From NCBI RefSeq assembly GCF_020055635.1, contig NZ_JAIPUT010000011.1, positions 1 to 64,000 of the forward strand: a stretch of 64,000 nt of DNA, read 5' to 3'. A program made the position numbers and the translations under genes. This document shows, in pieces, positions 1 through 64,000 of this stretch; within the stretch, counting starts at the first letter, position 1, and every line of letters begins with the position of its first letter. This DNA comes from Marivita sp. GTDB lineage: Bacteria > Pseudomonadota > Alphaproteobacteria > Rhodobacterales > Rhodobacteraceae. The notes under the pieces were generated by a model. The model did no database searches and was not told the DNA's origin. It saw only the letters and a program-made list of their open reading frames with translations.

Positions 1-1
1 G

Positions 2-1675
2 ATCGAGATGGACCCGGCCACGCGGCTTTACTATATCGTCGTCGACGAGCCCGACATGCACACGCCCACCGGCGATCTGGAGCGCGTCTCGCGCGCCCTT
101 CAGGACCAGTGGGACATCCCCGCGATCACCTGTGAATTCCCCGTCCTGACGCAGCTGCAAATCACCCTGCGTAGAGGCAAATGGGCGATCACCGTCGCCC
201 TGCACAAGACCAGCGCCGATGCCACACCCAGCATCATCGCGACATGGCCCGGCCTGCACGAAACCGGGCTTTACGGGCTGGCCATCGACCTCGGCTCCAC
301 CACCGTCGCGGCCCACCTGACCAATCTCGACACCGGGCAGGTTATCGCGTCCTCGGGCATCATGAACCCGCAGATCCGCTTTGGCGAAGACCTGATGAGC
401 CGTGTCAGCTATGCCATGATGAACCCCGGCGGTGATGCCGAGATGACCCGCGCGGTGCGCGATGCGATCAACACGCTGGCCGAGGAGATCGCCAGGGAAG
501 CGGGCATCGCGCCAAGCCTCATTCTGGAAACCGTGTTCGTCTGCAACCCGGTCATGCACCACCTGCTGCTGGGCATCGACCCCGTGGAACTGGGCCAGGC
601 GCCCTTTGCGCTGGCGACATCGAACCACCTCAACCTGACCGCCCGCGATCTCGACCTCACCGCCCTGCCCGCCAGCGCCCAGATCTACATCCTGCCCTGC
701 ATCGCGGGCCATGTGGGGGCCGATGCCGCCGCCGTCGCGCTGTCGGAACAGCCGGGCAAATCCGAAGATTTGGTGCTGATCGTCGATGTGGGCACCAATG
801 CCGAGATCCTGCTGGGCAACACCAGCCGCGTGCTGGCCTGTTCCTCGCCCACTGGCCCCGCGTTCGAGGGCGCGCAAATCTCAAGTGGCCAGCGGGCGGC
901 CCCCGGCGCCATCGAGGCGATCCGCATTGACCCCGAAACCAAGCAGCCGCGCTTCCGGGTGATCGGCTGTGACATATGGTCGGACGAAGACGGCTTCTGG
1001 GACGAGACCGCCGCCTCTGGCATCACCGGCATCTGCGGCTCGGGCATCATCGAGGCGGTGGCGGAACTGCGCATCGCCGGGCTGCTCGACCCGTCGGGCC
1101 TGATCGGATCGGCGTCGCAGACCGGCACCGACCGCTGCGTGGCGGAAGGCCGCACCAACGCCTACCTGATCCATGACGCGACAGCCGAGGGCGGCCCGCG
1201 CATCACCGTCACCCAAGGCGACATCCGGGCGATCCAGCTGGCCAAATCCGCGCTCTACGCGGGCGCGCGGCTGTTGATGGACGAGATGGGTGTGGACGTG
1301 GTGGACCGCGTGGTGCTGGCGGGTGCCTTCGGCGCGCATATCAGCGCGAAACACGCGATGGTGCTGGGGATGATCCCGGACGTTCCGCTCGACAAGGTGT
1401 CGAGCGCCGGCAACGCCGCCGGCACCGGCGCGCGCATCGCGCTCTGCAACCTCACCGCGCGGGCCGAGATCGAACGCACCGTGCGCCAGATCACCAAGGT
1501 CGAAACCGCCATCGAGCCGCGCTTTCAGGAACATTTCGTCGCCGCCAACGCCATCCCCCATGCCACGGACCCGTTCCCGGAACTGGGGAAGGTGGTGCAA
1601 CTGCCCGAGGTCGGGTTCAACACGCAGGGGGACGGGAGTGACGGCGGTCGGGTAAGGAGAAGGCGGCGGGGGTGA
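2..1675 (+). CDS. RACo-like ASKHA-domain protein (DUF4445), 5' end cut by window
   Basis: The frame is open back to the first bases, so the N-terminus lies outside the window; full-length relatives are about 700 aa with an N-terminal 2Fe-2S domain. The visible 557 or so residues form the ASKHA part: a phosphate-1-like motif AIDLGSTTVAAHL, a second loop VDVGTNAEILLGN, and the adenosine-side motif VLAGAFGAHIS. The C-terminus ends in an Arg-rich tail. Family members are ATP-dependent reductive activators of corrinoid proteins, restoring Co(I) for methyl transfer. The corrinoid protein and methyltransferase partners would be expected upstream and are not visible. The exact methyl donor cannot be told from this fragment. 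Confidence 0.8.
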   Translation: MEMDPATRLYYIVVDEPDMHTPTGDLERVSRALQDQWDIPAITCEFPVLTQLQITLRRGKWAITVALHKTSADATPSIIATWPGLHETGLYGLAIDLGSTTVAAHLTNLDTGQVIASSGIMNPQIRFGEDLMSRVSYAMMNPGGDAEMTRAVRDAINTLAEEIAREAGIAPSLILETVFVCNPVMHHLLLGIDPVELGQAPFALATSNHLNLTARDLDLTALPASAQIYILPCIAGHVGADAAAVALSEQPGKSEDLVLIVDVGTNAEILLGNTSRVLACSSPTGPAFEGAQISSGQRAAPGAIEAIRIDPETKQPRFRVIGCDIWSDEDGFWDETAASGITGICGSGIIEAVAELRIAGLLDPSGLIGSASQTGTDRCVAEGRTNAYLIHDATAEGGPRITVTQGDIRAIQLAKSALYAGARLLMDEMGVDVVDRVVLAGAFGAHISAKHAMVLGMIPDVPLDKVSSAGNAAGTGARIALCNLTARAEIERTVRQITKVETAIEPRFQEHFVAANAIPHATDPFPELGKVVQLPEVGFNTQGDGSDGGRVRRRRRG

Positions 1676-1800
1676 GACCTTGGGCGGGCGTCAGACGCAC
1701 AGTTGATCAAAGACCAAGCCTTCGCCCGGGCGAGAGGACACGCCGCCGCCGCATTCGCGACGACGAGGTAACCACCCGACATGTCCGCCAAAAACACGCC

Positions 1801-1863
1801 GTAGGGTGCGTGATCTCACGCACCACCCCAACGCAAAAGGTGCGTGCCAAGCACGCACCCTAC
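1801..1863. repeat. REP/BIME-like double hairpin
   Basis: Two adjacent hairpins are built from the same 8-mer: GGTGCGTG-atct-CACGCACC and GGTGCGTG-ccaag-CACGCACC, separated by 14 nt. The outer 12 bases (GTAGGGTGCGTG and CACGCACCCTAC) also form a perfect inverted repeat, so the whole element can refold into one long hairpin. It lies between the RACo-like gene and the convergent secreted-protein gene. This is the layout of a REP-type mobile or regulatory repeat. The rest of 1676-1891 shows no gene. Confidence 0.75.
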
Positions 1864-1891
1864 CGATCGAGCCGCAATTCAGCGCCCGACG

Positions 1892-2428
1892 TCACTCTGC
1901 ATCGCGACGGGCCAAGGTCGCCTGGAAATTCCCGTCCACCGTGACCGACGGCACCGAGCTGTCCAGCACAAGCTCTTCCGCGCCGCCTTCGATCAGGCGA
2001 CCGGAGAAGCTGCCGGCCAGGACCATGCTGTTGCCCGAGATTTCCAGCGTTTCGAGGTCGAGATCGGCATTGGCGGCGCTGGCGGAATAGGTCTCGCCCG
2101 CCTCTCCGACAGCACCGTCCGACAGCAGGCGGATGGTGAAGTCCGTCACGTCCATTTCCGTGGGATTGCCCTCGGTCTGGATGTCGATCGTGAGCGCGCC
2201 TTCCGAGAGCGATGCGGCCTCGCGGCTCACCAGTCCGACCAACCGGACATCCACCGCGTTGTCGGTCCGGTCCCAACCGCTGCCGCCGGTGTCGTCAAGC
2301 GTGCTCACGTACCAGCTGGCGGGCTCCAGCCCCAGTGTTCCGGTGATGGTTCCCGAGACATCCTGGGCCGCCAGCGGCGTGGCGAGCAGAAAACCGGTGA
2401 GAAAAGCGGTGCGTGTTCCGGCGCGCAT
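1892..2428 (-). CDS. Predicted secreted protein of unknown function
   Basis: The product is 178 aa. It starts with a signal peptide (MRAGTRTAFLTGFLLATPLAA, cleavage probably before QD). The rest is Ser/Thr/Asp-rich, beta-prone sequence without a recognised catalytic motif and ends in an acidic stretch plus RRDAE. The start was chosen at the ATG preceded by GGAG eight bases upstream; a longer in-frame extension would bury the signal peptide. No Cys is present in the mature part. It is likely periplasmic and resembles many small Rhodobacteraceae export proteins. Function is unknown, and nothing in the neighbourhood suggests one. Confidence 0.7.
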   Translation of the reverse strand: MRAGTRTAFLTGFLLATPLAAQDVSGTITGTLGLEPASWYVSTLDDTGGSGWDRTDNAVDVRLVGLVSREAASLSEGALTIDIQTEGNPTEMDVTDFTIRLLSDGAVGEAGETYSASAANADLDLETLEISGNSMVLAGSFSGRLIEGGAEELVLDSSVPSVTVDGNFQATLARRDAE

Positions 2429-2548
2429 GAGGGAGGCTCCTTGCATCTGTTGCGGTCTTGTCGACGTTCCAAAGATCAACGGCCACCACGTTCGGTTGTT
2501 CCAATCCACGCACCCTCCGGGCCGCACGCGCAGCCCCGCGGCGCGCTC

Positions 2549-3214
2549 TCATCCTTGCTCGGAGCTGACCAACCGATCCCGTGCGACATTCCCGCGTTCC
2601 GACGCCAGCGTGTCGTGCAACCGGTGCTGGTTCTCCAGCAGGCGCGACGCGATCAACCGGGTCAGCGCGAGGGCGAAATCCGGGTGGTCGAGATACATCC
2701 TGATGACGGTTGCGCGGTCGATCCACGCGGCGGAGACCGCACCGACCGCGCGCACGGTGGCCGATCGCTGCTGGTCCGCCGCAAAAAGCCCCATCTCGCC
2801 GAAAATTCCGCCGGTGCCGATCTCGTGTCCGACCTCTTCGACACGGACCTCTCCGTCGAGCACGACATAGAGACGGTCCGCGGGATCGCCCTTGTCAAAG
2901 ATCACCGAACCTGCGGGAAACCGGGCCTCTGTCATGAAGGGCACCAGCAAGCTGGTGTCCGGCGCTTCTTCGAGCATGCGGCGCAACCGCTGGCGCAGCC
3001 GCAATTGCTGTCCTGTCCGCCAGATATTCACCGGCAGCAGGACGGCGTGCAGGATGAGGATCGGCACAAGCCCGGCGGTGACGCCGTAGGCGATGAATAG
3101 CACGTTCGATGCGATCGCCACGAGGCGGAGCGGCAACAGCGTCTGCATGCAGAAGGTCAGGAAAACCAGCGCTGAAGCCGCAAAGCCGATCAATTCCACG
3201 ATCTGAACCGACAT
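2549..3214 (-). CDS. Membrane protein with C-terminal cyclic-nucleotide-binding domain
   Basis: The product is 221 aa. Residues 1-65 hold two to three membrane segments (VELIGFAASALVFLTF and VLFIAYGVTAGLVPILILHA) and resemble the small YgjV/CBU-type membrane modules. Residues of about 80-200 form a cNMP-binding fold: the phosphate-binding cassette is recognisable in GTGGIFGEMGLFAADQQRSATVRA, where FGE and the Arg correspond to the ligand-contacting positions, followed by helices that end the domain. No helix-turn-helix follows, so it is a sensor rather than a Crp-type regulator. An earlier in-frame start is less likely because it would put basic, Pro-rich sequence ahead of the first membrane helix. 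Confidence 0.75.
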   Translation of the reverse strand: MSVQIVELIGFAASALVFLTFCMQTLLPLRLVAIASNVLFIAYGVTAGLVPILILHAVLLPVNIWRTGQQLRLRQRLRRMLEEAPDTSLLVPFMTEARFPAGSVIFDKGDPADRLYVVLDGEVRVEEVGHEIGTGGIFGEMGLFAADQQRSATVRAVGAVSAAWIDRATVIRMYLDHPDFALALTRLIASRLLENQHRLHDTLASERGNVARDRLVSSEQG

Positions 3215-3475
3215 TCGAAATTCCCGTCCTGGGGTGCGGCGCGACCGCTGGATGCACGCAACAGGCACACGGCCGACCTTGTGCTGCGCCTGCCCCGTCG
3301 AGGGAGTCCGTAAGGCTCCGGCGTGCCTGTCGGGGGAGTATGCGGCTTGTCTCCGATGTTGCAAGCGCCGCTTTCAAACCGGTGCCGCGATCCGTCGCCG
3401 GAACGCGGTGCGCCCGCCTGCCCTGCGCGCCCTCTTGACGCCCCACACGGCCAAGCGTATCTGATCCTCCAGAGC

Positions 3476-3549
3476 GCGGGTATGGTGAAAAGGTATCACG
3501 CGAGCTTCCCAAGCTTACGTTGCGGGTTCGATTCCCGCTACCCGCTCCA
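3476..3549 (+). tRNA. tRNA-Gly (anticodon CCC)
   Basis: The 7-bp acceptor stem GCGGGTA/TACCCGC is perfect. The T-arm is GCGGGTTCGATTCCCGC, and the CCA end is encoded (TCCA). The anticodon loop TTCCCAA gives CCC. The outermost pair of the anticodon stem is a C-A mismatch. The gene sits alone between the cNMP protein and the convergent BCCT gene. Confidence 0.93.
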
Positions 3550-3577
3550 CCCCGTCACCCGCTCCAACAATCGCCCG

Positions 3578-5242
3578 TCACGCCGACCTGTCCGCCGACT
3601 GCGGATCCTTGTCGTTTTCCGGATGGAATTCCTGCAATTCGGGTCGTGTGCCGATGTTGATATGGTCGATCTCCTCCTGTGCGAACCCCAGGATCAGCGA
3701 CGGGATCATCATCGACACCAGCACGAAGATCGGCAGACCGACAACCGTGATGACCTGTTGCAGCGCCGTCAGCCCCGCTTCGCCTGCCAGGATGATCAGC
3801 ATCGCGGCAACCAGCCCTTCGGCCGCGCCCCAGAACACCCGCTGGCGCACCGGACCCGGTGTCGGCTTGCCGGTGCAGAGCATGTCCACGACAAGCGACG
3901 CGGAATCCGACGAGGTGGCGAAGAAGATCGCCACCACGAGGATCGCGACGCCCTGAACCAGCCCGGTCAGGGGCAGGTTCTCGAAAAACGCGAACATCGC
4001 CAATGGCACGCTTTCGGCCACGGCGGCGCTCAGCTCACCCGCCTCGTCTCCCATGGCTGCGCGGGCGGCGCTGCCCAGCCCATCGAACTGCATCGCCTGC
4101 CAGCCGAAGATCGCGAACCAGATCAGCGTGAAGAGCGAGGGCGCCAAAAGCACGCCGAGCACGAATTCCCGGATCGTGCGGCCGCGCGAGATGCGCGCCA
4201 CGAAAAGCCCGATGAACGGCGACCAGGTGACGGTCCAGGCCCAGTAGAACACCGTCCACGAGCCTTGCCAGTCCCAGTCATCGGTATCGGGGGTCTGATC
4301 GGCCAGCATGTCGTTCCAGAAGGCAAGCCGCGGCAGGTTGGCGAAATAGAGGCCGAATGTCTCGACCACGCCGCGCAACAGGAACAGCGTCGATCCGCAG
4401 ACCAGGACGAAGATCATCAGCCCGACCGCCATGCCGATATTGAGGTTCGACAACAGCTTCACCCCCTTGTCGAGCCCCGCAACGATCGAAGTGATCGCCA
4501 CCGCGGTCAGGATCGTCAGGATGACGACCTGCACGAAGGCTCCGTCGCCGGTGCCGAACAGCGCGTCCATCCCGGCCGCGATCTGGCTCGAGCCCAGACC
4601 AAGCGAGACCGCGACACCGAACAGCGTGCCAAGAATGGCGACAACGTCGATGGTCTTGCCGACCGGGCCGTAAATGCCGTCGCGCAACAGCGGATAGAAC
4701 ACCGACGACACGCGCACCGGCAACTCGTACCGGTTGATGAAATAGGCGAAGGCCAGCCCCGGAAGCGTGAAGATCGTCCAAGTGTGCAGACCCAGGTGAT
4801 AGATCGCGATGGAAATCGCATCCTGCGCCGCCGCCTGGCTGAAGGGATCGACCCCGGGCAAGGGCGGGTCCGAGAAATGCGAGATCGGTTCGGCCACGCC
4901 CCAGAACATGAGCACCGTGCCGATGCCCCCGGCAAAGAGCATCGCAAACCAGCTTGCATTGGTGAATTCGGGCCGCGCGTCCTCGGGACCCAGCCGGATA
5001 TGCCCGTGGCGCGACGTCGCTGCCCAGATCAGGAATCCCAGCCAGATATTGACCCCCAGAATGAAGAACCAGCCAAGGTTCACCACGATCCAGGCCCGCC
5101 CGGCGGCAAAGGCGGCGCCGATGGGGTCGGGAAAGAGCACGAGGGCGATGACGAAGATAATTGTGAAGCCTGCGGCGGAGAAAAAGATCGTCGGGTCGGT
5201 CTTCAGACCGAGTTTCTGTGCAAGCTTGTCCACGGGGCCCAC
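3578..5242 (-). CDS. BCCT-family betaine/choline/DMSP-type transporter
   Basis: The product is 554 aa with about 12 membrane segments. The family signatures are clear: MFWGVAEPISHFSDPP in the early helices, and the aromatic-rich substrate-box helix FYWAWTVTWSPFIGLF followed by VARISRGRTIREFV. BCCT carriers take up quaternary ammonium or sulfonium compounds (glycine betaine, choline, carnitine, DMSP), usually driven by Na+ or H+. The C-terminal cytoplasmic tail is short and acidic/polar (ELQEFHPENDKDPQSADRSA), so strong C-terminal osmosensing is not obvious. Substrate cannot be assigned from sequence. A stand-alone ectD about 4 kb away fits a general osmoprotectant theme but is not in the same operon. 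Confidence 0.92.
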   Translation of the reverse strand: MGPVDKLAQKLGLKTDPTIFFSAAGFTIIFVIALVLFPDPIGAAFAAGRAWIVVNLGWFFILGVNIWLGFLIWAATSRHGHIRLGPEDARPEFTNASWFAMLFAGGIGTVLMFWGVAEPISHFSDPPLPGVDPFSQAAAQDAISIAIYHLGLHTWTIFTLPGLAFAYFINRYELPVRVSSVFYPLLRDGIYGPVGKTIDVVAILGTLFGVAVSLGLGSSQIAAGMDALFGTGDGAFVQVVILTILTAVAITSIVAGLDKGVKLLSNLNIGMAVGLMIFVLVCGSTLFLLRGVVETFGLYFANLPRLAFWNDMLADQTPDTDDWDWQGSWTVFYWAWTVTWSPFIGLFVARISRGRTIREFVLGVLLAPSLFTLIWFAIFGWQAMQFDGLGSAARAAMGDEAGELSAAVAESVPLAMFAFFENLPLTGLVQGVAILVVAIFFATSSDSASLVVDMLCTGKPTPGPVRQRVFWGAAEGLVAAMLIILAGEAGLTALQQVITVVGLPIFVLVSMMIPSLILGFAQEEIDHINIGTRPELQEFHPENDKDPQSADRSA

Positions 5243-5314
5243 TTTTCATTTTGCAATCAGTGCAAAACGCGTCCGCTCCCCGGATCGTTCCGAAATTTCC
5301 CGGCACCCGGCAGG

Positions 5315-8300
5315 TCATGCCTTGGCGGTCTTGGCCTCTTTGACTTTCTTCGCCAGATCCTGCGCGATGGCGAAGGCGCCCTTGATCTTGTCGCTGTCTT
5401 TCTTCCAGTCGCGGCGGACGACGATCTTGTTGTCCTTCACCTTGGCCAGACCGTTCTGATCCTTGATGAAATCCACCAGACCCTCTGGCGAGATGAACTT
5501 GTCGTTGTGGAACTGGATCGTCGCGCCTTTCGGACCGCCATCAAGCTTGGCGATCCCGGCGCGTTTGCACATCGCCTTGATCCGCACCACGAGCAACAGC
5601 GTGTTCACCTCGCGCGGCAGGGTGCCGAACCGGTCTATCAACTCGGCGGCGAAACCTTCGAGTTCGACCTTGGTCGACAGCGACGACAGGCGGCGATACA
5701 ACCCCAGACGCACGTCGAGATCGGGCACGTATGTGTCGGGAATCAGCACCGGCACACCGAGGTTGATCTGCGGCGCCCATTGGTCATCGGCCTCGGCCAG
5801 ACCTTCCATCTCGCCCGAGCGGATCTTGGCGATCGCCTCTTCCAGCATCTGCTGGTAGAGTTCATACCCGACATCGCGCATCTGTCCCGACTGCTCCTCG
5901 CCCAAGAGGTTGCCCGCGCCGCGAATATCGAGGTCCTGGCTGGCCAGCGTGAACCCCGCCCCCAACGTGTCGAGCGACCCCAGAACGCGCAGGCGCTTCT
6001 CGGCCGTGGTCGTCAGCTTGGCGCGCGGTTTGGTGGTCAGGTAGGCATAGGCGCGGGTCTTCGACCGACCCACCCGGCCCCGGATCTGGTAAAGCTGGCT
6101 GAGCCCGAACATGTCGGCGCGGTGAATTACCATCGTGTTGGCGGTGGGAATGTCGAGCCCGGATTCGACAATCGTCGTGGCCAGCAGCACGTCATATTTG
6201 CCGTCGTAAAACGCGTTCATCCGCGTATCCAGTTCACCCGCCGCCATCTGGCCATGCGCCACGACATAAGACACTTCGGGCACCTGATCGCGCAGGAATT
6301 CCTCGATCTCGGGAAGGTCGCTGATGCGCGGCACGACGAAAAAGCTCTGCCCGCCGCGGTAATGCTCGCGCAGCAGCGCCTCGCGTATGGTGATCGCGTC
6401 GAATTCGCTGACATAGGTGCGGATCGCCAGCCGGTCGACCGGCGGCGTGCCGATGATGCTCAGATCGCGCACGCCGGACAGCGACAATTGCAACGTGCGC
6501 GGAATCGGCGTGGCGGTCAGGGTCAGCACGTGGATGTCGGTGCGCAGCTGCTTGAGCCGCTCCTTGTGGCCCACGCCGAAATGCTGTTCCTCGTCGATGA
6601 TGAGCAGGCCGAGATTCTGGAACCGGATGCCCTTGGCCAGAAGCGCGTGTGTGCCGACGACGATATCGACGGTGCCGCGCGCCAGACCGTCCTTGGTGGC
6701 AGCGGCATCCTTTGCGGAAACAAAGCGCGACAAGGGTCTGACTTCCAACGGAAATCCGCGGAACCGTTCGGCAAAGCTCTTGTAATGCTGGCGCGCGAGC
6801 AAGGTGGTCGGGGCGATCACCGCAACCTGCACGCCCGACATGGCGGCGACAAAGGCGGCGCGCATGGCAACTTCGGTCTTGCCGAAACCCACATCGCCGC
6901 AGATCAGACGGTCCATCGGCTGGCCGGAATGCATGTCTGCCATGACGTCTTCGATCGCGCGCAGCTGGTCGTCGGTTTCCTGGTAGGGGAAACGGGCCGC
7001 GAAACTGTCCCATGCGCCCGGCGGCGGATCCATGATCGGGGCCTTGCGCAGCGCCCGTTCGGCGGCAACGCGAATGAGCTTGTCCGCCATCTCGCGGATG
7101 CGCTCTTTCAGACGCGCCTTCTTGGCCTGCCAGGCGCCGCCCCCCAGCTTGTCGAGAAAGCCTTCCTCGTGGCCGTAGCGCGACAGCAGTTCGATGTTTT
7201 CGACCGGCAGGTAAAGCCTTGAGCTTTCGGCATATTCCAGAAGCAGGCATTCATGCGCAGCCCCGGCGGCGGTGATCACCTCCATGCCAAGATACCGCCC
7301 GATGCCGTGATCCACATGCACCACCAGGTCGCCCGGAGACAGCGATTGTGTCTCGGTCAGGAAGTTCTCGGCCTTGCGGCGTTTCTTGGGGGATCGGATC
7401 AGTCGGTCGCCCAGCACATCCTGCTCGGACACGACCGTGATCCGCCCGTCTTTGCCCGCACCACCCCACGGCGCCTCGAATCCCTGTTCGAGCGGCCAGA
7501 CCGTCAGGTGCAGACCGCGCTTGCCGACGCGGGTCAGGTCGGTGACCGGGATGGTTTCGGCCAGCCCTTCGTCCTCGATCAGGCCGGACAGGCGTTCCCG
7601 CGCGCCTTCCGAATAGGACGCGATGACCACCGGGCCATCCTGCATCTTTGCGCGAACATGATCGGCCAGGGCACTGAAGAGGCTTATGTTTTCCTGCTGG
7701 CGTTCGGGGGCGAAATTACGCCCGATCCGCCCGCCCGCATCCACGACGCTCGGGCCGGAGGCTTGCGCCAGGGGGTGGAACTGCACCACGCGACGGTCGC
7801 CCAGGGCCTCCACCCACGCGGCATCGTCAAGGTAGAGCTGCTCTGGCGGCACGGGCTTGTAGACCGTGTCCATCCGCGATTTCTGCGCCAGCGCTGCCTT
7901 GCGGGTCTCGTACTGGTCGACGATCCCGTCCCAACGGGACAGCCGCGCGGGCGTGATCTGGTCGTCCTGGGTGACCGGCACGCCGGGCATGTAGTCGAAC
8001 AGCGTTTCCAGCCGGTCATGGAAGAACGGCAGCCAATGCTCCATCCCGGCCTGCTTGCGGCCCGCGCTGACCGCCTCGTACAGCGGATCGTCGCTGCCCG
8101 CCGCGCCGAACTCGATGCGGTAATTCTGCCGGAAGCGCGTGATCGCCGCCTCGTCGAGAATGACCTCGGACACCGGCGCCAGTTCCACCAGGTCAAGCTT
8201 TTCCGTCGTGCGCTGCGTTGCCGGATCGAACCGCCGCGCGCCGTCCAGCACGTCGCCGAACAGGTCAAGCCGCACAGGCCCGCCCTCACCCGGCGGATAG

Positions 8301-8791
8301 ATGTCGATGATGCCGCCCCGAATGGCATAGTCGCCGGGCTCCAGCACCGTGGGCGCCTGCGAAAACCCCATGCGCACAAGAAAATTGCGCAGCGCCTCTT
8401 CGTTGACGCGGTTGCCCACACGCGCGGTGAACGCCGCTTCGCGCAGGATGTCGCGCGCGGGCACGCGCTGGGTGGCGGCGCTCATGGTGGTCAGCAACAC
8501 GTATTGCGACGGCATCGCGTGGGTCAGCGCCGCCAATGTGGCCATGCGCGCGGCCGAGATATCCGGGTTCGGCGACACCCGGTCATAGGGCAGACAATCC
8601 CAGCCCGGGAAAAGAAAGACCGGCATGTCGGGGGCAAAGATCCGCAGCGCGTCGCGCATCTGCGCCAGACGGCGGTCGTCGCGCGCGACATGGCAGACCG
8701 CGCCGCCGTGTTTCTCGGCTTCGGCCAGAACGAGGCGCGCGTCGAAGCCTTCGGGCGCGCCACCCATGGTGATATGTCGGGACATGCTCAT
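5315..8791 (-). CDS. mfd: Transcription-repair coupling factor Mfd
   Basis: The product is 1158 aa, close to the usual 1150. Domain order is an N-terminal UvrB-like module that binds UvrA, then the RNA-polymerase-interacting region around [19 protein letters not shown]. The superfamily-2 translocase follows, with Walker [10 protein letters not shown], motif [10 protein letters not shown] and [10 protein letters not shown]. Motif VI lies around QIRGRVGRS, and the C-terminal TRCF domain ends the protein. Mfd removes RNA polymerase stalled at lesions and recruits UvrAB for transcribed-strand repair. It is followed downstream by the BCCT gene after only 72 bases with no obvious terminator. Confidence 0.98.
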
Positions 8792-8824
8792 AGCGCGGTC
8801 ATGTGGCCTTCGGCACAGCCCACG

Positions 8825-9352
8825 TCAACCGCCAAGCACGCCGATGCTCATGTTTACGTACATCCCCCACATCGCGGTGACGAAGATCGACACCATCCCG
8901 ATCGCCTGCACGGCAAGCCGGTGGCGCGCGAGGCGCTTGTAGACCGCCTCGAGATCCTGATCGGTCTCGTGCAGCTTGCGCGCGGTCCGGACGCTCAGCA
9001 GGCTGACCAGCGACATCGGAAAGCCGAGCAGGAACAGCGCCTGCGCGATCTCGACATGATAGACCCAGCCCAGCACCACGAACCCCGCCAGGAAGAACGT
9101 GCCCGCGGCCACGATCAGGAACCCCGCCTCTTCGGCGATGTAAAGCAGCCGTCCGGTGTTGATGCGCAGGAGATCGGTCAGGTCGTCCTCGGCCTTGGCG
9201 CCGCGGCGACGAGCCCGCGTGACCATGTCATATGGGACGCCCAGGATCCAATGGCTGGCCGACGACCAGATCACGGCGAGGACGATCCAGAACCAGAGAT
9301 TGGAAAAGGAGCGCAAGTCAATCAGTTCGAATACACTGCTGTACCAGTCCAC
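8825..9352 (-). CDS. Conserved four-helix membrane protein (often labelled SufBCD component)
   Basis: The product is 175 aa with about four membrane spans: NLWFWIVLAVIWSSASHWIL, LIVAAGTFFLAGFVVLGWVYHV, ALFLLGFPMSLVSLL and AIGMVSIFVTAMWGMYV. A charged cytoplasmic loop (TRARRRGAKAEDDLTDLLR) lies between the first two. The family is widespread in Rhodobacteraceae, where it often carries the label component of SufBCD complex. I see no Fe-S or SUF signature that supports this name, and no suf genes nearby. It lies just upstream of mfd on the same strand (33-base gap), so co-transcription is likely. Confidence 0.75.
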   Translation of the reverse strand: MDWYSSVFELIDLRSFSNLWFWIVLAVIWSSASHWILGVPYDMVTRARRRGAKAEDDLTDLLRINTGRLLYIAEEAGFLIVAAGTFFLAGFVVLGWVYHVEIAQALFLLGFPMSLVSLLSVRTARKLHETDQDLEAVYKRLARHRLAVQAIGMVSIFVTAMWGMYVNMSIGVLGG

Positions 9353-9526
9353 GCGGCGGTCCCCATTCGTCGTTTCGCCTTCTCTAGCTTGGCTTCACCC
9401 GATTGCCCAGTACCCCTTGACGTCGCGCCACAGGTCCTCGGACCGCTGTTGTTTTTGGAACTTCGCGGATCGTCCCGCATTCCATCTTCACAATGTTTTC
9501 GAGCACCCAAAAAAAGGAGCAAAAAA

Positions 9527-10468
9527 ATGCCGCTTGAATATGATCATACGGAAAGCCTCTCAAAAACAGACCTTTATCCGACGCGCCGACCGGATCGGGA
9601 ACGCTGGATGGACCGGAGCGACCCGGTGCTCTGGCAGGACTGGACCGACATGGCCCCGATCTCGCGCGATCAGGCCGCTTCCTTCGATCGCGACGGGTTC
9701 CTGGTTCTCAAGGACCTGTTCTCGACCGATGAAATCTCGGCACTGGTCGATCAGGCGGCCGCCCTGCGCAGCGATCTGGCAGGAAGCGCCGCCGACGAGG
9801 TGGTCACCGAACCGGGCTCGGACGCGGTGCGCACCGTGTTCAATCTCGAACGTCACCATGCGCTGATGGACCGGCTGTCGCGCGACACCCGTGTCGCCGG
9901 GGTCGCCCGGTTCCTGCTGGGCGACGAGGTCTACATCCACCAGAGCCGCCTGAACTACAAACCCGGCTTCACCGGCAAGGAGTTCTACTGGCACTCGGAT
10001 TTCGAGACCTGGCACGCCGAGGACGGCATGCCGCGGATGCGGGCGGTGTCGGCGTCGCTGCTGCTGACCGACAACCGCGCCCATAACGGCGCGCTGATGC
10101 TGATGCCCGGATCGCACCGGACCTTCGTGTCCTGCCAGGGCGAGACCCCGGACGCGAACCACGAAAGCTCGCTCAAAAAGCAGGAGGTCGGCACACCCTC
10201 GCAAGAGAGCCTGCGCGATCTCGCCCGGATGCACGGTATCACCGATGCCGAAGGCCCGGCCGGCACGCTCGTGCTGTTCGACTGCAACACGATCCACGGC
10301 TCGAACGGCAATATCACGCCCGATCCGCGGTCGAACGCGTTCTTCGTCTACAACGCGGTGTCGAACGCCTTGGCCGATCCCTTTGCCGCCAAGGCACCGC
10401 GCCCGGATTACCTCGGCCATCGCGGCACGCCCGAGCCGCTGACGCTGCAGGGCGGCGCGCTGGTCTGA
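9527..10468 (+). CDS. ectD: Ectoine hydroxylase (ectoine 5-dioxygenase)
   Basis: The product is 313 aa, the usual EctD length. The diagnostic signature FYWHSDFETWHAEDG is present and supplies the His and Asp of the Fe(II) facial triad. The third ligand is the His of DCNTIHGSNGN, and the 2-oxoglutarate-binding Arg follows in PRSNAFFVYN. The enzyme converts ectoine to 5-hydroxyectoine using O2 and 2-oxoglutarate. The start is the ATG with a strong AGGAG seven bases upstream; the longer open frame upstream is antisense to mfd. No ectA, ectB, ectC or ask_ect gene is adjacent, so ectoine is made elsewhere in the genome or imported. Confidence 0.95.
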   Translation: MPLEYDHTESLSKTDLYPTRRPDRERWMDRSDPVLWQDWTDMAPISRDQAASFDRDGFLVLKDLFSTDEISALVDQAAALRSDLAGSAADEVVTEPGSDAVRTVFNLERHHALMDRLSRDTRVAGVARFLLGDEVYIHQSRLNYKPGFTGKEFYWHSDFETWHAEDGMPRMRAVSASLLLTDNRAHNGALMLMPGSHRTFVSCQGETPDANHESSLKKQEVGTPSQESLRDLARMHGITDAEGPAGTLVLFDCNTIHGSNGNITPDPRSNAFFVYNAVSNALADPFAAKAPRPDYLGHRGTPEPLTLQGGALV

Positions 10469-10562
10469 GCCGCTTTTGAACAGGCCGCGCGCAGGTCCGG
10501 GACTGGACATGCGCGCGGCTGGGGTGCATCCCTTTGCCGATGAGACCAGACAGGTAAGACAG

Positions 10563-11564
10563 ATGCACCCGATCACCCCCCCGTTTCCCGCCTCACGCCT
10601 GCGTCGCTTGCGTCGCTCCGAAGGACTGCGCGCCATGGTGCGCGAAAACACCCTGACGCCGGATGACTTCATCTGGCCGGTCTTCGTGCGCGATGGTGAC
10701 GGGATCGAGGAACCGGTGGCCTCGATGCCCGGCGTGGTGCGGCGATCGGTCGACAAGGTGGTCGAGGCGGCCCGCGAGGCACATGCCCTGGGCATCCCGG
10801 CGATCTGCCTCTTTCCCTACACCAACCCCGCGCTCAAGACCGAGGATTGCGTCGAGGCGTGGAACCCCGAGAACCTGTCGAACCGCGCCACCCGCGCCAT
10901 CAAGGACGCGGTGCCGGACATCATGGTGATGACCGATGTCGCGCTGGACCCCTACAACATCACCGGCCATGACGGATACATGGACGAGACCGGCTATATC
11001 GAGAACGACCGCACGGTCGAGGCGCTGGTGAGGCAGACGCTGAGCCAGGCGCGCGCCGGGTCCGACATCATCGGTCCGTCCGACATGATGGACAGCCGCA
11101 TCGCCGCGATGCGCGGCGCGTTGGAGGGCGAAGGGTTCTCGAATGTCGCGATCCTCAGCTACGCCGCGAAATATGCCAGCGCCTTTTACGGGCCCTTCCG
11201 CGATGCGGTGGGGGCCTCGGGCGCGTTCAAGGGCGACAAGAAGGGCTACCAGATGGATCCCGGCAATTCCGACGAGGCGATGCGTCTGGTGGCGCGGGAC
11301 CTGTCGGAAGGGGCCGACATGGTGATGATCAAGCCGGGCATGCCGTATCTGGACATCTGCCGCCGCACCAAGGACATGTTCGGCGTGCCGACCTTTGCCT
11401 ACCAGGTGTCGGGCGAATACGCGATGCTGGCGGGTGCCGCCGAGCGTGGCTGGCTCGATCACGACCGGGTGATGCTGGAAAGCCTGATGGCGTTCAAACG
11501 GGCGGGTTGCGACGGGGTGCTGACCTATTTCGCGCCCGCGGCGGCCCGGCTTCTCAACGGATAG
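10563..11564 (+). CDS. hemB: Delta-aminolevulinic acid dehydratase (porphobilinogen synthase)
   Basis: The product is 333 aa. It condenses two 5-aminolevulinate molecules to porphobilinogen in tetrapyrrole synthesis (heme, cobalamin, and bacteriochlorophyll where present). The two active-site lysines lie in AAKYASAFYGPF and in VMIKPGMPYLDICR (Schiff base). The metal-site region reads DVALDPYNITGHDGYMDE, lacking the three Cys of the zinc enzymes; Asp and Ala replace them, which marks the Mg-dependent alphaproteobacterial class. The start was placed at the ATG before HPITPP, matching the usual N-terminus. Only a weak Shine-Dalgarno sequence is visible. Confidence 0.97.
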   Translation: MHPITPPFPASRLRRLRRSEGLRAMVRENTLTPDDFIWPVFVRDGDGIEEPVASMPGVVRRSVDKVVEAAREAHALGIPAICLFPYTNPALKTEDCVEAWNPENLSNRATRAIKDAVPDIMVMTDVALDPYNITGHDGYMDETGYIENDRTVEALVRQTLSQARAGSDIIGPSDMMDSRIAAMRGALEGEGFSNVAILSYAAKYASAFYGPFRDAVGASGAFKGDKKGYQMDPGNSDEAMRLVARDLSEGADMVMIKPGMPYLDICRRTKDMFGVPTFAYQVSGEYAMLAGAAERGWLDHDRVMLESLMAFKRAGCDGVLTYFAPAAARLLNG

Positions 11565-11691
11565 CGCTGCGCCGCCGACGGTGATCTATCCTTGGTGACA
11601 ACGCGACGGCATGTCGCTATAGTGGTGCCAACCGGCGAGACAGCCGGACCACGAGGCTTTGGTAATTCTTCGGCAGAGAAAGAGCAGACAG

Positions 11692-12249
11692 ATGACATCC
11701 CTGACACGACGTGAGCTGGCTTTTGGCCTCGGCGGCACTTTCCTGTTGGCGGGTTGTGCCAATGGGGTGGGCGGAAACGGCGCCGCGCGGATCGACGCGC
11801 GGGTCGACGCGACGCTGGCGGAAATGTACCGCCGCTATCCCGGAACCCAGAACCTGGCGTCCAATGCCAACGGTCTTCTGGTGATGCCCCTGGTGACCGA
11901 GGCCGGTCTGGGCCTGGGCGGCGCCTTCGGACGCGGTGCGCTGCGCGTCGGTGGCGTGACGGTGGACTATTACTCCACGACCAAGGCCAGCGCCGGCTTG
12001 CAGATCGGTGCACAGCAATATGCCCATGTGCTGTTCTTCATGACCGAGGACGCCCTGATGAATTTCCGCCGCTCGCCGGGCTGGGCGGCGGGGGCCAATA
12101 TCGAATACGCGATCCCCGAAGGGGGCGAGACCATCGCGGCCGAAACCACCACATCGCTGGCCCCCGTCATCGCGGTGATCTTCGGCCAGGCCGGCCTGCG
12201 ACTTGGCGCGACGCTGGAAGGCGTGAAATACACGCGGATCATTCCCTGA
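11692..12249 (+). CDS. SYLF (YSC84-like) lipid-binding domain lipoprotein
   Basis: The product is 185 aa. The N-terminus TRRELAFGLGGTFLLAGC combines a lipobox (LLAGC, lipidated Cys22) with a twin-Arg pair, so Tat-dependent export as a lipoprotein is possible. The SYLF domain follows: LLVMPLVTEAGLGLGGAFGRGAL, VDYYSTTKASAGLQIGAQQ, and the Gly/Leu-rich C-terminal strand ending GVKYTRIIP. Eukaryotic SYLF proteins bind phosphoinositides; the bacterial role is unknown. The gene stands alone, followed by a repeat-rich intergenic region. Confidence 0.85.
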   Translation: MTSLTRRELAFGLGGTFLLAGCANGVGGNGAARIDARVDATLAEMYRRYPGTQNLASNANGLLVMPLVTEAGLGLGGAFGRGALRVGGVTVDYYSTTKASAGLQIGAQQYAHVLFFMTEDALMNFRRSPGWAAGANIEYAIPEGGETIAAETTTSLAPVIAVIFGQAGLRLGATLEGVKYTRIIP

Positions 12250-12300
12250 CGCGGCGACAATGCGATGACGCATTGTTCCGGGTCCATTGATGGACCCGTC

Positions 12301-12343
12301 GGGGGCTCTGCCCCCGAACCCCCGGGATATTTGGAAACCAGAG
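12301..12343. repeat. Rhodobacteraceae-type intergenic repeat, copy 1
   Basis: Starts with GGGGGCTCTGCCCCC, itself a hairpin, and continues with a CCCGGGATAT core to CCAGAG. An inverted second copy lies about 125 bases downstream in the same gap. Apart from these two copies, 12250-12530 contains no credible gene. Confidence 0.7.
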
Positions 12344-12466
12344 AAGGTCCGTCGTCCGGTCCACCCCTTGCACAAGGGCAAGGGGCTTCTCCGGTTACGG
12401 CCATCGGCGTCCCCGCCTGTACCGCACCTTGCAGACTGCCGCGTCAAGGTTAACAATCCGTTACTT

Positions 12467-12520
12467 CTCTGGTTCAGAAATATCCCGGGGGAGCGCCGAA
12501 GGCGCGGGGGCAGAGCCCCC
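12467..12520. repeat. Intergenic repeat, inverted copy 2
   Basis: Reverse-complement relative of the copy at 12301-12343. It begins CTCTGGTT, keeps the ATATCCCGGGGG core, and ends GGGGGCAGAGCCCCC. An 11-bp insertion (AGCGCCGAAGGCGC region) forms its own small hairpin. The two copies face each other between the convergent SYLF and thiE genes and could base-pair over their whole length. Confidence 0.7.
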
Positions 12521-12530
12521 TCCTGCCCGG

Positions 12531-13154
12531 TCAGCCAGCCATCGCAGATGTCAGCGTATCGAGCGCCGCCACCGGGTCTTGGCTGCGCCAGATCTCTTCT
12601 CCGATGCCGAAGAAATCTGTCATCGGTGCAAGGCGGCGGATGATCTCGGCATCGAGACCGCCTTCGGCGACCACGGGGATCTCGATCATTTCCGACCACC
12701 ATTCGAACAGCTCTTCTTCGGCGCGGGATCCGTCGCCAAGCGCGGTTGCGCCCACGGGACCGAAGCTGACATAGTCGGCCCCCGCCTCGCCCGCGCTCAT
12801 CCCGTCATGGCGCAGCTGGCCGCAATACGCGCCGACGATGGCATCCTCGCCCAGTTCCTTGCGTGCCATGCGCACCGACCGCGCGCCATCGGTCAGGTGC
12901 ACGCCGTCAAGGCCAAGGCGCTGGGCCAGCACCACATGGGTGTCGATCACCAGCGCCACATCGAACCTATGCGCCACCTCGCGCACGGCATCTGCGGCGC
13001 GCAGGATCAGGTCTTCGTCACGGGTGGCCAGGGACAGACGGATGCAGGCGATATCCGTGGTGTCGAGAACCCGCGCCAGATCGGTGGGGAACAGGCTCAG
13101 TTCGATTTCGGGTGGCGTGATCAGGTAGATCTGTGGCTGCTCTGCATCGGACAT
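12531..13154 (-). CDS. thiE: Thiamine phosphate synthase family protein
   Basis: The product is 207 aa, a (beta/alpha)8 barrel of the ThiE/TenI family. Visible motifs are IYLITPPE at the first strand, ALVIDTHVVLAQRLGLDGVHLTDG (the conserved GVHL segment), ADYVSFGPVGAT near the pyrophosphate site, and IPVVAEGGLD at the phosphate-binding loop. ThiE couples hydroxymethylpyrimidine diphosphate with thiazole phosphate. No other thi genes or TPP riboswitch are adjacent, so a TenI-like or divergent role remains possible. The start was chosen at the ATG before SDAEQPQIYL; a longer frame would overlap the trmJ promoter. Confidence 0.75.
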   Translation of the reverse strand: MSDAEQPQIYLITPPEIELSLFPTDLARVLDTTDIACIRLSLATRDEDLILRAADAVREVAHRFDVALVIDTHVVLAQRLGLDGVHLTDGARSVRMARKELGEDAIVGAYCGQLRHDGMSAGEAGADYVSFGPVGATALGDGSRAEEELFEWWSEMIEIPVVAEGGLDAEIIRRLAPMTDFFGIGEEIWRSQDPVAALDTLTSAMAG

Positions 13155-13287
13155 CTTCGGCCCCTTCCTTGGTGGTCGCACTCCTATATCGTCATTTTGT
13201 GCCCTGCGCCAAGGCCTTGCGCGGCTTGCCCTTTGACTGCGCCCGCAATAGTCAGGCGCGACCCTTTTGAACTTCGAGGTTCCTGCC

Positions 13288-14031
13288 ATGCCAAGCGACT
13301 TGCCCCAGCCCAGTTTCGTGCTGGTCCGCCCCCAGATGGGCGAGAACATCGGCGCTGCTGCGCGCGCGATGCTGAATTTCGGGCTGGACCGGATGGCCCT
13401 GGTGGCGCCGCGCGATGGCTGGCCCAACCCCAAGGCGGTGGCGATGGCCTCGGGCGCAGGGCGTGTGCTGGACGATGCGGTGCTGGTGGAGCGCACGGTC
13501 GATGCGGTGGCCGGGTGTTCCTATGTCTTTGCCACCACGGCCCGGCAGCGCGGCATGACCAAGCCGGTGATGACACCCGAGCGCGCCATGGAGGTGGCGC
13601 GCGACAGGATCGCCGCAGGGGAAAAGGTGGCGGTGCTGTTCGGGCCGGAACGCGCGGGGCTGGAGAATGACGATATCGCGCTGGCCAATGCGATCATCTC
13701 GGTGCCGGTGAACCCGGAGTTTCCGTCGCTCAACCTTGCGCAATGCGTGCTCCTGACGGGCTATGAGTGGCGGAGGAAATCGGTCGAGATCCCGTCCGAG
13801 ACCACGGAGATGGCGGGCACCGACTGGGCCAGTGCGATCGAGAGGGACAGGTTGGCGGAACATTACGAGGACACGCTGGACAGGGCGGGGTTCTTTTTCC
13901 CCGAGACCAAGGCCGACAGCATGAAGCTGAACCTGCGCAACCTGTGGTCGCGCATGCCGCTGACCCGGTCGGATGTGCAGATGCTGCATGGCGTGCTGCG
14001 GCAAATGGTGCGCTGGAAGGACAAGGGCTGA
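13288..14031 (+). CDS. trmJ: TrmJ-like SPOUT RNA 2'-O-methyltransferase
   Basis: The product is 247 aa. The N-terminal SPOUT fold shows FVLVRPQMGENIGAAARAM (motif 1), VLFGPERAGLENDDI (motif 2) and VPVNPEFPSLNLAQC (motif 3), which together form the SAM-binding trefoil knot. TrmJ methylates the ribose of residue 32 in tRNA anticodon loops. The C-terminal extension (from about residue 165) carries the dimerisation and RNA-binding part. The ATG start has GAGGT seven bases upstream; a TTG start seven codons earlier is possible but less likely. thiE is divergent, so the 133-base gap should hold both promoters. Confidence 0.88.
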   Translation: MPSDLPQPSFVLVRPQMGENIGAAARAMLNFGLDRMALVAPRDGWPNPKAVAMASGAGRVLDDAVLVERTVDAVAGCSYVFATTARQRGMTKPVMTPERAMEVARDRIAAGEKVAVLFGPERAGLENDDIALANAIISVPVNPEFPSLNLAQCVLLTGYEWRRKSVEIPSETTEMAGTDWASAIERDRLAEHYEDTLDRAGFFFPETKADSMKLNLRNLWSRMPLTRSDVQMLHGVLRQMVRWKDKG

Positions 14032-14094
14032 GCCATCGGCTTGAAGCCCCCCCACCCCACGCCTAGTCTTTCGTCCAACAAGGAGACCCCGCGC

Positions 14095-15243
14095 ATGAGC
14101 CCCAAACGCAGCATCTTTGAAGAGGTCGGTGACGAGACACCGCGCAAGGACGTCCCCAAGGGCGGCATGATCGACGCGGGCAAGCGCGGCGCGCGGGGCG
14201 CGATCCGCATCTGGCTGATGGTGCTCTTTGCGCTGGTGATGGTCATGATCGCCGTCGGCGGGCTGACCCGATTGACCGATAGCGGTCTGTCGATCACCGA
14301 ATGGCGGCCGCTGACCGGGGCGCTGCCGCCGATGAGTGCCGAGGACTGGCAGCGCGAATTCGATCTCTATCGCGCGATCCCGGAATACCAGTTGCAGAAC
14401 CAAGGCATGAGCCTTGCCGAGTTCCAGTTCATCTATTGGTGGGAATGGGGCCATCGGCAATTGGGCCGGGTCATCGGGCTGGTCTGGGCGCTGGGCTTTT
14501 TCGGCTTCCTGCTGGCGCGCAAGATCCCGACGGGCTGGACCGGGCGGTTGTTGGTCCTTGGCGTGCTGGGCGGCGTGCAGGGCGCGATCGGCTGGTGGAT
14601 GGTGGCCTCGGGGCTGACGGGCACCATGCTCGACGTGGCCTCCTACCGGTTGGCGACGCATCTGGGGCTGGCCTTTGTCATCCTTGGGTTCATCGCGTGG
14701 TACGTTTTCGAGCTGGGCCGCGAGGACCGCGACCTGATGCAGGCGCGGCGGTCGCGAGAGGGCAAGCTTTACGGGCTTGGCACGGGGCTCTTGCACTTCA
14801 CCTTTCTGCAAATCCTGCTGGGCGCGCTGGTGGCGGGGATCGACGCCGGGCGCACCTATAATGACTGGCCGCTGATGGCCGGCGCGTTCCTGCCGCCCTA
14901 CCCGTTCGAACTGGAGCCGGTCTGGCGCAACTTCTTCGAGAACGCCGGCCTTGTGCAGTTCATGCACCGGATGGCGGGTTACCTGCTGCTGGCGTTTGGC
15001 ATCGTGGTCTGGCTGCGGGCGCGCAAGTCGCCCAATGTCGACACGCGGTTCCGGTTCAACGCGGTCTTCGCGATGCTCTGGGTGCAGATGGCGCTGGGCG
15101 TCGTGACGGTGCTCTACATGGCGCCCTGGCAGATCGCGATTGCGCATCAGGTGGGCGCCGTGATCCTGTGGGTGTTGATCCTGCGGGCGCGGTTCGGTGC
15201 GCAATATCCCGTCCAACAATCCATCCGAGGAGCGACAGCATGA
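14095..15243 (+). CDS. ctaA: Heme A synthase
   Basis: The product is 382 aa with eight membrane helices, the COX15/CtaA type-2 form. Conserved features are MVMIAVGGLTRLTDSGLS, WWEWGHRQLGRVIGL (a heme-ligating His), RLATHLGLAFVILG, the long TYNDWPLMAGAFLPP loop, and the later His residues of QFMHRMAGYLLL and IAIAHQVGAVI. It oxidises the C8 methyl of heme O to give heme A for aa3-type cytochrome oxidase. AAGGAG lies about nine bases upstream of the ATG. The stop overlaps the next start (ATGA), so it is translationally coupled to the M32 peptidase. Confidence 0.96.
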   Translation: MSPKRSIFEEVGDETPRKDVPKGGMIDAGKRGARGAIRIWLMVLFALVMVMIAVGGLTRLTDSGLSITEWRPLTGALPPMSAEDWQREFDLYRAIPEYQLQNQGMSLAEFQFIYWWEWGHRQLGRVIGLVWALGFFGFLLARKIPTGWTGRLLVLGVLGGVQGAIGWWMVASGLTGTMLDVASYRLATHLGLAFVILGFIAWYVFELGREDRDLMQARRSREGKLYGLGTGLLHFTFLQILLGALVAGIDAGRTYNDWPLMAGAFLPPYPFELEPVWRNFFENAGLVQFMHRMAGYLLLAFGIVVWLRARKSPNVDTRFRFNAVFAMLWVQMALGVVTVLYMAPWQIAIAHQVGAVILWVLILRARFGAQYPVQQSIRGATA

Positions 15244-16712
15244 GCACGGCCTATGACGATTTGATGGCGTTCACGCGCGAGACCGAGGCGTTGAGCCAGA
15301 TTGCCGGGCGTCTGGGCTGGGACCAGGAAACCACCATGCCACGGGGTGCAGCGGCGCAACGCGGCGAGGAAATGGGCGCGATGGAATCGGTGTTGCACGC
15401 CCGCCGGATGGATCCGCGCGTGGGTGAGTGGCTTGAGGCGGCCCATGCCGATGGGGACGAGGCCACGGCGCATCTGCGCCACATCCGGCGCGCGTTTGAA
15501 CGGGCCTCCAAGGTGCCGGGCGATCTTGCGGCGGAACTGGCGCGGACGACCTCTGTGGCGCAGGGCGTCTGGGCCGAGGCGCGCGCGAAGGACGATTTCG
15601 CCGCCTTTGCGCCGACGCTGGAGCGGGTGCTTGATCTGCGCCGACAGGAAGGTGCCGCGCTGGCGGATGGCGGCGATCCCTATGACGCGTTGTTGCAGGA
15701 TTACGAGCCGGGCGCGACGGCGGCTGAGCTTGACGCGATGTTCGGTGCGTTGCGGCCCCGGCTGGTGGATTTGCGCGACCGGGTTCTGGGCGCGCCGGAG
15801 CCGGCCGTGCTGAGCGGAACCTTCGACGAGAGCGCGCAGATGAAGCTGTCGCGCCAGATCGCCAAGGTGTTTGGCTATGACATGAGCCGGGGCCGCGTCG
15901 ACAAGGCGGTGCATCCGTTCAGTTCCGGGTCCGGCAATGACGTGCGCATCACCACGCGCACCAATCCGATCGACCCGTTCAACTGCATCTATTCCACGAT
16001 CCACGAGGTCGGGCACGCCGCCTACGAGCAGAATATCGACCAGGCCTACCTGCTGACGCCGCTGGGGCGTGGCGTGTCGATGGGGGTGCATGAAAGCCAG
16101 AGCCGCATCTACGAGAACCAGCTGGGACGCTCGCGGGCGTTCACCGGCTGGCTGCATGGCCAGATGACCGAGGCGTTCGGGGATTTCGGGATCGCTGACC
16201 CGGACGCGTTCTATGCCACGGTGAACCGGGTGCATCGGGGCTTCATCCGCACCGAGTCGGACGAGGTGCAGTACAACCTGCATGTTCTGTTGCGCTTCGA
16301 CCTCGAGCGCCAGCTGATCGCCGGATCGCTCGACGTGGCGGATCTGGAAGAGGCCTGGAACACGCGGTTCGAGGCCGATTTCGGCTACACCGTGGACAAG
16401 CCGTCAAACGGCGTCTTGCAGGACGTGCACTGGTCGGTGGGGCTGTTCGGGTATTTCGCCACCTATTCGCTGGGCAATGTCTATGCCGGGTGCCTGTTCG
16501 AAGCGCTGCGCAAGGCGGTGCCGGATCTGGATGCGCAGCTGGCAACAGGCGACACCTCGGCAGCGACGGGATGGTTGCGGGACAACCTGCAACGCCATGG
16601 CGGGCTTTACGAGCCGCGCGAGGTGATCGAGCGGGCCTGCGGGTTTGCGCCATCGGAGGCGCCGCTGCTGTCCTATCTCGAGGCCAAGTTCGGCGCGATC
16701 TACGGGGTGTGA
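15240..16712 (+). CDS. M32-family metallocarboxypeptidase (Taq type)
   Basis: The product is 490 aa, the normal length for thermostable carboxypeptidase 1. The zinc site HEVGH is at about residues 255-259, followed by the family motifs GVSMGVHESQSRIYEN (third ligand Glu) and IRTESDEVQYNLHVLLRF. The enzyme removes C-terminal residues from peptides in the cytoplasm, with no signal peptide visible. The start shares the ATGA overlap with ctaA, which is unusual company functionally and probably reflects simple co-transcription. A cluster of three palindromes follows the stop codon. Confidence 0.95.
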   Translation: MSTAYDDLMAFTRETEALSQIAGRLGWDQETTMPRGAAAQRGEEMGAMESVLHARRMDPRVGEWLEAAHADGDEATAHLRHIRRAFERASKVPGDLAAELARTTSVAQGVWAEARAKDDFAAFAPTLERVLDLRRQEGAALADGGDPYDALLQDYEPGATAAELDAMFGALRPRLVDLRDRVLGAPEPAVLSGTFDESAQMKLSRQIAKVFGYDMSRGRVDKAVHPFSSGSGNDVRITTRTNPIDPFNCIYSTIHEVGHAAYEQNIDQAYLLTPLGRGVSMGVHESQSRIYENQLGRSRAFTGWLHGQMTEAFGDFGIADPDAFYATVNRVHRGFIRTESDEVQYNLHVLLRFDLERQLIAGSLDVADLEEAWNTRFEADFGYTVDKPSNGVLQDVHWSVGLFGYFATYSLGNVYAGCLFEALRKAVPDLDAQLATGDTSAATGWLRDNLQRHGGLYEPREVIERACGFAPSEAPLLSYLEAKFGAIYGV

Positions 16713-16716
16713 GGCG

Positions 16717-16785
16717 CAAGCCCGTTCGAACGGGCTTGGGATGCGGTTTCGAAACCGCATTCCAACGCCCTTCGAAGGGCGTTGG
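16717..16785. repeat. Three tandem perfect palindromes with TCGA centre
   Basis: Three consecutive perfect palindromes of 22, 20 and 24 nt: 16717-16738, 16741-16760 and 16762-16785. Each centres on TCGA with different stem sequence (CAAGCCCG, ATGCGGTT, CCAACGCCC on the left arms). They fill the space between the convergent M32 peptidase and usg genes. No T-tract follows, so they are not classical terminators. They belong to the same family as the hairpin clusters near 24.5, 33.6 and 49.5 kb. Confidence 0.75.
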
Positions 16786-16794
16786 CCCATGGGG

Positions 16795-17067
16795 TCAATG
16801 GAGCGTGAACTCTCCGACCAATTGCTGCCATTCGCCGGAGGCCAGCATCTTGCGGTGGGTGTATTGCACCGAATGCAGCGGCCCATCGATGCTGTCCTGC
16901 CAGAATTCGATGAACTCGAACAGCTTGGGATGGTCGGGGGCCAGATCGTATTCCTGCCAGACAAAAGTGTTCAGCACGTTCCGGTAATCCGGCATCCTGT
17001 AGTACAGTTGCGCCGTGGTCAGCCCGTAGCCGCGCAACATCAACTCGGTTTCACTCATCTCGGTCAT
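16795..17067 (-). CDS. usg: Usg family protein
   Basis: The product is 90 aa. It matches the small alphaproteobacterial Usg family, first noted upstream of trp genes: ELMLRGYGLTTAQLYYRMPDY, then FVWQEYDLAPDHPKL, and a Trp/His-containing C-terminal half (FWQDSIDGPLHSVQYTHRKM). The biochemical function is unknown. It is encoded divergently from gyrA across a 204-base AT-rich gap that should carry promoters for both. No trp gene is present here. Confidence 0.88.
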   Translation of the reverse strand: MTEMSETELMLRGYGLTTAQLYYRMPDYRNVLNTFVWQEYDLAPDHPKLFEFIEFWQDSIDGPLHSVQYTHRKMLASGEWQQLVGEFTLH

Positions 17068-17271
17068 GGGAACCTCATTTGTTTTTTCTTATGACTCCAA
17101 ATCTGTCACGAATTTCTTGCTTTTCAATAAAAACAATGTGTTAGCCACCATCATCCCTGAGTGCCAAGGCAGGTTTGCCACTAATTTGGCCAAGTGGATT
17201 GCAGCCTACATCCTGTCTCTGATATACAGGCTCATAACAAAATATAGAAATGCAGACAGCAGGCCATCCAC

Positions 17272-20016
17272 GTGAGCGATACGCCAGAACCCCCTGAGAA
17301 CACTGCGGATTTGCCGCCCGAGCGCCCCAAGCACGACGGCCCGCAGATCTCGATCACCGATGAGATGAAGTCGTCCTATCTCGATTACGCGATGAGCGTG
17401 ATCGTGAGCCGGGCGATCCCCGACCTGCGCGACGGACTGAAACCGGTGCACCGGCGCATTCTCTACGCGATGCACGAATCCAACAACGGGCATGACAAGC
17501 CCTACCGCAAATCGGCGCGGCCGGTGGGCGACGTGATGGGCAAGTACCACCCGCATGGCGATTCCGCGATCTATGACGCTCTGGTGCGGATGGCGCAGGA
17601 TTTCTCGATGTCGCTGCCGCTGCTGGACGGTCAGGGCAATTTCGGGTCGATGGATGGCGATAACCCGGCGGCCATGCGCTATACCGAAGTGCGCATGGAC
17701 AAGCCCGCGGCCTATCTCCTGGCCGATATCGACAAGGAAACCGTCGATTTCCAGGACAATTACGACGGCAAGGACCGCGAGCCCACAGTCCTTCCCGCGC
17801 GCTTTCCCAACATGCTGGTCAACGGCGCGGGCGGGATTGCCGTGGGGATGGCGACGAACATTCCGCCGCACAACCTCGGCGAGGTCGTGGACGCCACGCT
17901 GGCGCTCATCGAAGAGCCCGATCTCAGTTCCGAACAGCTGATCCAATATGTGCCCGGCCCCGATTTTCCGACCGGCGGCATCATGCTGGGCCGCTCCGGC
18001 GCGCGCAAAGCCTATCTCGAAGGGCGCGGGTCGGTGATCATCCGCTCGAAGACGCGGGTCGAGGAGATTCGCAAGGATCGCTGGGCCATCGTGATCGAAG
18101 AGATCCCCTACCAGGTGAACAAGTCGACGATGATCGAACGCATCGCCGAGGCGGCGCGCGAGAAGCGGATCGAGGGCATCGCCCATGTGCAGGACGAATC
18201 CGACCGCAATGGCGTGCGCGTCGTTGTCGAGCTCAAGCGCGATGCCACGGCGGAGGTGGTGCTGAACCAGCTGTTCCGCTTTACCCCGATGCAGGTCTAT
18301 TTCGGCTGCAACATGCTGGCGCTGAATGGCGGCCGGCCCGAGCAGCTGACGCTGCGCAAGTTCCTGACGGCGTTCATCGATTTCCGCGAAGACGTGGTGG
18401 CTCGGCGCACCGCGTACCTGTTGCGCAAGGCGCGCGAACGCAGCCATATCCTGTGTGGTCTGGCCGTGGCCGTTACCAATATCGACGAGGTGGTCGCGAC
18501 CATCCGGTCGTCGGCCGATGCCGCCGAGGCGCGTGAACGGCTGATGACGCGCAAATGGCCGGCCGAGGACATCCTGCCCTATATCGCGCTGATCGACGAT
18601 CCGACCCATACGGCGAATGCCGACGGCACCTACAACCTGTCCGAGGCCCAGGCTCGCGCCATTCTGGAACTGCGCTTGCAGCGCCTGACCCAGATCGGCG
18701 TCAAGGAAGTCACCGACGAGCTCGAGGAACTGGCGGGCAAGATCCGCGAATACCTCGAAATCCTGGGCTCGCGCGACCGGATCATGGGGATCATCGCCGA
18801 CGAGCTGCGCGAAGTGCGCGAGCTGTTTGCCGTGCCGCGCCGCACCGAGATCGTCGACTGGTCCGGCGACATGGAAGACGAAGACCTGATCGAGCGCGAG
18901 GACATGGTCGTGACGGTCACGCAGTCCGGCTATATCAAGCGCACGCCGCTGGCCGATTTCCGCGCCCAGAAGCGGGGCGGCAAGGGGCTGTCGGGCATGT
19001 CGACCAAGGATGACGACGTCGTCACCACGCTGTTCGTCGCCAACACCCACACGCAGCTGTTGTTCTTCACCACCGAGGGCATGGTCTACAAGCTCAAGAC
19101 CTGGCGTCTGCCGCAGGGGGGGCGCACCGCCAAGGGCAAGGCCATCGTCAACATCCTTCCGATCCCGACCGGTGTGTCGATCGCCGCGATCATGCCGGTG
19201 GACCGCGACGAGAAGGACTGGGACGATCTGCAGATCGTCTTCGCCACCAGCGCCGGCGACGTGCGGCGCAACGCGCTGTCGGATTTCACCAACGTGATGC
19301 GCAACGGCAAGATCGCGATGGACCTGCCCGAGGGGGTGGAACTGGTGAATGCGCGGATCGCGTCCGAGCACGATGACGTCATGCTTGTCACCGACTCGGG
19401 GCGCGCCATCCGTTTCCCGACAACCGCCGTGCGTGTCTTCAAGGGCCGCAAGTCCACCGGGGTCCGGGGCATCCGGCTCAACAATGGCGACCGCGTGGTG
19501 AGCATGGCCGTGATCCGGCATTTCGAGGCCGATCCGGCGGAACGGGCCGCCTATCTCAAGATGCGCCGTGCGGTGGCCGGTCTGGCGGATGATGCCGAGG
19601 TCGAGATCGAGGATGACGAGGATGCGGCCGCACCGGGGTCGATTACGCAGGACCGCTATGCCGAGATGTCGGCGGCGGAGAACCTGATCCTGACCATCAC
19701 CGCCAAGGGCGCGGGCAAGCTGTCCTCTTCGCATGACTACCCGGTCCGGGGCCGTGGCGGCCAAGGCGTTCAGGCCATCGACAAGGGTCTGCGCGGCGGT
19801 GCCATCGTGGCGTCCTTCCCGGTCGAGATGGATGACCAGATCATGCTGGCGACGTCGCGCGGGCAGTCGATCCGCGTCCCGGTCGAGGGCATCTCGTTCC
19901 GGTCGCGCAGTGCGGGGGGCGTGAAGGTGTTCAGCACCGGCACCGATGAAGAGGTCGTGTCGGTCGCCTGGATCGCCGACCAGGGCGATGCCGAAGCCGA
20001 GGACAGCGAAGGCTGA
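17272..20016 (+). CDS. gyrA: DNA gyrase subunit A
   Basis: The product is 914 aa with a GTG start. The breakage-reunion domain has the catalytic Tyr in [10 protein letters not shown]. The quinolone-resistance region [20 protein letters not shown] keeps Ser and Asp at the positions equivalent to E. coli S83 and D87, so it looks quinolone-sensitive. The C-terminal half contains the six-bladed DNA-wrapping pinwheel with the GyrA-box QKRGGKG (residues near 565). Acidic insertions occur near the end ([11 protein letters not shown] and the tail DAEAEDSEG). Together with GyrB it introduces negative supercoils. A strong terminator follows the stop. Confidence 0.98.
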
Positions 20017-20053
20017 TCCGGGGCCGGGTGAAGCCCGGTTCCGTCCGAAATAC

Positions 20054-20088
20054 TGCAAAAGGCGCGAGACATCCTCGCGCCTTTTGCA
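20054..20088 (+). terminator. gyrA intrinsic terminator
   Basis: A 15-bp perfect stem (TGCAAAAGGCGCGAG and its complement) encloses loop ACATC. The 3' arm contains CTTTT and is followed by T-rich sequence, 38 bases after the gyrA stop. Confidence 0.88.
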
Positions 20089-20257
20089 TGTCTGTTACGC
20101 GGCCCGTTTAACGACGTGCGTATTGCAGACAGGACTTTGACGGACATGGCTTTCGACGGTTCACACCAATTTCACGCGAAAACTGCCCCGGGGTCAGGTA
20201 TTCCAGACCTGCGTTTACTTTAAGTCAATTTTAGAAAGACCGAGAAAGGATTGTTCA

Positions 20258-20359
20258 ATGTGGCTTGCAGGACCGACAGTTTGTTTCCCCCGTCGGTTCC
20301 CTTCCTTCCCTGGGTCAAGGCATGTTGAACCATTTTCGAGTATCGTTCGGTTTGAGTAA
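20258..20359 (+). CDS. Candidate 33-aa small ORF (or body of an sRNA)
   Basis: An ATG with AAGGA seven bases upstream opens 33 codons, translating to a Trp-containing N-terminus (MWLAGPTVCFPRRF) and a Phe/Arg/Pro-rich middle. It stops 17 bases before an intrinsic terminator. The gyrA terminator lies upstream, so this is a separate short transcription unit. It is too short for coding statistics, and the RNA also has pyrimidine-rich loops (TTCCCTTCCTTCCC), so it may instead act as a regulatory RNA. No homologue is recognised. Confidence 0.4.
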   Translation: MWLAGPTVCFPRRFPSFPGSRHVEPFSSIVRFE

Positions 20360-20375
20360 ATCCTTTCTCACGTCA

Positions 20376-20414
20376 GTGTCGGAGGCGTCCCTCATTTGCC
20401 TCCGACACATTTTT
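20376..20414 (+). terminator. Strong intrinsic terminator of the small unit after gyrA
   Basis: An 11-bp perfect GC-rich stem (GTGTCGGAGGC) with an 11-nt loop is followed by ATTTTT. It is on the plus strand, 65 bases before the next gene, and is not needed for gyrA, which has its own terminator. Between 20089 and 20257 I see no gene; an AT-rich stretch near 20213-20240 could hold the promoter. Confidence 0.85.
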
Positions 20415-20478
20415 CAAGAGCCTCGGCCCGACCTCCGTCATCCCGCGGCGGTCGGGTCTATTCTTCCGGAGCCCGCTC

Positions 20479-20925
20479 ATGTCGGACCTCATTCAGGCAA
20501 TACGCGCCTATCCTGAATTGTTGCAGGTCTGCGGTGTGCTTGGTTCCCTTCTCTACATTGGCGGTTTTGCCCTGCTTCAGACCGGGCGCATCTGTGGCAA
20601 TGGACCGATCTATTCCTGCAACCAGCTGACCGCGGCAACGCTTGTTCTTGTCAGCCTTTTCGGAGCCTTCAACCTCGGGGCCTTCCTGGTCCAGATCGGC
20701 GTTGTGACCTTCGGCACCTACGGGTTGATCCGGCGGCTTCGGATGCGGCGCCGTGGAACCTATCCCGCGGGCACCGGACTCATTCGATCCGTCGCGAATG
20801 GGCAGAGCGCACCTGCGCCTCGAGATGACTTGCAAGCGACTTGCGATTGGGAAACTCATCGACCCGAACCGGCGGGTGGTAGACCAGTTCCACCTTACCC
20901 TGCGGCCGCTGCGCCAACACCCTGA
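20479..20925 (+). CDS. CBU_0592-family small membrane protein
   Basis: The product is 148 aa. Residues of about 15-90 match the family: GVLGSLLYIGGFALLQTGRI, then CGNGPIYSCNQLTAATLVLVSL and AFLVQIGVVTFGTYGLIRRLR, giving three membrane segments. Relatives are usually about 80-90 aa. Here the frame runs on for a further 55 residues of low-complexity, Pro/Ala-rich sequence that lies antisense to the 3' end of olsA (146-base overlap). The tail may be a real extension or the result of loss of an earlier stop. Function is unknown. Confidence 0.7.
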   Translation: MSDLIQAIRAYPELLQVCGVLGSLLYIGGFALLQTGRICGNGPIYSCNQLTAATLVLVSLFGAFNLGAFLVQIGVVTFGTYGLIRRLRMRRRGTYPAGTGLIRSVANGQSAPAPRDDLQATCDWETHRPEPAGGRPVPPYPAAAAPTP

Positions 20926-21607
20926 GCAGGTGGTCGCCGAATCCCATGTCACCCCACCAGCCGTAAAATCGCGGGTCCGTGCCGTCGGGCGGATGATAGA
21001 TCACCGTGACCGGTTGGATGCGCATGTCATGCACCAGCGAATCGGAAAAGAACGGCGCAAAGAGCGTCGGCTTGAACGACAGGACACGCTGCCCGTCGGT
21101 CGAGGTGCCTTCGGGAAAGAACAGCAGCCGATGGCCGTGCTGCAACCGCTCTTCGAACAGAGCGACCTGCTCCCGGACGTCGCGCGGGTCGCGCCGGATG
21201 AACACGGTCCCGGTGGCGCGCGCCAGCCAGCCGATGCCGGGCCAGGAGGCGACCTCGGACTTGGAGACGAAATAGACATTCTTGCGCGCGTTGAGCGCGA
21301 AGATGTCGAGCCATGAGCTGTGATTGGCGACAACCGCGCCGCGCGCCTTCATGCGCGGACCCCGCACCAGAAGCGCCATGCCCAGGATCGCAAAGGCCGA
21401 CCGGCAGACGCCCTGGGTGATATAGGGTGTCACCGGGCGGTCGACGCCGCAGAGCGGCCGTTCGATCAGACGCACCAGCAGCAAGAGCCCCAGCCCGCCA
21501 AAGACGACCGTCCCAAGAACAAGGCCCCGCAGGCAAGCCCTGACCCAACCGAGGGGCGAAATCCGGTCTTGTTCCAGCGGCTCCTTGCTGTCCCATGTCG
21601 GGCTCAT
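20780..21607 (-). CDS. olsA: 1-acyl-sn-glycerol-3-phosphate / lyso-ornithine lipid O-acyltransferase
   Basis: The product is 275 aa. It is a PlsC-type acyltransferase with NHSSWLD (the HX4D catalytic motif), GTVFIRRDPRD, and FFPEGTSTDG (motif III), plus one N-terminal membrane anchor (GLVLGTVVFGGLGLLLLVRL). The gene follows olsB with a 4-base overlap, the arrangement of the olsBA ornithine-lipid pathway. OlsA esterifies the hydroxyl of lyso-ornithine lipid with a second fatty acid at the inner membrane. It could also have general lysophosphatidate acyltransferase activity. Confidence 0.9.
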   Translation of the reverse strand: MSPTWDSKEPLEQDRISPLGWVRACLRGLVLGTVVFGGLGLLLLVRLIERPLCGVDRPVTPYITQGVCRSAFAILGMALLVRGPRMKARGAVVANHSSWLDIFALNARKNVYFVSKSEVASWPGIGWLARATGTVFIRRDPRDVREQVALFEERLQHGHRLLFFPEGTSTDGQRVLSFKPTLFAPFFSDSLVHDMRIQPVTVIYHPPDGTDPRFYGWWGDMGFGDHLLRVLAQRPQGKVELVYHPPVRVDEFPNRKSLASHLEAQVRSAHSRRIE

Positions 21608-22374
21608 GGGTCACGCCGGGGCATGCGACGCAGCGATGCATGATCGAGCCTGTCGGTTTCGAGGATCAGGCAGACGTCGGTCGTGTTGAAGGCGTGATCG
21701 ACATAGACCCCCTGCCCGATCATGCCCCCCAGCTTGAGATAGGACTTGATCAGCGCGGGCGTGTCGCGCATCGCCGTCTTGCGGTCGATCCGGTCCGGCG
21801 GCAAGAGCGCGGTGGTCTGCGGCATCCGGGCCGTCACGCGCAGGTTTTCGGGCGCGAGATAGACGGCATGCAGATGCGAGATCGGCTGGATCAGACGGTT
21901 TTGGTCGGTGCCGTGAAAACTCGCGGTGCCGAAAAGCAGGTCGATTTTGCGCAGGGCCACGTACTCCGCCAGCCCCTGCCACAGCGCCAACAGCCCCGCC
22001 CCGCCGCGGTGGTCGGGATGCAGGCAGGACCGCCCCAGTTCAAGCAGGGTGCGGCCGCTGGAGACGAGCTTTGACAGATCGAATTCCGACGCTGAATAGA
22101 ACCGTCCCGCGGCGGCGGCATGGTCTTTGGTCATCAGGCGATAGACGCCCACCACCCCGTCCGTGTCACTATCCAGCCGGCGCGCATCGCGTAGCAAGAG
22201 GTGATCCGCATGGGCATCGAACGCATCGGTCTCGAGCCGCCTTGCGTGGTCCACGCCGTCGCCCGTGCCGCCAAGTTCGGTGACGAAGACGTCATAACGC
22301 AGGCGTTGCGCCGCGCGGAGATCGTCCTCCGTGCGGGCCAGAGACACATGAAGGGATGGTGCGTTCTGCAACAT
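21604..22374 (-). CDS. olsB: L-ornithine N(alpha)-acyltransferase
   Basis: The product is 256 aa of the OlsB/GNAT-like acyl-ACP family. Visible conserved parts are LRYDVFVTELGG, GVYRLMTKDHAAAAGRFYSASEF, LELGRSCLHPDHRGGAGLLALW, and LFGTASFHGTD. It transfers a 3-hydroxyacyl chain from ACP to the alpha-amino group of ornithine, the first step of ornithine-lipid synthesis. Its overlap with the olsA start ensures coupled synthesis of both enzymes. Such lipids often replace phospholipids under phosphate stress; no clear Pho box is seen, but a 13-bp palindrome lies about 110 bases upstream. Confidence 0.92.
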   Translation of the reverse strand: MLQNAPSLHVSLARTEDDLRAAQRLRYDVFVTELGGTGDGVDHARRLETDAFDAHADHLLLRDARRLDSDTDGVVGVYRLMTKDHAAAAGRFYSASEFDLSKLVSSGRTLLELGRSCLHPDHRGGAGLLALWQGLAEYVALRKIDLLFGTASFHGTDQNRLIQPISHLHAVYLAPENLRVTARMPQTTALLPPDRIDRKTAMRDTPALIKSYLKLGGMIGQGVYVDHAFNTTDVCLILETDRLDHASLRRMPRRDP

Positions 22375-22502
22375 GAGGAACTGCCCGGCTCGGTCGCCGT
22401 CACTCTAGTCGCCGGACCGGTGACGCGCAACGGCGTCGGGCTGACCGGAAATACCCGGCCCGCTGCGCGCATTAAGGCTTTATCAACCATTGGTTGTGAT
22501 GC

Positions 22503-22685
22503 TTACTCATCGAAGACAGGAAGCAGTGAAACCCGCGATCCATCGATCACCACCTTGCCCACCTCGCGGAAGTTCACGGTGATCCTGTCGCCGATATTCG
22601 ACTGTACCTGCCCGACACCCCAGTCCGGTTCACCGGGATGACGGACAAGGGCGCCAGGTTCCAGCAGGCCGTTGAGGTCAGACAT
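22503..22685 (-). CDS. DUF3553 small protein
   Basis: The product is 60 aa. The sequence LEPGALVRHPGEPDWGVGQVQS, then DRITVNFREVGKVV, is the DUF3553 fold, a compact beta-barrel related to the CarD/RID-type domain. The start was chosen at the ATG with AAGGAG at optimal distance; an upstream in-frame start lacks a ribosome site. The gene is divergent from chpT with only 33 bases between the starts. Role unknown; the family often occurs in Rhodobacteraceae and Rhizobiales as a single copy. Confidence 0.85.
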   Translation of the reverse strand: MSDLNGLLEPGALVRHPGEPDWGVGQVQSNIGDRITVNFREVGKVVIDGSRVSLLPVFDE

Positions 22686-22718
22686 GTTACTGCTCCTTGG
22701 TGTTTGAAAGAGTATATA

Positions 22719-23348
22719 GTGCGTCACGACGAGTCTTCACTTGCCGCCCTGATCGGATCCCGCATCTGCCATGACCTGATCAACCCGATCGGCGCCATTT
22801 CCAACGGGCTCGAACTGGTTGGCATGGGCGGTGCGGCGCCGGACGGGCCGGAAATGTCTCTCATCCAGCAAAGCTGCGACAATGCCACGGCGCGCATCCG
22901 GTTCTTTCGTGTCGCCTTTGGCAGCGCCGGTGACGTCCGGCCGTTCCCCGCTCCGCAGGCGCGCCGCACGCTGATCGACCACTATGCCGGCATGCGCGTG
23001 CTCCCCGATTGGCGGATCGGGACCGATCTGCGGCGCGACGTGACGCAATTGGCCTATCTGTGCGTGCTCTGCCTTGAAACGGCGCTGCCCCAGGGCGGGC
23101 GGATCGTCGTCGAAACCTGCCAGACCGATCTTGTCGTGACAGCCGAAGCCGCGTCCCTGCGCAGCGATGGCGGGCTCTGGGAGATGCTGACGACAGGTGG
23201 TCCTGAACCGGTCTGTGATCTGCGCCCCGCAGACGTGCAATTCGCCCTTCTGGCGCGGCTTTGCGACGATATGGACATCCTGCCACGGCTGAGTCGCGAA
23301 GAAGCCAAAATGAGTCTTCGCATCGCGTTACCCGACCAGCCCCGCTGA
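22719..23348 (+). CDS. chpT: Histidine phosphotransferase ChpT
   Basis: The product is 209 aa from a GTG start. It begins with the dimerisation helix carrying the phospho-accepting His: GSRICHDLINPIGAISNGLEL (His at about residue 18). A degenerate, ATP-less Bergerat-like domain follows. ChpT relays phosphate from the hybrid kinase CckA to the response regulators CtrA and CpdR. In roseobacters this pathway controls motility, gene transfer agents and quorum-linked traits. The start codon is uncertain: an in-frame ATG 27 codons upstream would overlap DUF3553. The last 21 bases overlap the convergent deacetylase gene. Confidence 0.85.
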   Translation: MRHDESSLAALIGSRICHDLINPIGAISNGLELVGMGGAAPDGPEMSLIQQSCDNATARIRFFRVAFGSAGDVRPFPAPQARRTLIDHYAGMRVLPDWRIGTDLRRDVTQLAYLCVLCLETALPQGGRIVVETCQTDLVVTAEAASLRSDGGLWEMLTTGGPEPVCDLRPADVQFALLARLCDDMDILPRLSREEAKMSLRIALPDQPR

Positions 23349-24431
23349 CCGGGCTTTCAGCGCCGCCACGGCCATTCGGACCGGCTCGGAGATCGGACCA
23401 TCGCGGGGCGCGTCCAGCAGCGTCGTCAGCATCGCGTCTCCCGGTCGGGCCTGCCGCGTCCAGCTGAGCGCGCGCAGGATGTCCGAGGCCTCGGGCGCAA
23501 GCCTGTCGGGGATCTCGTGCCCCGCAAGCGTGGCCCAGACACAGGACCAGGCGCGCCCGACGCTCCAGGGGTTGTAGCCGCCGCCGCCCGACACGATCAG
23601 GCGCGGCGCCAGCGCCCGCAGCGCGGTCACGGCCCGGACATGGCATTGGTTGGACAGGGTGAGCCGCGACAGCGGATCTTCGGTCACGGCGTCTGCGCCG
23701 CATTGCAGGAAGATCGCCTCCGGCCTCTGCCGCGCGACCGCAGGCAGGATCACCTCGTTCAGGATCAGGTCGAACTCGGTGTCGTTGAACCCCCGCGGCA
23801 CCGGGATGTTGATCGCGGCGCCGCCCGCCTCGTCCTCCAGCGCGCCGGTGAAGGGCCAGCGCCGGTCCTCGTGCACCGAGATCATCTGCACCTTGTCCGA
23901 GCCGTGAAACGCCACCGCGACGCCGTCGCAATGATGCGCGTCGATATCGACATAGGCGATGCGGCTCAGCCCCATGGCCAGCAGCCGCTGGATCGTCAGC
24001 ACCGGTTCGTTGATGTAGCAGAACCCGTTGGCGCGGTCGGGCAGCCCGTGATGCGTGCCGCCGCCGGGGTTGTAGACCACGCCGCCATTGCGCACGAGCT
24101 CCGCCGCCAGCAGACCACCCCCGGTCGCGGTGGCGGGGCGGCGGTAGACCTCGGGGAAGACCGGGTTCGACAGCGTGCCAAGATCGAAGGCGGGATTGGC
24201 GTCCTGCGTCGCTTCGGCCTCAAGCAGCGCGTCGACATAGGCCTGCGTGTGAAACCCCAGAAGCGCGGCGGGCTTGGCGCAGGGGCTGGTGCGGTAACGC
24301 TCGGGCGGCAACCAGCCAAGGCTGCGGCAGAGATCGGTGACCGTCGGCACGCGCGGGATCGACAAGGGATGGCGCGGGCCATAGCTCGACCCACGATAGA
24401 TGCGGGCGCCGATGAAGACGGAGTCGGTCAT
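23328..24431 (-). CDS. Histone deacetylase / acetylpolyamine amidohydrolase family (AcuC-like)
   Basis: The product is 367 aa. Zinc-dependent deacetylase motifs are intact: the His dyad in NPGGGTHHGLPD, the zinc ligands Asp and His in DIDAHHCDG, the second Asp in CGADAVTEDP, and the Gly-rich loop SGGGGYNP. Bacterial members deacetylate acetyl-CoA synthetase (AcuC), acetylpolyamines or other small substrates in the cytoplasm. The substrate cannot be decided here. It has no operon partner on its strand; two short hairpins separate it from uup downstream of its start region. Confidence 0.9.
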   Translation of the reverse strand: MTDSVFIGARIYRGSSYGPRHPLSIPRVPTVTDLCRSLGWLPPERYRTSPCAKPAALLGFHTQAYVDALLEAEATQDANPAFDLGTLSNPVFPEVYRRPATATGGGLLAAELVRNGGVVYNPGGGTHHGLPDRANGFCYINEPVLTIQRLLAMGLSRIAYVDIDAHHCDGVAVAFHGSDKVQMISVHEDRRWPFTGALEDEAGGAAINIPVPRGFNDTEFDLILNEVILPAVARQRPEAIFLQCGADAVTEDPLSRLTLSNQCHVRAVTALRALAPRLIVSGGGGYNPWSVGRAWSCVWATLAGHEIPDRLAPEASDILRALSWTRQARPGDAMLTTLLDAPRDGPISEPVRMAVAALKARSAGLVG

Positions 24432-24477
24432 GGGGGGGGAGCTAGGTCAGCGCGCACCATCCGCCACGCAGCGCGCC

Positions 24478-24519
24478 AAAACGCGTCGACGCGTTTTCGC
24501 GCTTCCGTCAACGGAAGCG
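24478..24519. repeat. Two tandem tetraloop hairpins
   Basis: First hairpin 24478-24497: AAAACGCG-TCGA-CGCGTTTT, a perfect palindrome. Second hairpin 24500-24519: an 8-bp stem (CGCTTCCG) with loop TCAA. They lie between uup's 3' end and the deacetylase start, both on the minus strand. Same family as the clusters at 16.7, 33.6 and 49.5 kb. Confidence 0.7.
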
Positions 24520-26337
24520 TCACCCGGCCTCGGCCTTTTCCGACAATTCCAGCCACAGGTCCTCGGCCTCGGCCAGCGCCGTTTGCCGTGCCGCCAGCGC
24601 CTCGGTCGCTTTTTTGAACTTCATCGGCTCGCGGGTGAAAAGCTCGGGGTCGGCCATCAGCTGTTCCAGCTTGGCGATCTCGGCGGTCAGGCGGTCGATC
24701 TCGCCGGGCAGCTCTTCAAGCTTGTGTTTCTCGGTAAAGCTGAGGCCCGACCTGGCCTTTTGCGACGGCGCGGGTTTCGCAGGTGCCTTGGGTGCGGATT
24801 TCGACGCCGGGGTCTCGGTGTCGTCCACCGCACCGCGTTGCGCGCGATAATCGCTCCAGCCGCCCGCGTAGACGGTGGCGCGGCCCCGTCCTTCCATCGC
24901 GACGGTCGTGGTGGCGACCCGGTCGAGGAAATCGCGGTCGTGGCTGATCAGCAGCACGGTGCCGTCATACTCGCCCAGCAGGTCCTGCAACAGGTCGAGC
25001 GTTTCGACATCGAGATCGTTGGTCGGTTCATCGAGCACCAGCAGGTTCGATTCCCGCGCCATGATCCGCGCCAGCAGCAGACGCGCCTTTTCCCCGCCCG
25101 ACAGCGACCGCACCGGTGCGCGGGCCTGCGCCTCGTCAAAGAGGAACTCCTTGAGGTAGCCGACGACGTGCTTCGGCATGCCGCGCACCATGATCTGATC
25201 GGCCTTGCCCGAGACCCGCATCTCGGGATCGCCGGTCAGGTTTTCCCACAGGCTCAGGTCGCCGTTCAGCTGCGCGCGGGCCTGGTCGAACACCGCCGGG
25301 ACAAGGTTCGTGCCCAGCTTGACCGTGCCCGCATCGGGTTCGATCTCGCCCACAAGCATCTTGATCAGGGTGGTCTTGCCGACGCCGTTGGGGCCGACAA
25401 AGGCCACCCGGTCGCCACGCTGCACGGTCAGGGAAAAGTCGCGCACGATCGCGGTGTCGTCAAAGGTCTTGGTCAGGCCCTTGGCCTCGATCACCTTGCG
25501 GCCCGATTTCGGACCCGAGGCGAGATCCATCGCGGCGGTGTCCTGGCGTCTGATCATCGCGCCGCGTTCGCCGCGCAGGTCCTGCAGGGCACGCACCCGG
25601 CCCATGTTGCGCTTGCGCCGGGCGCTGATGCCCTCGACGGCCCAGCGGGCCTCGGCCTTGATCTTGCGGTCCATCTTGTGGCGCTGGAGGTCTTCTTCCT
25701 CCCAAATCCTGTCGCGCCAGGCCTCGAACGCCTCGAACCCCTTTTCCTGCCGCCGCACCTGCCCGCGGTCGATCCAGAGCGTGGCGCGGGTGAGTTCCGA
25801 CAGGAACCGGCGGTCGTGGCTGATCAGCACGAATCCCTTTCGGGTGCGTTTCAACTCGTCCTCAAGCCAGCCGATGGCCTCGATATCCAGATGGTTGGTC
25901 GGTTCGTCCAGCAGCATCAGTTCGGGGTCCTGCGCCATCAGACGGGCCAGCGCGGCGCGGCGGCGTTCGCCGCCCGAGGCGGTCTCGACCGAGCGGTCGG
26001 GGTCGAATTTCAGCCCTTCGCCCGCGCGTTCGACCTTGTAGAGCTCGGACGGGTCGAGCCCGTGCATCGCGTAGTCGCCCAGCGTGGCGTATTGGCCCAG
26101 GTCGGGATCCTGCTCCATGTAGCCGACGCTCACTCCCGGCGACACGACGCGGTCGCCGCCATCGGCTTCGACCAGCCCGGCCATCACCTTCATCAACGTG
26201 GATTTGCCCGACCCGTTGCGGCCGACAAGGGCCACCCGGTCGCCCGGTTGCACCACGAGGCTGAGGTCATGGAACACCGGATCGCCCCCGAAGGTGAGCG
26301 AGATGTCGTTGAGTTGAAGAAGCGGTATGATGGCCAT
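24520..26337 (-). CDS. uup: ABC-F ATPase Uup
   Basis: The product is 605 aa. It has two ATP-binding cassettes in one chain without membrane segments: Walker A GRNGSGKST and GPNGVGKTT, signature motifs ASGGERRR and SLSGGEKAR, and Walker B with LLDEPTNHLD and VLDEPTNDLD. The C-terminal part is a charged coiled coil (FTEKHKLEELPGEIDR through the final helices), the Uup-specific DNA-binding domain. ABC-F proteins act on ribosomes, and Uup also influences DNA transposition and branch migration. It follows the OlsB-like gene by nine bases, suggesting an operon with bamE. Confidence 0.92.
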   Translation of the reverse strand: MAIIPLLQLNDISLTFGGDPVFHDLSLVVQPGDRVALVGRNGSGKSTLMKVMAGLVEADGGDRVVSPGVSVGYMEQDPDLGQYATLGDYAMHGLDPSELYKVERAGEGLKFDPDRSVETASGGERRRAALARLMAQDPELMLLDEPTNHLDIEAIGWLEDELKRTRKGFVLISHDRRFLSELTRATLWIDRGQVRRQEKGFEAFEAWRDRIWEEEDLQRHKMDRKIKAEARWAVEGISARRKRNMGRVRALQDLRGERGAMIRRQDTAAMDLASGPKSGRKVIEAKGLTKTFDDTAIVRDFSLTVQRGDRVAFVGPNGVGKTTLIKMLVGEIEPDAGTVKLGTNLVPAVFDQARAQLNGDLSLWENLTGDPEMRVSGKADQIMVRGMPKHVVGYLKEFLFDEAQARAPVRSLSGGEKARLLLARIMARESNLLVLDEPTNDLDVETLDLLQDLLGEYDGTVLLISHDRDFLDRVATTTVAMEGRGRATVYAGGWSDYRAQRGAVDDTETPASKSAPKAPAKPAPSQKARSGLSFTEKHKLEELPGEIDRLTAEIAKLEQLMADPELFTREPMKFKKATEALAARQTALAEAEDLWLELSEKAEAG

Positions 26338-26346
26338 GGCCTCGCG

Positions 26347-27141
26347 CTACGGCGCGTCGGGCGCAAGGTCAAGGGGTCTGGTGCCGGGGGTCTGCGCCGC
26401 CCGCGCCAAAGCGCGCAGATGGCGCGCACGCCGCGGCGGAATGTCGGCCACGCAGAGGCCGGTGAAGACATGCACCGTACCAAGCTGCGGGTCCGGAACG
26501 GCATGGTCGCCGACCCATCCACCCATGTTCAGATAGCTGCGCAACAAGTGTGGCAACGAAGCGCGCGACGGTGCGCCCTCTGGCAGGTCGATGGCGGTTG
26601 CGTCCCTGCGCAAGGGGCACAGGCTGGCCGGCCCCAGGTGATGCGCCCGCAGGGTGGCGAGGGCTGCGTGGTGCTGCGCCGGGTCGGTTCCTGCAAAGGA
26701 ACTGCACCCGATGAGCATCCGCACCCCCGCCGCATCGACCAGCGCGCCAAGCGCCGCCCAGACCAGCCGCAGCGCCATCAGGTCGGACGGCCCCGGGCCC
26801 TGGCAGACACGGCCAAGCTCGAGATAGGGTCCGGCGTGACGCGCCAGCGGGGCAAGGTCGTAGAATTGCGCGGTGTAACTGTCCCCGAGCCCGGCGGCAT
26901 CCGGAAAGAGCCGCGTCCGCAGCGCAAGCTGCGTCTCGCCCCTGGCATTGCGAACGATCCCGTGCAGGCAGATCGAGTCGAACCGGTCTTCGTCCGGACC
27001 ACCGGACCGGAACGCCGTGGCGCGCAGCCCGAGCGCGTCCTCGCGCAGGTCTGCGGCATCGCCGATGCAGGCGCTGTAGCCGCCCAGAGACAGCGACACC
27101 GCAGGACCCGGTGCAGCGGCGGTATGTGCCGCTGCGCTCAT
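26347..27141 (-). CDS. Second OlsB-like N-acyltransferase (candidate glutamine-lipid GlsB)
   Basis: The product is 264 aa. It resembles the OlsB/hemolysin-type acyltransferases: LRATAFRSGG near the N-terminus, AQFYDLAPLARHAGPYLELGRVC, LIGCSSFAGTDP (compare LFGTASFHGTD in olsB), and SLPHLLRSYLNMGGWVGDHAV (compare the SYLKLGGMIGQGVYV segment). The paralogue differs enough to suggest another amino-acid acceptor. Marine Rhodobacteraceae use an OlsB homologue, GlsB, to make glutamine aminolipid, sharing OlsA for the second acylation. This assignment is an inference. It lies four bases after bamE and nine before uup on the same strand. Confidence 0.65.
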   Translation of the reverse strand: MSAAAHTAAAPGPAVSLSLGGYSACIGDAADLREDALGLRATAFRSGGPDEDRFDSICLHGIVRNARGETQLALRTRLFPDAAGLGDSYTAQFYDLAPLARHAGPYLELGRVCQGPGPSDLMALRLVWAALGALVDAAGVRMLIGCSSFAGTDPAQHHAALATLRAHHLGPASLCPLRRDATAIDLPEGAPSRASLPHLLRSYLNMGGWVGDHAVPDPQLGTVHVFTGLCVADIPPRRARHLRALARAAQTPGTRPLDLAPDAP

Positions 27142-27145
27142 GACC

Positions 27146-27601
27146 TCAGTTGAGGAAGTCCGCGGCGTTGATCCCGCCGATATTGCCGAAGAGCTTGCGG
27201 ATGAACCCGATATCGCCATCGCCCGACCGGGTGATGCGGCGCGCCAAGGGCACGACCTGACCATCCTCGAGCCCGTAGCGTTCGATATTCTCGACCACGC
27301 CATCGGTATCGAAGGTGATCGCCAGAACCTCGCGGTCGACCACTTCGGGGCGCTGCCACGCGAAATGGCGCACATCGCTTTCGATGTAATAGAACCCGGA
27401 TTCGTTCAGGGTGCCCGATGTCGAGGGAACCCCGATCAGGTCTTCCACCGTGCCGCGCGTATCCACACCCGGCACGATCTGCTGCAATTCGTCTTCCGCC
27501 GGAACATAGCCATGCGTGCGATAGCGCGCGGAGCATCCGGCAAGCGATATGCACAGAAGCGTCACAAGCCCGATCCTGACTGTCGATCTGATGCCCTGCA
27601 T
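27146..27601 (-). CDS. bamE: Outer-membrane assembly lipoprotein BamE
   Basis: The product is 151 aa. It has a lipoprotein signal with lipobox SLAGC, then the SmpA/OmlA fold: QQIVPGVDTRGTVEDLIGVPS, GFYYIESDVRHFAWQRPEV, and LAITFDTDGVVENIERYGL. BamE is the small accessory subunit of the beta-barrel assembly machine at the outer membrane. Its C-terminal tail continues to DFLN. It is divergent from the DUF177 gene, sharing an 87-base promoter region. Confidence 0.92.
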   Translation of the reverse strand: MQGIRSTVRIGLVTLLCISLAGCSARYRTHGYVPAEDELQQIVPGVDTRGTVEDLIGVPSTSGTLNESGFYYIESDVRHFAWQRPEVVDREVLAITFDTDGVVENIERYGLEDGQVVPLARRITRSGDGDIGFIRKLFGNIGGINAADFLN

Positions 27602-27688
27602 GGCGCCTCTCTTGCGTTGGCGTTCGCTGCCTTTTATCTCGATTACACGGCCTTTGGCCTGTGTTCAAGCAAAGGGTGCACACAAGAT

Positions 27689-28246
27689 ATGCCACAACAG
27701 GTTCTGAAACCCGGAGAATTTCGTGTAAGCGACCTGCCGACTCGCCGTCCGACCCGGTTCGAGCTGCATCCGGACGCAGAAGCACGCACGGCGATTGCAG
27801 AGCGTCTCAACCTGTCTTCGCTCAGGAAACTGCGCTTCGAGGGCGAGATTTCGCCATCCGGGGCGCGCGGGTGGACACTGACCGCCACCCTGGGCGCGAC
27901 GGTGGTGCAGCCCTGCGTGGTGACGCTCGATCCGGTGACGACGCGGATCGACGAGACCGTCCAGCGGGTCTACCTGCCGGCCGATCTTCTGGACGAGGCC
28001 GAAAGCGGTGCCGAAACCGAAATGCCCGAGGACACCAGCACCGAGCCTTTGGGCCACGTGATCTCGGCGCATGACGCGATGATCGAATCGCTGTCGCTGT
28101 CGCTGCCGCAATACCCGCGCGCCGACGAGGCCGATCTGGGCGACGCGGTGTTCGCCGAGGATGGTGTGACGCCGCTCCGGGACGAGGACACAAAGCCCTT
28201 TGCCGGGCTGGCCGGCTTGCGCGACAAGCTGGACAAAAAGTCCTGA
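27689..28246 (+). CDS. DUF177 (YceD) protein
   Basis: The product is 185 aa. It carries the DUF177 pattern: FRVSDLPTRRPTRFELHPDA at the start, the PCVVTLDPVTTRIDE motif holding the conserved Cys, and the acidic ADLGDAVFAEDGVTPLRDED tail. In other bacteria and plastids the family is needed for 23S rRNA accumulation, and it is almost always next to rpmF, as here. The ATG start was chosen by conserved N-terminal composition; the longer open frame upstream is antisense to bamE. Confidence 0.88.
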   Translation: MPQQVLKPGEFRVSDLPTRRPTRFELHPDAEARTAIAERLNLSSLRKLRFEGEISPSGARGWTLTATLGATVVQPCVVTLDPVTTRIDETVQRVYLPADLLDEAESGAETEMPEDTSTEPLGHVISAHDAMIESLSLSLPQYPRADEADLGDAVFAEDGVTPLRDEDTKPFAGLAGLRDKLDKKS

Positions 28247-28411
28247 TCTGCGCACCAGAAAAGCCTTGCGGATTTCACGATTGCCCCTATGTTCGCGCCT
28301 TCATCCGAGGTGGGGGTTGCCCCCCGGACCGGTTTCCACGTAAGAGGCCGGACACACCCGAAACGCGGCATGGCGCTCATGCCACCGGTTATAGACAATT
28401 GAGGTTGAGAC

Positions 28412-28618
28412 ATGGCTGTCCAACAGAACAAAGTATCCAAGTCGCGTCGCAACAACCGTCGCGCACATGACGCCCTGACCGCAGCAAATCCGAACGAATG
28501 TTCGAATTGCGGCGAACTGAAGCGTCCGCACCACGTGTGCCCGTCCTGCGGTCACTACGCGGATCGTGAAGTCGTGGCGCAGGCCGACGAAATCGACCTG
28601 GACGAAGACGCGGCATAA
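28412..28618 (+). CDS. rpmF: 50S ribosomal protein L32
   Basis: The product is 68 aa. [21 protein letters not shown] is the typical basic N-terminus. The zinc-ribbon Cys pairs are retained in [18 protein letters not shown], so it is the zinc-containing form. The C-terminal tail is acidic ([10 protein letters not shown]). The 165-base gap upstream of it should hold its own promoter, although DUF177 read-through is expected. Confidence 0.97.
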
Positions 28619-28643
28619 GCAACGATTGGGCGCACCCCTCCGC

Positions 28644-29753
28644 ATGACCTCATCGCAGGATCATAAAAAGGTGGGTGACGCGCCAATTGTGCTATCGATC
28701 GACGCGATGGGCGGCGATCTGGGGCCGGAGGCAGTTGTCTCCGGCATGTCTCATTCCGCCAAGGCGAATCCCGACATCCGGTTTCTGGTCCACGGACCCG
28801 AGCAGAAGCTGCACAAGCTGATCTCGCGCAAGAAGGCCCTGGCCGAGCGGTGCGAGATCCGGGATGCGTCGGGCGTCGTGTCGATGGGCGACAAACCCAG
28901 CCAGGTGGTGCGCAACGGTCAGGGCACGTCCATGTGGGCGGCCATCGAATCCGTGCGCAACAAGGAAGCCACCGTCGCGGTGTCCTGCGGCAACACCGGC
29001 GCGCTGATGGCGGTGTCGATGATCCGGTTGCGCAAGCTGCCGGGCGTGAACCGTCCGGCCATCGCGATTCTGTGGCCCTCGCGCAATCCGCAGGGATTCA
29101 ACGTCATGCTGGATGTCGGCGCCGATGTGCGCGCCGATGCCGAGGATCTGCTGCAATACGCGCTGATGGGCGTGTCCTATGCCCGCAACGGGTTGAACCT
29201 CGAGCGCCCGCGCGTCGGTCTGCTCAACGTCGGCACCGAAGAGCACAAGGGCCGGTCCGAGCTGAAGGCGGCGCATGAGCTGATCGGCAAGGCGGCGGCG
29301 CGCGCGCAGTTCGATTTCGTCGGATTCGTCGAAGGCGGCGACCTGCCGGGCAAGGATTGCGACGTGATCGTCACCGACGGGTTTACCGGCAATGTCGCGC
29401 TGAAGACCGGCGAAGGCACGGCGTCGCTGATCGGCGACCGGCTGAAGGAAGCGTTTGCCTATTCGCCGCTGTCGCGCCTGGCCTCGCTGCTGGCGCTGAC
29501 CTCGCTGCGCCGCTTGCAGAAAAAGATCGACCCGCGCCGCGTCAATGGCGGCGTGTTCCTTGGCCTGAACGGCACGGTTGTGAAATCGCACGGCTCGGCC
29601 GATGCGACCGGCGTGTCGGCAGCCATCAAGCTGGCCTTTCAACTCGCGCATTCCGGTTTTTCCGACCGGCTGGCGGCGCGGCTGGCCTCGATCACCGATA
29701 TCGAGGCAGACCATATCGAAAATTCCGAAACGAACGAGGAGAGCCCGAGATGA
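28644..29753 (+). CDS. plsX: Phosphate acyltransferase PlsX
   Basis: The product is 369 aa. PlsX converts acyl-ACP to acyl-phosphate, the donor for PlsY in phospholipid synthesis. Signature segments are VLSIDAMGGDLGPEAVV, VSCGNTGALMAVSMIRL, VGLLNVGTEEHKG and DVIVTDGFTGNVALK, all in the expected order. It follows rpmF by 25 bases, and its stop overlaps the fabH start in ATGA, giving the classical rpmF-plsX-fabH arrangement. Confidence 0.97.
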   Translation: MTSSQDHKKVGDAPIVLSIDAMGGDLGPEAVVSGMSHSAKANPDIRFLVHGPEQKLHKLISRKKALAERCEIRDASGVVSMGDKPSQVVRNGQGTSMWAAIESVRNKEATVAVSCGNTGALMAVSMIRLRKLPGVNRPAIAILWPSRNPQGFNVMLDVGADVRADAEDLLQYALMGVSYARNGLNLERPRVGLLNVGTEEHKGRSELKAAHELIGKAAARAQFDFVGFVEGGDLPGKDCDVIVTDGFTGNVALKTGEGTASLIGDRLKEAFAYSPLSRLASLLALTSLRRLQKKIDPRRVNGGVFLGLNGTVVKSHGSADATGVSAAIKLAFQLAHSGFSDRLAARLASITDIEADHIENSETNEESPR

Positions 29754-30721
29754 CCATACGCGCGGTTGTTGTGGGGCTTGGGCACTACCTGCCGGACCGG
29801 GTGGTTCCGAATTCGGAATTCGAAGCGTCGCTCGACACGTCCGACGAATGGATCAGGTCGCGCTCGGGCATCGAGCGTCGGCATTTCGCGGCCGAGGGCG
29901 AAACGACCTCCGACCTCGCAACCCAGGCGGCGAAAAGGGCCCTCGCGGATGCCGGGCTTGAGGCCAATGACCTCGACGCCATCGTTCTGGCGACCTCGAC
30001 CGCCGACCTGACCTTCCCCTCTGCCGCGACGATGGTGCAGTCGGCTCTGGGCATGAACCGGGGCTTTGCCTTTGACGTCCAGGCGGTCTGTGCCGGTTTC
30101 ATCTACGCGATGGCGAATGCCAACGCGCTGATCGTGTCGGGCCAGGCCAGGCGGATCATGGTGATCGGCGCGGAAACCTTCAGCCGGATCATGGACTGGA
30201 ACGACCGGTCGACCTGCGTGCTGTTCGGCGACGGCGCCGGCGCGGTGATTCTCGAAGCGCAGGACGGCGCGGGCGACAAGACCGACCGGGGCATCCTGTC
30301 GATCGACCTGAATTCCGACGGCCAGCATCGCGAGATCCTCTATGTCGATGGCGGCGTGAGCACGCAAACCACCGGCTTCCTGCGCATGCAGGGCAAGGAG
30401 GTGTTCCGCCACGCGGTCGAAAAGCTTGCCAAGACGGCGACCATCGCGATGGACAAGGCCGGAATCGCCAGCGACGAGGTCGATTGGGTGGTGCCCCATC
30501 AGGCCAACATCCGCATCATCCAGGGCACCGCCAAGAAACTCGGCCTGTCGATGGATCATGTGGTCGTCACGGTCCAGGATCACGGCAACACCTCGGCAGC
30601 GTCGATTCCGCTGGCCCTGTCGGTGGGTGTCGAACGCGGCCAGATCAAGCGCGGCGATGTCGTCGTCACCGAGGCGATCGGCGGCGGACTTGCCTGGGGT
30701 GCGGTGGTTTTGCGCTGGTAG
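29750..30721 (+). CDS. fabH: 3-oxoacyl-ACP synthase III
   Basis: The product is 323 aa. The catalytic triad is visible: Cys in VQAVCAGFIYA, His in VVPHQANIRI, and Asn in DHGNTSAAS. The adjoining Gly-rich GDGAGAVIL loop is normal for KAS III. It performs the first condensation of fatty-acid synthesis, acetyl-CoA with malonyl-ACP. Start overlap with plsX indicates translational coupling. Confidence 0.97.
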   Translation: MTIRAVVVGLGHYLPDRVVPNSEFEASLDTSDEWIRSRSGIERRHFAAEGETTSDLATQAAKRALADAGLEANDLDAIVLATSTADLTFPSAATMVQSALGMNRGFAFDVQAVCAGFIYAMANANALIVSGQARRIMVIGAETFSRIMDWNDRSTCVLFGDGAGAVILEAQDGAGDKTDRGILSIDLNSDGQHREILYVDGGVSTQTTGFLRMQGKEVFRHAVEKLAKTATIAMDKAGIASDEVDWVVPHQANIRIIQGTAKKLGLSMDHVVVTVQDHGNTSAASIPLALSVGVERGQIKRGDVVVTEAIGGGLAWGAVVLRW

Positions 30722-30814
30722 GGGAAGCCTGCCCAAAATCCCTCGTGCAAGCCATTGATATTGACTCGGAAAATCGCACAGCGCATGCTGCCCCGAACCG
30801 GGGAGACTTGTGCA

Positions 30815-31117
30815 ATGGGACAAAAGACACTGACACGGATGGACCTCAGCGAAGCGGTGTTTCGCGAAGTCGGCCTGTCGCGCAATGAAAGCGCCGATCT
30901 CGTGGAAACGGTATTGAACCACATGTCAGACGCGCTGGTGGCCGGGGAACAGGTGAAAATCTCGTCCTTCGGCACGTTTTCGATCCGCGACAAGGCAGCC
31001 CGTGTCGGACGCAATCCGAAGACCGGCGAAGAAGTGCCGATCAACCCGCGCCGGGTCCTGACCTTCCGCCCATCGCATCTGATGAAAGACAGGGTGGCCG
31101 CGGGCAACAAGGGCTGA
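30815..31117 (+). CDS. ihfA: Integration host factor subunit alpha
   Basis: The product is 100 aa. The HU/IHF fold is complete: [39 protein letters not shown], and the DNA-intercalating arm [20 protein letters not shown]. With IhfB it bends DNA sharply in nucleoid structure, recombination and transcription. The start was set at the ATG before GQKTLTR, which has GGGGAGA upstream. It is followed five bases later by the MerR-family gene, a conserved pairing in this group. Confidence 0.95.
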
Positions 31118-31122
31118 CGGTC

Positions 31123-32046
31123 ATGAGCAAATCCGCGGACGCCTTTCGAACCATCAGCGAAGTGGCCGAATGGCTCGATACACCGGCGCATGTCCTGCGG
31201 TTCTGGGAAAGCAAGTTCACCCAGATCAAACCCGTCAAGCGCGCTGGTGGCCGGCGCTATTACCGCCCCGCCGACATGCGGCTTCTGGGCGGTATCAAGA
31301 AGCTTCTGCACGAAGACGGCATGACCATCAAAGGTGCGCAAAAGGTCCTTCGAGAACAAGGCATTAAGCACGTATCTTCGCTTTGTGAATTAAGCTTGGG
31401 CGACGAAGAGGACGGGTTTGACGATGTCTTCGAACACGTGCCCGCGTCGGAACCCGTCGACACCGTGGTGCCGTTTGCCAAGCCCGAGGAGGCAACGCCG
31501 GACGCTGTCGAGCCAGAGGCAGAGTCAGAGCCAGAGACAGAGCCGGTGACCCAGGATTTGACGGGGACGGAACCCGTCGCAGAGGAGCCTGTCGAACAGG
31601 AGCCACCGGCAGAGACCCCCTCGGCTGCAGAGCATGACGAAGCACCGTCAGAGATCGAACATGCCGAACTGCCGCAGAGCGACAGCACGGAGGTCGCGCC
31701 GGACGCCGAACCGGTCGACACCGACCCCGCGTCGGTGGTCGACCCCGAGGTGGCGCTGGCCGACAGCTCCGAAGACCCGGCACCTGCGGCTGAACCGCAC
31801 GCGGAACCGAAAACCGGAAACGGCGCCCTGCCCGGCTTTCTTCAGCAGTCGATGGACGACCGTCGCGACGACGCCGCGGCCGAGTCGCAGCCGACACGCG
31901 AGGTCCCGAAGCCCACACCGCCCCCTGCCACAATCGAGCCCGCGCCGGGGGCGCTGACACATCTGTCGCGGATCACCCGCCTGTCCGCCGGGTCGGCCCG
32001 CCAGATCGCACCGATTCTGGAGCAGTTGAAGCAGGTTGCGCGCTGA
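31123..32046 (+). CDS. MerR-family regulator with long acidic Pro/Glu-rich tail
   Basis: The product is 307 aa. Residues 8-75 form a MerR winged-helix DNA-binding domain: [43 protein letters not shown], and [22 protein letters not shown]. From about residue 95 to 250 the protein is a low-complexity acidic region rich in Glu, Pro, Ala and Asp, probably disordered. It ends in a short predicted helix ([20 protein letters not shown]). No Cys-based metal site is present, so it is not a metal sensor of the classical type. The target is unknown. Confidence 0.85.
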
Positions 32047-32116
32047 GACAATCCTGTGCCGCAGACGAAATTTCGCACTTGCGGCCAGATCCAAAACCGT
32101 TATGACAGGCGGCAGT

Positions 32117-32193
32117 CGGGCTATGGCGCAGCCTGGTAGCGCGTCCGTCTGGGGGACGGAAGGTCGCAGGTTCGAGTCCTGCTAGCCCGACCA
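32117..32193 (+). tRNA. tRNA-Pro (anticodon GGG)
   Basis: The acceptor stem CGGGCTA/TAGCCCG is perfect and the CCA end is encoded (ACCA). The D-arm is GCGCAGCCTGGTAGCGC, the anticodon stem TCCGT/ACGGA encloses loop CTGGGGG, and the T-arm is GCAGGTTCGAGTCCTGC. Confidence 0.95.
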
Positions 32194-32291
32194 ATCATTT
32201 CATCCGCTATCGTTACCGCCACGCGAAAACGCCCTCGCAAGGGGCGCAACTGCTTGCTATGCAAGGCAGAACGCGGATGAGGGGACCTGGG

Positions 32292-33371
32292 ATGACGGGT
32301 GTTTTGGCCAATCAGCAGATCACGGCATTGAGGGACAGCGGAGTCATTGCGTCCGAGATCCCGTTTGCCGACGGACAGGTGCAACCGGCCAGCCTCGATC
32401 TGCGTCTTGGCACGATCGCCTACCGTGTGCGGGCGTCATTCCTTGCGGGCAAGGGACGCCGCGTCGAAGACCGGCTGGCGGATTTCGAAATGCACCGGAT
32501 ATCGCTCGAGGGTGGCGCGGTTCTGGAAAAGGGCTGCGTCTATCTCGTGCCGTTGATGGAACGGCTGGCGTTGCCCGAGGGCCTCAGCGCGGTTGCAAAT
32601 GCCAAGAGCTCGACCGGGCGGCTGGACCTGCTGACGCGCATGATCACCGACGAGGGCACCGAGTTCGACCGCGTCGCCGCCGGATACCAAGGACCGCTCT
32701 ATGCCGAGATCTGCCCGCGCTCGTTCTCGGTGCTGGTGCGTCCGGGGATGCGGCTGAACCAGATCCGGTTCCGCAACGGACAATCGGTGCTGGACGATGA
32801 CACGCTGCGTGCGTTGCATGCCGAACAGACCCTGGTGACCGGTGGTCCTGCGGTGATCGGCGACGGGCTGGGGTTTTCCGTCGATCTCAAGCCCGTCGAG
32901 GGCGATCTCGTGGGCTACCGCGCCAAGCCGCATACCGGGGTGATCGACCTCGACAGGCTGGGGCATTACGCGCCGTCGGATTTCTGGGAAGAGCTGCGAA
33001 CCACCAATGGCCAGATCATCCTTGATCCGGATGCGTTCTATATCCTTGTCAGCCGCGAGGCGGTGCATATCCCGCCGGACTATGCAGCTGAAATGGCGCC
33101 GTTTCTTGCGATGGTGGGCGAATTCCGGGTGCATTACGCCGGGTTCTTCGACCCCGGCTTCGGCCATGACGCGGCGGGCGGAATGGGGTCACGCGGCGTT
33201 CTGGAAGTGCGCTGCCACGAGGCCCCCTTCGTGCTGGAACACGGGCAGATCGTCGGGCGGTTGGTCTACGAACAGATGGATCAGCCCCCGAGCCAGCTTT
33301 ATGGCGCGGGGATCGCATCGAATTACCAGGGACAGGGTCTGAAGCTGTCCAAGCATTTCAGGGCGAATTAG
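32292..33371 (+). CDS. dcd: Bidomain 2'-deoxycytidine triphosphate deaminase
   Basis: The product is 359 aa, about twice the length of E. coli Dcd. The N-terminal half has the Dcd/dUTPase-fold active-site motif ANAKSSTGRLDLLTRM, then GYQGPLYAEICPRSFSVLV and MRLNQIRFR. The C-terminal half repeats the fold in degenerate form (ILVSREAVHIPPDYAAEM, GVLEVRCHEAPFVLEHGQ, GRLVYEQM). This fused form is common in alphaproteobacteria. It deaminates dCTP to dUTP for dTTP synthesis. The gene is single, following the tRNA-Pro. Confidence 0.9.
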   Translation: MTGVLANQQITALRDSGVIASEIPFADGQVQPASLDLRLGTIAYRVRASFLAGKGRRVEDRLADFEMHRISLEGGAVLEKGCVYLVPLMERLALPEGLSAVANAKSSTGRLDLLTRMITDEGTEFDRVAAGYQGPLYAEICPRSFSVLVRPGMRLNQIRFRNGQSVLDDDTLRALHAEQTLVTGGPAVIGDGLGFSVDLKPVEGDLVGYRAKPHTGVIDLDRLGHYAPSDFWEELRTTNGQIILDPDAFYILVSREAVHIPPDYAAEMAPFLAMVGEFRVHYAGFFDPGFGHDAAGGMGSRGVLEVRCHEAPFVLEHGQIVGRLVYEQMDQPPSQLYGAGIASNYQGQGLKLSKHFRAN

Positions 33372-33508
33372 CGGGACGTCTTGTCCTGCGCCTTGGCCTT
33401 GGGCTTCTTGCGGTTGGTGACGGCGTTCATCCCGGCATTGATTCCGGAATTGACCACGCGGCGCATCACGGTGCGCATCACCATGTTGATGATCGTGTTG
33501 AGGTTCAT
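33368..33508 (-). CDS. Conserved 46-aa basic protein
   Basis: The product is 46 aa: an amphipathic N-terminus (MNLNTIINMVMRTVMRRVV) followed by NSGINAGMNAVTNRKKPKAK and a short basic tail. The ribosome site AGGAGG is almost ideal, six bases upstream, which supports translation. The same type of Ile/Met/Arg-rich peptide is frequent in roseobacter genomes but has no known function. Its last codons overlap the end of the convergent dcd gene by four bases. Confidence 0.7.
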   Translation of the reverse strand: MNLNTIINMVMRTVMRRVVNSGINAGMNAVTNRKKPKAKAQDKTSR

Positions 33509-33622
33509 GTCGTCCTCCTGCTGGGTGTGTCTGCCTCGGACAGCGATATAGAAAACAAATACGACGATTTTCGGGCATTGGTTCACCAATCCGCAACGGT
33601 TTCGTGATCGCGACGGGGCCGG

Positions 33623-33662
33623 CGATGCGTCGACGCATCGCATCTTTCCGTTGACGGAAAGA
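33623..33662. repeat. Two tandem tetraloop hairpins
   Basis: First hairpin: CGATGCG-TCGA-CGCATCG. Second hairpin: TCTTTCCG-TTGA-CGGAAAGA. Both have perfect stems (7 and 8 bp). They follow the scpB stop immediately on the minus strand, so they might stabilise or end the argS-scpB transcript, but no T-tract follows. Confidence 0.7.
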
Positions 33663-33667
33663 CCCGC

Positions 33668-34333
33668 TCAATCCTCGAAAAGTTCGGACTGGCCTTCTTC
33701 GGTGGCTTCCTCGGCATCGACGTCGCCTTCGCCCATCTGCGGCATGGTGCCGGGCGGCGGGCGGTTCTCCAGCAGGCCGGCGGCACGCAGTTCCTTGAGC
33801 CCCGGCAGGTCGCGGGCCGATTCGAGGCCGAAATGATCGAGGAAATCCTGGGTCACCACAAATGTCACCGGGCGGCCGGGTGTCATCCGCCTGCGGCCGA
33901 AGCGAATCCATTCCATCTCGAGCAGCTGGTCCACCGTGCCCCGGCTGACCGACACGCCGCGAATCTCTTCGATCTCGGCGCGGGTGACGGGCTGGTGATA
34001 GGCGATGATCGCCAGCGTTTCGATGGCGGCGCGGCTGAGCTTGCGGGTTTCGACGGTTTCCTTCTGCATCAGGAAACCGAGATCGGGTGCTGTGCGGATG
34101 GCCCAGGCATCGCCGACCCTGACCACGTTCACACCCCGGCCCTCGTAGCGTTTGCGCAGGTGAACCAGCGCCTCGGCGGCGTCCGATCCGTGCGGCATGC
34201 GGTCGTTCAGCTCCTTGACGGTCACCGCTTCGGCGGTGGCAAAGAGGATCGCCTCGACCATGCGTTCCTGTTCGCCCATCGGCGGGGCCTCGAACAGGCT
34301 TTGTTCGAAATCTGTCCCGGTTGCGTCACTCAC
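33668..34333 (-). CDS. scpB: Segregation and condensation protein ScpB
   Basis: The product is 221 aa with a GTG start overlapping the scpA stop (GTGA). Two winged-helix domains are visible: MVEAILFATAEAVTVKELND in the first, and LSRAAIETLAIIAYHQPVTRAEIEEIRGVSV in the second, the strongest ScpB signature. ScpB dimers bind ScpA to form the kleisin complex with SMC, which compacts and segregates chromosomes. The C-terminus is acidic (EGDVDAEEATEEGQSELFED). Confidence 0.95.
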   Translation of the reverse strand: MSDATGTDFEQSLFEAPPMGEQERMVEAILFATAEAVTVKELNDRMPHGSDAAEALVHLRKRYEGRGVNVVRVGDAWAIRTAPDLGFLMQKETVETRKLSRAAIETLAIIAYHQPVTRAEIEEIRGVSVSRGTVDQLLEMEWIRFGRRRMTPGRPVTFVVTQDFLDHFGLESARDLPGLKELRAAGLLENRPPPGTMPQMGEGDVDAEEATEEGQSELFED

Positions 34334-35118
34334 CGCCCGTCTCTCCGGCGCAGTTCGATGGGTGCGAACGTGTCGGACTGGCGCAGCTCGACCTTGCCTT
34401 CCTTGGCAAGTTCCAGTGATGCGGCAAAGGTCGAGGCCGTCGCCGACCGCCAGCGCACCGGGTCGACGTCCCAGCCGTCGGGCATGTAGGTCGAGATATC
34501 TGTCCAGGTGCCGGCAAAGCCGATCAGACCGCGCATCCGTTCCAGCGCCTGTTCCATCGTGAAGACGGCGTCGCGGTCCATCACGAAGGGGCGGAATTCG
34601 TCCCTGGTGCGGATCCGCGCATAGCCCTGCATCAGGTCCAGCAGCGTCGCTGTGTAGTCGATCTTGCGCACCCGTTCGACCTGCTGGGTCACGCCTCGGG
34701 CAAAGAAGTCCCGGCCCAGCTGGTCGCGCGCCATCAGCCGGGCGGCGACGTCGCGCATGGCTTGCAGGCGTTCCAGCTGAAACGCCAGATGCGCGGCGAG
34801 GTCTTCGCCCGACGGGCCCTCTTCCTCGGGATCGGGCGGCAGGAGCAGGCGCGATTTCAGGAAGGCGAGCCAGGCCGCCATGACAAGGTAGTCCGCCGCC
34901 AGTTCGATCCGCAGCGCCTTGGCCTGATCGACAAAGGCCAGGTATTGCCGCGCCAGTTCCAGCACCGAGACCTTGCGCAGATCGACCTTCTGGGTGCGGC
35001 TCAGGCTGAGCAGCAGGTCGAGCGGGCCTTCGAACCCGTCCACGTCGACGATCAGCGCCTCGGCGGCAAGCCGGTCGGCGACTGTCGTGTCGAACCCGTC
35101 TGACGTGCTTTCGGTCAT
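34330..35118 (-). CDS. scpA: Segregation and condensation protein ScpA
   Basis: The product is 262 aa. The N-terminal kleisin motif LIVDVDGFEGPLDLLLSLSRTQKVDLRKVSV is typical, followed by LAADYLVMAAWLAFLKSRLLLP. The C-terminal winged helix binds the SMC head. It overlaps nagZ upstream by four bases and scpB downstream by four, so the three proteins are made in coupled fashion. Confidence 0.95.
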   Translation of the reverse strand: MTESTSDGFDTTVADRLAAEALIVDVDGFEGPLDLLLSLSRTQKVDLRKVSVLELARQYLAFVDQAKALRIELAADYLVMAAWLAFLKSRLLLPPDPEEEGPSGEDLAAHLAFQLERLQAMRDVAARLMARDQLGRDFFARGVTQQVERVRKIDYTATLLDLMQGYARIRTRDEFRPFVMDRDAVFTMEQALERMRGLIGFAGTWTDISTYMPDGWDVDPVRWRSATASTFAASLELAKEGKVELRQSDTFAPIELRRRDGR

Positions 35119-36128
35119 GCCCCGCGCCCCTGTTCCAGTGCCGCAAGCTTGGCCCTGAGGGCGTCAATGTCAACATCATCGGGGGTGGTTCGGCTGGCCA
35201 GCGCCGCCTCGGCGCGGGATTGGCTGGACTGCGGCATCTCTCCGACCGCCTGCATCAGCGCGACGCGCTCGGGCAGGTCGCCGTTGCAATGCAGGATCAC
35301 GTCGCAGCCCGCCTCCATCGCCGCGGCCCCGCGTTCGGCCACCGTGCCGGACAGCGCCTGCATCCCGATATCGTCGGTCATCAGCAGGCCGCTGAAGCCG
35401 ATATCGCGGCGGATGCGGGCAATCATGTCGGCAGAGGTGGTGGCGGGCCCGGTTTCGCCGAAGGCGCTGTAGACCAGATGCGCGGTCATTCCCATCGCCA
35501 CGTCGGCAAAGGGGCGGAAGGCGGCGAAGTCTGTCGCGTTCAGCATGTCTTCGGGCGCGTCGATGCGCGGCAGGTCGAGGTGGCTGTCCATCTGCGCGAG
35601 CCCGTGGCCGGGAATGTGCTTGACGACCGGGAACACGCCGCCCTGCCTGTGGCCCTCGACCACGGCGCGGCCGATCTCCACCACCTGCTCAAGCCGTGAT
35701 CCGTAACACCGGTTGCGCAGGAAGGGATGCGTTTCGGGTCGCGCCACGTCGAGCATGGGAGCGCAGTTCGCGTCGATGCCCAGAGCCAGCAACTCGTGCG
35801 AGATGATCCGGTAGCGCAGGCGCATGCCTTCTTCGGCGTCAGGCCCAAGCTGTGCGACGTGATCGAGCGGCGGCAGCCAGTCGGTGGCCAGGGGCGCGCG
35901 CAGACGCTGCACGCGCCCACCCTCCTGGTCGATGAAGACGGGGGCGTTCCAGCCCACTGCATCGCGCAGATCGGAGGTCAGCGCGCGGACCTGGTCGGAG
36001 CTGTGCAGGTTGCGGTCGAACAGGATGAAACCGAACGGGTTGGCATCGGCAAAAAACGCGCGCTCGTCGGAAGACAGGCGCGCGCCATCGCAGCCGAAAA
36101 TGGCCGCTCCGAACGGTCGTTGGATCAC
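35115..36128 (-). CDS. nagZ: Beta-N-acetylhexosaminidase (peptidoglycan recycling)
   Basis: The product is 337 aa, glycoside hydrolase family 3. It starts with GTG inside the SPOR stop (GTGA overlap). Conserved segments are GFILFDRN, PVFIDQEGGRVQRL, the KHIPGHG motif followed by DSHLDLPRID (Lys-His pair contacting substrate), and the catalytic-Asp region LLMTDDIGMQAL. NagZ removes N-acetylglucosamine from anhydro-muropeptides in the cytoplasm. Confidence 0.95.
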   Translation of the reverse strand: MIQRPFGAAIFGCDGARLSSDERAFFADANPFGFILFDRNLHSSDQVRALTSDLRDAVGWNAPVFIDQEGGRVQRLRAPLATDWLPPLDHVAQLGPDAEEGMRLRYRIISHELLALGIDANCAPMLDVARPETHPFLRNRCYGSRLEQVVEIGRAVVEGHRQGGVFPVVKHIPGHGLAQMDSHLDLPRIDAPEDMLNATDFAAFRPFADVAMGMTAHLVYSAFGETGPATTSADMIARIRRDIGFSGLLMTDDIGMQALSGTVAERGAAAMEAGCDVILHCNGDLPERVALMQAVGEMPQSSQSRAEAALASRTTPDDVDIDALRAKLAALEQGRGA

Positions 36129-37117
36129 CGGCTGACCACGGGGATGCAATCGGCGCCTTCGGCCACCAGCGCGGCACAGAAGCGGCGCGAGTCGCTCAGA
36201 TCGGCAAAGCCATGCGCCCGCAGGCGGTAGAAGACGCGCCCGCCCGAGGTGGCTTCTTCGATCACGCGGTCCTTGTTGTCCAGGTATTCGCCGAACCGCG
36301 CCTGCAGCGTGCCCCATTGCTCGCGGGCGATCTCGGGGCTGTCATAGGCCCCGAACTGGACCAGCCGCGTGCCGGCAGGGATGTCGCCCGGATCGCGCTC
36401 GGACACGCCCGAGGGCACGATCGGCGCGGTTGCGGCAAGCGAGACGCGCTTCAGGTCGGCGGGGCGTTTCGACGGGCGCAAGGACCGCGCCACGCCGGGG
36501 ATCGACGCCGGGATGATCGACGCCGTCGAGGCGGTCTCCTGCGGTTCGACATCGCTGTCGAACACGCCGGTGTCGGGAGCCGGGTCAATGTCGGTGAACG
36601 GCTTGGCCTCGGCGGCGATCTGTTCGGCCAGCGCCTTGATCGGATCATCCGCGTCGGAAATATCGGTCAGGGCAAGCGCCCGCGGCTCCGGTTCGACCTC
36701 TTGCCGAAGCGACGCCAGCGCCACCTCTTCGCGCCCTGTCGTGTCTGCGGGGGCCGCGTTCGACGCGAGCGCCGCGACCGGCACGTCCTCGTCCGTGATG
36801 TCGAGCGGACGCGGTGCCAGCACGATCTGGTCGGGGGGCGGTGCCGAGGTTCCGGTGCCCGCAATATTGTTCACCGCCAACCCTTCGTGGCGCGCGATCT
36901 GGCCGCCCGGATTGTCGGGCGCAACGCGCATCGGGCCTTCGATGGCCTGCACCACCGGGACACCCGACACGTCCCGCACGATCAGCCTGTAACCCCAGAT
37001 TCCGACCCCGACGATCAGCGCCAGGGACAGGGCTGCACCCGCCCAGTTGGCCGCCGAGGCCAGATTGCCCGACGCCGTTGCCCCGCGCGCGGAGTCCGTC
37101 ATATGCATGTCTGCCAT
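36125..37117 (-). CDS. SPOR-domain membrane protein
   Basis: The product is 330 aa: a short cytoplasmic N-terminus, one membrane segment (WAGAALSLALIVGVGIWGYRL), a long Pro/Ala/Asp-rich periplasmic linker, and a C-terminal SPOR domain of about 75 residues (TRLVQFGAYDSPEIAREQWG through FYRLRAHGFADLSDSRRFC). SPOR domains bind denuded glycan strands at the division septum. The start was placed at the ATG before ADMHMTDS. It connects argS with nagZ in the same direction and overlaps nagZ by four bases. Confidence 0.88.
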   Translation of the reverse strand: MADMHMTDSARGATASGNLASAANWAGAALSLALIVGVGIWGYRLIVRDVSGVPVVQAIEGPMRVAPDNPGGQIARHEGLAVNNIAGTGTSAPPPDQIVLAPRPLDITDEDVPVAALASNAAPADTTGREEVALASLRQEVEPEPRALALTDISDADDPIKALAEQIAAEAKPFTDIDPAPDTGVFDSDVEPQETASTASIIPASIPGVARSLRPSKRPADLKRVSLAATAPIVPSGVSERDPGDIPAGTRLVQFGAYDSPEIAREQWGTLQARFGEYLDNKDRVIEEATSGGRVFYRLRAHGFADLSDSRRFCAALVAEGADCIPVVSR

Positions 37118-37192
37118 GTCTGCCTCATTGCCCGGAGGCCCGTGGCCGCCGGTGATTTCTTGCCTTTGCCTCACCCGGTCACGACGCTTTTG

Positions 37193-38938
37193 TCAGCGCA
37201 TTTCCTCGACCGGTGTGACGCCCAAGATACCAAGGCCCGCGGAAATAACAACAGAGACAGCCCGCGCGAGGGCGATTTTCGCCTGTGTGGCGTCGGTGTT
37301 GCCTTCCTGCAAAAAGCGCAGTTCGGGCACGTCGTTGCCCTTGTTGTAGAGCGCGTGCAGATCCGAGGCGAGTTCGTAGAGGTAGAACGCCACCCGGTGC
37401 GGTTCGTTGGTGCGCGCGGCGATTTCCACAAGGCGCGGCCATTCGGCGAGTTTGCGCGCCACGGCCAGTTCGCTGTCATGGGTCATGCCCGACAGATCGA
37501 CTCCGGCCAGCGTGGCGTCATCGACCGTGACACCGGCCTCGACCGCCTTGCGCAAGACCGAATGCACGCGGGCATTGGCGTATTGCACGTAGAAGACCGG
37601 GTTGTCCTTGGACTGTTCCAGCACCTTGTCGAAATCGAAATCCAGCGGCGCGTCGTTCTTGCGGGTCAGCATGTGGAACCGCGTCACGTCCGGCCCCACC
37701 TGTTCGACCACGTCGCGCAGGGTGACGAAGGTCCCTGCCCGCTTGGACATCTTGAACGGCTCGCCGTTCTTGAAGAGCTTCACAAGCTGCGTCAGCTTGA
37801 TGTCGAGCGGCGTCCTGCCATCCGAGAGCGCGCTGACCGCGGCCTTCATCCGCTTGACATAGCCGCCGTGATCCGCCCCGAACACGTCGATCAACAGGTC
37901 ATAGCCGCGCTGCACCTTGTCGTAGTGATAGGCGATATCGGGGGCGAAATAGGTCCAGGAGCCATCCGATTTCATGATCGGCCTGTCCACGTCATCGCCG
38001 TGCTCGGTGGATTTGAACAGCGTCTGTTCGCGCGGTTCCCAATCTTCGGGTTTCTTGCCCTTGGGCGGTTCCAGCACGCCGCGATAGATCAGGCCCTTGT
38101 CCTTGAGGCTGTCGATGGCCGCTTCGATCAGGCCGGTGCCATAAAGCGACTTCTCGCTGAAGAACATGTCCATCTCGACGCCCAGCATGCCCAGGTCGGC
38201 ACGGATCAGCAGCATCATCGCGTCGGTGGCGAAATCGCGCACCTCTTCCAGCCAGACATCCTCGGGCTGACCGACATAGGCGTCGCCAACCTTGTCCCTG
38301 AGCGCTTCGCCCACCGGGATCAGGTAGTCGCCCGGATAGGTGCCATCGACAAAGGCGACCTCCTGGCCATGCGCCTCGAGATAGCGCAGGTAGACCGACC
38401 GGGCGAGCACATCGACCTGTGCGCCACCGTCGTTGATGTAGTATTCGCGCGTGACATCAAAGCCCGCGTAGGCCAGCAGGGACGCCAGCGCATCGCCGAA
38501 GACCGCGCCGCGCGTGTGCCCGACATGCAACGGGCCGGTCGGATTGGCCGAGACATATTCGACGTTGACGCGCCTGCCCTGCCCCATGCCGGATTTGCCG
38601 TAGGCCACACCCGACGACAGGATCGCCTTCGGCAGGCTCTGCCACACCGCATTGTCCAGACGCAGGTTCAGAAAGCCCGGCCCGGCCACCTCGGCGCTCG
38701 ACACGCGGGGGTCGTCCGACAGCCTGGCGGCCAGCGCCTCGGCGATGTCGCGCGGCTTTGCACCTGCGGGTTTCGCCAGCACCATCGCGGCATTGGTCGC
38801 CATGTCGCCATGCAGCGGGTCGCGCGGCGGTTCCACGGTCACATTGGCAAAGTCGAGACCACCCGGAATCGCGCCATCGGCCACCATCGCGTTCAGGCTG
38901 TCGATCACAAGCGTCCGGATATCGGAGAAGAGGTTCAT
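37193..38938 (-). CDS. argS: Arginyl-tRNA synthetase
   Basis: The product is 581 aa, class I synthetase. The HIGH-like motif is in [14 protein letters not shown] and the KMSKS equivalent in [11 protein letters not shown]. The N-terminal Add1 domain and the C-terminal anticodon-binding helical domain ([26 protein letters not shown]) are present. AAAGGA lies about nine bases before the ATG. It heads a run of five same-strand genes ending with scpB. Confidence 0.97.
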
Positions 38939-38994
38939 GTCACACGTCCTTTGTTCGGCATGTCCTCTACCACCTTGGCGCGCCGCGTCAAATG

Positions 38995-40824
38995 TCAGGC
39001 TTGGCCCTCGGCGCGGGCGCGATGCTCTTTCTTCGGCAGCATGGCGATCAGGCGCGTGCCCCTGGTTTCCTTCGGCTGGTCCTCGGGTCCGAGAATGCGC
39101 AACGTGCCGCGCGGGCCGATATCGGCGATCGGAATGCCTTCGGGATGGGTGTCGTACCAGTTCTGGAGGGTGAATTCGTCCGACAGCGTGGTGCTTCGGA
39201 ATTCCCACCCGTCCCACATGCGGCGCTGCACCTCCCAATAGGTCTCGCCTGCGCCAAGCGCCCGCCCGCCCAGTTTCGGCGGCAAGGCATAGCGCGCGGA
39301 TTCCGAGGTGTCGCGGTTGAGCTGGTAGACGTTTTCGCGCCCGAATTCCGGCGCGAGATCGGTGGCGACCAGCGTGTTGTACGCGTCATTGTCGGTCGCG
39401 GCGATCACCGTGGCATAGGCCATCAGGTCAAGCCGGTGCTCGGCCCCTTCGGACAGGATGTCGCCGGTGTAGATCTGCAACCCGGCCGCGCGCGCGTCGC
39501 GCAAATGGCTGCGGTTCGGATCCGAGATCATCACCGGCAGGTCGAGCTTGTTGAGAAGTGCGCCCAACTCCACGGTCCAGCGACTGCCTCCCACCAGCAG
39601 CACGCCGGGGGTCGTGGACGCGGTGAGGCCCAGAAGCCGGGCAATCGGCTTGAGCGTGAAGCCATGCAACACCACCGTGCCCGCGACCAGCGCGAAGGCC
39701 AGGGTCGAGATCTGTGCCGCGTCCTCGATCCCGGCCTGCACCAGTCGGTCCCCGAAAAGCCCGGCCACCGCGACAAGGACCACCCCGCGCGGACCGGTGA
39801 AGGCCACCAGCAACCGTTCCCGCCACGGGACATCCGACAGCGCCAGCGACACCAGCACCGTCACCGGGCGGGCGAACAGGATCACCGCCATCACGGTCGC
39901 GAGCGTCTGCCAGTTCATGCTGAGCAGGGTTTCGCGGTTCATGTTGGCGGCCAGCAGAATGAACACGCCCGACACCAGCAGGATCGTCGCGTGTTCCTTG
40001 AAGCGGTGCATTTCGGCGTGGCTGGGCAGATGCGCGTTGGCGATCCAGACGCCCATGATGGTGACCGCCAGCAGCCCGCTTTCATGCAGCAGCGCGTCCG
40101 ACGCGGCAAAGGCCACCAGCACGCTGACGAACAGGACCGGCACCTTCATGTATTCCGGGACCCAGCCACGCGAAAAGGATTTCGCCACGCCCCAGCCGCC
40201 GGCGAGCCCGACCAGCGTGGCGACAAGGATGCCGATGGCAAGCGTGGTGACGGCCTCTTGCACCGTCGCCGCGGTCTGCCCGACCAGCACCACCTGGAAA
40301 GCCAGGACGGCGGCCAGCGCGCCCACCGGGTCGTTGACGATGGCCTCCCATTGCAACAGCGCCGCCGGGCGACGTTTCAGACGCGCCTGCCGCAGCAGAG
40401 GGGCGATCACGGTAGGTCCGGTGACGATCATGATGCCGCCAAAGACCGACGCCGTGGCCCAGCTCAGACCGCCGACATAGTGCAGCACCCCGGCCGAGAG
40501 CAGCCATCCCACCGGACCGCCGATCAGGACAAGCCGTTTGACCCCGGTCGCGGCATCGGTCAGCGACTTGAAATTCAGCGTCAGCCCGCCTTCGAACAGG
40601 ATGATCGCCACGGCAATCGCCACAATCGGTTGCAGCAGGTCCCCCATCGCGACCGACGGGTCCAGAAAGCCGAAGACCGGGCCGACCAGAAGCCCGGCCA
40701 CCAGCATCAGAACGATGGCCGGCAGGTTGAGCCGCCAGGCAAGCCACTGGGCACCCACGCCAAGCGCCCCGACAAGGGCGAAGGCGGTGACCGGACTCAG
40801 TCCGACTTCGGAGGGCGTCGCCAT
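38995..40824 (-). CDS. CPA1-type cation/proton antiporter with C-terminal RCK (TrkA-N-like) domain
   Basis: The product is 609 aa. The first 400 or so residues contain about 12-13 membrane segments with the transport motifs [13 protein letters not shown] and [19 protein letters not shown] (the ND pair expected for CPA1 Na+/H+ exchangers), and [12 protein letters not shown]. Residues from about 405 on form a Rossmann-like nucleotide-binding module ([32 protein letters not shown], and [12 protein letters not shown]), followed by an RCK-C-like end. It probably exchanges Na+ or K+ for protons under control of NAD(H) or another nucleotide. Confidence 0.88.
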
Positions 40825-40837
40825 AAGGGTTCCTTTC

Positions 40838-40899
40838 GGGATCGGGTCGGGATCGGGTCAGGGCGGGGATCAGGTTGGCACCGGGTCAGGATCGGGCGG
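40838..40899. repeat. Imperfect tandem GGGATCGGGTC repeat
   Basis: Two perfect tandem copies of an 11-mer (40838-40848 and 40849-40859) are followed by three to four degenerate copies (GGGGATCAGGTT, CCGGGTCAGGATCGGG). The array fills the gap between dgt's stop and the antiporter start and reaches into the last codons of dgt. Confidence 0.6.
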
Positions 40900-42046
40900 A
40901 AATCAAATCGGCCCCGGTCAGCCGTGCATGTTCCTGAAGTGCGAAGCGGTCGGTCATGCCGGCAATGTAGTCGGCCACGATGCGCGCCAGTTCCGTCTCC
41001 GAGCGGATCTCGGCCACGTCCTTGCGCCACTGTTTGGGCAACATGGTGGGGTCCGACATGAACAGCGGGAACAGTTCGTTGATGACATGGGTGACCTGCG
41101 CGCGCATCTCGACCACGTCCGGCGCTCGGTACATGCGGTGGAACAGGAAGGTTCGGATCACCTTGAGATCGGACCACAGACCGGGCGAGAATTGCACCAT
41201 CATCCGCCCCGCCGCGCGGATGTCCTCGGGCGTCTGCGGGTCCAGTCCGGCCAGGTTGGCGCGGGTCACGGTGATGACGTCGCTGACCAGCACGCCGAAG
41301 AAGCGGCGCAGCGCCTCGTGCCGGCGACGATAGTAGTTGAGATCAGGATAAAGCCGATCCACTTCGGCAAAACAATCACTTACGATGGGAAGCTCGGCCA
41401 GTTCATCGGTCGAGAACAGCTCGGCCCGCAGCCCGTCATGCAGATCGTGGTGATTATAGGCCACGTCGTCGGCCAATGCGGCGACCTGCGCCTCTGCGCT
41501 GGCATGGGTGTGCAGCTCCAGGTCGTGCCGCAGGTTGTAGTCGGACAGCGCATAGGGCACCGGATCGCCCACCGGGCCATTGTGTTTGGCAAGGCCTTCA
41601 AGGGTTTCCCAACTGAGGTTCAGCCCGTCGAAATCGGCATAGTGCCGTTCGAGCGACGTCACGATGCGGATCGCCTGCGCGTTGTGGTCGAACCCGCCGT
41701 AAGGCTGCATCAGGGCATCGAGCGCGTCTTCTCCGGTATGCCCGAACGGCGGGTGACCCAGGTCATGCGCCAGCGCCACCGCCTCGGTCAGCTCCAGGTC
41801 CAGCCCCAGCGTCTTGGCGATGGTGCGCGCCACCTGCCCCACCTCGATGGAATGGGTCAGCCGGGTGCGGAAATAGTCGCCCTCATGTTCGATGAAGACC
41901 TGTGTCTTGTGCTTGAGCCTCCGAAACGCCGAGGCATGGATGATCCTGTCCCTGTCGCGCTGGAAACACGAGCGGAATTCGCTTTCCTCTTCGGGGTAAA
42001 GCCTGCCCCGCGTCTTCGTCGGGTCGCACGCAAATCGCGCCGTCAT
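40886..42046 (-). CDS. dgt: dGTPase-like HD-domain deoxynucleoside triphosphohydrolase
   Basis: The product is 386 aa. HD-domain metal ligands are at RLTHSIEVGQVAR (H), ALAHDLGHPPFGHTGE (HD plus a further H), and a later Asp in ALADDVAYNHHD. The N-terminus has SCFQRDRDRIIHASAFRRLKHKTQVF, the family hallmark. The enzyme hydrolyses dNTPs (classically dGTP) to nucleoside and tripolyphosphate, controlling pool size. It is divergent from the Fe-S carrier gene. Confidence 0.94.
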   Translation of the reverse strand: MTARFACDPTKTRGRLYPEEESEFRSCFQRDRDRIIHASAFRRLKHKTQVFIEHEGDYFRTRLTHSIEVGQVARTIAKTLGLDLELTEAVALAHDLGHPPFGHTGEDALDALMQPYGGFDHNAQAIRIVTSLERHYADFDGLNLSWETLEGLAKHNGPVGDPVPYALSDYNLRHDLELHTHASAEAQVAALADDVAYNHHDLHDGLRAELFSTDELAELPIVSDCFAEVDRLYPDLNYYRRRHEALRRFFGVLVSDVITVTRANLAGLDPQTPEDIRAAGRMMVQFSPGLWSDLKVIRTFLFHRMYRAPDVVEMRAQVTHVINELFPLFMSDPTMLPKQWRKDVAEIRSETELARIVADYIAGMTDRFALQEHARLTGADLISARS

Positions 42047-42130
42047 CGCAGCACCGCCTGTTCTTGTTCCCTGTCCCGTTCGCCCTTATATTGTGTTACG
42101 CATACAAGTTAAAGCAAACCCGAGGATGAC

Positions 42131-42454
42131 ATGCAGCTTCCACCGAAAGTGACCGAACGGGCCTTCGAACGCCTGTCGGAAATTGGCGCAAGCGCCGAGG
42201 GCATGGCGCTGCGCGTCGCCGTCGAGGGCGGCGGATGTTCCGGGTTCCAGTACGAGATCAAGCTCGACGCACCGGCAGAGGACGATCTGGTTCTCGAAGG
42301 CCAGGGCGAACGGGTCGTGGTGGATTCGGTGTCCCTGCCCTTTCTGGCCGATGCGGTGATCGACTTTTCCGAAGAACTGATCGGCGCCAGGTTCGTGATC
42401 CAGAATCCCAATGCCACATCCTCTTGCGGATGCGGCACCAGTTTCTCGATGTAG
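42131..42454 (+). CDS. erpA: A-type iron-sulfur carrier (ErpA/IscA family)
   Basis: The product is 107 aa. The three cluster-binding Cys are in VEGGGCSGFQYEI and SSCGCGTSFSM. The family delivers Fe-S clusters to apo-proteins. The assignment to ErpA rather than IscA or SufA rests on isolation from isc/suf genes and is moderate. It ends nine bases from the convergent 358-aa gene. Confidence 0.88.
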   Translation: MQLPPKVTERAFERLSEIGASAEGMALRVAVEGGGCSGFQYEIKLDAPAEDDLVLEGQGERVVVDSVSLPFLADAVIDFSEELIGARFVIQNPNATSSCGCGTSFSM

Positions 42455-42462
42455 AGCGCGGG

Positions 42463-43539
42463 TCAGTGCGGGTGGGTTCCGCCATCTGCGCGCGCGAAGC
42501 CGTGAAAGAATTCCTCGAAATGATGCGATGACGTTTCCGCCTGGGCAAGAACGGTCATCGCCTCGGGGGACAGACGTCCCTCCATGTGCATCCGCATGGT
42601 CATCCAGTCACCGCTGCGGGCGTCGTCCAGATGGAACATCGCCTCGGACATCTCGCGCATCGGGGCGGCCCGGTCCATGCTTCGGTCGAACCGCATGCGG
42701 CCCTCGACGAACCCCTTGGAAAACGCGCCATGGCCGGTCATCGCCTGGTGCCAGTTGCAGACCAGGAATTCGTGATAATCGTCCTGAACGCTGACCGCAG
42801 CGCCATCGGAGACCGAGAACAGGGCGGTTTCACGGGTCAGCCAATCGGTCCAGAGCGCGGGCGGCACGTCGCCGGCATAATGCATGGCGATGCAGATTTC
42901 CGACAGCAGGTCGGCGTTCTGTTCGATGAAGGCAAGCAGCCCGGCAAAGTGCAGGCTGCGCCGGGCGGCCGCGTCCAGTTCCGGATCGCAGCGGCCATAT
43001 TCGCTGAGATAGAACACGATATGCGTCAGCTCGTACGCCGCCTTCTTGTTGGGCAGCGCAAAGGTGTCGGATCGCGCCATGAAGGCCCGCGCGCGGTGTT
43101 CGAGCGCCAGCACATCGTCGCTGGCCGACACGTCGCGGCGGGCAAAGAGGCGCACCGCTTCAAGTCGTTGCAGGTCGGACAGTTCGGCTTGTGGCAGGGT
43201 CTGGTCATGCGCCCACTGAACCAGTTGCTCGGCCTGGTCGCCGGGCATCCCGAGATCCTCGAGATCGAGCGCGATCGACAGGAAGAACCGGTAATATTGC
43301 GGAAAGAACCGAAGACGTTTTCCGACGGTCTCGTAAAATCCCGCGTAGACATCCAGAGCCGCATCGCCCGGCGCCGTGCCGGTGCATTCCAGGATATTCA
43401 GGATCTCGGCGTTTTCCTTGAGCCAGAAAACATCGTCCCCGAAGCGGCGGTGCGTGGCAAAGCAGCTCAGAAGCGCGCCGAGGCGCGCTTCCTGTGAGTT
43501 GATCCGGGACGGGGGGGTAAGTTGGATGACGTTTGTCAT
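42463..43539 (-). CDS. 358-aa helical protein of unknown function, partner of the repeat protein
   Basis: I do not recognise the function. The 358-aa product is soluble and nearly all alpha-helical by composition, with no signal peptide, ATP motif or membrane segment. A conspicuous segment YELTHIVFYLSEYGRCDPEL (residues 169-188) looks like a conserved-site motif, and HEFLVCNWHQAMTGH (256-270) supplies three further His. The C-terminal part is His/Phe-rich (SSHHFEEFFHGF). AGGAGG lies eight bases before the ATG, a strong ribosome site. It is directly downstream of the tandem-repeat gene on the same strand, after an attenuator-like hairpin, so the two probably form one unit. Enzymatic processing of, or binding to, the repeat protein is an inference. 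Confidence 0.75.
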   Translation of the reverse strand: MTNVIQLTPPSRINSQEARLGALLSCFATHRRFGDDVFWLKENAEILNILECTGTAPGDAALDVYAGFYETVGKRLRFFPQYYRFFLSIALDLEDLGMPGDQAEQLVQWAHDQTLPQAELSDLQRLEAVRLFARRDVSASDDVLALEHRARAFMARSDTFALPNKKAAYELTHIVFYLSEYGRCDPELDAAARRSLHFAGLLAFIEQNADLLSEICIAMHYAGDVPPALWTDWLTRETALFSVSDGAAVSVQDDYHEFLVCNWHQAMTGHGAFSKGFVEGRMRFDRSMDRAAPMREMSEAMFHLDDARSGDWMTMRMHMEGRLSPEAMTVLAQAETSSHHFEEFFHGFARADGGTHPH

Positions 43540-43557
43540 GTTCCATGCCTCCTAGGG

Positions 43558-43581
43558 AAAAACAGGACGGCCACCCCGTCC
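43558..43581 (-). terminator. Attenuator-like hairpin between repeat gene and 358-aa gene
   Basis: Read on the minus strand: GGACGG, loop GGTGG, CCGTCC, then TGTTTTT. A 6-bp GC stem and five T give a moderate intrinsic terminator that starts 17 bases after the repeat gene's stop codon. Partial read-through would give much upstream protein and less downstream protein. Confidence 0.65.
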
Positions 43582-43597
43582 CGGGTCAGTCGCGCGC

Positions 43598-44080
43598 TTA
43601 CGATGCAGAGGTGAACAGGGCGCAGCCTTCGCCGTCGTCCGTGGTCTTGGCGGTGACAGGGCTCGATGCCGAGGTGAAGGCCTCGACCGCATCACCAGTG
43701 CGGGCGTCGGACGTGGTCGGCGTGGAGGCAGAGGTGAACGCCTCGACCGCGTCGCCAGTGCGGGCGTCGGACGTGGTCGGCATGGAGGCCGAGGTGAACG
43801 CCTCGACCGCGTCGCCGGTGCGGGCGTCGGACGTTGTCGGCGTGGAGGCCGACGTGAACGCCTCTACCGCATCGCCGGTCCGGGCGTCGGACGTGGTCGG
43901 CATGGAGGCTGAAGTGAACGCCTCGACCGCATATCCCATGAGGGCGTGAGAGGCAGAAGGCAGCGACGCGGATGTGAACATTTCGGTCGCATCTCCGTGA
44001 TGAAGATCCGCTTCACCTGCATTATTGCGCTGAGTCTGAACGGAAATCTCGGTAACGTCGAATTTACGAAGTGCGGTCAT
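43598..44080 (-). CDS. 160-aa tandem-repeat protein with seven FTSAS motifs
   Basis: The product begins MTALRKFDVTEISVQTQRNN and reaches the first FTSAS at residues 35-39. The motif recurs at 55, 75, 95, 115, 135 and 156, exactly every 20 residues until the last. Units 3-6 are nearly identical (PTTSDARTGDAVEAFTSAS), alternating M and T before the Pro. The chain ends exactly with FTSAS, and its single Cys is at 153. No signal peptide or membrane segment is visible. AGGAGG precedes the ATG at good spacing. The leader-plus-repeated-core layout resembles multi-core precursor peptides, but a self-assembling or adhesive repeat protein is also possible. Not recognised as any characterised family. 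Confidence 0.8.
   Translation of the reverse strand: MTALRKFDVTEISVQTQRNNAGEADLHHGDATEMFTSASLPSASHALMGYAVEAFTSASMPTTSDARTGDAVEAFTSASTPTTSDARTGDAVEAFTSASMPTTSDARTGDAVEAFTSASTPTTSDARTGDAVEAFTSASSPVTAKTTDDGEGCALFTSAS
43664..43963. repeat. Five coding 60-bp tandem repeats
   Basis: This DNA-level array encodes the 20-residue units of the FTSAS protein. The four central units differ at only a few bases, which suggests recent expansion by slippage or recombination. Codons are those of the host, so there is no sign of foreign origin. Confidence 0.9.
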
Positions 44081-44177
44081 GGTATGGCCTCCTATTGGCT
44101 GGTTGAATGAGCCAAGGCTGGCACGTAAAAATTGAATAGTAGAAGCGAAAAAATCGTTAAACGTGTGTATTCGGCGA

Positions 44178-44261
44178 TTATCCACACGAGCTTTCACCCC
44201 TAGGTTGTTCCGATTGCACCGCTCCTCGAGTTATCAACAAGTTGCAGAAAACTGGGGATAA
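44178..44261. other. Cluster of three DnaA-box-like 9-mers
   Basis: A perfect consensus box TTATCCACA lies at 44178-44186, a one-mismatch box TTATCAACA at 44231-44239, and TTATCCCCA on the opposite strand at 44253-44261. An AT-rich stretch lies just to the left (44127-44165). The whole 44081-44423 gap contains no other gene; it separates the divergent repeat-protein gene and xth. A possible -10 element TACTAT for the repeat gene lies at 44136-44141 on the minus strand. Confidence 0.55.
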
Positions 44262-44423
44262 CTTTCTGGCGGGGCGGTCCGGCTGTCTGTCGGGCCGGCG
44301 TCACGGGCGATTGAAGCCGCGACTCACCCGTGATGAAACAAGTTTCGCAGACGGATTCGGGGCGATCCCCGCTTGTGTGCGCTCCTGCTTCTTGGGATAG
44401 AGAGGCAATCCGGGAGGCCCTTT

Positions 44424-45206
44424 ATGAAAATCGCCACGTTCAACATCAACGGGATCAAGGCCCGCCTGCCCGCTCTGACGGATTGGTTGACCGAAAGCGC
44501 CCCTGACGTTGCGTTGCTTCAGGAAATCAAGTCGGTCGACGCAACATTCCCGCGCGAGGCTCTGGAAGATCTTGGATACCGGGTCGAAACCCACGGCCAG
44601 AAGGGTTTCAACGGCGTGGCGATCCTGTCGAAACTGCCGCTGGAAGACGTGACGCACGGATTGCCGGGCGATGACGGCGACGAACAGGCCCGCTGGATCG
44701 AGGCGACGGTGATCGGCGACACCCAGGCGGTGCGGGTCTGCGGGCTGTATCTGCCCAATGGCAACCCGGCGCCGGGGCCGAAATACGATTACAAGCTGGC
44801 CTGGATGAAACGGCTCGAAGCGCGGGCGCGCGATCTGCTGGCAGACGAGATGCCCGCCCTGATGGCCGGTGACTACAACGTCATTCCGCAGGCTGAAGAT
44901 GCGGCAAAGCCGGAAAGCTGGATCAACGACGCGCTTTTCCTGCCGGAAACCCGTGCGGCGTTTCGGCGCGTCCTGAATCTTGGATATACCGAGGCCTTTC
45001 GCGCCCGCACCCAAGGCGGCGGACATTATTCCTTCTGGGATTACCAGGCCGGCGCGTGGGAGCGGAACAACGGCATCCGCATCGACCATTTCCTTCTGTC
45101 GCCCGCCTGTGCCGACCTGATGACAGAGTGCTGGATCGAAAGTGCGGTGCGCGGTCGTGACAAACCGTCGGATCACGTGCCGGTCTGGGTTTCGCTGACC
45201 GCTTGA
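44424..45206 (+). CDS. xth: Exodeoxyribonuclease III
   Basis: The product is 260 aa of the exonuclease-endonuclease-phosphatase fold. Catalytic residues appear in order: Asn in FNINGIKAR, Glu in LLQEIKS, Tyr in CGLYLPNG, Asp and Asn in LMAGDYNVIP, and His at RIDHFLL with DHVPVWV. It repairs abasic sites and 3' blocks in base excision repair. GGGAGG lies seven bases before the ATG. Confidence 0.96.
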   Translation: MKIATFNINGIKARLPALTDWLTESAPDVALLQEIKSVDATFPREALEDLGYRVETHGQKGFNGVAILSKLPLEDVTHGLPGDDGDEQARWIEATVIGDTQAVRVCGLYLPNGNPAPGPKYDYKLAWMKRLEARARDLLADEMPALMAGDYNVIPQAEDAAKPESWINDALFLPETRAAFRRVLNLGYTEAFRARTQGGGHYSFWDYQAGAWERNNGIRIDHFLLSPACADLMTECWIESAVRGRDKPSDHVPVWVSLTA

Positions 45207-45279
45207 AATACCGGGCTGCTTGCGGAATGGTCGACCGCGTCATACATCTTTGCAAAGTCCAGATACGGAGAACAGCGTC

Positions 45280-45522
45280 ATGGCCATCCAAGCGCAGGAA
45301 ATCGAAGACCTGATCCGCGCGGAGTTCCCCAATGCCCGGATCACGATCACGGATCTGGCGGGCGACGGGAACCATTATGCCGCCGAAGTGGTCGACGAAA
45401 GCTTCAAGGGCAAGAACCGGGTCCAGCAGCAACGCGCGGTCTATGCGGCCCTCAAGGGCAAGATGGACGGATCGCAGGGCGAACTGCATGCCCTCGCCCT
45501 GACCACCAAGGCACCGGACTGA
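45280..45522 (+). CDS. bolA: BolA family protein
   Basis: The product is 80 aa. The BolA fold shows IEDLIRAEFPNARITITDLAGDGNHYAAEVV, with the invariant His (NHY) that helps hold a shared Fe-S cluster with monothiol glutaredoxin, and RVQQQRAVYAALKGKM. grxD lies two micro-ORFs downstream, so the BolA-Grx partnership is encoded in one operon. The start has GGAG about eight bases upstream. Confidence 0.93.
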   Translation: MAIQAQEIEDLIRAEFPNARITITDLAGDGNHYAAEVVDESFKGKNRVQQQRAVYAALKGKMDGSQGELHALALTTKAPD

Positions 45523-45629
45523 TGCCAGCGCGGCTCTGGAACATCGCGATGATCCTGCTTGTCGGGCCGTTTGCCTGGTGCGTGTGGAAGACGCCGCATG
45601 CCGGGCCGACGGAAACGGCACGACCATGA
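45522..45629 (+). CDS. 35-aa single-pass membrane micro-protein
   Basis: The ATG overlaps the bolA stop (TGATG), and the frame runs 35 codons: MPARLWNIAMILLVGPFAWC as a membrane segment, then [15 protein letters not shown]. Its stop overlaps the next micro-ORF start (ATGA). Such tight overlaps on both sides argue for real translation by coupling. Function is unknown. Confidence 0.6.
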   Translation: MPARLWNIAMILLVGPFAWCVWKTPHAGPTETARP

Positions 45630-45763
45630 TGACCTTCCTGATGAATACCTGGCCGATGTTTGCTGCCATCGGGCTTGTCACACTGATCACCATTGGCGCC
45701 ACAATGCCCTATATCCGAAAGGACCGGGCCCGCCGAGACCACATGGAGAAAGACAATGACTGA
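45626..45763 (+). CDS. 45-aa single-pass membrane micro-protein
   Basis: The product is 45 aa with one membrane helix ([20 protein letters not shown]) and a charged cytoplasmic tail ([16 protein letters not shown]). It starts within the stop of the 35-aa gene and overlaps the grxD start by eight bases. A second in-frame ATG follows the first. Function is unknown; position suggests a role with BolA-GrxD. Confidence 0.6.
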
Positions 45764-46118
45764 CGCGAAACAGAAGATCGAAGACACCGTAAAGGCCAAT
45801 GACGTGGTGCTTTACATGAAAGGCACCAAGTCCATGCCGCAATGCGGGTTCTCCAGCCGGGTCGCGGGTGTGCTGAATTACATGGGCATCGACTTCAAGG
45901 ACGTGAACGTCCTCGAGGACGAGACCATCCGCCAGGGGATCAAGGATTTCTCCGACTGGCCGACCATCCCGCAGCTTTACGTCAAAGGCGAATTCGTCGG
46001 TGGCTGCGACATCATCACGGAAATGACCCTCTCGGGCGAGCTGGACCAGCTCTTCGAAGAGAACGGCGTGACCTATGACAAGGATGCGGCAGACAAGATC
46101 CGCCAGGCAAACGCCTGA
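45756..46118 (+). CDS. grxD: Monothiol glutaredoxin Grx4 type
   Basis: The product is 120 aa. The CGFS active-site motif is in [14 protein letters not shown], followed by [20 protein letters not shown], the glutathione-binding TIPQ and GG-CD elements. Monothiol glutaredoxins carry a glutathione-ligated 2Fe-2S cluster and work with BolA in iron sensing and cluster transfer. GGAG sits nine bases upstream, inside the preceding micro-ORF. Confidence 0.96.
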
Positions 46119-46142
46119 GCCCCGGGCCAGTCTCTGGACATG

Positions 46143-46172
46143 AAAACGGCGCCCCGACAGGGCGCCGTTTTT
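46143..46172. terminator. Shared terminator of grxD and zapA
   Basis: Stem AAAACGGCGCCC with loop CGACA and complementary arm ending TTTTT. It lies between two convergent genes and can act in both directions. Confidence 0.88.
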
Positions 46173-46194
46173 CGTTCAACGGAATGCGTCGCCG

Positions 46195-46587
46195 TCAGCC
46201 GGCCTTTTCCTCGACATCGCGCGCCAGAGCCTCGGCACGGGCGGCGATCTCCTGCAGGGATTCGGTCACATCCGTCGGCACCACCGGCACCTCGATGCGT
46301 TCGGGCTCGGGCGGCGGCGCATCCTTGAGGGCGCGCAGCTCCGACAGGTAGCCGGCCGCGCGATCCTCGGTCTCGCGCAGCTTGTCCTCAAGCCCTGCCG
46401 TCTTGTCCGCCAGCATCAACCCGGCCATCAGCAACATCCGCGCCTCGGGAATGCGCCCGACCTGCTGGACCAGCACCTCGGCCTCGGTGTTCAGCATCTT
46501 GGCGGCGGAATAGAGATACTGTTCCTCGCCTTCCTGGCAGGCCACGTCGAAATTGCGGCCGCCGATGGTGATTTCGACTTCGGGCAT
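46195..46587 (-). CDS. zapA: Cell division protein ZapA
   Basis: The product is 130 aa. EITIGGRNFDVACQEGEEQYLYSAAKMLN is the ZapA beta-strand/helix domain, followed by MLLMAGLMLADKTAGLEDKL and a coiled coil. ZapA crosslinks FtsZ filaments. The start overlaps the upstream coiled-coil gene's stop by one base (TGATG). Confidence 0.9.
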   Translation of the reverse strand: MPEVEITIGGRNFDVACQEGEEQYLYSAAKMLNTEAEVLVQQVGRIPEARMLLMAGLMLADKTAGLEDKLRETEDRAAGYLSELRALKDAPPPEPERIEVPVVPTDVTESLQEIAARAEALARDVEEKAG

Positions 46588-47144
46588 CAGTTGGCCTCCT
46601 CGGTTTGCGCCGCCGCTTCCAGCAGCGGCGTGAGCGACGCGATGAGCGCCTGGGTCTCGGCCGCCTCGACCGCCCGCGCGGCGCGCAGCCCTTCCAGTTC
46701 GGCCAGCATCGCCTTGTTGATCAGATGCGGTTCGCCGACATTCTCGGCCAGCGCCTTGCGCAGTTCCTCGTTGGTGGCGCGCAGCATCTCGTTGGACTGG
46801 CGCAGGCGTTGCAGATCCAGATCCAGTGCGGCGACATCAATGCCCGGCGCAGATGCCGGTTCAGGAGAAGGGGCAGCGGAAGCGGCGGCGTCGGCCCTGG
46901 CAGCCTCAAGCTCCTCGCGATGGGTTTCGTGCAACTTGCGCACCCGCTCTTCAAGCTGGGCATTGGCCAGCTTTTCCTCGTCCAGCGCATCCTGCAGGCG
47001 CGCCACCTCGGCAGGATCGATTCCGGGCTGCGCGGGTTCGGCCGGAACCGCCTGTGCAACACGCTCGTCAAGCCGGGCCACACCCTGGGCCACCCTGTCC
47101 AGCGCGGCCGTGATGCGGTGTTGTAACTCGTCAATCTGGGTCAT
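46587..47144 (-). CDS. Coiled-coil protein coupled to zapA
   Basis: The product is 185 aa, mostly heptad-rich helix: IDELQHRITAALDRVAQGV, LQDALDEEKLANAQLEERVRK, and LQRLRQSNEMLRATNEELRK, broken by an Ala/Pro-rich linker near residues 100-112. The position immediately ahead of zapA suggests a ZapB-like or other division-ring role, which is inference. The start was chosen at ATG before TQIDELQ. Confidence 0.75.
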   Translation of the reverse strand: MTQIDELQHRITAALDRVAQGVARLDERVAQAVPAEPAQPGIDPAEVARLQDALDEEKLANAQLEERVRKLHETHREELEAARADAAASAAPSPEPASAPGIDVAALDLDLQRLRQSNEMLRATNEELRKALAENVGEPHLINKAMLAELEGLRAARAVEAAETQALIASLTPLLEAAAQTEEAN

Positions 47145-47358
47145 TTGCCTGATCCCCGTTTCTTGTTGGTCCGACCTGAACACGAGGTCCAGACCGCAAT
47201 TTTCCGTGCTCTCGGAACGAATCGCTCCGCCCTCTTAATGTGAAAGTTTAACAATCCGCACCGAAAAATGCGCCCCCTTATACGCAGCGGAACGGTGCGT
47301 CCGGCTTGAACTTGTCGGTCACACTGGTATGAGCGCGCGTGACGACCCCATCCTCCCC

Positions 47359-49425
47359 ATGACAAGGACGACCCGGCCCGTGGATATCGAGACCCTCAAA
47401 GCGCAGAACCCTGACCATTGGACCAAGGCCGCCGCGATCCGCGCGCTGACACTGGATGCCGTGGCCGCGGCGAATTCCGGTCACTCGGGCATGCCCATCG
47501 GCATGGCGGACGTGGCCACCGTGCTTTATGAAAAGCACCTGAAATTCGACGCCGCCCATCCAAACTGGCCCGACCGCGACCGGTTCATCCTGTCGGCGGG
47601 TCACGGCTCCATGCTGCTTTACGCGCTGCTCTATCTTTCGGGCGACGCGGAAATCACGCTGGATCAGGTCAAAAACTTTCGCCAATGGGGCGCCAAGACC
47701 GCCGGACATCCCGAGAACTTCCTCGCGCAAGCCATTGAAACCACGACCGGGCCGTTGGGTCAGGGGCTTGCCAATTCTGTCGGCTTCGCGATGGCCGAGG
47801 AATCGCTGCGCGCGCGCTTCGGCAAGAAGCTGGTCGATCACCACACCTATGTCATCGCGGGCGATGGCTGCCTGATGGAAGGTGTGAGCCACGAGGCCAT
47901 CGGCATTGCCGGGCGCCAGGAACTGTCGCGGCTGATCGTCTTCTGGGACAACAACAGCATCACCATCGACGGCAAGGTCGAATTGTCCGACCGCACCGAC
48001 CAGATCGGCCGGTTCACTGCTGCGGGCTGGCATGTGCAGGAAATCGACGGGCATGATCCGCAGGCGATCGATGCCGCGATCGTGGCGGCCAAGAAAGACA
48101 AGCGGCCCTCGATGATCGCCTGCGAGACGCATATCGCCCTCGGCCATGCCGCGCAGGACACCTCGAAGGGTCACGGCGCGCTGACCAATGCGGATCAGAA
48201 TGCCGAGGCCAAGGCCGTCTGGGGCTGGACCACCGGCCCGTTCGAAGTGCCCGCCGAGATCAAGTCGGCCTGGGAAGAGATCGGCCGCCGCGGCGCCGCC
48301 GACCGTGCCGACTGGGAAGCAAGGCTGGCAGAGACATCGGCGTCACGTCAGGCCGAGTTTGCCCGCACGATGGCGGGGGAGCCGCCGAAAAAGCTGACCT
48401 CGACGATCAAGGCGCTGAAGAAGCAGATCAGCGAGACCGCGCCCAGCGTGGCGACGCGCAAGAGCTCGGAAATGGTGCTGGAAGTGGTCAACCCGATCCT
48501 GCCCGAAACCATCGGCGGCTCTGCCGACCTGACCGGGTCGAACAACACCAAGACCGGCGACCTGGGCGTGTTCGACGTGGACAACCGCAAGGGCCGCTAT
48601 GTCTATTGGGGCATCCGCGAGCATGGCATGGCGTCGGCGATGAACGGCATGGCGCTGCATGGCGGCATCCGACCCTATGGCGGCACGTTCATGTGCTTCA
48701 CCGATTACGCCCGCCCCGCGATGCGCCTGTCGGCCCTGATGCAGGTGCCGACGGTCTACGTGATGACGCATGACAGCATCGGCTTGGGCGAAGACGGCCC
48801 GACGCACCAGCCCGTCGAACATCTGGCGATCAGCCGTGCGACCCCGAACACGCTGGTGTTCCGCCCCGCCGACACGGTGGAAACCGCCGAGGCCTGGGAG
48901 ATCGCGTTCACCCAGACCAAGACACCGTCGGTGTTGTCCTTGACGCGGCAGAATCTGCGCACAGTGCGGACCGAGCACAAGACCAAGAACCTGACCGCAC
49001 AAGGCGCCTATGTGCTGGCCGATGCCGAGGGCAAGCGTCAGGCGATCCTGATGGCCACCGGTTCGGAAGTCGAGATCGCCATGGCGGCGCGAGACATCCT
49101 ACACGCCGAAGGGATCGGCACACGGGTTGTGTCCATGCCCTGCTGGGAGCTGTTCGAGGAACAGGACGAGAAGTACCGCAAGCGCGTGTTGCCGGGTGGC
49201 CCGGTGCGGGTGGCGGTCGAGGCCGGCATGCGGTTTGGCTGGGACCGTTGGTTGTACGGCGAGCGTGGCAAGCGCGAGAAGTCCGGGTTCATCGGCATGC
49301 ACGGCTTTGGCGCGTCGGCGCCTGCGGAGACGCTGTACGAGAAGTTCGGAATCACGGCAGAGGCGGTGGCCCAGAAAGTGCGCGATCTCGTGGAAGGCCG
49401 CTGGCAGGCCGATCCGCGCACGTAA
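47359..49425 (+). CDS. tkt: Transketolase
   Basis: The product is about 688 aa. TPP-binding motif [15 protein letters not shown] continues to [11 protein letters not shown]. The N-terminal [15 protein letters not shown] and [15 protein letters not shown], and the C-terminal pyrimidine-domain [10 protein letters not shown] and [15 protein letters not shown], are all present. It transfers two-carbon units in the pentose phosphate pathway and, in autotrophs, the Calvin cycle. The start is uncertain: ATG at 47329, ATG at 47359 (used), or GTG at 47380 with AAGGA upstream. Homology in other roseobacters usually begins near the GTG. Confidence 0.95.
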
Positions 49426-49466
49426 GAGATCGGGCGGCCCTGACGTTTCGCAGGGCCGCCGGTTTT

Positions 49467-49640
49467 CGATGCAGTGATGCATCGCGTGAACGCGTTGACG
49501 CGTTCGATGGCGCGCAGATTTCCGATAGCCGCCTTCATTGCGCTGACGCAATGCCAAAACGCCTTGAGGCGTTTTATTCGAGAGACCGCTGGGCGGGCAC
49601 GCTGCGTTGACGCAGCGACAAAATGCGTTGACGCGTTTTG
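49467..49640. repeat. Cluster of six NTGA-tetraloop hairpins
   Basis: Six hairpins with loops GTGA, TTGA, CTGA, TTGA, TTGA and TTGA, at 49467-49484, 49488-49505, 49536-49553, 49556-49575, 49600-49617 and 49619-49640. Stems are 7-9 bp and perfect except for one G-T pair in the last. All but one are closed by a G-C pair next to the loop. They occupy the gap between convergent tkt and the 101-aa gene, in which no gene is seen. Confidence 0.8.
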
Positions 49641-49661
49641 GGCCTGCACGGGCGCGCGTCC

Positions 49662-49967
49662 CTAAATCCCCGTGGCCCCGTCGCGCGCGGCAGTCGGCCA
49701 CGCCCGTTGCGACAGTTTCGGTGGATCGCGGTCGACCAGCAACCGAACCGGATCGCGATTGCAGAACACCACCAGTTGATCGCCGTTTTCAACCATAGTG
49801 AAGCCGCGCTTTCGCACCTCGTACACAAAGGCATCGCGGCCTGCATAGCGTTCGACATCGCGGGCGGCACGGTGGATCACGCCACCCCGCCCCACCGCCT
49901 TGGCGGAGAACACGTTGCGGATCCAGTTTTCGGAATCGAGGTAAGAGGGTATCGTCATGACACCCAT
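49662..49967 (-). CDS. Conserved hypothetical protein (about 100 aa)
   Basis: The product is 101 aa, or 98 if the second ATG is used. The N-terminus SYLDSENWIRNVFSAKAVGRGG and the core FVYEVRKRGFTMVENGDQLVVFCN are conserved in Rhodobacteraceae. It is often mislabelled N-(5'-phosphoribosyl)anthranilate isomerase; it has no resemblance to the TrpF barrel and is too short. Function unknown. Confidence 0.75.
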   Translation of the reverse strand: MGVMTIPSYLDSENWIRNVFSAKAVGRGGVIHRAARDVERYAGRDAFVYEVRKRGFTMVENGDQLVVFCNRDPVRLLVDRDPPKLSQRAWPTAARDGATGI

Positions 49968-50004
49968 ATTGGCGCGACCCTGCTTAAGACAGGATTAACG
50001 CCGG

Positions 50005-50961
50005 TCAGGCCCCCTTCGGCATGACGGCGCTCCAGATCGGACCGACGATCTTGACCCCGACCGGGATCAGGATCAGCCCCCAGATCAGCCCGAGCACGAA
50101 ATCGATACCCGCCGTGATGCCCCATTCGAAAAACGGCTGCCCCGCGCCGTAGGCCACGGCGACATCATGAATTGCGTCTTCCGGCACATGCCAGCCCATC
50201 TGCGCAACCGAATGCACGATGATCGACCCGCCGACCCATAGCATCGCCGCCGTGCCCACCACGGTCAGCCCCTTCAAGAGCCATGGCATGAACTTGACGA
50301 TCCCGCGCCCCAGTGCGCGGGTCAGGCCAAGCCGCCCCACCTTGCTGAGCCAGAGACCGACATCGTCCATCTTCACGATCACCGCCACCGCGCCATAGAC
50401 CGCCAGCGTCACCATGATGCCCACAAGCGCAAGCGTCGCGCCCTGCATCCAGATGTTGTCGACCTCGATCACCGACAGCGCGATGGTCATGATCTCGGCC
50501 GAGAGGATGAAATCGGTCTTGATCGCGCCCTTGACCTTTTCTTCCTCGAGATGCAGCGGATCGGCGACATCGTGGCTGCCATCCGGCCCGCCGGAATGGT
50601 CGTCATGCGGCATCACCACATGGGCGATCTTCTCGGCGCCTTCGAAACACAGGTAGCTGCCGCCCAGGATCAGCAAGGGCGGGATCAGCCACGGTGCGAA
50701 ACTCGACATCAGGAGCGCTGCAGGCAGCAGGAAGACCAGCTTGTTGATCAGCGATCCGCGCGCGATCCGCCAGATGATCGGCAATTCGCGGGCCGGTTCG
50801 AACCCCTGCAGGTATTTCGGCGTCACCGCCGCGTCGTCGATCAGCACGCCCGCCGTCTTGGACCCGGCCTTGGCCGCTGCCGCGCCGATGTCGTCCACCG
50901 AGGCCGCGGCCACCTTGGCAATCGCTGCCACGTCGTCCAGAAGGGCCAGTAGTCCGCTCAT
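50005..50961 (-). CDS. DUF808 family inner-membrane protein (YedI-like)
   Basis: The product is 318 aa. MSGLLALLDDVAAIAKVAAASVDD and AGVLIDDAAVTPKYLQGFEPARELPIIWRI are the DUF808 signature; six to eight membrane spans follow. A His/Asp-rich loop (MPHDDHSGGPDGSHDVADPLH) lies between two spans and might bind metal. Function unknown. Its start overlaps the DoxX gene's stop by four bases. Confidence 0.9.
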   Translation of the reverse strand: MSGLLALLDDVAAIAKVAAASVDDIGAAAAKAGSKTAGVLIDDAAVTPKYLQGFEPARELPIIWRIARGSLINKLVFLLPAALLMSSFAPWLIPPLLILGGSYLCFEGAEKIAHVVMPHDDHSGGPDGSHDVADPLHLEEEKVKGAIKTDFILSAEIMTIALSVIEVDNIWMQGATLALVGIMVTLAVYGAVAVIVKMDDVGLWLSKVGRLGLTRALGRGIVKFMPWLLKGLTVVGTAAMLWVGGSIIVHSVAQMGWHVPEDAIHDVAVAYGAGQPFFEWGITAGIDFVLGLIWGLILIPVGVKIVGPIWSAVMPKGA

Positions 50962-51350
50962 GGGGTCGCTCCGTTTTTAAGTCCGCTCAAGACATAGCGC
51001 CCCGGGCCGTGGGCCGCCAGCACCAGACATCCCCCGGCAATGGCCCAGTTCTTGACGAAGATGCTCATTTGCCAGGGATCGTCCGGGATCAGGTGAAACA
51101 CGCTGGTGAGGCCGCAATAGAGCGCCAGAAGCGCCGCGACCGGACGCACCGCCCATCCCGCGACAAGCATGAGACCCGCCAACGCATTCAACAGCAGCGC
51201 CGGCCAGATCAGCACCGCGGGCAGATCGCGGTCGGTCAGCAGCGTCATCGCCGCGTCCGGGTCGACGATCTTCTGCACCGCCCCGCCCAGGAACAGAATC
51301 GCCAACAGGCACCTGCCCAGCAGCACCGCAGCATCGGCCATCCGCATCAT
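50958..51350 (-). CDS. DoxX family membrane protein
   Basis: The product is 130 aa with four membrane helices, the DoxX pattern: LLGRCLLAILFLGGAVQKIVDP, then PALLLNALAGLMLVAGWAVRP, LLALYCGLTSVFHLIPDDPW and NWAIAGGCLVLAAHGPGRY. Members associate with oxidoreductases or sulfur stress responses. It is encoded with DUF808 in one short operon, divergent from gap. Confidence 0.88.
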   Translation of the reverse strand: MMRMADAAVLLGRCLLAILFLGGAVQKIVDPDAAMTLLTDRDLPAVLIWPALLLNALAGLMLVAGWAVRPVAALLALYCGLTSVFHLIPDDPWQMSIFVKNWAIAGGCLVLAAHGPGRYVLSGLKNGATP

Positions 51351-51378
51351 TCTTTCCGATTCCGAAACATGGGTCGCC

Positions 51379-51445
51379 TGTTACCGCAAACCATCCCGAT
51401 ACGTTAGCGCGAACATGTTCCGACTTGCGACCTTTTGCGCTAACA
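51379..51445. promoter_or_regulatory. Three operator-like palindromes upstream of the first gap gene
   Basis: Three degenerate copies of TGTTAGCGCTAACA lie at 51379-51392 (11/14 matching), 51402-51415 (12/14) and 51432-51445 (11/14). The same word occurs before the second gap gene and a DUF1127 gene. The pattern is that of a LacI-family site; in Rhodobacter, CceR controls central carbon genes through such sites. The link to CceR is inference. Confidence 0.6.
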
Positions 51446-51531
51446 TGCTGGGAAATATCGTGTTTTTTACTTTCCGGATGCAGCATGCCGACGTATACCG
51501 TTCGCAATTGCATCGCGCTGGAGAACCTCTC

Positions 51532-52536
51532 ATGACCGTCACTCTTGGAATCAACGGTTTCGGTCGGATTGGCCGCTGCACCCTCGCCCATATCGCCGAA
51601 AGCTCGCGCAATGATGTGCAGGTGGTCAAGATCAACGCAACCGGCCCGATCGAAACCAACGCCCACCTGCTGCGCTATGACAGCGTGCATGGCCGGTTCG
51701 GCGGTCAGGTGACGGTCAAGGGCAACACGATGGATCTGGGCCGCGGCCCGATGCAGGTGTTTTCGACCTACGACCCGCAGGAACTCGACTGGTCGGGATG
51801 CGACGTTGTTCTGGAATGCACCGGGACCTTCAACGACGGCGACAAGGCCAGCGTGCACATGGAGCGCGGCGCGAAATCCGTGCTGATCTCGGCCCCGGCC
51901 AAGAACGTTCAGAAAACCATCGTTTACGGCGTGAACCACCGGGCGCTGGCCGAAGGCGACACGATGATCTCGAACGGGTCCTGCACGACGAACTGTCTGG
52001 CCCCGCTGGCCAAGGTGCTGGACGAGGCGATCGGGATCGAGTCGGGCATCATGACGACGATCCATTCCTATACCGGCGACCAGCCGACGCTGGACCGGCG
52101 CCATGCCGATCTCTACCGCGCGCGGGCGGCGGCGATGGCGATGATCCCGACCTCGACCGGGGCCGCCAAGGCGCTTGGCGAGGTGCTGCCGAACCTCAAG
52201 GGCAAGCTTGATGGCTCGGCCGTGCGCGTGCCGACGCCGAATGTCTCGGCAGTCGATCTGACCTTCTACGCGGGCAAGGACGTGACGGTCGACGATGTGA
52301 ACGACGTCGTCCGCGCTGCGGCGGCAACCCATATGGGCACTGTTCTGGCCTATGATCCGGAACCCAAGGTGTCGATCGACTTCAACCACACCACGCACTC
52401 GTCGATCTTTGCGCCCGACCAGACCAAGGTCGTGGGCAAGCGGTTGGTGCGGGTGCTTGCCTGGTACGACAATGAATGGGGCTTTTCGGCCCGGATGGCC
52501 GACGTGGCGGGCGCGATGGGACGTTTGTTGCACTGA
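51532..52536 (+). CDS. gap: Glyceraldehyde-3-phosphate dehydrogenase, copy 1
   Basis: The product is 334 aa. NAD-binding [15 protein letters not shown] and the active-site SNGSCTTNCLAPLAKVL (catalytic Cys) with [13 protein letters not shown] (His) are intact, and the C-terminal [12 protein letters not shown] is normal. It differs from copy 2 by about a third of positions, including NATGPIETNAHLLRYDS. GGAG is eight bases upstream of the ATG. A terminator follows. Confidence 0.95.
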   Translation: MTVTLGINGFGRIGRCTLAHIAESSRNDVQVVKINATGPIETNAHLLRYDSVHGRFGGQVTVKGNTMDLGRGPMQVFSTYDPQELDWSGCDVVLECTGTFNDGDKASVHMERGAKSVLISAPAKNVQKTIVYGVNHRALAEGDTMISNGSCTTNCLAPLAKVLDEAIGIESGIMTTIHSYTGDQPTLDRRHADLYRARAAAMAMIPTSTGAAKALGEVLPNLKGKLDGSAVRVPTPNVSAVDLTFYAGKDVTVDDVNDVVRAAAATHMGTVLAYDPEPKVSIDFNHTTHSSIFAPDQTKVVGKRLVRVLAWYDNEWGFSARMADVAGAMGRLLH

Positions 52537-52572
52537 TCCGCCCCGGGCACAGCTTCCGGCCTTTTGAGACCA

Positions 52573-52600
52573 GACCTCGCCTCGACCGGCGGGGTCTTTT
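52573..52600 (+). terminator. Terminator after the first gap gene
   Basis: Stem GACCTCGCC with one G-T pair, loop TCGACC, then TTTT. Confidence 0.8.
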
Positions 52601-52824
52601 CGTTTCGCGGACCCCCGTCCCATTGCACGGCACCGCGCAGGCCGGGCGGGAGGGACGAAGTCGGAACAAGTTTATCGGGTTACAAAACCGGTCCGTAATG
52701 GCCAAATTGCTGCCCCAATCTGCGGGCCTGGTGTCGATGAAGACAGGGCATGCGCATGCGGACAGATCGCTTGCCGTCCCGACAGACGCCGAAACGAGAC
52801 ATGTTATGGGTGATGGAGACCGCA

Positions 52825-53010
52825 GTGATCCAGTTCCTGAAATCCTTTTGCAAAGCCGATGACGGCGCCGTCACCGTTGACTGGGTCGTCCTGACCGCTG
52901 CTGTGGTCGGGATGGCCTTCCTTTCCTATGTGGAGTTGCAGAACAACACCGACCAGGTGCTGACATCCACCGGCGAGGCGCTCCTGACCGCGCAGGACTA
53001 CCTTGAGTGA
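52825..53010 (+). CDS. Flp-pilin-like small protein
   Basis: About 61 aa from a GTG start with GGAG six bases upstream; ATG codons at 52801 and 52813 are alternatives. After a short basic start (IQFLKSFCKADDG) the segment GAVTVDWVVLTAAVVGMAFLS resembles the class-III signal and hydrophobic helix of Flp pilins and TadE-type pseudopilins, with Asp in place of the usual Glu. No tad/cpa genes are nearby. It may be a stand-alone prepilin-like membrane peptide. Confidence 0.6.
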   Translation: MIQFLKSFCKADDGAVTVDWVVLTAAVVGMAFLSYVELQNNTDQVLTSTGEALLTAQDYLE

Positions 53011-53251
53011 CCTTGCGGTCCGGCGCTCCGCTCGCATGATCCTGCGATCTGGCTGACGGTCCGAAAGCCAAGACCCTCCGCAGGATCGACATCATCCTGT
53101 TTTCATACCCGCTTTTGCCGCGTCTTTACGCAGGGCGGCGCAAAACGTCGCCATGAGGCGTCAAAAAGGCGTTCCGGAATGTCCGCACTTGTGGTTTCGC
53201 GGTAGGGTCCCCCGACCTTCACCGACACCGCCGATTCAAGGAAATGCTGAC

Positions 53252-54511
53252 ATGATGAACGTGCTGGCCGGTATCTGGGCGCTGCTGATCGGCATCGTCT
53301 TCATCATGCTGGGCAACGGCATGCATTTCACGCTGATCGGCCTGCGCGGCGGGATCGAAGGGTTCTCCGCGGCGGAACTTTCTATCGTGGCATCGGGGTA
53401 TTTCCTGGGCTTCCTGTCCGGGGCGCGGCTGACGCCCGAGATGATCCGGCGGGTCGGCCATGTCCGCGTCTTCGCGGCGCTTGGCAGTTTCATGTCGGCC
53501 GGGCTGATCGCCTTCGCGCTGTTCACCGATCCGATCTCCTGGACGCTGCTGCGGATCGTCATCGGCTTTTGCATGTCGGGGATCTACGTGACCGCCGAAA
53601 GCTGGCTCAATGCCTCGGCCACCAACGAGACACGCGGCAAGGTTCTGTCGGCCTACATGATGGCGCAGACGCTGGGGATCATCGGGGCGCAGGGGCTTCT
53701 GACGCTGGGCGACGCGGCGACGGCGGGGCTGTTCATCGGGGCGTCGATCCTGGTGTCGATCTCGTTTGGTCCCATTCTTCTGTCGGTGACGCCGACACCC
53801 GCCGCCGAAGTAACGCGCCCGATGCCGCTGCGCGAGCTGTTCCGTGGCACGCCGCTTGGTACGGTGGGCATGTTCCTGCTGGGCACGATCTATGCCACGC
53901 AATCCGGGCTTGGCGCTGTCTATGGCACGCAGATCGGCCTGACGGCGGACCAGATCGCGCTGTTCATCGCCATGCTTTTCGCCGGGGCGCTGTTCCTGCA
54001 ATATCCGATCGGCTGGCTGTCCGACCGGATGGACCGCCGCACGCTCATCTTCGGATGCGCCGTGTTGGGCGCGGTGTTCAGCCTGGGGGGCTGGGTCTTC
54101 GGTGGCGATCTGTGGATTCTGATGGCCATGGCGTTCCTGACCGGAGGCGTCACAACGCCGCTGTATGCGCTGATCCTCGCCTATACCAACGACGCGCTTT
54201 CGGCCGAAGACATGCCTGCGGCCTCGGGCGGATTGGTCCTGACCTTCGGCGTCGGCGCGATCCTGGGTCCGTTGGGCGCCGGCTGGGGCATGCAGGTGTC
54301 CGGCCCCGCCACCTTCTGGTTGGCGCTGAGCGTCGTCTTCGTGGCGATTGCGCTGTATTCCGCCTATCGCATGACGCGGCGGCCGACGCCTGCGGCAGAG
54401 GACACCGACAGTTATCTCGGCGTCCTGCCCACCGCGTCACCGGTCGCGGTCGAGGCCGCCGGGGTCTGGTCCGCCGAACAGGGCGAGCTTGACCGCGAGG
54501 GGGACGACTGA
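53252..54511 (+). CDS. MFS transporter (YcaD/CynX-like)
   Basis: The product is 419 aa with 12 membrane helices. Visible MFS pattern: GIVFIMLGNGMHFTLIGLRGG, LGFLSGARLTPEMIRRVGHVRVFAALG, and the second-half loop GWLSDRMDRRTLIFG (motif A). The C-terminus is polar (AEDTDSYLGVLPTASPVAVEAAG). Substrate unknown. The start was chosen at the ATG with AAGGA nine bases upstream. Confidence 0.88.
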   Translation: MMNVLAGIWALLIGIVFIMLGNGMHFTLIGLRGGIEGFSAAELSIVASGYFLGFLSGARLTPEMIRRVGHVRVFAALGSFMSAGLIAFALFTDPISWTLLRIVIGFCMSGIYVTAESWLNASATNETRGKVLSAYMMAQTLGIIGAQGLLTLGDAATAGLFIGASILVSISFGPILLSVTPTPAAEVTRPMPLRELFRGTPLGTVGMFLLGTIYATQSGLGAVYGTQIGLTADQIALFIAMLFAGALFLQYPIGWLSDRMDRRTLIFGCAVLGAVFSLGGWVFGGDLWILMAMAFLTGGVTTPLYALILAYTNDALSAEDMPAASGGLVLTFGVGAILGPLGAGWGMQVSGPATFWLALSVVFVAIALYSAYRMTRRPTPAAEDTDSYLGVLPTASPVAVEAAGVWSAEQGELDREGDD

Positions 54512-54599
54512 CCCGGCAGCACACATCGCGCACGCGGTGGCGTGACACCACCCCTGCCCTCTGGCATTCTGCGCGCCAAGAGGCAGAGGGACAGGCGCG

Positions 54600-54743
54600 A
54601 TGACCAATTCAATCGCAATCGGTTTGGGACTGTTGATCCTGGGCGGAATTGCTATCGACGCATTCCTGACCGGGGGGGACGGGCTGTTGTTTCTTGCGGT
54701 CAAAGGCATAGATTTAGTCGAATGGATCGCCTTCTGGCGGTAA
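54600..54743 (+). CDS. 47-aa small membrane protein
   Basis: The product is 47 aa: TNSIAIGLGLLILGGIAIDAFLTGGDGLLFLAVKGIDLVEWIAFWR, with a membrane helix and an amphipathic Trp-rich end. Such peptides are frequent in roseobacters next to gap or transporter genes. AGAGG about nine bases upstream supports translation. Function unknown. Confidence 0.65.
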   Translation: MTNSIAIGLGLLILGGIAIDAFLTGGDGLLFLAVKGIDLVEWIAFWR

Positions 54744-54773
54744 GCTGACGTGCGGAGCATTGCTTGACAGCTT

Positions 54774-54802
54774 TGCGGCGTTCTGTTTGTTAGCGGTAAC
54801 AG
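54774..54802 (+). promoter_or_regulatory. Promoter and operator of the second gap gene
   Basis: A consensus -35 TTGACA (54774-54779) is followed after 17 bases by TAACAG (weak -10, 54797-54802). The 14-bp palindrome TGTTAGCGGTAACA (54788-54801, one mismatch to the symmetric word) overlaps the -10 region, the position expected for a repressor site. Confidence 0.6.
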
Positions 54803-54856
54803 CCTCAGGCTACCACCAGAACGCACCACCTGCCGGAACCAGCGAGGAGTCATCTA

Positions 54857-55858
54857 ATGAGCACCAAAGTCGCCATCAACGGATTTGGACGCATCGGCCG
54901 CAACATCCTGCGCGCGATCATCGAATCCGGCCGCACCGATATCGAGGTCATCGCGATCAACGATCTGGGCCCGGTCGAGACCAATGCGCATCTGCTGCAA
55001 TATGACAGCGTGCATGGCCGCTTCCCGGTCGAGGTCACGCATGACGATGACAGCATCGACGTGGGCCGCGGGCCGATCAAGGTGACGGCGATCCGCAATC
55101 CCGCTGACCTGCCCTGGTCGGATGTGGACGTGGTTCTGGAATGCACCGGCATCTTCACCAGCAAGGAGGCGTGCCAGGCGCATCTTGAGAACGGCGCAAG
55201 CCGGGTCCTGATCTCGGCCCCCGGCAAGGATGCTGACAAGACCATCGTCTACGGCGTCAACCATGACGCCCTGACCGCGGATGACCTGATCGTGTCGAAC
55301 GCCTCCTGCACCACCAATTGCCTGTCGCCTGTGGCCTATGTGCTGAACAACACGATCGGCATCGAGCGGGGATTCATGACGACGATCCACTCCTATACCG
55401 GCGATCAGCCGACGCTGGACACGATGCACAAGGATCTCTACCGCGCGCGCGCCGCAGCGCTCAGCATGATCCCGACCTCCACCGGGGCCGCCAAGGCCGT
55501 GGGCCTGGTGCTGCCCGAACTGAACGGCAAGCTCGATGGCGTGGCGATCCGCGTGCCGACGCCCAACGTGTCGGTGGTCGATCTGACCTTCACCGCCGCG
55601 CGCGACACCACGGCCGAGGAAATCAACGACGCGATCCGCGCCGCCGCCGACGGGCCGCTCAAGGGCATCTTGGGCTATACCGACAAATCGCTGGTGTCGT
55701 CGGATTTCAACCACGATCCGCATTCGTCGATCTTTCACACCGACCAGACCAAGGTTCTGGATGGCAGGATGGTGCGCATCCTGAGCTGGTATGACAACGA
55801 ATGGGGCTTTTCCAACCGCATGGCCGATACCGCCGTGGCGATGGGCAAGCTGATCTGA
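54857..55858 (+). CDS. gap: Glyceraldehyde-3-phosphate dehydrogenase, copy 2
   Basis: The product is 333 aa. [15 protein letters not shown] and [17 protein letters not shown] (catalytic Cys) with [13 protein letters not shown] are complete. Compared with copy 1, [17 protein letters not shown] and the C-terminus differ, consistent with old paralogues rather than recent duplication. One copy may favour glycolysis and the other gluconeogenesis; the sequence does not tell which. A terminator follows. Confidence 0.95.
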
Positions 55859-55903
55859 TCGGCTTTTGACCCTTCCCTGACCAAAGCTGTGCAGGGCTTC
55901 GGC

Positions 55904-55932
55904 AGACGGGTGGGAAACTGCCCGTCTTTTTT
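55904..55932 (+). terminator. Terminator after the second gap gene
   Basis: Stem AGACGGG/CCCGTCT with a ten-base loop, followed by six T. Confidence 0.85.
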
Positions 55933-56036
55933 GCGTTTGATGTCCCGTTTCTCCGAGCCTTGCATGAGGTGCAGGGCGGCCTTTCCCATGTGTCAGTTGT
56001 GCCGCGACGCAGCATCCTTATCTTCCCTTGTGAAGC

Positions 56037-56050
56037 TGTTAGCGCAAACC
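56037..56050. promoter_or_regulatory. Operator-like palindrome upstream of the DUF1127 gene
   Basis: TGTTAGCGCAAACC matches 12 of 14 positions of the word found before both gap genes. It lies 42 bases before the ATG of the DUF1127 gene. Confidence 0.5.
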
Positions 56051-56091
56051 GCGTTGCGGCACAGGACCATAAAGCACGGAAAGGACTGACC

Positions 56092-56256
56092 ATGGCCCAT
56101 CTTATGTCTTCCCTGCGGAGCCGTCTTCAAAAGCGGGCCGCCTACCACCGGACTGTCCGGGAAATCCGGTCCATGCCGCTGGATGTGGCGCTGGATCTGG
56201 ACATCCACCAGGACGATGCAGAAAAGATTGCGCAACGCGCGATCTACGGGCGCTGA
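56092..56256 (+). CDS. DUF1127 small Arg-rich protein
   Basis: The product is 54 aa. RSRLQKRAAYHRTVREIRSMPLDVALDLDI is typical of DUF1127 (YjiS-like) peptides; related small proteins in alphaproteobacteria affect RNA turnover, phosphate or carbon balance. AAGGA is seven bases upstream of the ATG. A terminator hairpin follows. Confidence 0.85.
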   Translation: MAHLMSSLRSRLQKRAAYHRTVREIRSMPLDVALDLDIHQDDAEKIAQRAIYGR

Positions 56257-56283
56257 CCGGCACGTTTGCCGACATGACAGGAC

Positions 56284-56309
56284 AAGCCGCGCACACCTGC
56301 GCGGCTTTT
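56284..56309 (+). terminator. Terminator after the DUF1127 gene
   Basis: Stem AAGCCGCGC with loop ACACCT and a TTTT tail on the plus strand; it also lies at the convergent end of coaD. Confidence 0.8.
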
Positions 56310-56310
56310 G

Positions 56311-56811
56311 TCAATTCTCGCCTTCGTATCTTTCGAGCAGGGCGCGACGCACCGGCGCGGTGACGAATTTCGACACGTCGCCCCCCAGCCGCGCGATTTC
56401 CTTGACCAGTTTGGACGCGATGGCCTGATGCCGCGCCTCGGCCATCAGGAACACCGTCTCGATGCTGTCATCGAGGGCGCGGTTCATGCCGACCATCTGG
56501 AATTCATATTCGAAATCCGTCACCGCGCGCAGACCGCGAACGATGACCTGCGCGCCGACATCGCGCGCGCAGTCGATCAGCAGGTTCTCGAACGGGTGCA
56601 CGACGATCTCGATGCCGGTCTGTTCCGACAGCGACACGCATTCGGCCTCGATCATCGCCACGCGTTCTTCCAGCGTGAACAGCGGGTTCTTGTCGCGATT
56701 GATCGCAACCCCCAGAACCAGCCTGTCGACCAGAACCGCCGCCCGGCGGATGATGTCGATATGGCCCATGGTGATCGGGTCGAAAGTCCCGGGATAAAGA
56801 CCGATGCGCAT
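56311..56811 (-). CDS. coaD: Phosphopantetheine adenylyltransferase
   Basis: The product is 166 aa. It contains GLYPGTFDPITMGHIDIIRRA (the HxGH nucleotide-binding motif), NPLFTLEERVAMI, and IVRGLRAVTDFEYEFQMVGMN. CoaD makes dephospho-CoA from phosphopantetheine and ATP. GGAG is eight bases before the ATG. Confidence 0.97.
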   Translation of the reverse strand: MRIGLYPGTFDPITMGHIDIIRRAAVLVDRLVLGVAINRDKNPLFTLEERVAMIEAECVSLSEQTGIEIVVHPFENLLIDCARDVGAQVIVRGLRAVTDFEYEFQMVGMNRALDDSIETVFLMAEARHQAIASKLVKEIARLGGDVSKFVTAPVRRALLERYEGEN

Positions 56812-56894
56812 GGGCAATCTCCGGCGTGTCGTCAGGTTTTGCACATGTCTGGCATCAAAACCGTGGGAAGATCAAGCAGATGACCGATCCGGGG

Positions 56895-57329
56895 TCAGTG
56901 GCCCATGATCATGCCTTCCAGCGCATTGCGCTCCATCGCCAGTTCGGTCAGCCGCGCCTTGACCACGTCGCCGATGGTGATGAGACCCACCAGCTTGCCA
57001 TCCTCGACCACCGGCACATGGCGGAACCGGCCCTCGGTCATCTTGGCAAGGATGTCATCGGCATCGTCGTGGCGCTGGCAGGTGACAAGCTGCGAGGTCA
57101 TGTAGCTTTCGGCCGGTTCGGACAGGCAGCTGGCGCCCCGGTTGGCCAGTTCGCGCACGATATCGCGTTCCGACAGGATGCCCAGTGCGGTCTCGTCGTC
57201 ATTCGACACGACCACGGTCCCGATGCGCTTTTCGGTCAGGATTTTCGCCACGTCCGAAATCGAGGTTCCGGACTTGACGGTCACAACAGCATCCGTGGCC
57301 TTGCTCTTGAGAATGTGGTGAACTTGCAT
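56895..57329 (-). CDS. Two-CBS-domain protein
   Basis: The product is 144 aa: two CBS motifs in tandem (AVVTVKSGTSISDVAKILTEKRIGTVVV, and LVTCQRHDDADDILAKMTEGRFRHVPVV with GLITIGDVVKARL). Stand-alone CBS pairs bind adenine nucleotides and regulate partner enzymes. No partner can be named. Confidence 0.9.
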   Translation of the reverse strand: MQVHHILKSKATDAVVTVKSGTSISDVAKILTEKRIGTVVVSNDDETALGILSERDIVRELANRGASCLSEPAESYMTSQLVTCQRHDDADDILAKMTEGRFRHVPVVEDGKLVGLITIGDVVKARLTELAMERNALEGMIMGH

Positions 57330-57392
57330 GGTATTTCCTCCGGTCCCTGTGCCCTTTCAGCGTCATCACTGGCCGCTGTTCTGTCAAGTGTT

Positions 57393-58286
57393 TCAAAGCA
57401 GCGCCTCCAATCGCGCGACCTCTGCGCGCACGCCCTGCGCCAGAGCGGTGGCAAAGCGGGTGATCCGGTCAAGCCGGCGGTCCTCGGCATGGCGCACGAG
57501 GTAGAAGCTGCGGGTGAAGGACAGCGCGTCCGTCAGAACGCGGCTGACACCCGGCGCAAAGGGCAGCGCGAAATCATGCGCGATGCCGATGCCACCATGC
57601 TGGCGCAGGAGCTGGATCTGCACCGAGGCCGAGTTCGACGCCAGCGCGACCCGGTCGAGCGCCAGATCGCTGAGGTAATCCAGTTCCTTGTCGAAAATCA
57701 TGTCGGGGATATAGCCGACGATCCGGTGCTGGTGCAGATCCTCTGGCGTGGTCAGGCGCGGCGCGGTGGTCAGGTAGGTCTGGCTGGCGGCAAGGTGCAG
57801 CTTGTAATCGGTGATCCGTTGATACGACAGCCGCGAGGCGGTGGGCGGGCTGACCGTGATCGCCATGTCCGCCTCGCGCCGTGACAGGTTCACGACCCGG
57901 GGCAGCGCCACGATCTGCAGATCCAGATCGGGATTGGCCTTGGCCAGATCGGCGAAAACCCGCGGGAGCACGAAATTTGCGCAGCCATCGGGCGCACCGA
58001 TGCGGATCTGACCGGTCAGGCTGCCGGCCTCTCCGGTCAGGACCGATCGCGCGCCCTGCATCGCCTGTTCGGCGCGTTCGGCATGGTCGATCAGCCGCGT
58101 GCCCGCTTCGGTCAGGGTATAGCCTTGCGGGCTCTTGGCAAAAAGCGCCTGCCCGATGGCATCTTCCAGCCGCGCGACGCGACGGCCGACCGTGGCGGGG
58201 TCCATGCGCAGCGCACGGCCCGCCCCGGACAGGGTTTCGCTGCGCGCGACGGACAGGAAAATCCGCAGGTCATCCCAGCTTTGCAC
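57393..58286 (-). CDS. LysR-family regulator, divergent from mmsA
   Basis: The product is 297 aa from a GTG start with AAAGGA six bases upstream. The winged helix-turn-helix is in WDDLRIFLSVARSETLSGAGRALRMDPATVGRRVARLE, followed by a periplasmic-binding-like effector domain. Its position, divergent from the methylmalonate-semialdehyde dehydrogenase gene, suggests it controls valine or propionate catabolism. Operator-like repeats lie in the shared gap. Confidence 0.9.
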   Translation of the reverse strand: MQSWDDLRIFLSVARSETLSGAGRALRMDPATVGRRVARLEDAIGQALFAKSPQGYTLTEAGTRLIDHAERAEQAMQGARSVLTGEAGSLTGQIRIGAPDGCANFVLPRVFADLAKANPDLDLQIVALPRVVNLSRREADMAITVSPPTASRLSYQRITDYKLHLAASQTYLTTAPRLTTPEDLHQHRIVGYIPDMIFDKELDYLSDLALDRVALASNSASVQIQLLRQHGGIGIAHDFALPFAPGVSRVLTDALSFTRSFYLVRHAEDRRLDRITRFATALAQGVRAEVARLEALL

Positions 58287-58298
58287 GGCAGATCCTTT

Positions 58299-58352
58299 GC
58301 ATTTTTGCAAAACGTATTTGGGATATTGCCTCTTTGATCCGCATTTTTGCAA
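58299..58352. promoter_or_regulatory. Two GCATTTTTGCAA direct repeats (LysR operator candidate)
   Basis: Identical 12-mers at 58299-58310 and 58341-58352, each a T-N11-A-type partial palindrome, spaced 42 bases centre to centre (four helical turns). They lie in the gap between the divergent lysR and mmsA genes. Confidence 0.65.
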
Positions 58353-58384
58353 GGCTATGCTACGTTCAAAATGGGAGATTGATC

Positions 58385-59884
58385 ATGAAAGAGTTGACGC
58401 ATTTCATCAACGGCACGCATGTCAACGGAACGTCCGGGAATTTCGGCGACGTCTACAACCCGGCCACCGGCGAGGTTCAGGCCAGGCTGCCGCTGGCCAC
58501 ACCCGCCGAGGTGTCCAAGGCCGTCGAGGACGCGGCGCAGGCGCAGGTCGCCTGGGGCGCCACCAACCCGCAGCGTCGCGCGCGGGTGATGATGAAGATG
58601 GTCGCGCTGATGAACCGTGACATGGATATTCTGGCCGAGGCGCTGAGCCGCGAACACGGCAAGACGCTGCCTGACGCCAAGGGCGATCTTCAGCGCGGTC
58701 TCGAAGTGATCGAATACTGCATCGGCGCACCGCAGATGCTCAAGGGTGAATACACCGACGACGCCGGCCCCGGCATAGACATGTATTCCATGCGTCAGCC
58801 TCTGGGTGTGGTGGCCTCCATCATGCCGTTCAACTTTCCGGCGATGATGCCGCTCTGGCATGTCGGCCCGGCACTCGCCTGCGGCAACGCGGTTGTGCTG
58901 AAACCGTCCGAGCGTGACCCCTCGGTGCCGCTGATGCTGGCGGAACTGTTTGTCGAGGCCGGTCTGCCCAAAGGTGTGTTCCAGGTCGTGAACGGTACCA
59001 AGGAAGCGGTCGATACGCTGCTGGATCACGAGATCATCCAGGGCGTGTCCTTTGTCGGCTCCACCCCGATTGCGCAATACATCTACAGCCGCGCCACCGC
59101 GAACGGCAAGCGCGCGCAGTGTTTCGGCGGTGCCAAGAACCACCTGATCGTCATGCCGGATGCCGACATGGACCAGGCCGCCGACGCGCTGATCGGTGCG
59201 GGCTTTGGCGCGGCCGGCGAACGCTGCATGGCGGTGTCGGTTGCTGTGCCCGTGGGCGAGGAAACCGCCGATCGTCTGATCGGCGCGCTGGTGCCCCGGA
59301 TCGAGAAACTGCGCGTGGCCCCCTATACCGATGGCGATGACGTGGATTTCGGCCCTGTGGTGACCCGCGAAGCCAAGGAACGCATCCTTGGCCTGATCCA
59401 GTCCGGTGTCGATCAGGGTGCCGAACTGGTGGTCGACAACCGCGATTTCAAACTTCAGGGCTATGAAAACGGCTTTTTCGTTGGTCCGCATCTGTTTGAC
59501 CGGGTGACGCCGGATATGGACATCTACAAGCAGGAGATCTTTGGCCCCGTGCTGTCCACCGTGCGCGCCGGGTCTTACGAAGAGGCGCTCAAGCTGGCGA
59601 TGGACCACGAATACGGCAACGGCACCGCGATCTTTACCCGCGACGGCGACACCGCCCGCGATTTCGCGCACCGGGTGAATATCGGCATGGTGGGCATCAA
59701 CGTGCCGATCCCGGTGCCGCTGGCCTATCACACCTTCGGCGGCTGGAAGAAATCCATGTTCGGCGATCTGAACCAGCATGGCCCTGACAGCTTCAAGTTC
59801 TACACCCGCACCAAGACGATCACCTCGCGCTGGCCGTCGGGGATCAAGGAAGGCGGCGAGTTCAACTTCAAAGCCATGGATTGA
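58385..59884 (+). CDS. mmsA: CoA-acylating methylmalonate-semialdehyde dehydrogenase
   Basis: The product is 499 aa. The ALDH fold has the NAD site GVSFVGSTPIAQYIY and the catalytic Cys in GAAGERCMAVS. The region HFINGTHVNGTSGNFGDVYNPATGE and the C-terminal YHTFGGWKKSMFGDLNQHG are characteristic of the MmsA branch, which converts methylmalonate semialdehyde to propionyl-CoA with CoA and NAD+. It works in valine and thymine breakdown. Confidence 0.97.
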   Translation: MKELTHFINGTHVNGTSGNFGDVYNPATGEVQARLPLATPAEVSKAVEDAAQAQVAWGATNPQRRARVMMKMVALMNRDMDILAEALSREHGKTLPDAKGDLQRGLEVIEYCIGAPQMLKGEYTDDAGPGIDMYSMRQPLGVVASIMPFNFPAMMPLWHVGPALACGNAVVLKPSERDPSVPLMLAELFVEAGLPKGVFQVVNGTKEAVDTLLDHEIIQGVSFVGSTPIAQYIYSRATANGKRAQCFGGAKNHLIVMPDADMDQAADALIGAGFGAAGERCMAVSVAVPVGEETADRLIGALVPRIEKLRVAPYTDGDDVDFGPVVTREAKERILGLIQSGVDQGAELVVDNRDFKLQGYENGFFVGPHLFDRVTPDMDIYKQEIFGPVLSTVRAGSYEEALKLAMDHEYGNGTAIFTRDGDTARDFAHRVNIGMVGINVPIPVPLAYHTFGGWKKSMFGDLNQHGPDSFKFYTRTKTITSRWPSGIKEGGEFNFKAMD

Positions 59885-59942
59885 TTTTTTTGCGCAAATA
59901 CCCGAAACATGGCGGGATGCTTCGCCATGTTCCAGGTTTGCG

Positions 59943-60374
59943 ATGCCGGTGACTGTCCAGATCCTTCCGGACTACAATCTGGTCTATGTCCGCTTTTGGG
60001 GCGTCTTGCGGGTAGAGGAAACCGCGGCCGCGCTGGCCGCGTTCGCCAGGAACCCGCAATGCCGCCCCGGCCAGCGGCACCTGGTCGACCTGACGCGGCT
60101 GACCGATATCGAACGCAATTACCCCAAGCTGATGGAGCTGGAGGCCAGCAAGGTCGAGATGCTGGCCGGCACCGGAATCGAGACCTTCATGGTCTACCTC
60201 GCCAATACCCCGATCGGGCGGCGAGCGACCAACATGGGCAGGAACGGCTGGCCGCCGGAATGCGGCGTTGTCGCGATCGGGCTGGAAAACGAGGACGACG
60301 CACTGTTCGCGTTGGGCCTGCCGTTCCGCAGCATCGCCGACATGCTGGCGCACAGCACCGCCATCAACACCTGA
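59943..60374 (+). CDS. Unknown protein resembling the STAS/SpoIIAA fold
   Basis: The product is 143 aa. A first beta-strand pair (VTVQILPDYNLVYVRFWGVL) is followed by VEETAAALAAFARNP, a RHLVDLTRLTDIE strand that recalls STAS domains, and a helical C-terminal half. There is no phospho-Ser motif of a classical anti-anti-sigma factor. It sits inside the valine-catabolic gene run, but no functional link is visible. Confidence 0.6.
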   Translation: MPVTVQILPDYNLVYVRFWGVLRVEETAAALAAFARNPQCRPGQRHLVDLTRLTDIERNYPKLMELEASKVEMLAGTGIETFMVYLANTPIGRRATNMGRNGWPPECGVVAIGLENEDDALFALGLPFRSIADMLAHSTAINT

Positions 60375-60488
60375 CGCGCCGCCACGGCGGCTCCGGCACC
60401 CGAAGGGACGCCACGATGCGGCCACAACAGGTTTTGCTTTTTCGCTTCGCCCGGGCCATTTTGCCAGAACGCAATCGGGAGAGGTGCC

Positions 60489-61616
60489 ATGCGGGAACCT
60501 GAATTCACCATCGGGATCGAAGAGGAATACCTGCTTGTCGATCTCGACAGCTTTGCGCTGGCCGAGGCGCCCGACGGGTTGATGGAAGCCTGCGCGGCGG
60601 AACTGGAAGACCAGGTCAGCCCGGAATTCCTGCAATGCCAGATCGAGATCGGCACCAAGGTCTGCGCCGATATCGACGCCGCGCGCGAAGATCTCAAGCG
60701 GCTGCGCAGCACGGTGGCGCGCTGCGCCAGGGACCACAACCTCGCCCCGATCGCGGCCTCGTGCCATCCCTTCGGAGACTGGAAGAACCAGCACCACACC
60801 AACAAGAGCCGCTACAACGACTTGCAGGATGCGCTGGGGGGCGTGGTGCGTCGGATGCTGATCTGCGGCATGCATGTGCATGTGGGTCTGGACGACGATG
60901 CGCTGCGCGCCGACCTGATGGGGCAGATGGCGTATTTCCTGCCCCATCTGCTGGCTTTGTCCACCTCTTCGCCGTTCTGGCAGGGGCAGGATACCGGGCT
61001 TGCCTCCTACCGGATCTCGGTCTTCGACAACCTGCCCCGCACCGGGTTGCCGCCGACCTTCGACAATTGGGAGGACTACCAGCGCTCGGTGCAGGTTCTG
61101 ATCGACCTGGGGGTGATCGAGGACAGTTCCAAGATCTGGTGGGATCTGCGCCCGTCGCACAGTTTCCCGACCCTCGAGACCCGGATCATGGATGTGCAGC
61201 CGCGGCTCGAGAACACGTTGACGCTGGCGGCGATCAACCAGTGCCTGATGCGGATGCTGTGGCGGCTCCGGGTGCGCAACCAGCGCTGGCGGCGCTACGA
61301 TCCGTTCCTGATCGCGGAAAACCGCTGGCGGGCGCAACGCTACGGCGTGACCGACGGCCTGATCGATTTCGGCCGCGGCGAGATCGTGCCGATGCCCGAG
61401 TTGATCGAAGAGTTGATCGTCCTGCTGGAAGAGGACGCGGGTATCCTGCGCTGCTGGCAGGAGCTTGAAAACAGCCGCGATCTTGTCGGGTCGGGCAACG
61501 CCACCCTGCGCCAGCGCGCCGTGGCCCGCGCCGCCAGGGAGGCCGGACAGGATACCGACGGCCAGATGCGCGCCGTGGTCAGCCATCTGGTCGAAGCCTT
61601 TCACGACGGGCTTTGA
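60489..61616 (+). CDS. Carboxylate-amine ligase, YbdK/GCS2 family
   Basis: The product is 375 aa. [41 protein letters not shown] and [12 protein letters not shown] mark the glutamate-cysteine-ligase type 2 family. E. coli YbdK has weak gamma-glutamyl-cysteine ligase activity. Substrate here is unknown. It lies between the STAS-like gene and the acyl-CoA dehydrogenase gene on the same strand. Confidence 0.9.
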
Positions 61617-61690
61617 CCCCTTGCAAAACTCGTGAAACAGTTGGAAATTAAACAAGTGTTCAATTCACGACCCGAGGGAGGAGCGTCGCG

Positions 61691-62830
61691 ATGGATTTTG
61701 CCCTGACCGAAGAACAGACCGCGATTTTCGAAATGGCCCATGCGTTCGGGCAGGAACATATCGCGCCATTTGCCCGCGACTGGGAGGCACAGGGCACGAT
61801 CCCCAGGGACCTGTGGCCGCAGGTCGGCGCGCTGGGTCTGGCGGGCATCTACGTGTCCGAAGACAGCGGCGGCACCGGGCTGAACCGGCTCGACGCGACG
61901 CTGGTCTTCGAGGCGCTATCGATGGCCTGCCCGTCGGTCGCGGCCTTTTTGTCGATCCACAACATGTGCGCCAAGATGATCGACGCCTTCGGCAGCGACG
62001 AGGTCAAGGCGCGGGTGCTGCCCAGGGCGCTGCGCATGGAAACGGTGCTGAGCTATTGCCTGACCGAACCGGGCAGCGGGTCGGACGCGGCGGCGCTCAA
62101 GACCCGCGCCGAACGGACCAACGAAGGCTACACGCTGAACGGCACCAAGGCGTTCATCTCGGGGGGCGGCTACTCCGACCTTTATGTCGCCATGGTGCGC
62201 ACGGGCGAAGATGGCCCCAAGGGCGTGTCGGCGGTGCTGGTCGAGGATGGCACACCGGGGCTGAGCTATGGCGGGCTCGAGGACAAGATGGGCTGGCGGT
62301 CGCAGCCGACGCGACAGGTGCAGTTCGACGAGTGTCGCATTCCGGCCGAGAACCTGATCGGCGAGGAGGGCCGCGGCTTTGCCTACGCGATGGCCGGGCT
62401 GGATGGCGGGCGGCTCAACATCTCGGCCTGTTCGCTGGGCGCGGCGCAGGCGGGGCTCGATGCGACGGTCGCCTACATGGCCGAGCGAAAGGCCTTCGGC
62501 AAATCCATCGACCAGTTCCAGGCCCTGCAATTCCGGCTGGCCGACATGGAGATCGAGCTTCAGGCCGCCCGCACCTTTCTGCGGCAGGCGGCGTGGAAGC
62601 TGGACACCGGTGCGCCCGACGCCACCAAGTTCTGCGCCATGGCCAAGGCCTTCGTGACCGAAACCGGCAGCAAGGTGGTGGACCAGTGCCTGCAACTGCA
62701 TGGCGGCTATGGCTACCTTGCCGATTACGGCATCGAAAAGCTGGTCCGCGACCTGCGCGTGCATCAGATCCTCGAAGGGACGAACGAGATCATGCGCCTG
62801 ATCGTGGCGCGCCAGATGCTTGCCAGATAG
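61691..62830 (+). CDS. Acyl-CoA dehydrogenase, isobutyryl-CoA type
   Basis: The product is 379 aa. FAD-binding and active-site segments are present: YCLTEPGSGSDAAALKTRA, FISGGGYSDLYVAMVRTG, and the C-terminal LHGGYGYLADYGIEKLVRDLR with QILEGTNEIMRLIVAR, which holds the catalytic Glu. Neighbours mmsA, the HIBYL-CoA hydrolase and mmsB point to isobutyryl-CoA oxidation to methacrylyl-CoA in valine degradation. GGGAGG lies seven bases upstream. Confidence 0.92.
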   Translation: MDFALTEEQTAIFEMAHAFGQEHIAPFARDWEAQGTIPRDLWPQVGALGLAGIYVSEDSGGTGLNRLDATLVFEALSMACPSVAAFLSIHNMCAKMIDAFGSDEVKARVLPRALRMETVLSYCLTEPGSGSDAAALKTRAERTNEGYTLNGTKAFISGGGYSDLYVAMVRTGEDGPKGVSAVLVEDGTPGLSYGGLEDKMGWRSQPTRQVQFDECRIPAENLIGEEGRGFAYAMAGLDGGRLNISACSLGAAQAGLDATVAYMAERKAFGKSIDQFQALQFRLADMEIELQAARTFLRQAAWKLDTGAPDATKFCAMAKAFVTETGSKVVDQCLQLHGGYGYLADYGIEKLVRDLRVHQILEGTNEIMRLIVARQMLAR

Positions 62831-62849
62831 GCAGGACACAGGTTTCCTT

Positions 62850-62910
62850 GGGCTCCAGATACCTCGGGGGTGCGGCCCGCAGGGCCGACGGAGCAGCGCC
62901 CCCTGCCCCC
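62850..62910. repeat. Long imperfect hairpin related to the 12.3-kb repeat
   Basis: CTCCAGATACCTCGGGGG opens the element, with an inner perfect hairpin CGGCCC-GCA-GGGCCG (62873-62887) and an outer GGGGG/CCCCC pairing. The sequence recalls the inverted repeats at 12.3-12.5 kb, but is degenerate. It lies within an operon, between the acyl-CoA dehydrogenase and hydrolase genes. Confidence 0.5.
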
Positions 62911-62929
62911 AGATCACAGGCAGACAGAC

Positions 62930-63979
62930 ATGACAGATATCGACATCCGCAAGGACGGCCCCGCCGGACGGATCACCCTGCAACGCCCCAAGGCGCTCAA
63001 CGCGCTGACCTACGAAATGTGCCTTGCCATCGAGGACGCGCTCTGGACCTGGCGGGCCGATCCGACGATCCGGCTGGTGCTGATCGACGCCGAGGGCGAC
63101 AAGGCGTTCTGCGCCGGCGGTGACATCGCCGAGATGTACGCCACCGGCACAGCAGGCGATTTTGCCTATGGCCAGCGGTTCTGGCGCGACGAATACCGGA
63201 TGAACGCGCTGATCGCGGAATATCCCAAACCGGTGGTCAGCTTCCTGCAGGGCTACACGATGGGCGGCGGTGTCGGCGTAGGCTGTCACGGCTCGCACCG
63301 GGTGGTGGGCGACAGCAGCCGGATCGCCATGCCGGAATGCGGCATCGGGCTGATCCCCGATGTCGGCGGGTCGTACCTGCTGGCGCGCGCGCCGGGACGG
63401 CTCGGAGAATACCTGGGCCTGACGACCGATCGCATGGGCCCCGGCGACGCCATCCATGTCGGGTTCGCCGATCTTTACCTGCCGGAAGACCGGTGGAACA
63501 GCGTGAAGGCGGCGCTCTGTACCGATGGCACCGTGACTGCGTTGACCAAGGCGGCACAGCCTGCGCCGGAGTCGCCGTTGACGTCGGCACAGGCACAGAT
63601 CGACGCGCTTTTCGCCGCCCGGACCCTGAGCGGGATCGTGACCGCGTTGCAAGCCGATGGCAGCGACGTCGCGCAGGAGGCGCTGCGCAAGATGGCGCGC
63701 AATGCACCGCTGTCGATGGCCTGCACGGTCGAGATCCTGCACCGGTTGCGGGTTGAAGGGCTCGACATCCGGAGCGCGCTTGACCTGGAATACCGGTTCA
63801 CCTCGCGGTCGATGGACAAGGGCGATTTCATCGAAGGCATCCGCGCGGCGATCATCGACAAGGACAAGTCACCCAAATGGACACATGCGCTTGAAGGGGT
63901 GCCTGCCGAGGACCTGTCCGCTATGCTGCGACCGGTGACCGGAGAGGCACTGACATTCGAGCGGAAGGAGGACTCATGA
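62930..63979 (+). CDS. 3-Hydroxyisobutyryl-CoA hydrolase (enoyl-CoA hydratase family)
   Basis: The product is 349 aa. Crotonase-fold motifs: FCAGGDIAEMY (oxyanion hole), MGGGVGVGCHGSHRVV, and the HIBCH signature AMPECGIGLIPDVGGSYLLAR. The later segment RFTSRSMDKGDFIEGIRA is also typical. It frees 3-hydroxyisobutyrate from its CoA ester in valine breakdown. The stop overlaps the next start (ATGA). Confidence 0.93.
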   Translation: MTDIDIRKDGPAGRITLQRPKALNALTYEMCLAIEDALWTWRADPTIRLVLIDAEGDKAFCAGGDIAEMYATGTAGDFAYGQRFWRDEYRMNALIAEYPKPVVSFLQGYTMGGGVGVGCHGSHRVVGDSSRIAMPECGIGLIPDVGGSYLLARAPGRLGEYLGLTTDRMGPGDAIHVGFADLYLPEDRWNSVKAALCTDGTVTALTKAAQPAPESPLTSAQAQIDALFAARTLSGIVTALQADGSDVAQEALRKMARNAPLSMACTVEILHRLRVEGLDIRSALDLEYRFTSRSMDKGDFIEGIRAAIIDKDKSPKWTHALEGVPAEDLSAMLRPVTGEALTFERKEDS

Positions 63980-64000
63980 AGATCGGATTTATCGGGCTGG
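63976..64000 (+). CDS. mmsB: 3-Hydroxyisobutyrate dehydrogenase, start only
   Basis: Only MKIGFIGL is visible before the window ends. This is the start of a Rossmann-fold beta-hydroxyacid dehydrogenase, and AAGGAGG lies six bases upstream. Its overlap with the HIBYL-CoA hydrolase gene and the pathway order support mmsB, which makes methylmalonate semialdehyde, the substrate of mmsA. Confidence 0.75.

Follow-up and report, generated by a model that had tools for sequence, protein, structure and literature searches.

What is made by a gene that encodes the five-residue word FTSAS seven times, and does the gene directly after it act on the product? We asked this of one locus in a stretch of 64,000 nucleotides, called here the window. 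An earlier note, made from the sequence of the window, had singled out the repeat gene, listed first below, and read it as a possible precursor of several identical peptides.

43598-44080, minus strand: candidate multi-core precursor gene, 160 aa and stop, seven FTSAS units
44088-44093, minus strand: Shine-Dalgarno-like AGGAGG of the precursor gene, read from sequence
43979-44080, minus strand: leader-like N-terminus, residues 1-34, first flank GDATEM included
43964-43978, minus strand: core 1 FTSAS, TTC ACA TCC GCG TCG
43904-43918, minus strand: core 2 FTSAS, TTC ACT TCA GCC TCC
43844-43858, minus strand: core 3 FTSAS, TTC ACG TCG GCC TCC
43784-43798, minus strand: core 4 FTSAS, TTC ACC TCG GCC TCC
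43724-43738, minus strand: core 5 FTSAS, TTC ACC TCT GCC TCC
43664-43678, minus strand: core 6 FTSAS, TTC ACC TCG GCA TCG
43601-43615, minus strand: core 7 FTSAS, TTC ACC TCT GCA TCG, exact C-terminus

The translated open reading frame starts with MTALRKF and ends with CALFTSAS and the stop. We located FTSAS at residues 35, 55, 75, 95, 115, 135 and 156 (n = 7), the seventh copy being the exact C-terminus, which confirmed the seven copies and the ending on the motif that had been claimed. The spacing had been described as exactly 20 residues; this held for five steps, and the last step was 21. None of 20,000 residue shuffles of the protein contained more than two FTSAS. Units 3 to 6, reported as nearly identical, have indeed near-identical DNA, and a tandem repeat of period 60 lies at 43668-43932 (4.4 copies, 91% match). 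The flank before core 7 is GEGCAL, and this last-unit flank was found also in several Marivita relatives. At the other end, the start M-[TSN]-A-x-x-K is common to many relatives, and a helix is predicted at residues 4-21 in a structure model of low confidence; we infer that the N-terminus acts as a leader. The gene is single-copy in its own genome (a single match at E 7e-93; three further ones have E 0.4 or higher).

Searches of the repeat protein against Pfam and NCBIfam gave no family reaching the cut-off, in agreement with the earlier note, and no match was obtained against PADLOC. Two PHROG matches (20.6 and 21.9 bits, to profiles of 39 and 50 positions with unknown function) were rejected as they look like low-complexity matches. 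The MoeA_N, SNAP and PRK10680 matches from the Pfam and NCBIfam searches were dropped, being far below cut-off.

The second gene of the pair lies on the same strand, 58 nt 3' of the precursor gene, and has its own AGGAGG.

42463-43539, minus strand: DUF6902 gene (Pfam PF21843), 358 aa, proposed peptide-modifying enzyme
43548-43553, minus strand: Shine-Dalgarno-like AGGAGG of the DUF6902 gene, read from sequence

Its product matched PF21843 (DUF6902) with E 1.6e-173 and 577 bits against a cut-off of 27. In the window the pair is flanked by exonuclease III-like and Fe-S biosynthesis genes. According to Pfam, the nine neighbours between 37.2 and 49.4 kb are argS, a Na/H exchanger, an HD-domain hydrolase, the Fe-S biosynthesis and exonuclease III-like genes, BolA, glutaredoxin, ZapA and transketolase, all of housekeeping types. 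Pfam detected no lasso cyclase or leader peptidase gene among these nine, and no dedicated protease or peptide exporter either; the latter counts against reading the repeat protein as a precursor.

We observed that the two genes occur together. DUF6902 was present in 69 of 248 sampled genomes of the window's family, Rhodobacteraceae. A repeat-unit profile built from three-unit stretches matched 65 of the 248, and when the genome lists were compared by eye, all 65 were inside the 69. As for the DUF6902 genomes without a profile match, G041 and G099 have two-core precursors with the words YIAGL and MMCCS, the contig of G139 starts inside DUF6902, and in G039 no precursor was found between the exonuclease-like gene and DUF6902. 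The open reading frame upstream of DUF6902 was initially chosen by repetitiveness, which favours repeats, and the unit-profile search is the independent check. A named genome collection contained 308 relatives, and among the best 80 of 308 a repeat reading frame lay upstream of DUF6902 at 79 of 80 loci, the exception (L133) having a run of N there. These best 80 of 308 are named as Rhodobacteraceae genera or as unclassified alphaproteobacterial MAGs, with one odd title excepted, and the closest of them are mostly Marivita (76-83% identity). The odd title is that of L183 (JAFKDC010000021.1), a record which holds the pair and is named after Enemella evansiae, an actinobacterium; a wrong name or a mixed record is the probable reason.

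A class-wide sample of 385 genomes gave 5 DUF6902 matches, namely the window genome, 3 genomes of the same family and 1 weak match below the cut-off. Over the cut-off, DUF6902 was found in one bacterial family only across the 248 family genomes and this sample, and a search of plasmids gave no match. The linkage extends to the surroundings: both window flank genes were within the fetched stretch at 54 of 70 family loci and at 64 of 80 named loci (best 80 of 308), some of the other loci being cut by contig ends. At L097 neither flank gene is present and the pair lies in another neighbourhood.

The homologues share one architecture. A short non-repeated N-terminus, mostly of 22-32 aa before the first unit at the named loci listed, is typically followed by 2-20 copies of a core word. 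In most units of the window protein the flank before the core reads G-[DE]-x-x-x-[MAL], and behind each core comes x-P or the protein ends. Leader-like and core regions, as are expected of the ribosomal precursor of a RiPP, were found in the window and in its relatives, and the gene beside the repeat gene, adjacent and co-occurring, encodes a putative enzyme.

These features were quantitated over 115 repeat proteins; each had three or more scored units, and exact duplicates were left out. At seven of 70 family loci the scan scored no unit. A run of N accounts for L062 and contig ends for L102 and L103, no precursor was found at L101, and L096, L098 and L100 have precursors with two copies, recognised by eye. 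The scan scores core columns too and may miss units with other cores; only 7 of 791 majority-word core intervals were 24 residues or longer, therefore few units were missed. The spacing of cores was 20 or 21 residues in 726 of 791 intervals and perfectly constant in 44 of 115 proteins, which is more regular than a release linker needs and counts against the precursor reading. The AlphaFold model of the window protein counts against it as well, as its predicted short strand at each unit (pLDDT 53.5, pTM 0.44) is also expected of a scaffold.

The repeat could therefore be structural, a beta-solenoid or amyloid-like stack in which the cores lie like on like and DUF6902 serves as chaperone, cap or anchor. 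The spacing and the predicted strands would suit such a stack, and like-on-like contacts would likewise account for cores that agree within proteins and differ between them. The same model, however, is of low confidence, and in 13 of 115 proteins (L041, L047, L061, L091, L142, L145, L155, L156, L157, L164, L169, L179 and L180) cores stand only 8 residues apart as doublets, for example MFTSGLVQMFTSGL. Further, four relatives (L089, L096, L098 and L100) have two copies only, too few for a stack. Together with the evidence from DUF6902 given below, this makes a structural repeat unlikely in our view.

We observed that the word is uniform within a protein and variable between proteins. Core residues 2-5 were identical in every scored unit of 107 of 115 repeat proteins, while 34 different words at these residues were found across the 115. 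Identity at residues 2-5 was 0.97-0.99 within proteins and 0.43-0.80 between them, and the flank columns gave a much weaker contrast than the core. We compared codons within proteins by pairwise counts, in which proteins with many units weigh more: 18,395 core codon pairs contained 7,628 silent and 470 amino-acid differences, as against 5,540 silent and 7,916 amino-acid differences in 22,074 codon pairs of the six residues before the core. As the word stays uniform despite many silent changes, we conclude that selection keeps the word of a genome uniform.

These counts also bear on the possibility that the gene is a neutral tandem repeat, produced by recent DNA duplication and encoding a protein with no specific function. 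The near-identical DNA of units 3 to 6 fits this, and the units of some relatives, L111 among them, look recently amplified. However, no two of the seven window cores have the same codon string, therefore they are more than simply fresh DNA copies. Silent differences prevail in the core and amino-acid differences in the flank, only 8 of 115 proteins have a scored difference at residues 2-5, and the pair stays near the same two housekeeping genes at the 54 of 70 family loci mentioned above. We regard neutral duplication as highly improbable.

Between genomes the word changes often. The full word changed at least 51 times on a DUF6902 tree of 114 rows, a quick tree with 49 of 111 inner branches open, from which one of the 115 proteins was dropped as its DUF6902 row was too short. 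FTSAS was the majority word in 2 of 114 rows only; Marivita-named loci (best 80 of 308) and the window had FTSAS, FTSGS, FTSGL, FTCGL, FTTSC and IMSAS. A search for homologues with EAFTSAS, as suggested earlier, would miss most of them because the word changes between species and the architecture is constant; the repeat homologues that such a search was meant to find do exist, with their 2-20 copies. The proposed layout of a multi-core precursor was likewise borne out by the homologues, with their N-terminus and copy number, by the adjacency of DUF6902 and by the uniformity of the word at protein level.

Differences between close relatives suggest how the word may change. It differed in 5 of 30 DUF6902 pairs at 85-90% identity and in 15 of 35 pairs at 80-85%. 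At L040 and L138, whose DUF6902 proteins are 95.5% identical, core position 2 is Thr at one locus and Ser at its counterpart in 4 of 4 flank-matched units (GDATEM, GDATQM, APSLNTTALS-GEGTQM and GERTEM). In the GERTEM unit the cores are one base apart (ACT versus TCT) and the following TCG GGC AGC is unchanged, which fits a separate point change for that unit. The other three units have silent changes too and could reflect short conversion tracts. The units of L111 look newly amplified, and separate point changes and amplification both lead to uniform words. Words were unequal at residues 2-5 in L060, L069, L074, L083, L084, L085, L141 and L159, the last with FTSGS eight times and FTTSA three times; these eight proteins have possibly been caught in the middle of a word change.

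We then consider what DUF6902 does. The 358-aa protein also matched PF21836 (DUF6895) with E 2.2e-21 and 76.9 bits against a cut-off of 23.8, and hhalign of 51 DUF6902 against 7 DUF6895 sequences gave a probability of 96.6 and E 5e-10. Residues Y169, H173, D210, E214, Y255 and H256 were invariant in 51 of 51 DUF6902 rows, and their counterparts Y184, H188, D229, E233, Y289 and H290 in 7 of 7 DUF6895 rows; the Y-H pair is aligned in MAFFT and shifted in hhalign. A paper by Shi et al. 2026 presents, by its title in the reference list of PMC13352647, a DUF6895 protein as a lasso peptide epimerase. The AlphaFold model of DUF6902 was almost all helical (pLDDT 91.5, pTM 0.90). Foldseek with this model found no solved relative at E 0.001 (best E 0.21), so an enzyme role draws no independent support from the fold.

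In G039 the diverged DUF6902 (L101:4902-5996, about 26-27% identity), beside which no precursor gene was found, has all 6 of the 6 residues common to DUF6895 changed, including H173 to Q, E214 to R and Y255-H256 to L-T. No other genome that has the 5' end of DUF6902 on its contig was found to be without a precursor. Judged by the aligned residues, it appears to be a natural loss of the signature. It is a single case, which limits its weight for the enzyme reading. A chaperone role for DUF6902, as the structural reading supposes, would not predict an H, E and Y-H set that is lost together with the precursor, as in this one case.

The pair could also be a signal and its receptor. In Rap/Phr-type signalling the gene of a helical protein lies beside a short-peptide gene. 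Here the released pentapeptides would be species-specific and the all-helical DUF6902 would be their intracellular receptor. A five-residue word, uniform within a protein and often different between close species, would be expected, as would a helical fold, and some weak Foldseek rows were TPR-like (E above 0.6). However, no Foldseek match was below E 0.2, the strongest conservation lies in the catalytic-looking set common to DUF6895 and no pocket was seen to change with the word, and the nine neighbours include no peptide exporter. Co-variation of DUF6902 residues with the word, tried for one column, gave only 9 independent pairs on well-supported branches. In contrast to Rap/Phr, a precursor here can hold up to 20 copies, its gene comes first, and the set of conserved residues is enzyme-like. 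We think that a receptor role is improbable, and return to DUF6902 as a modifying enzyme.

Further, we read six DUF6895 loci. A short open reading frame lies just upstream of DUF6895 in five of them and one gene further off in one, and an aromatic motif is present towards the C-terminus of the short frame at 5 of 6. At L188 two frames of about 65 aa, with the ends GRWYVYVGTEE and GPWFVLAGDQT, directly precede DUF6895, and at L189 a 143-aa frame has two units, GPWYIYKE and GPWFVLKE. The small frames before DUF6895 contain YVLAWERYVLVV at L206, YVLAWDKYVLVV at L207 and EWELATKHFLLRG at L208. At L209 (NZ_CP023408.1, Streptomyces fungicidicus plasmid p1) a 62-aa frame that lacks the aromatic motif is followed, one gene further on, by two DUF6895 genes. 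Therefore, on these six loci, the layout of a short reading frame followed by DUF6895 or DUF6902 is wider than Rhodobacteraceae. None of the short frames at the six loci has long repeats, and the grouping of DUF6902 with such a family argues against the structural reading. In two further families DUF6895 was found in 1 of 144 and 1 of 151 genomes, at already known loci only. The L209 cluster as a whole, with a cytochrome P450, the 62-aa frame, an unknown gene, the adjacent pair of DUF6895 genes and a hydrolase of the beta-lactamase family, resembles an uncharacterised peptide cluster.

Taken as a multi-core, RiPP-like pair, DUF6902 probably modifies the repeat precursor. Translation of the repeat gene would yield a precursor in which a short leader precedes seven identical FTSAS cores, and the leader and the recognition-like flank would bring each core to DUF6902. 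Each core would be a substrate of the enzyme; the likeliest reaction is acid/base epimerisation of one residue, with the shared Y/H, D/E and Y-H residues as acid/base residues. We suggest this chemistry by family resemblance, and give it slightly less than an even chance. An unlinked general protease would then free the cores as peptides. A genome would be held to one word, as all its copies have to be read by a single enzyme or a single later target.

Several known systems resemble this one in part. The available text of PMC5934393 describes the multi-core microviridin precursor AMdnA, with three cores, and its ATP-grasp ligase AMdnC, and calls such processing rare. As far as that text goes, the window system is alike in having several cores on one ribosomal polypeptide and, as proposed here, a single modifying enzyme. 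AMdnA/AMdnC has three cores and ATP-grasp lactone chemistry, whereas the family of the window has up to 20 cores of a five-residue word, and no ATP-grasp gene is present among the nine window neighbours. The DUF6895 epimerase of Shi et al. 2026, as its title presents it, belongs to a related family with the same invariant Y/H, D/E and Y-H and a precursor-like frame upstream. Unlike it, DUF6902 forms a Pfam family of its own, goes with a repeat precursor, and has no lasso genes among the neighbours scanned. The lasso peptide epimerase MslH epimerises a residue of a ribosomal precursor, and the title of PMC10406935 names its metal dependence; judging from this source the likeness is epimerisation on a ribosomal precursor, which for DUF6902 is only proposed. 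The DUF6902 profile matched no PDB chain at E 10 or better, and thus has no sequence link to MslH.

We found no literature on the precursor and DUF6902 pair in a search that covered chiefly open-access journals; in this literature DUF6902 was not mentioned by name, and DUF6895 was named once, in a 2026 review. The pair points to an undescribed family of bacterial peptides. It differs from known multi-core precursors in its short word, its up to 20 copies, its uniformity within a genome with change between species, and its DUF6902 partner. Tentatively, and with some doubt, we propose a new class of multi-core peptides of marine Rhodobacteraceae, with a lineage-specific five-residue word in up to 20 copies that would be epimerised by DUF6902 and act as a recognition signal. 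On this view the word switches in every copy at once, and part of the switch consists of point changes made unit by unit. A hypothetical protein and a domain of unknown function become in this way a testable pair, present in 65 of 248 sampled family genomes. If the proposal is true, the pair is a compact system for tailoring peptides, and the scanned neighbours include no further gene dedicated to it. With a single word in each genome, 34 words in 115 proteins and switches of the whole set between close relatives, the pattern makes a natural experiment on what reads the peptides, and the DUF6902/DUF6895 group gains a residue signature with one natural case of its loss.

Lastly, we looked at the sequences around the two genes. 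At 44081-44423 the precursor gene and the exonuclease III-like gene are separated by a divergent intergenic region; it was among the regions covered by a consensus search for a sigma-70-like promoter, which found none. The following element lies between the precursor and DUF6902 genes.

43563-43583, minus strand: GC-rich hairpin followed by a T-run, 8 pairs, loop of 5

In the window one hairpin of strict terminator form was found, against 0.8 expected in shuffles. Between the genes of the pair the strict form occurred at only 5 of 112 loci, the window counted, and a terminator was rejected as a general feature of the pair. Folding of whole intergenic stretches gave no clear excess of stability (mean z -0.61, 12% below -2, 112 stretches), and RNAalifold on a MAFFT alignment of the intergenic stretches gave no consensus pair. 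We observed that GC-rich intergenic hairpins are enriched in the relatives, with a mean best score of 13.3 versus 8.6 in mononucleotide shuffles of 106 intergenic stretches, and the intergenic hairpin perhaps lowers expression of the enzyme relative to the precursor.
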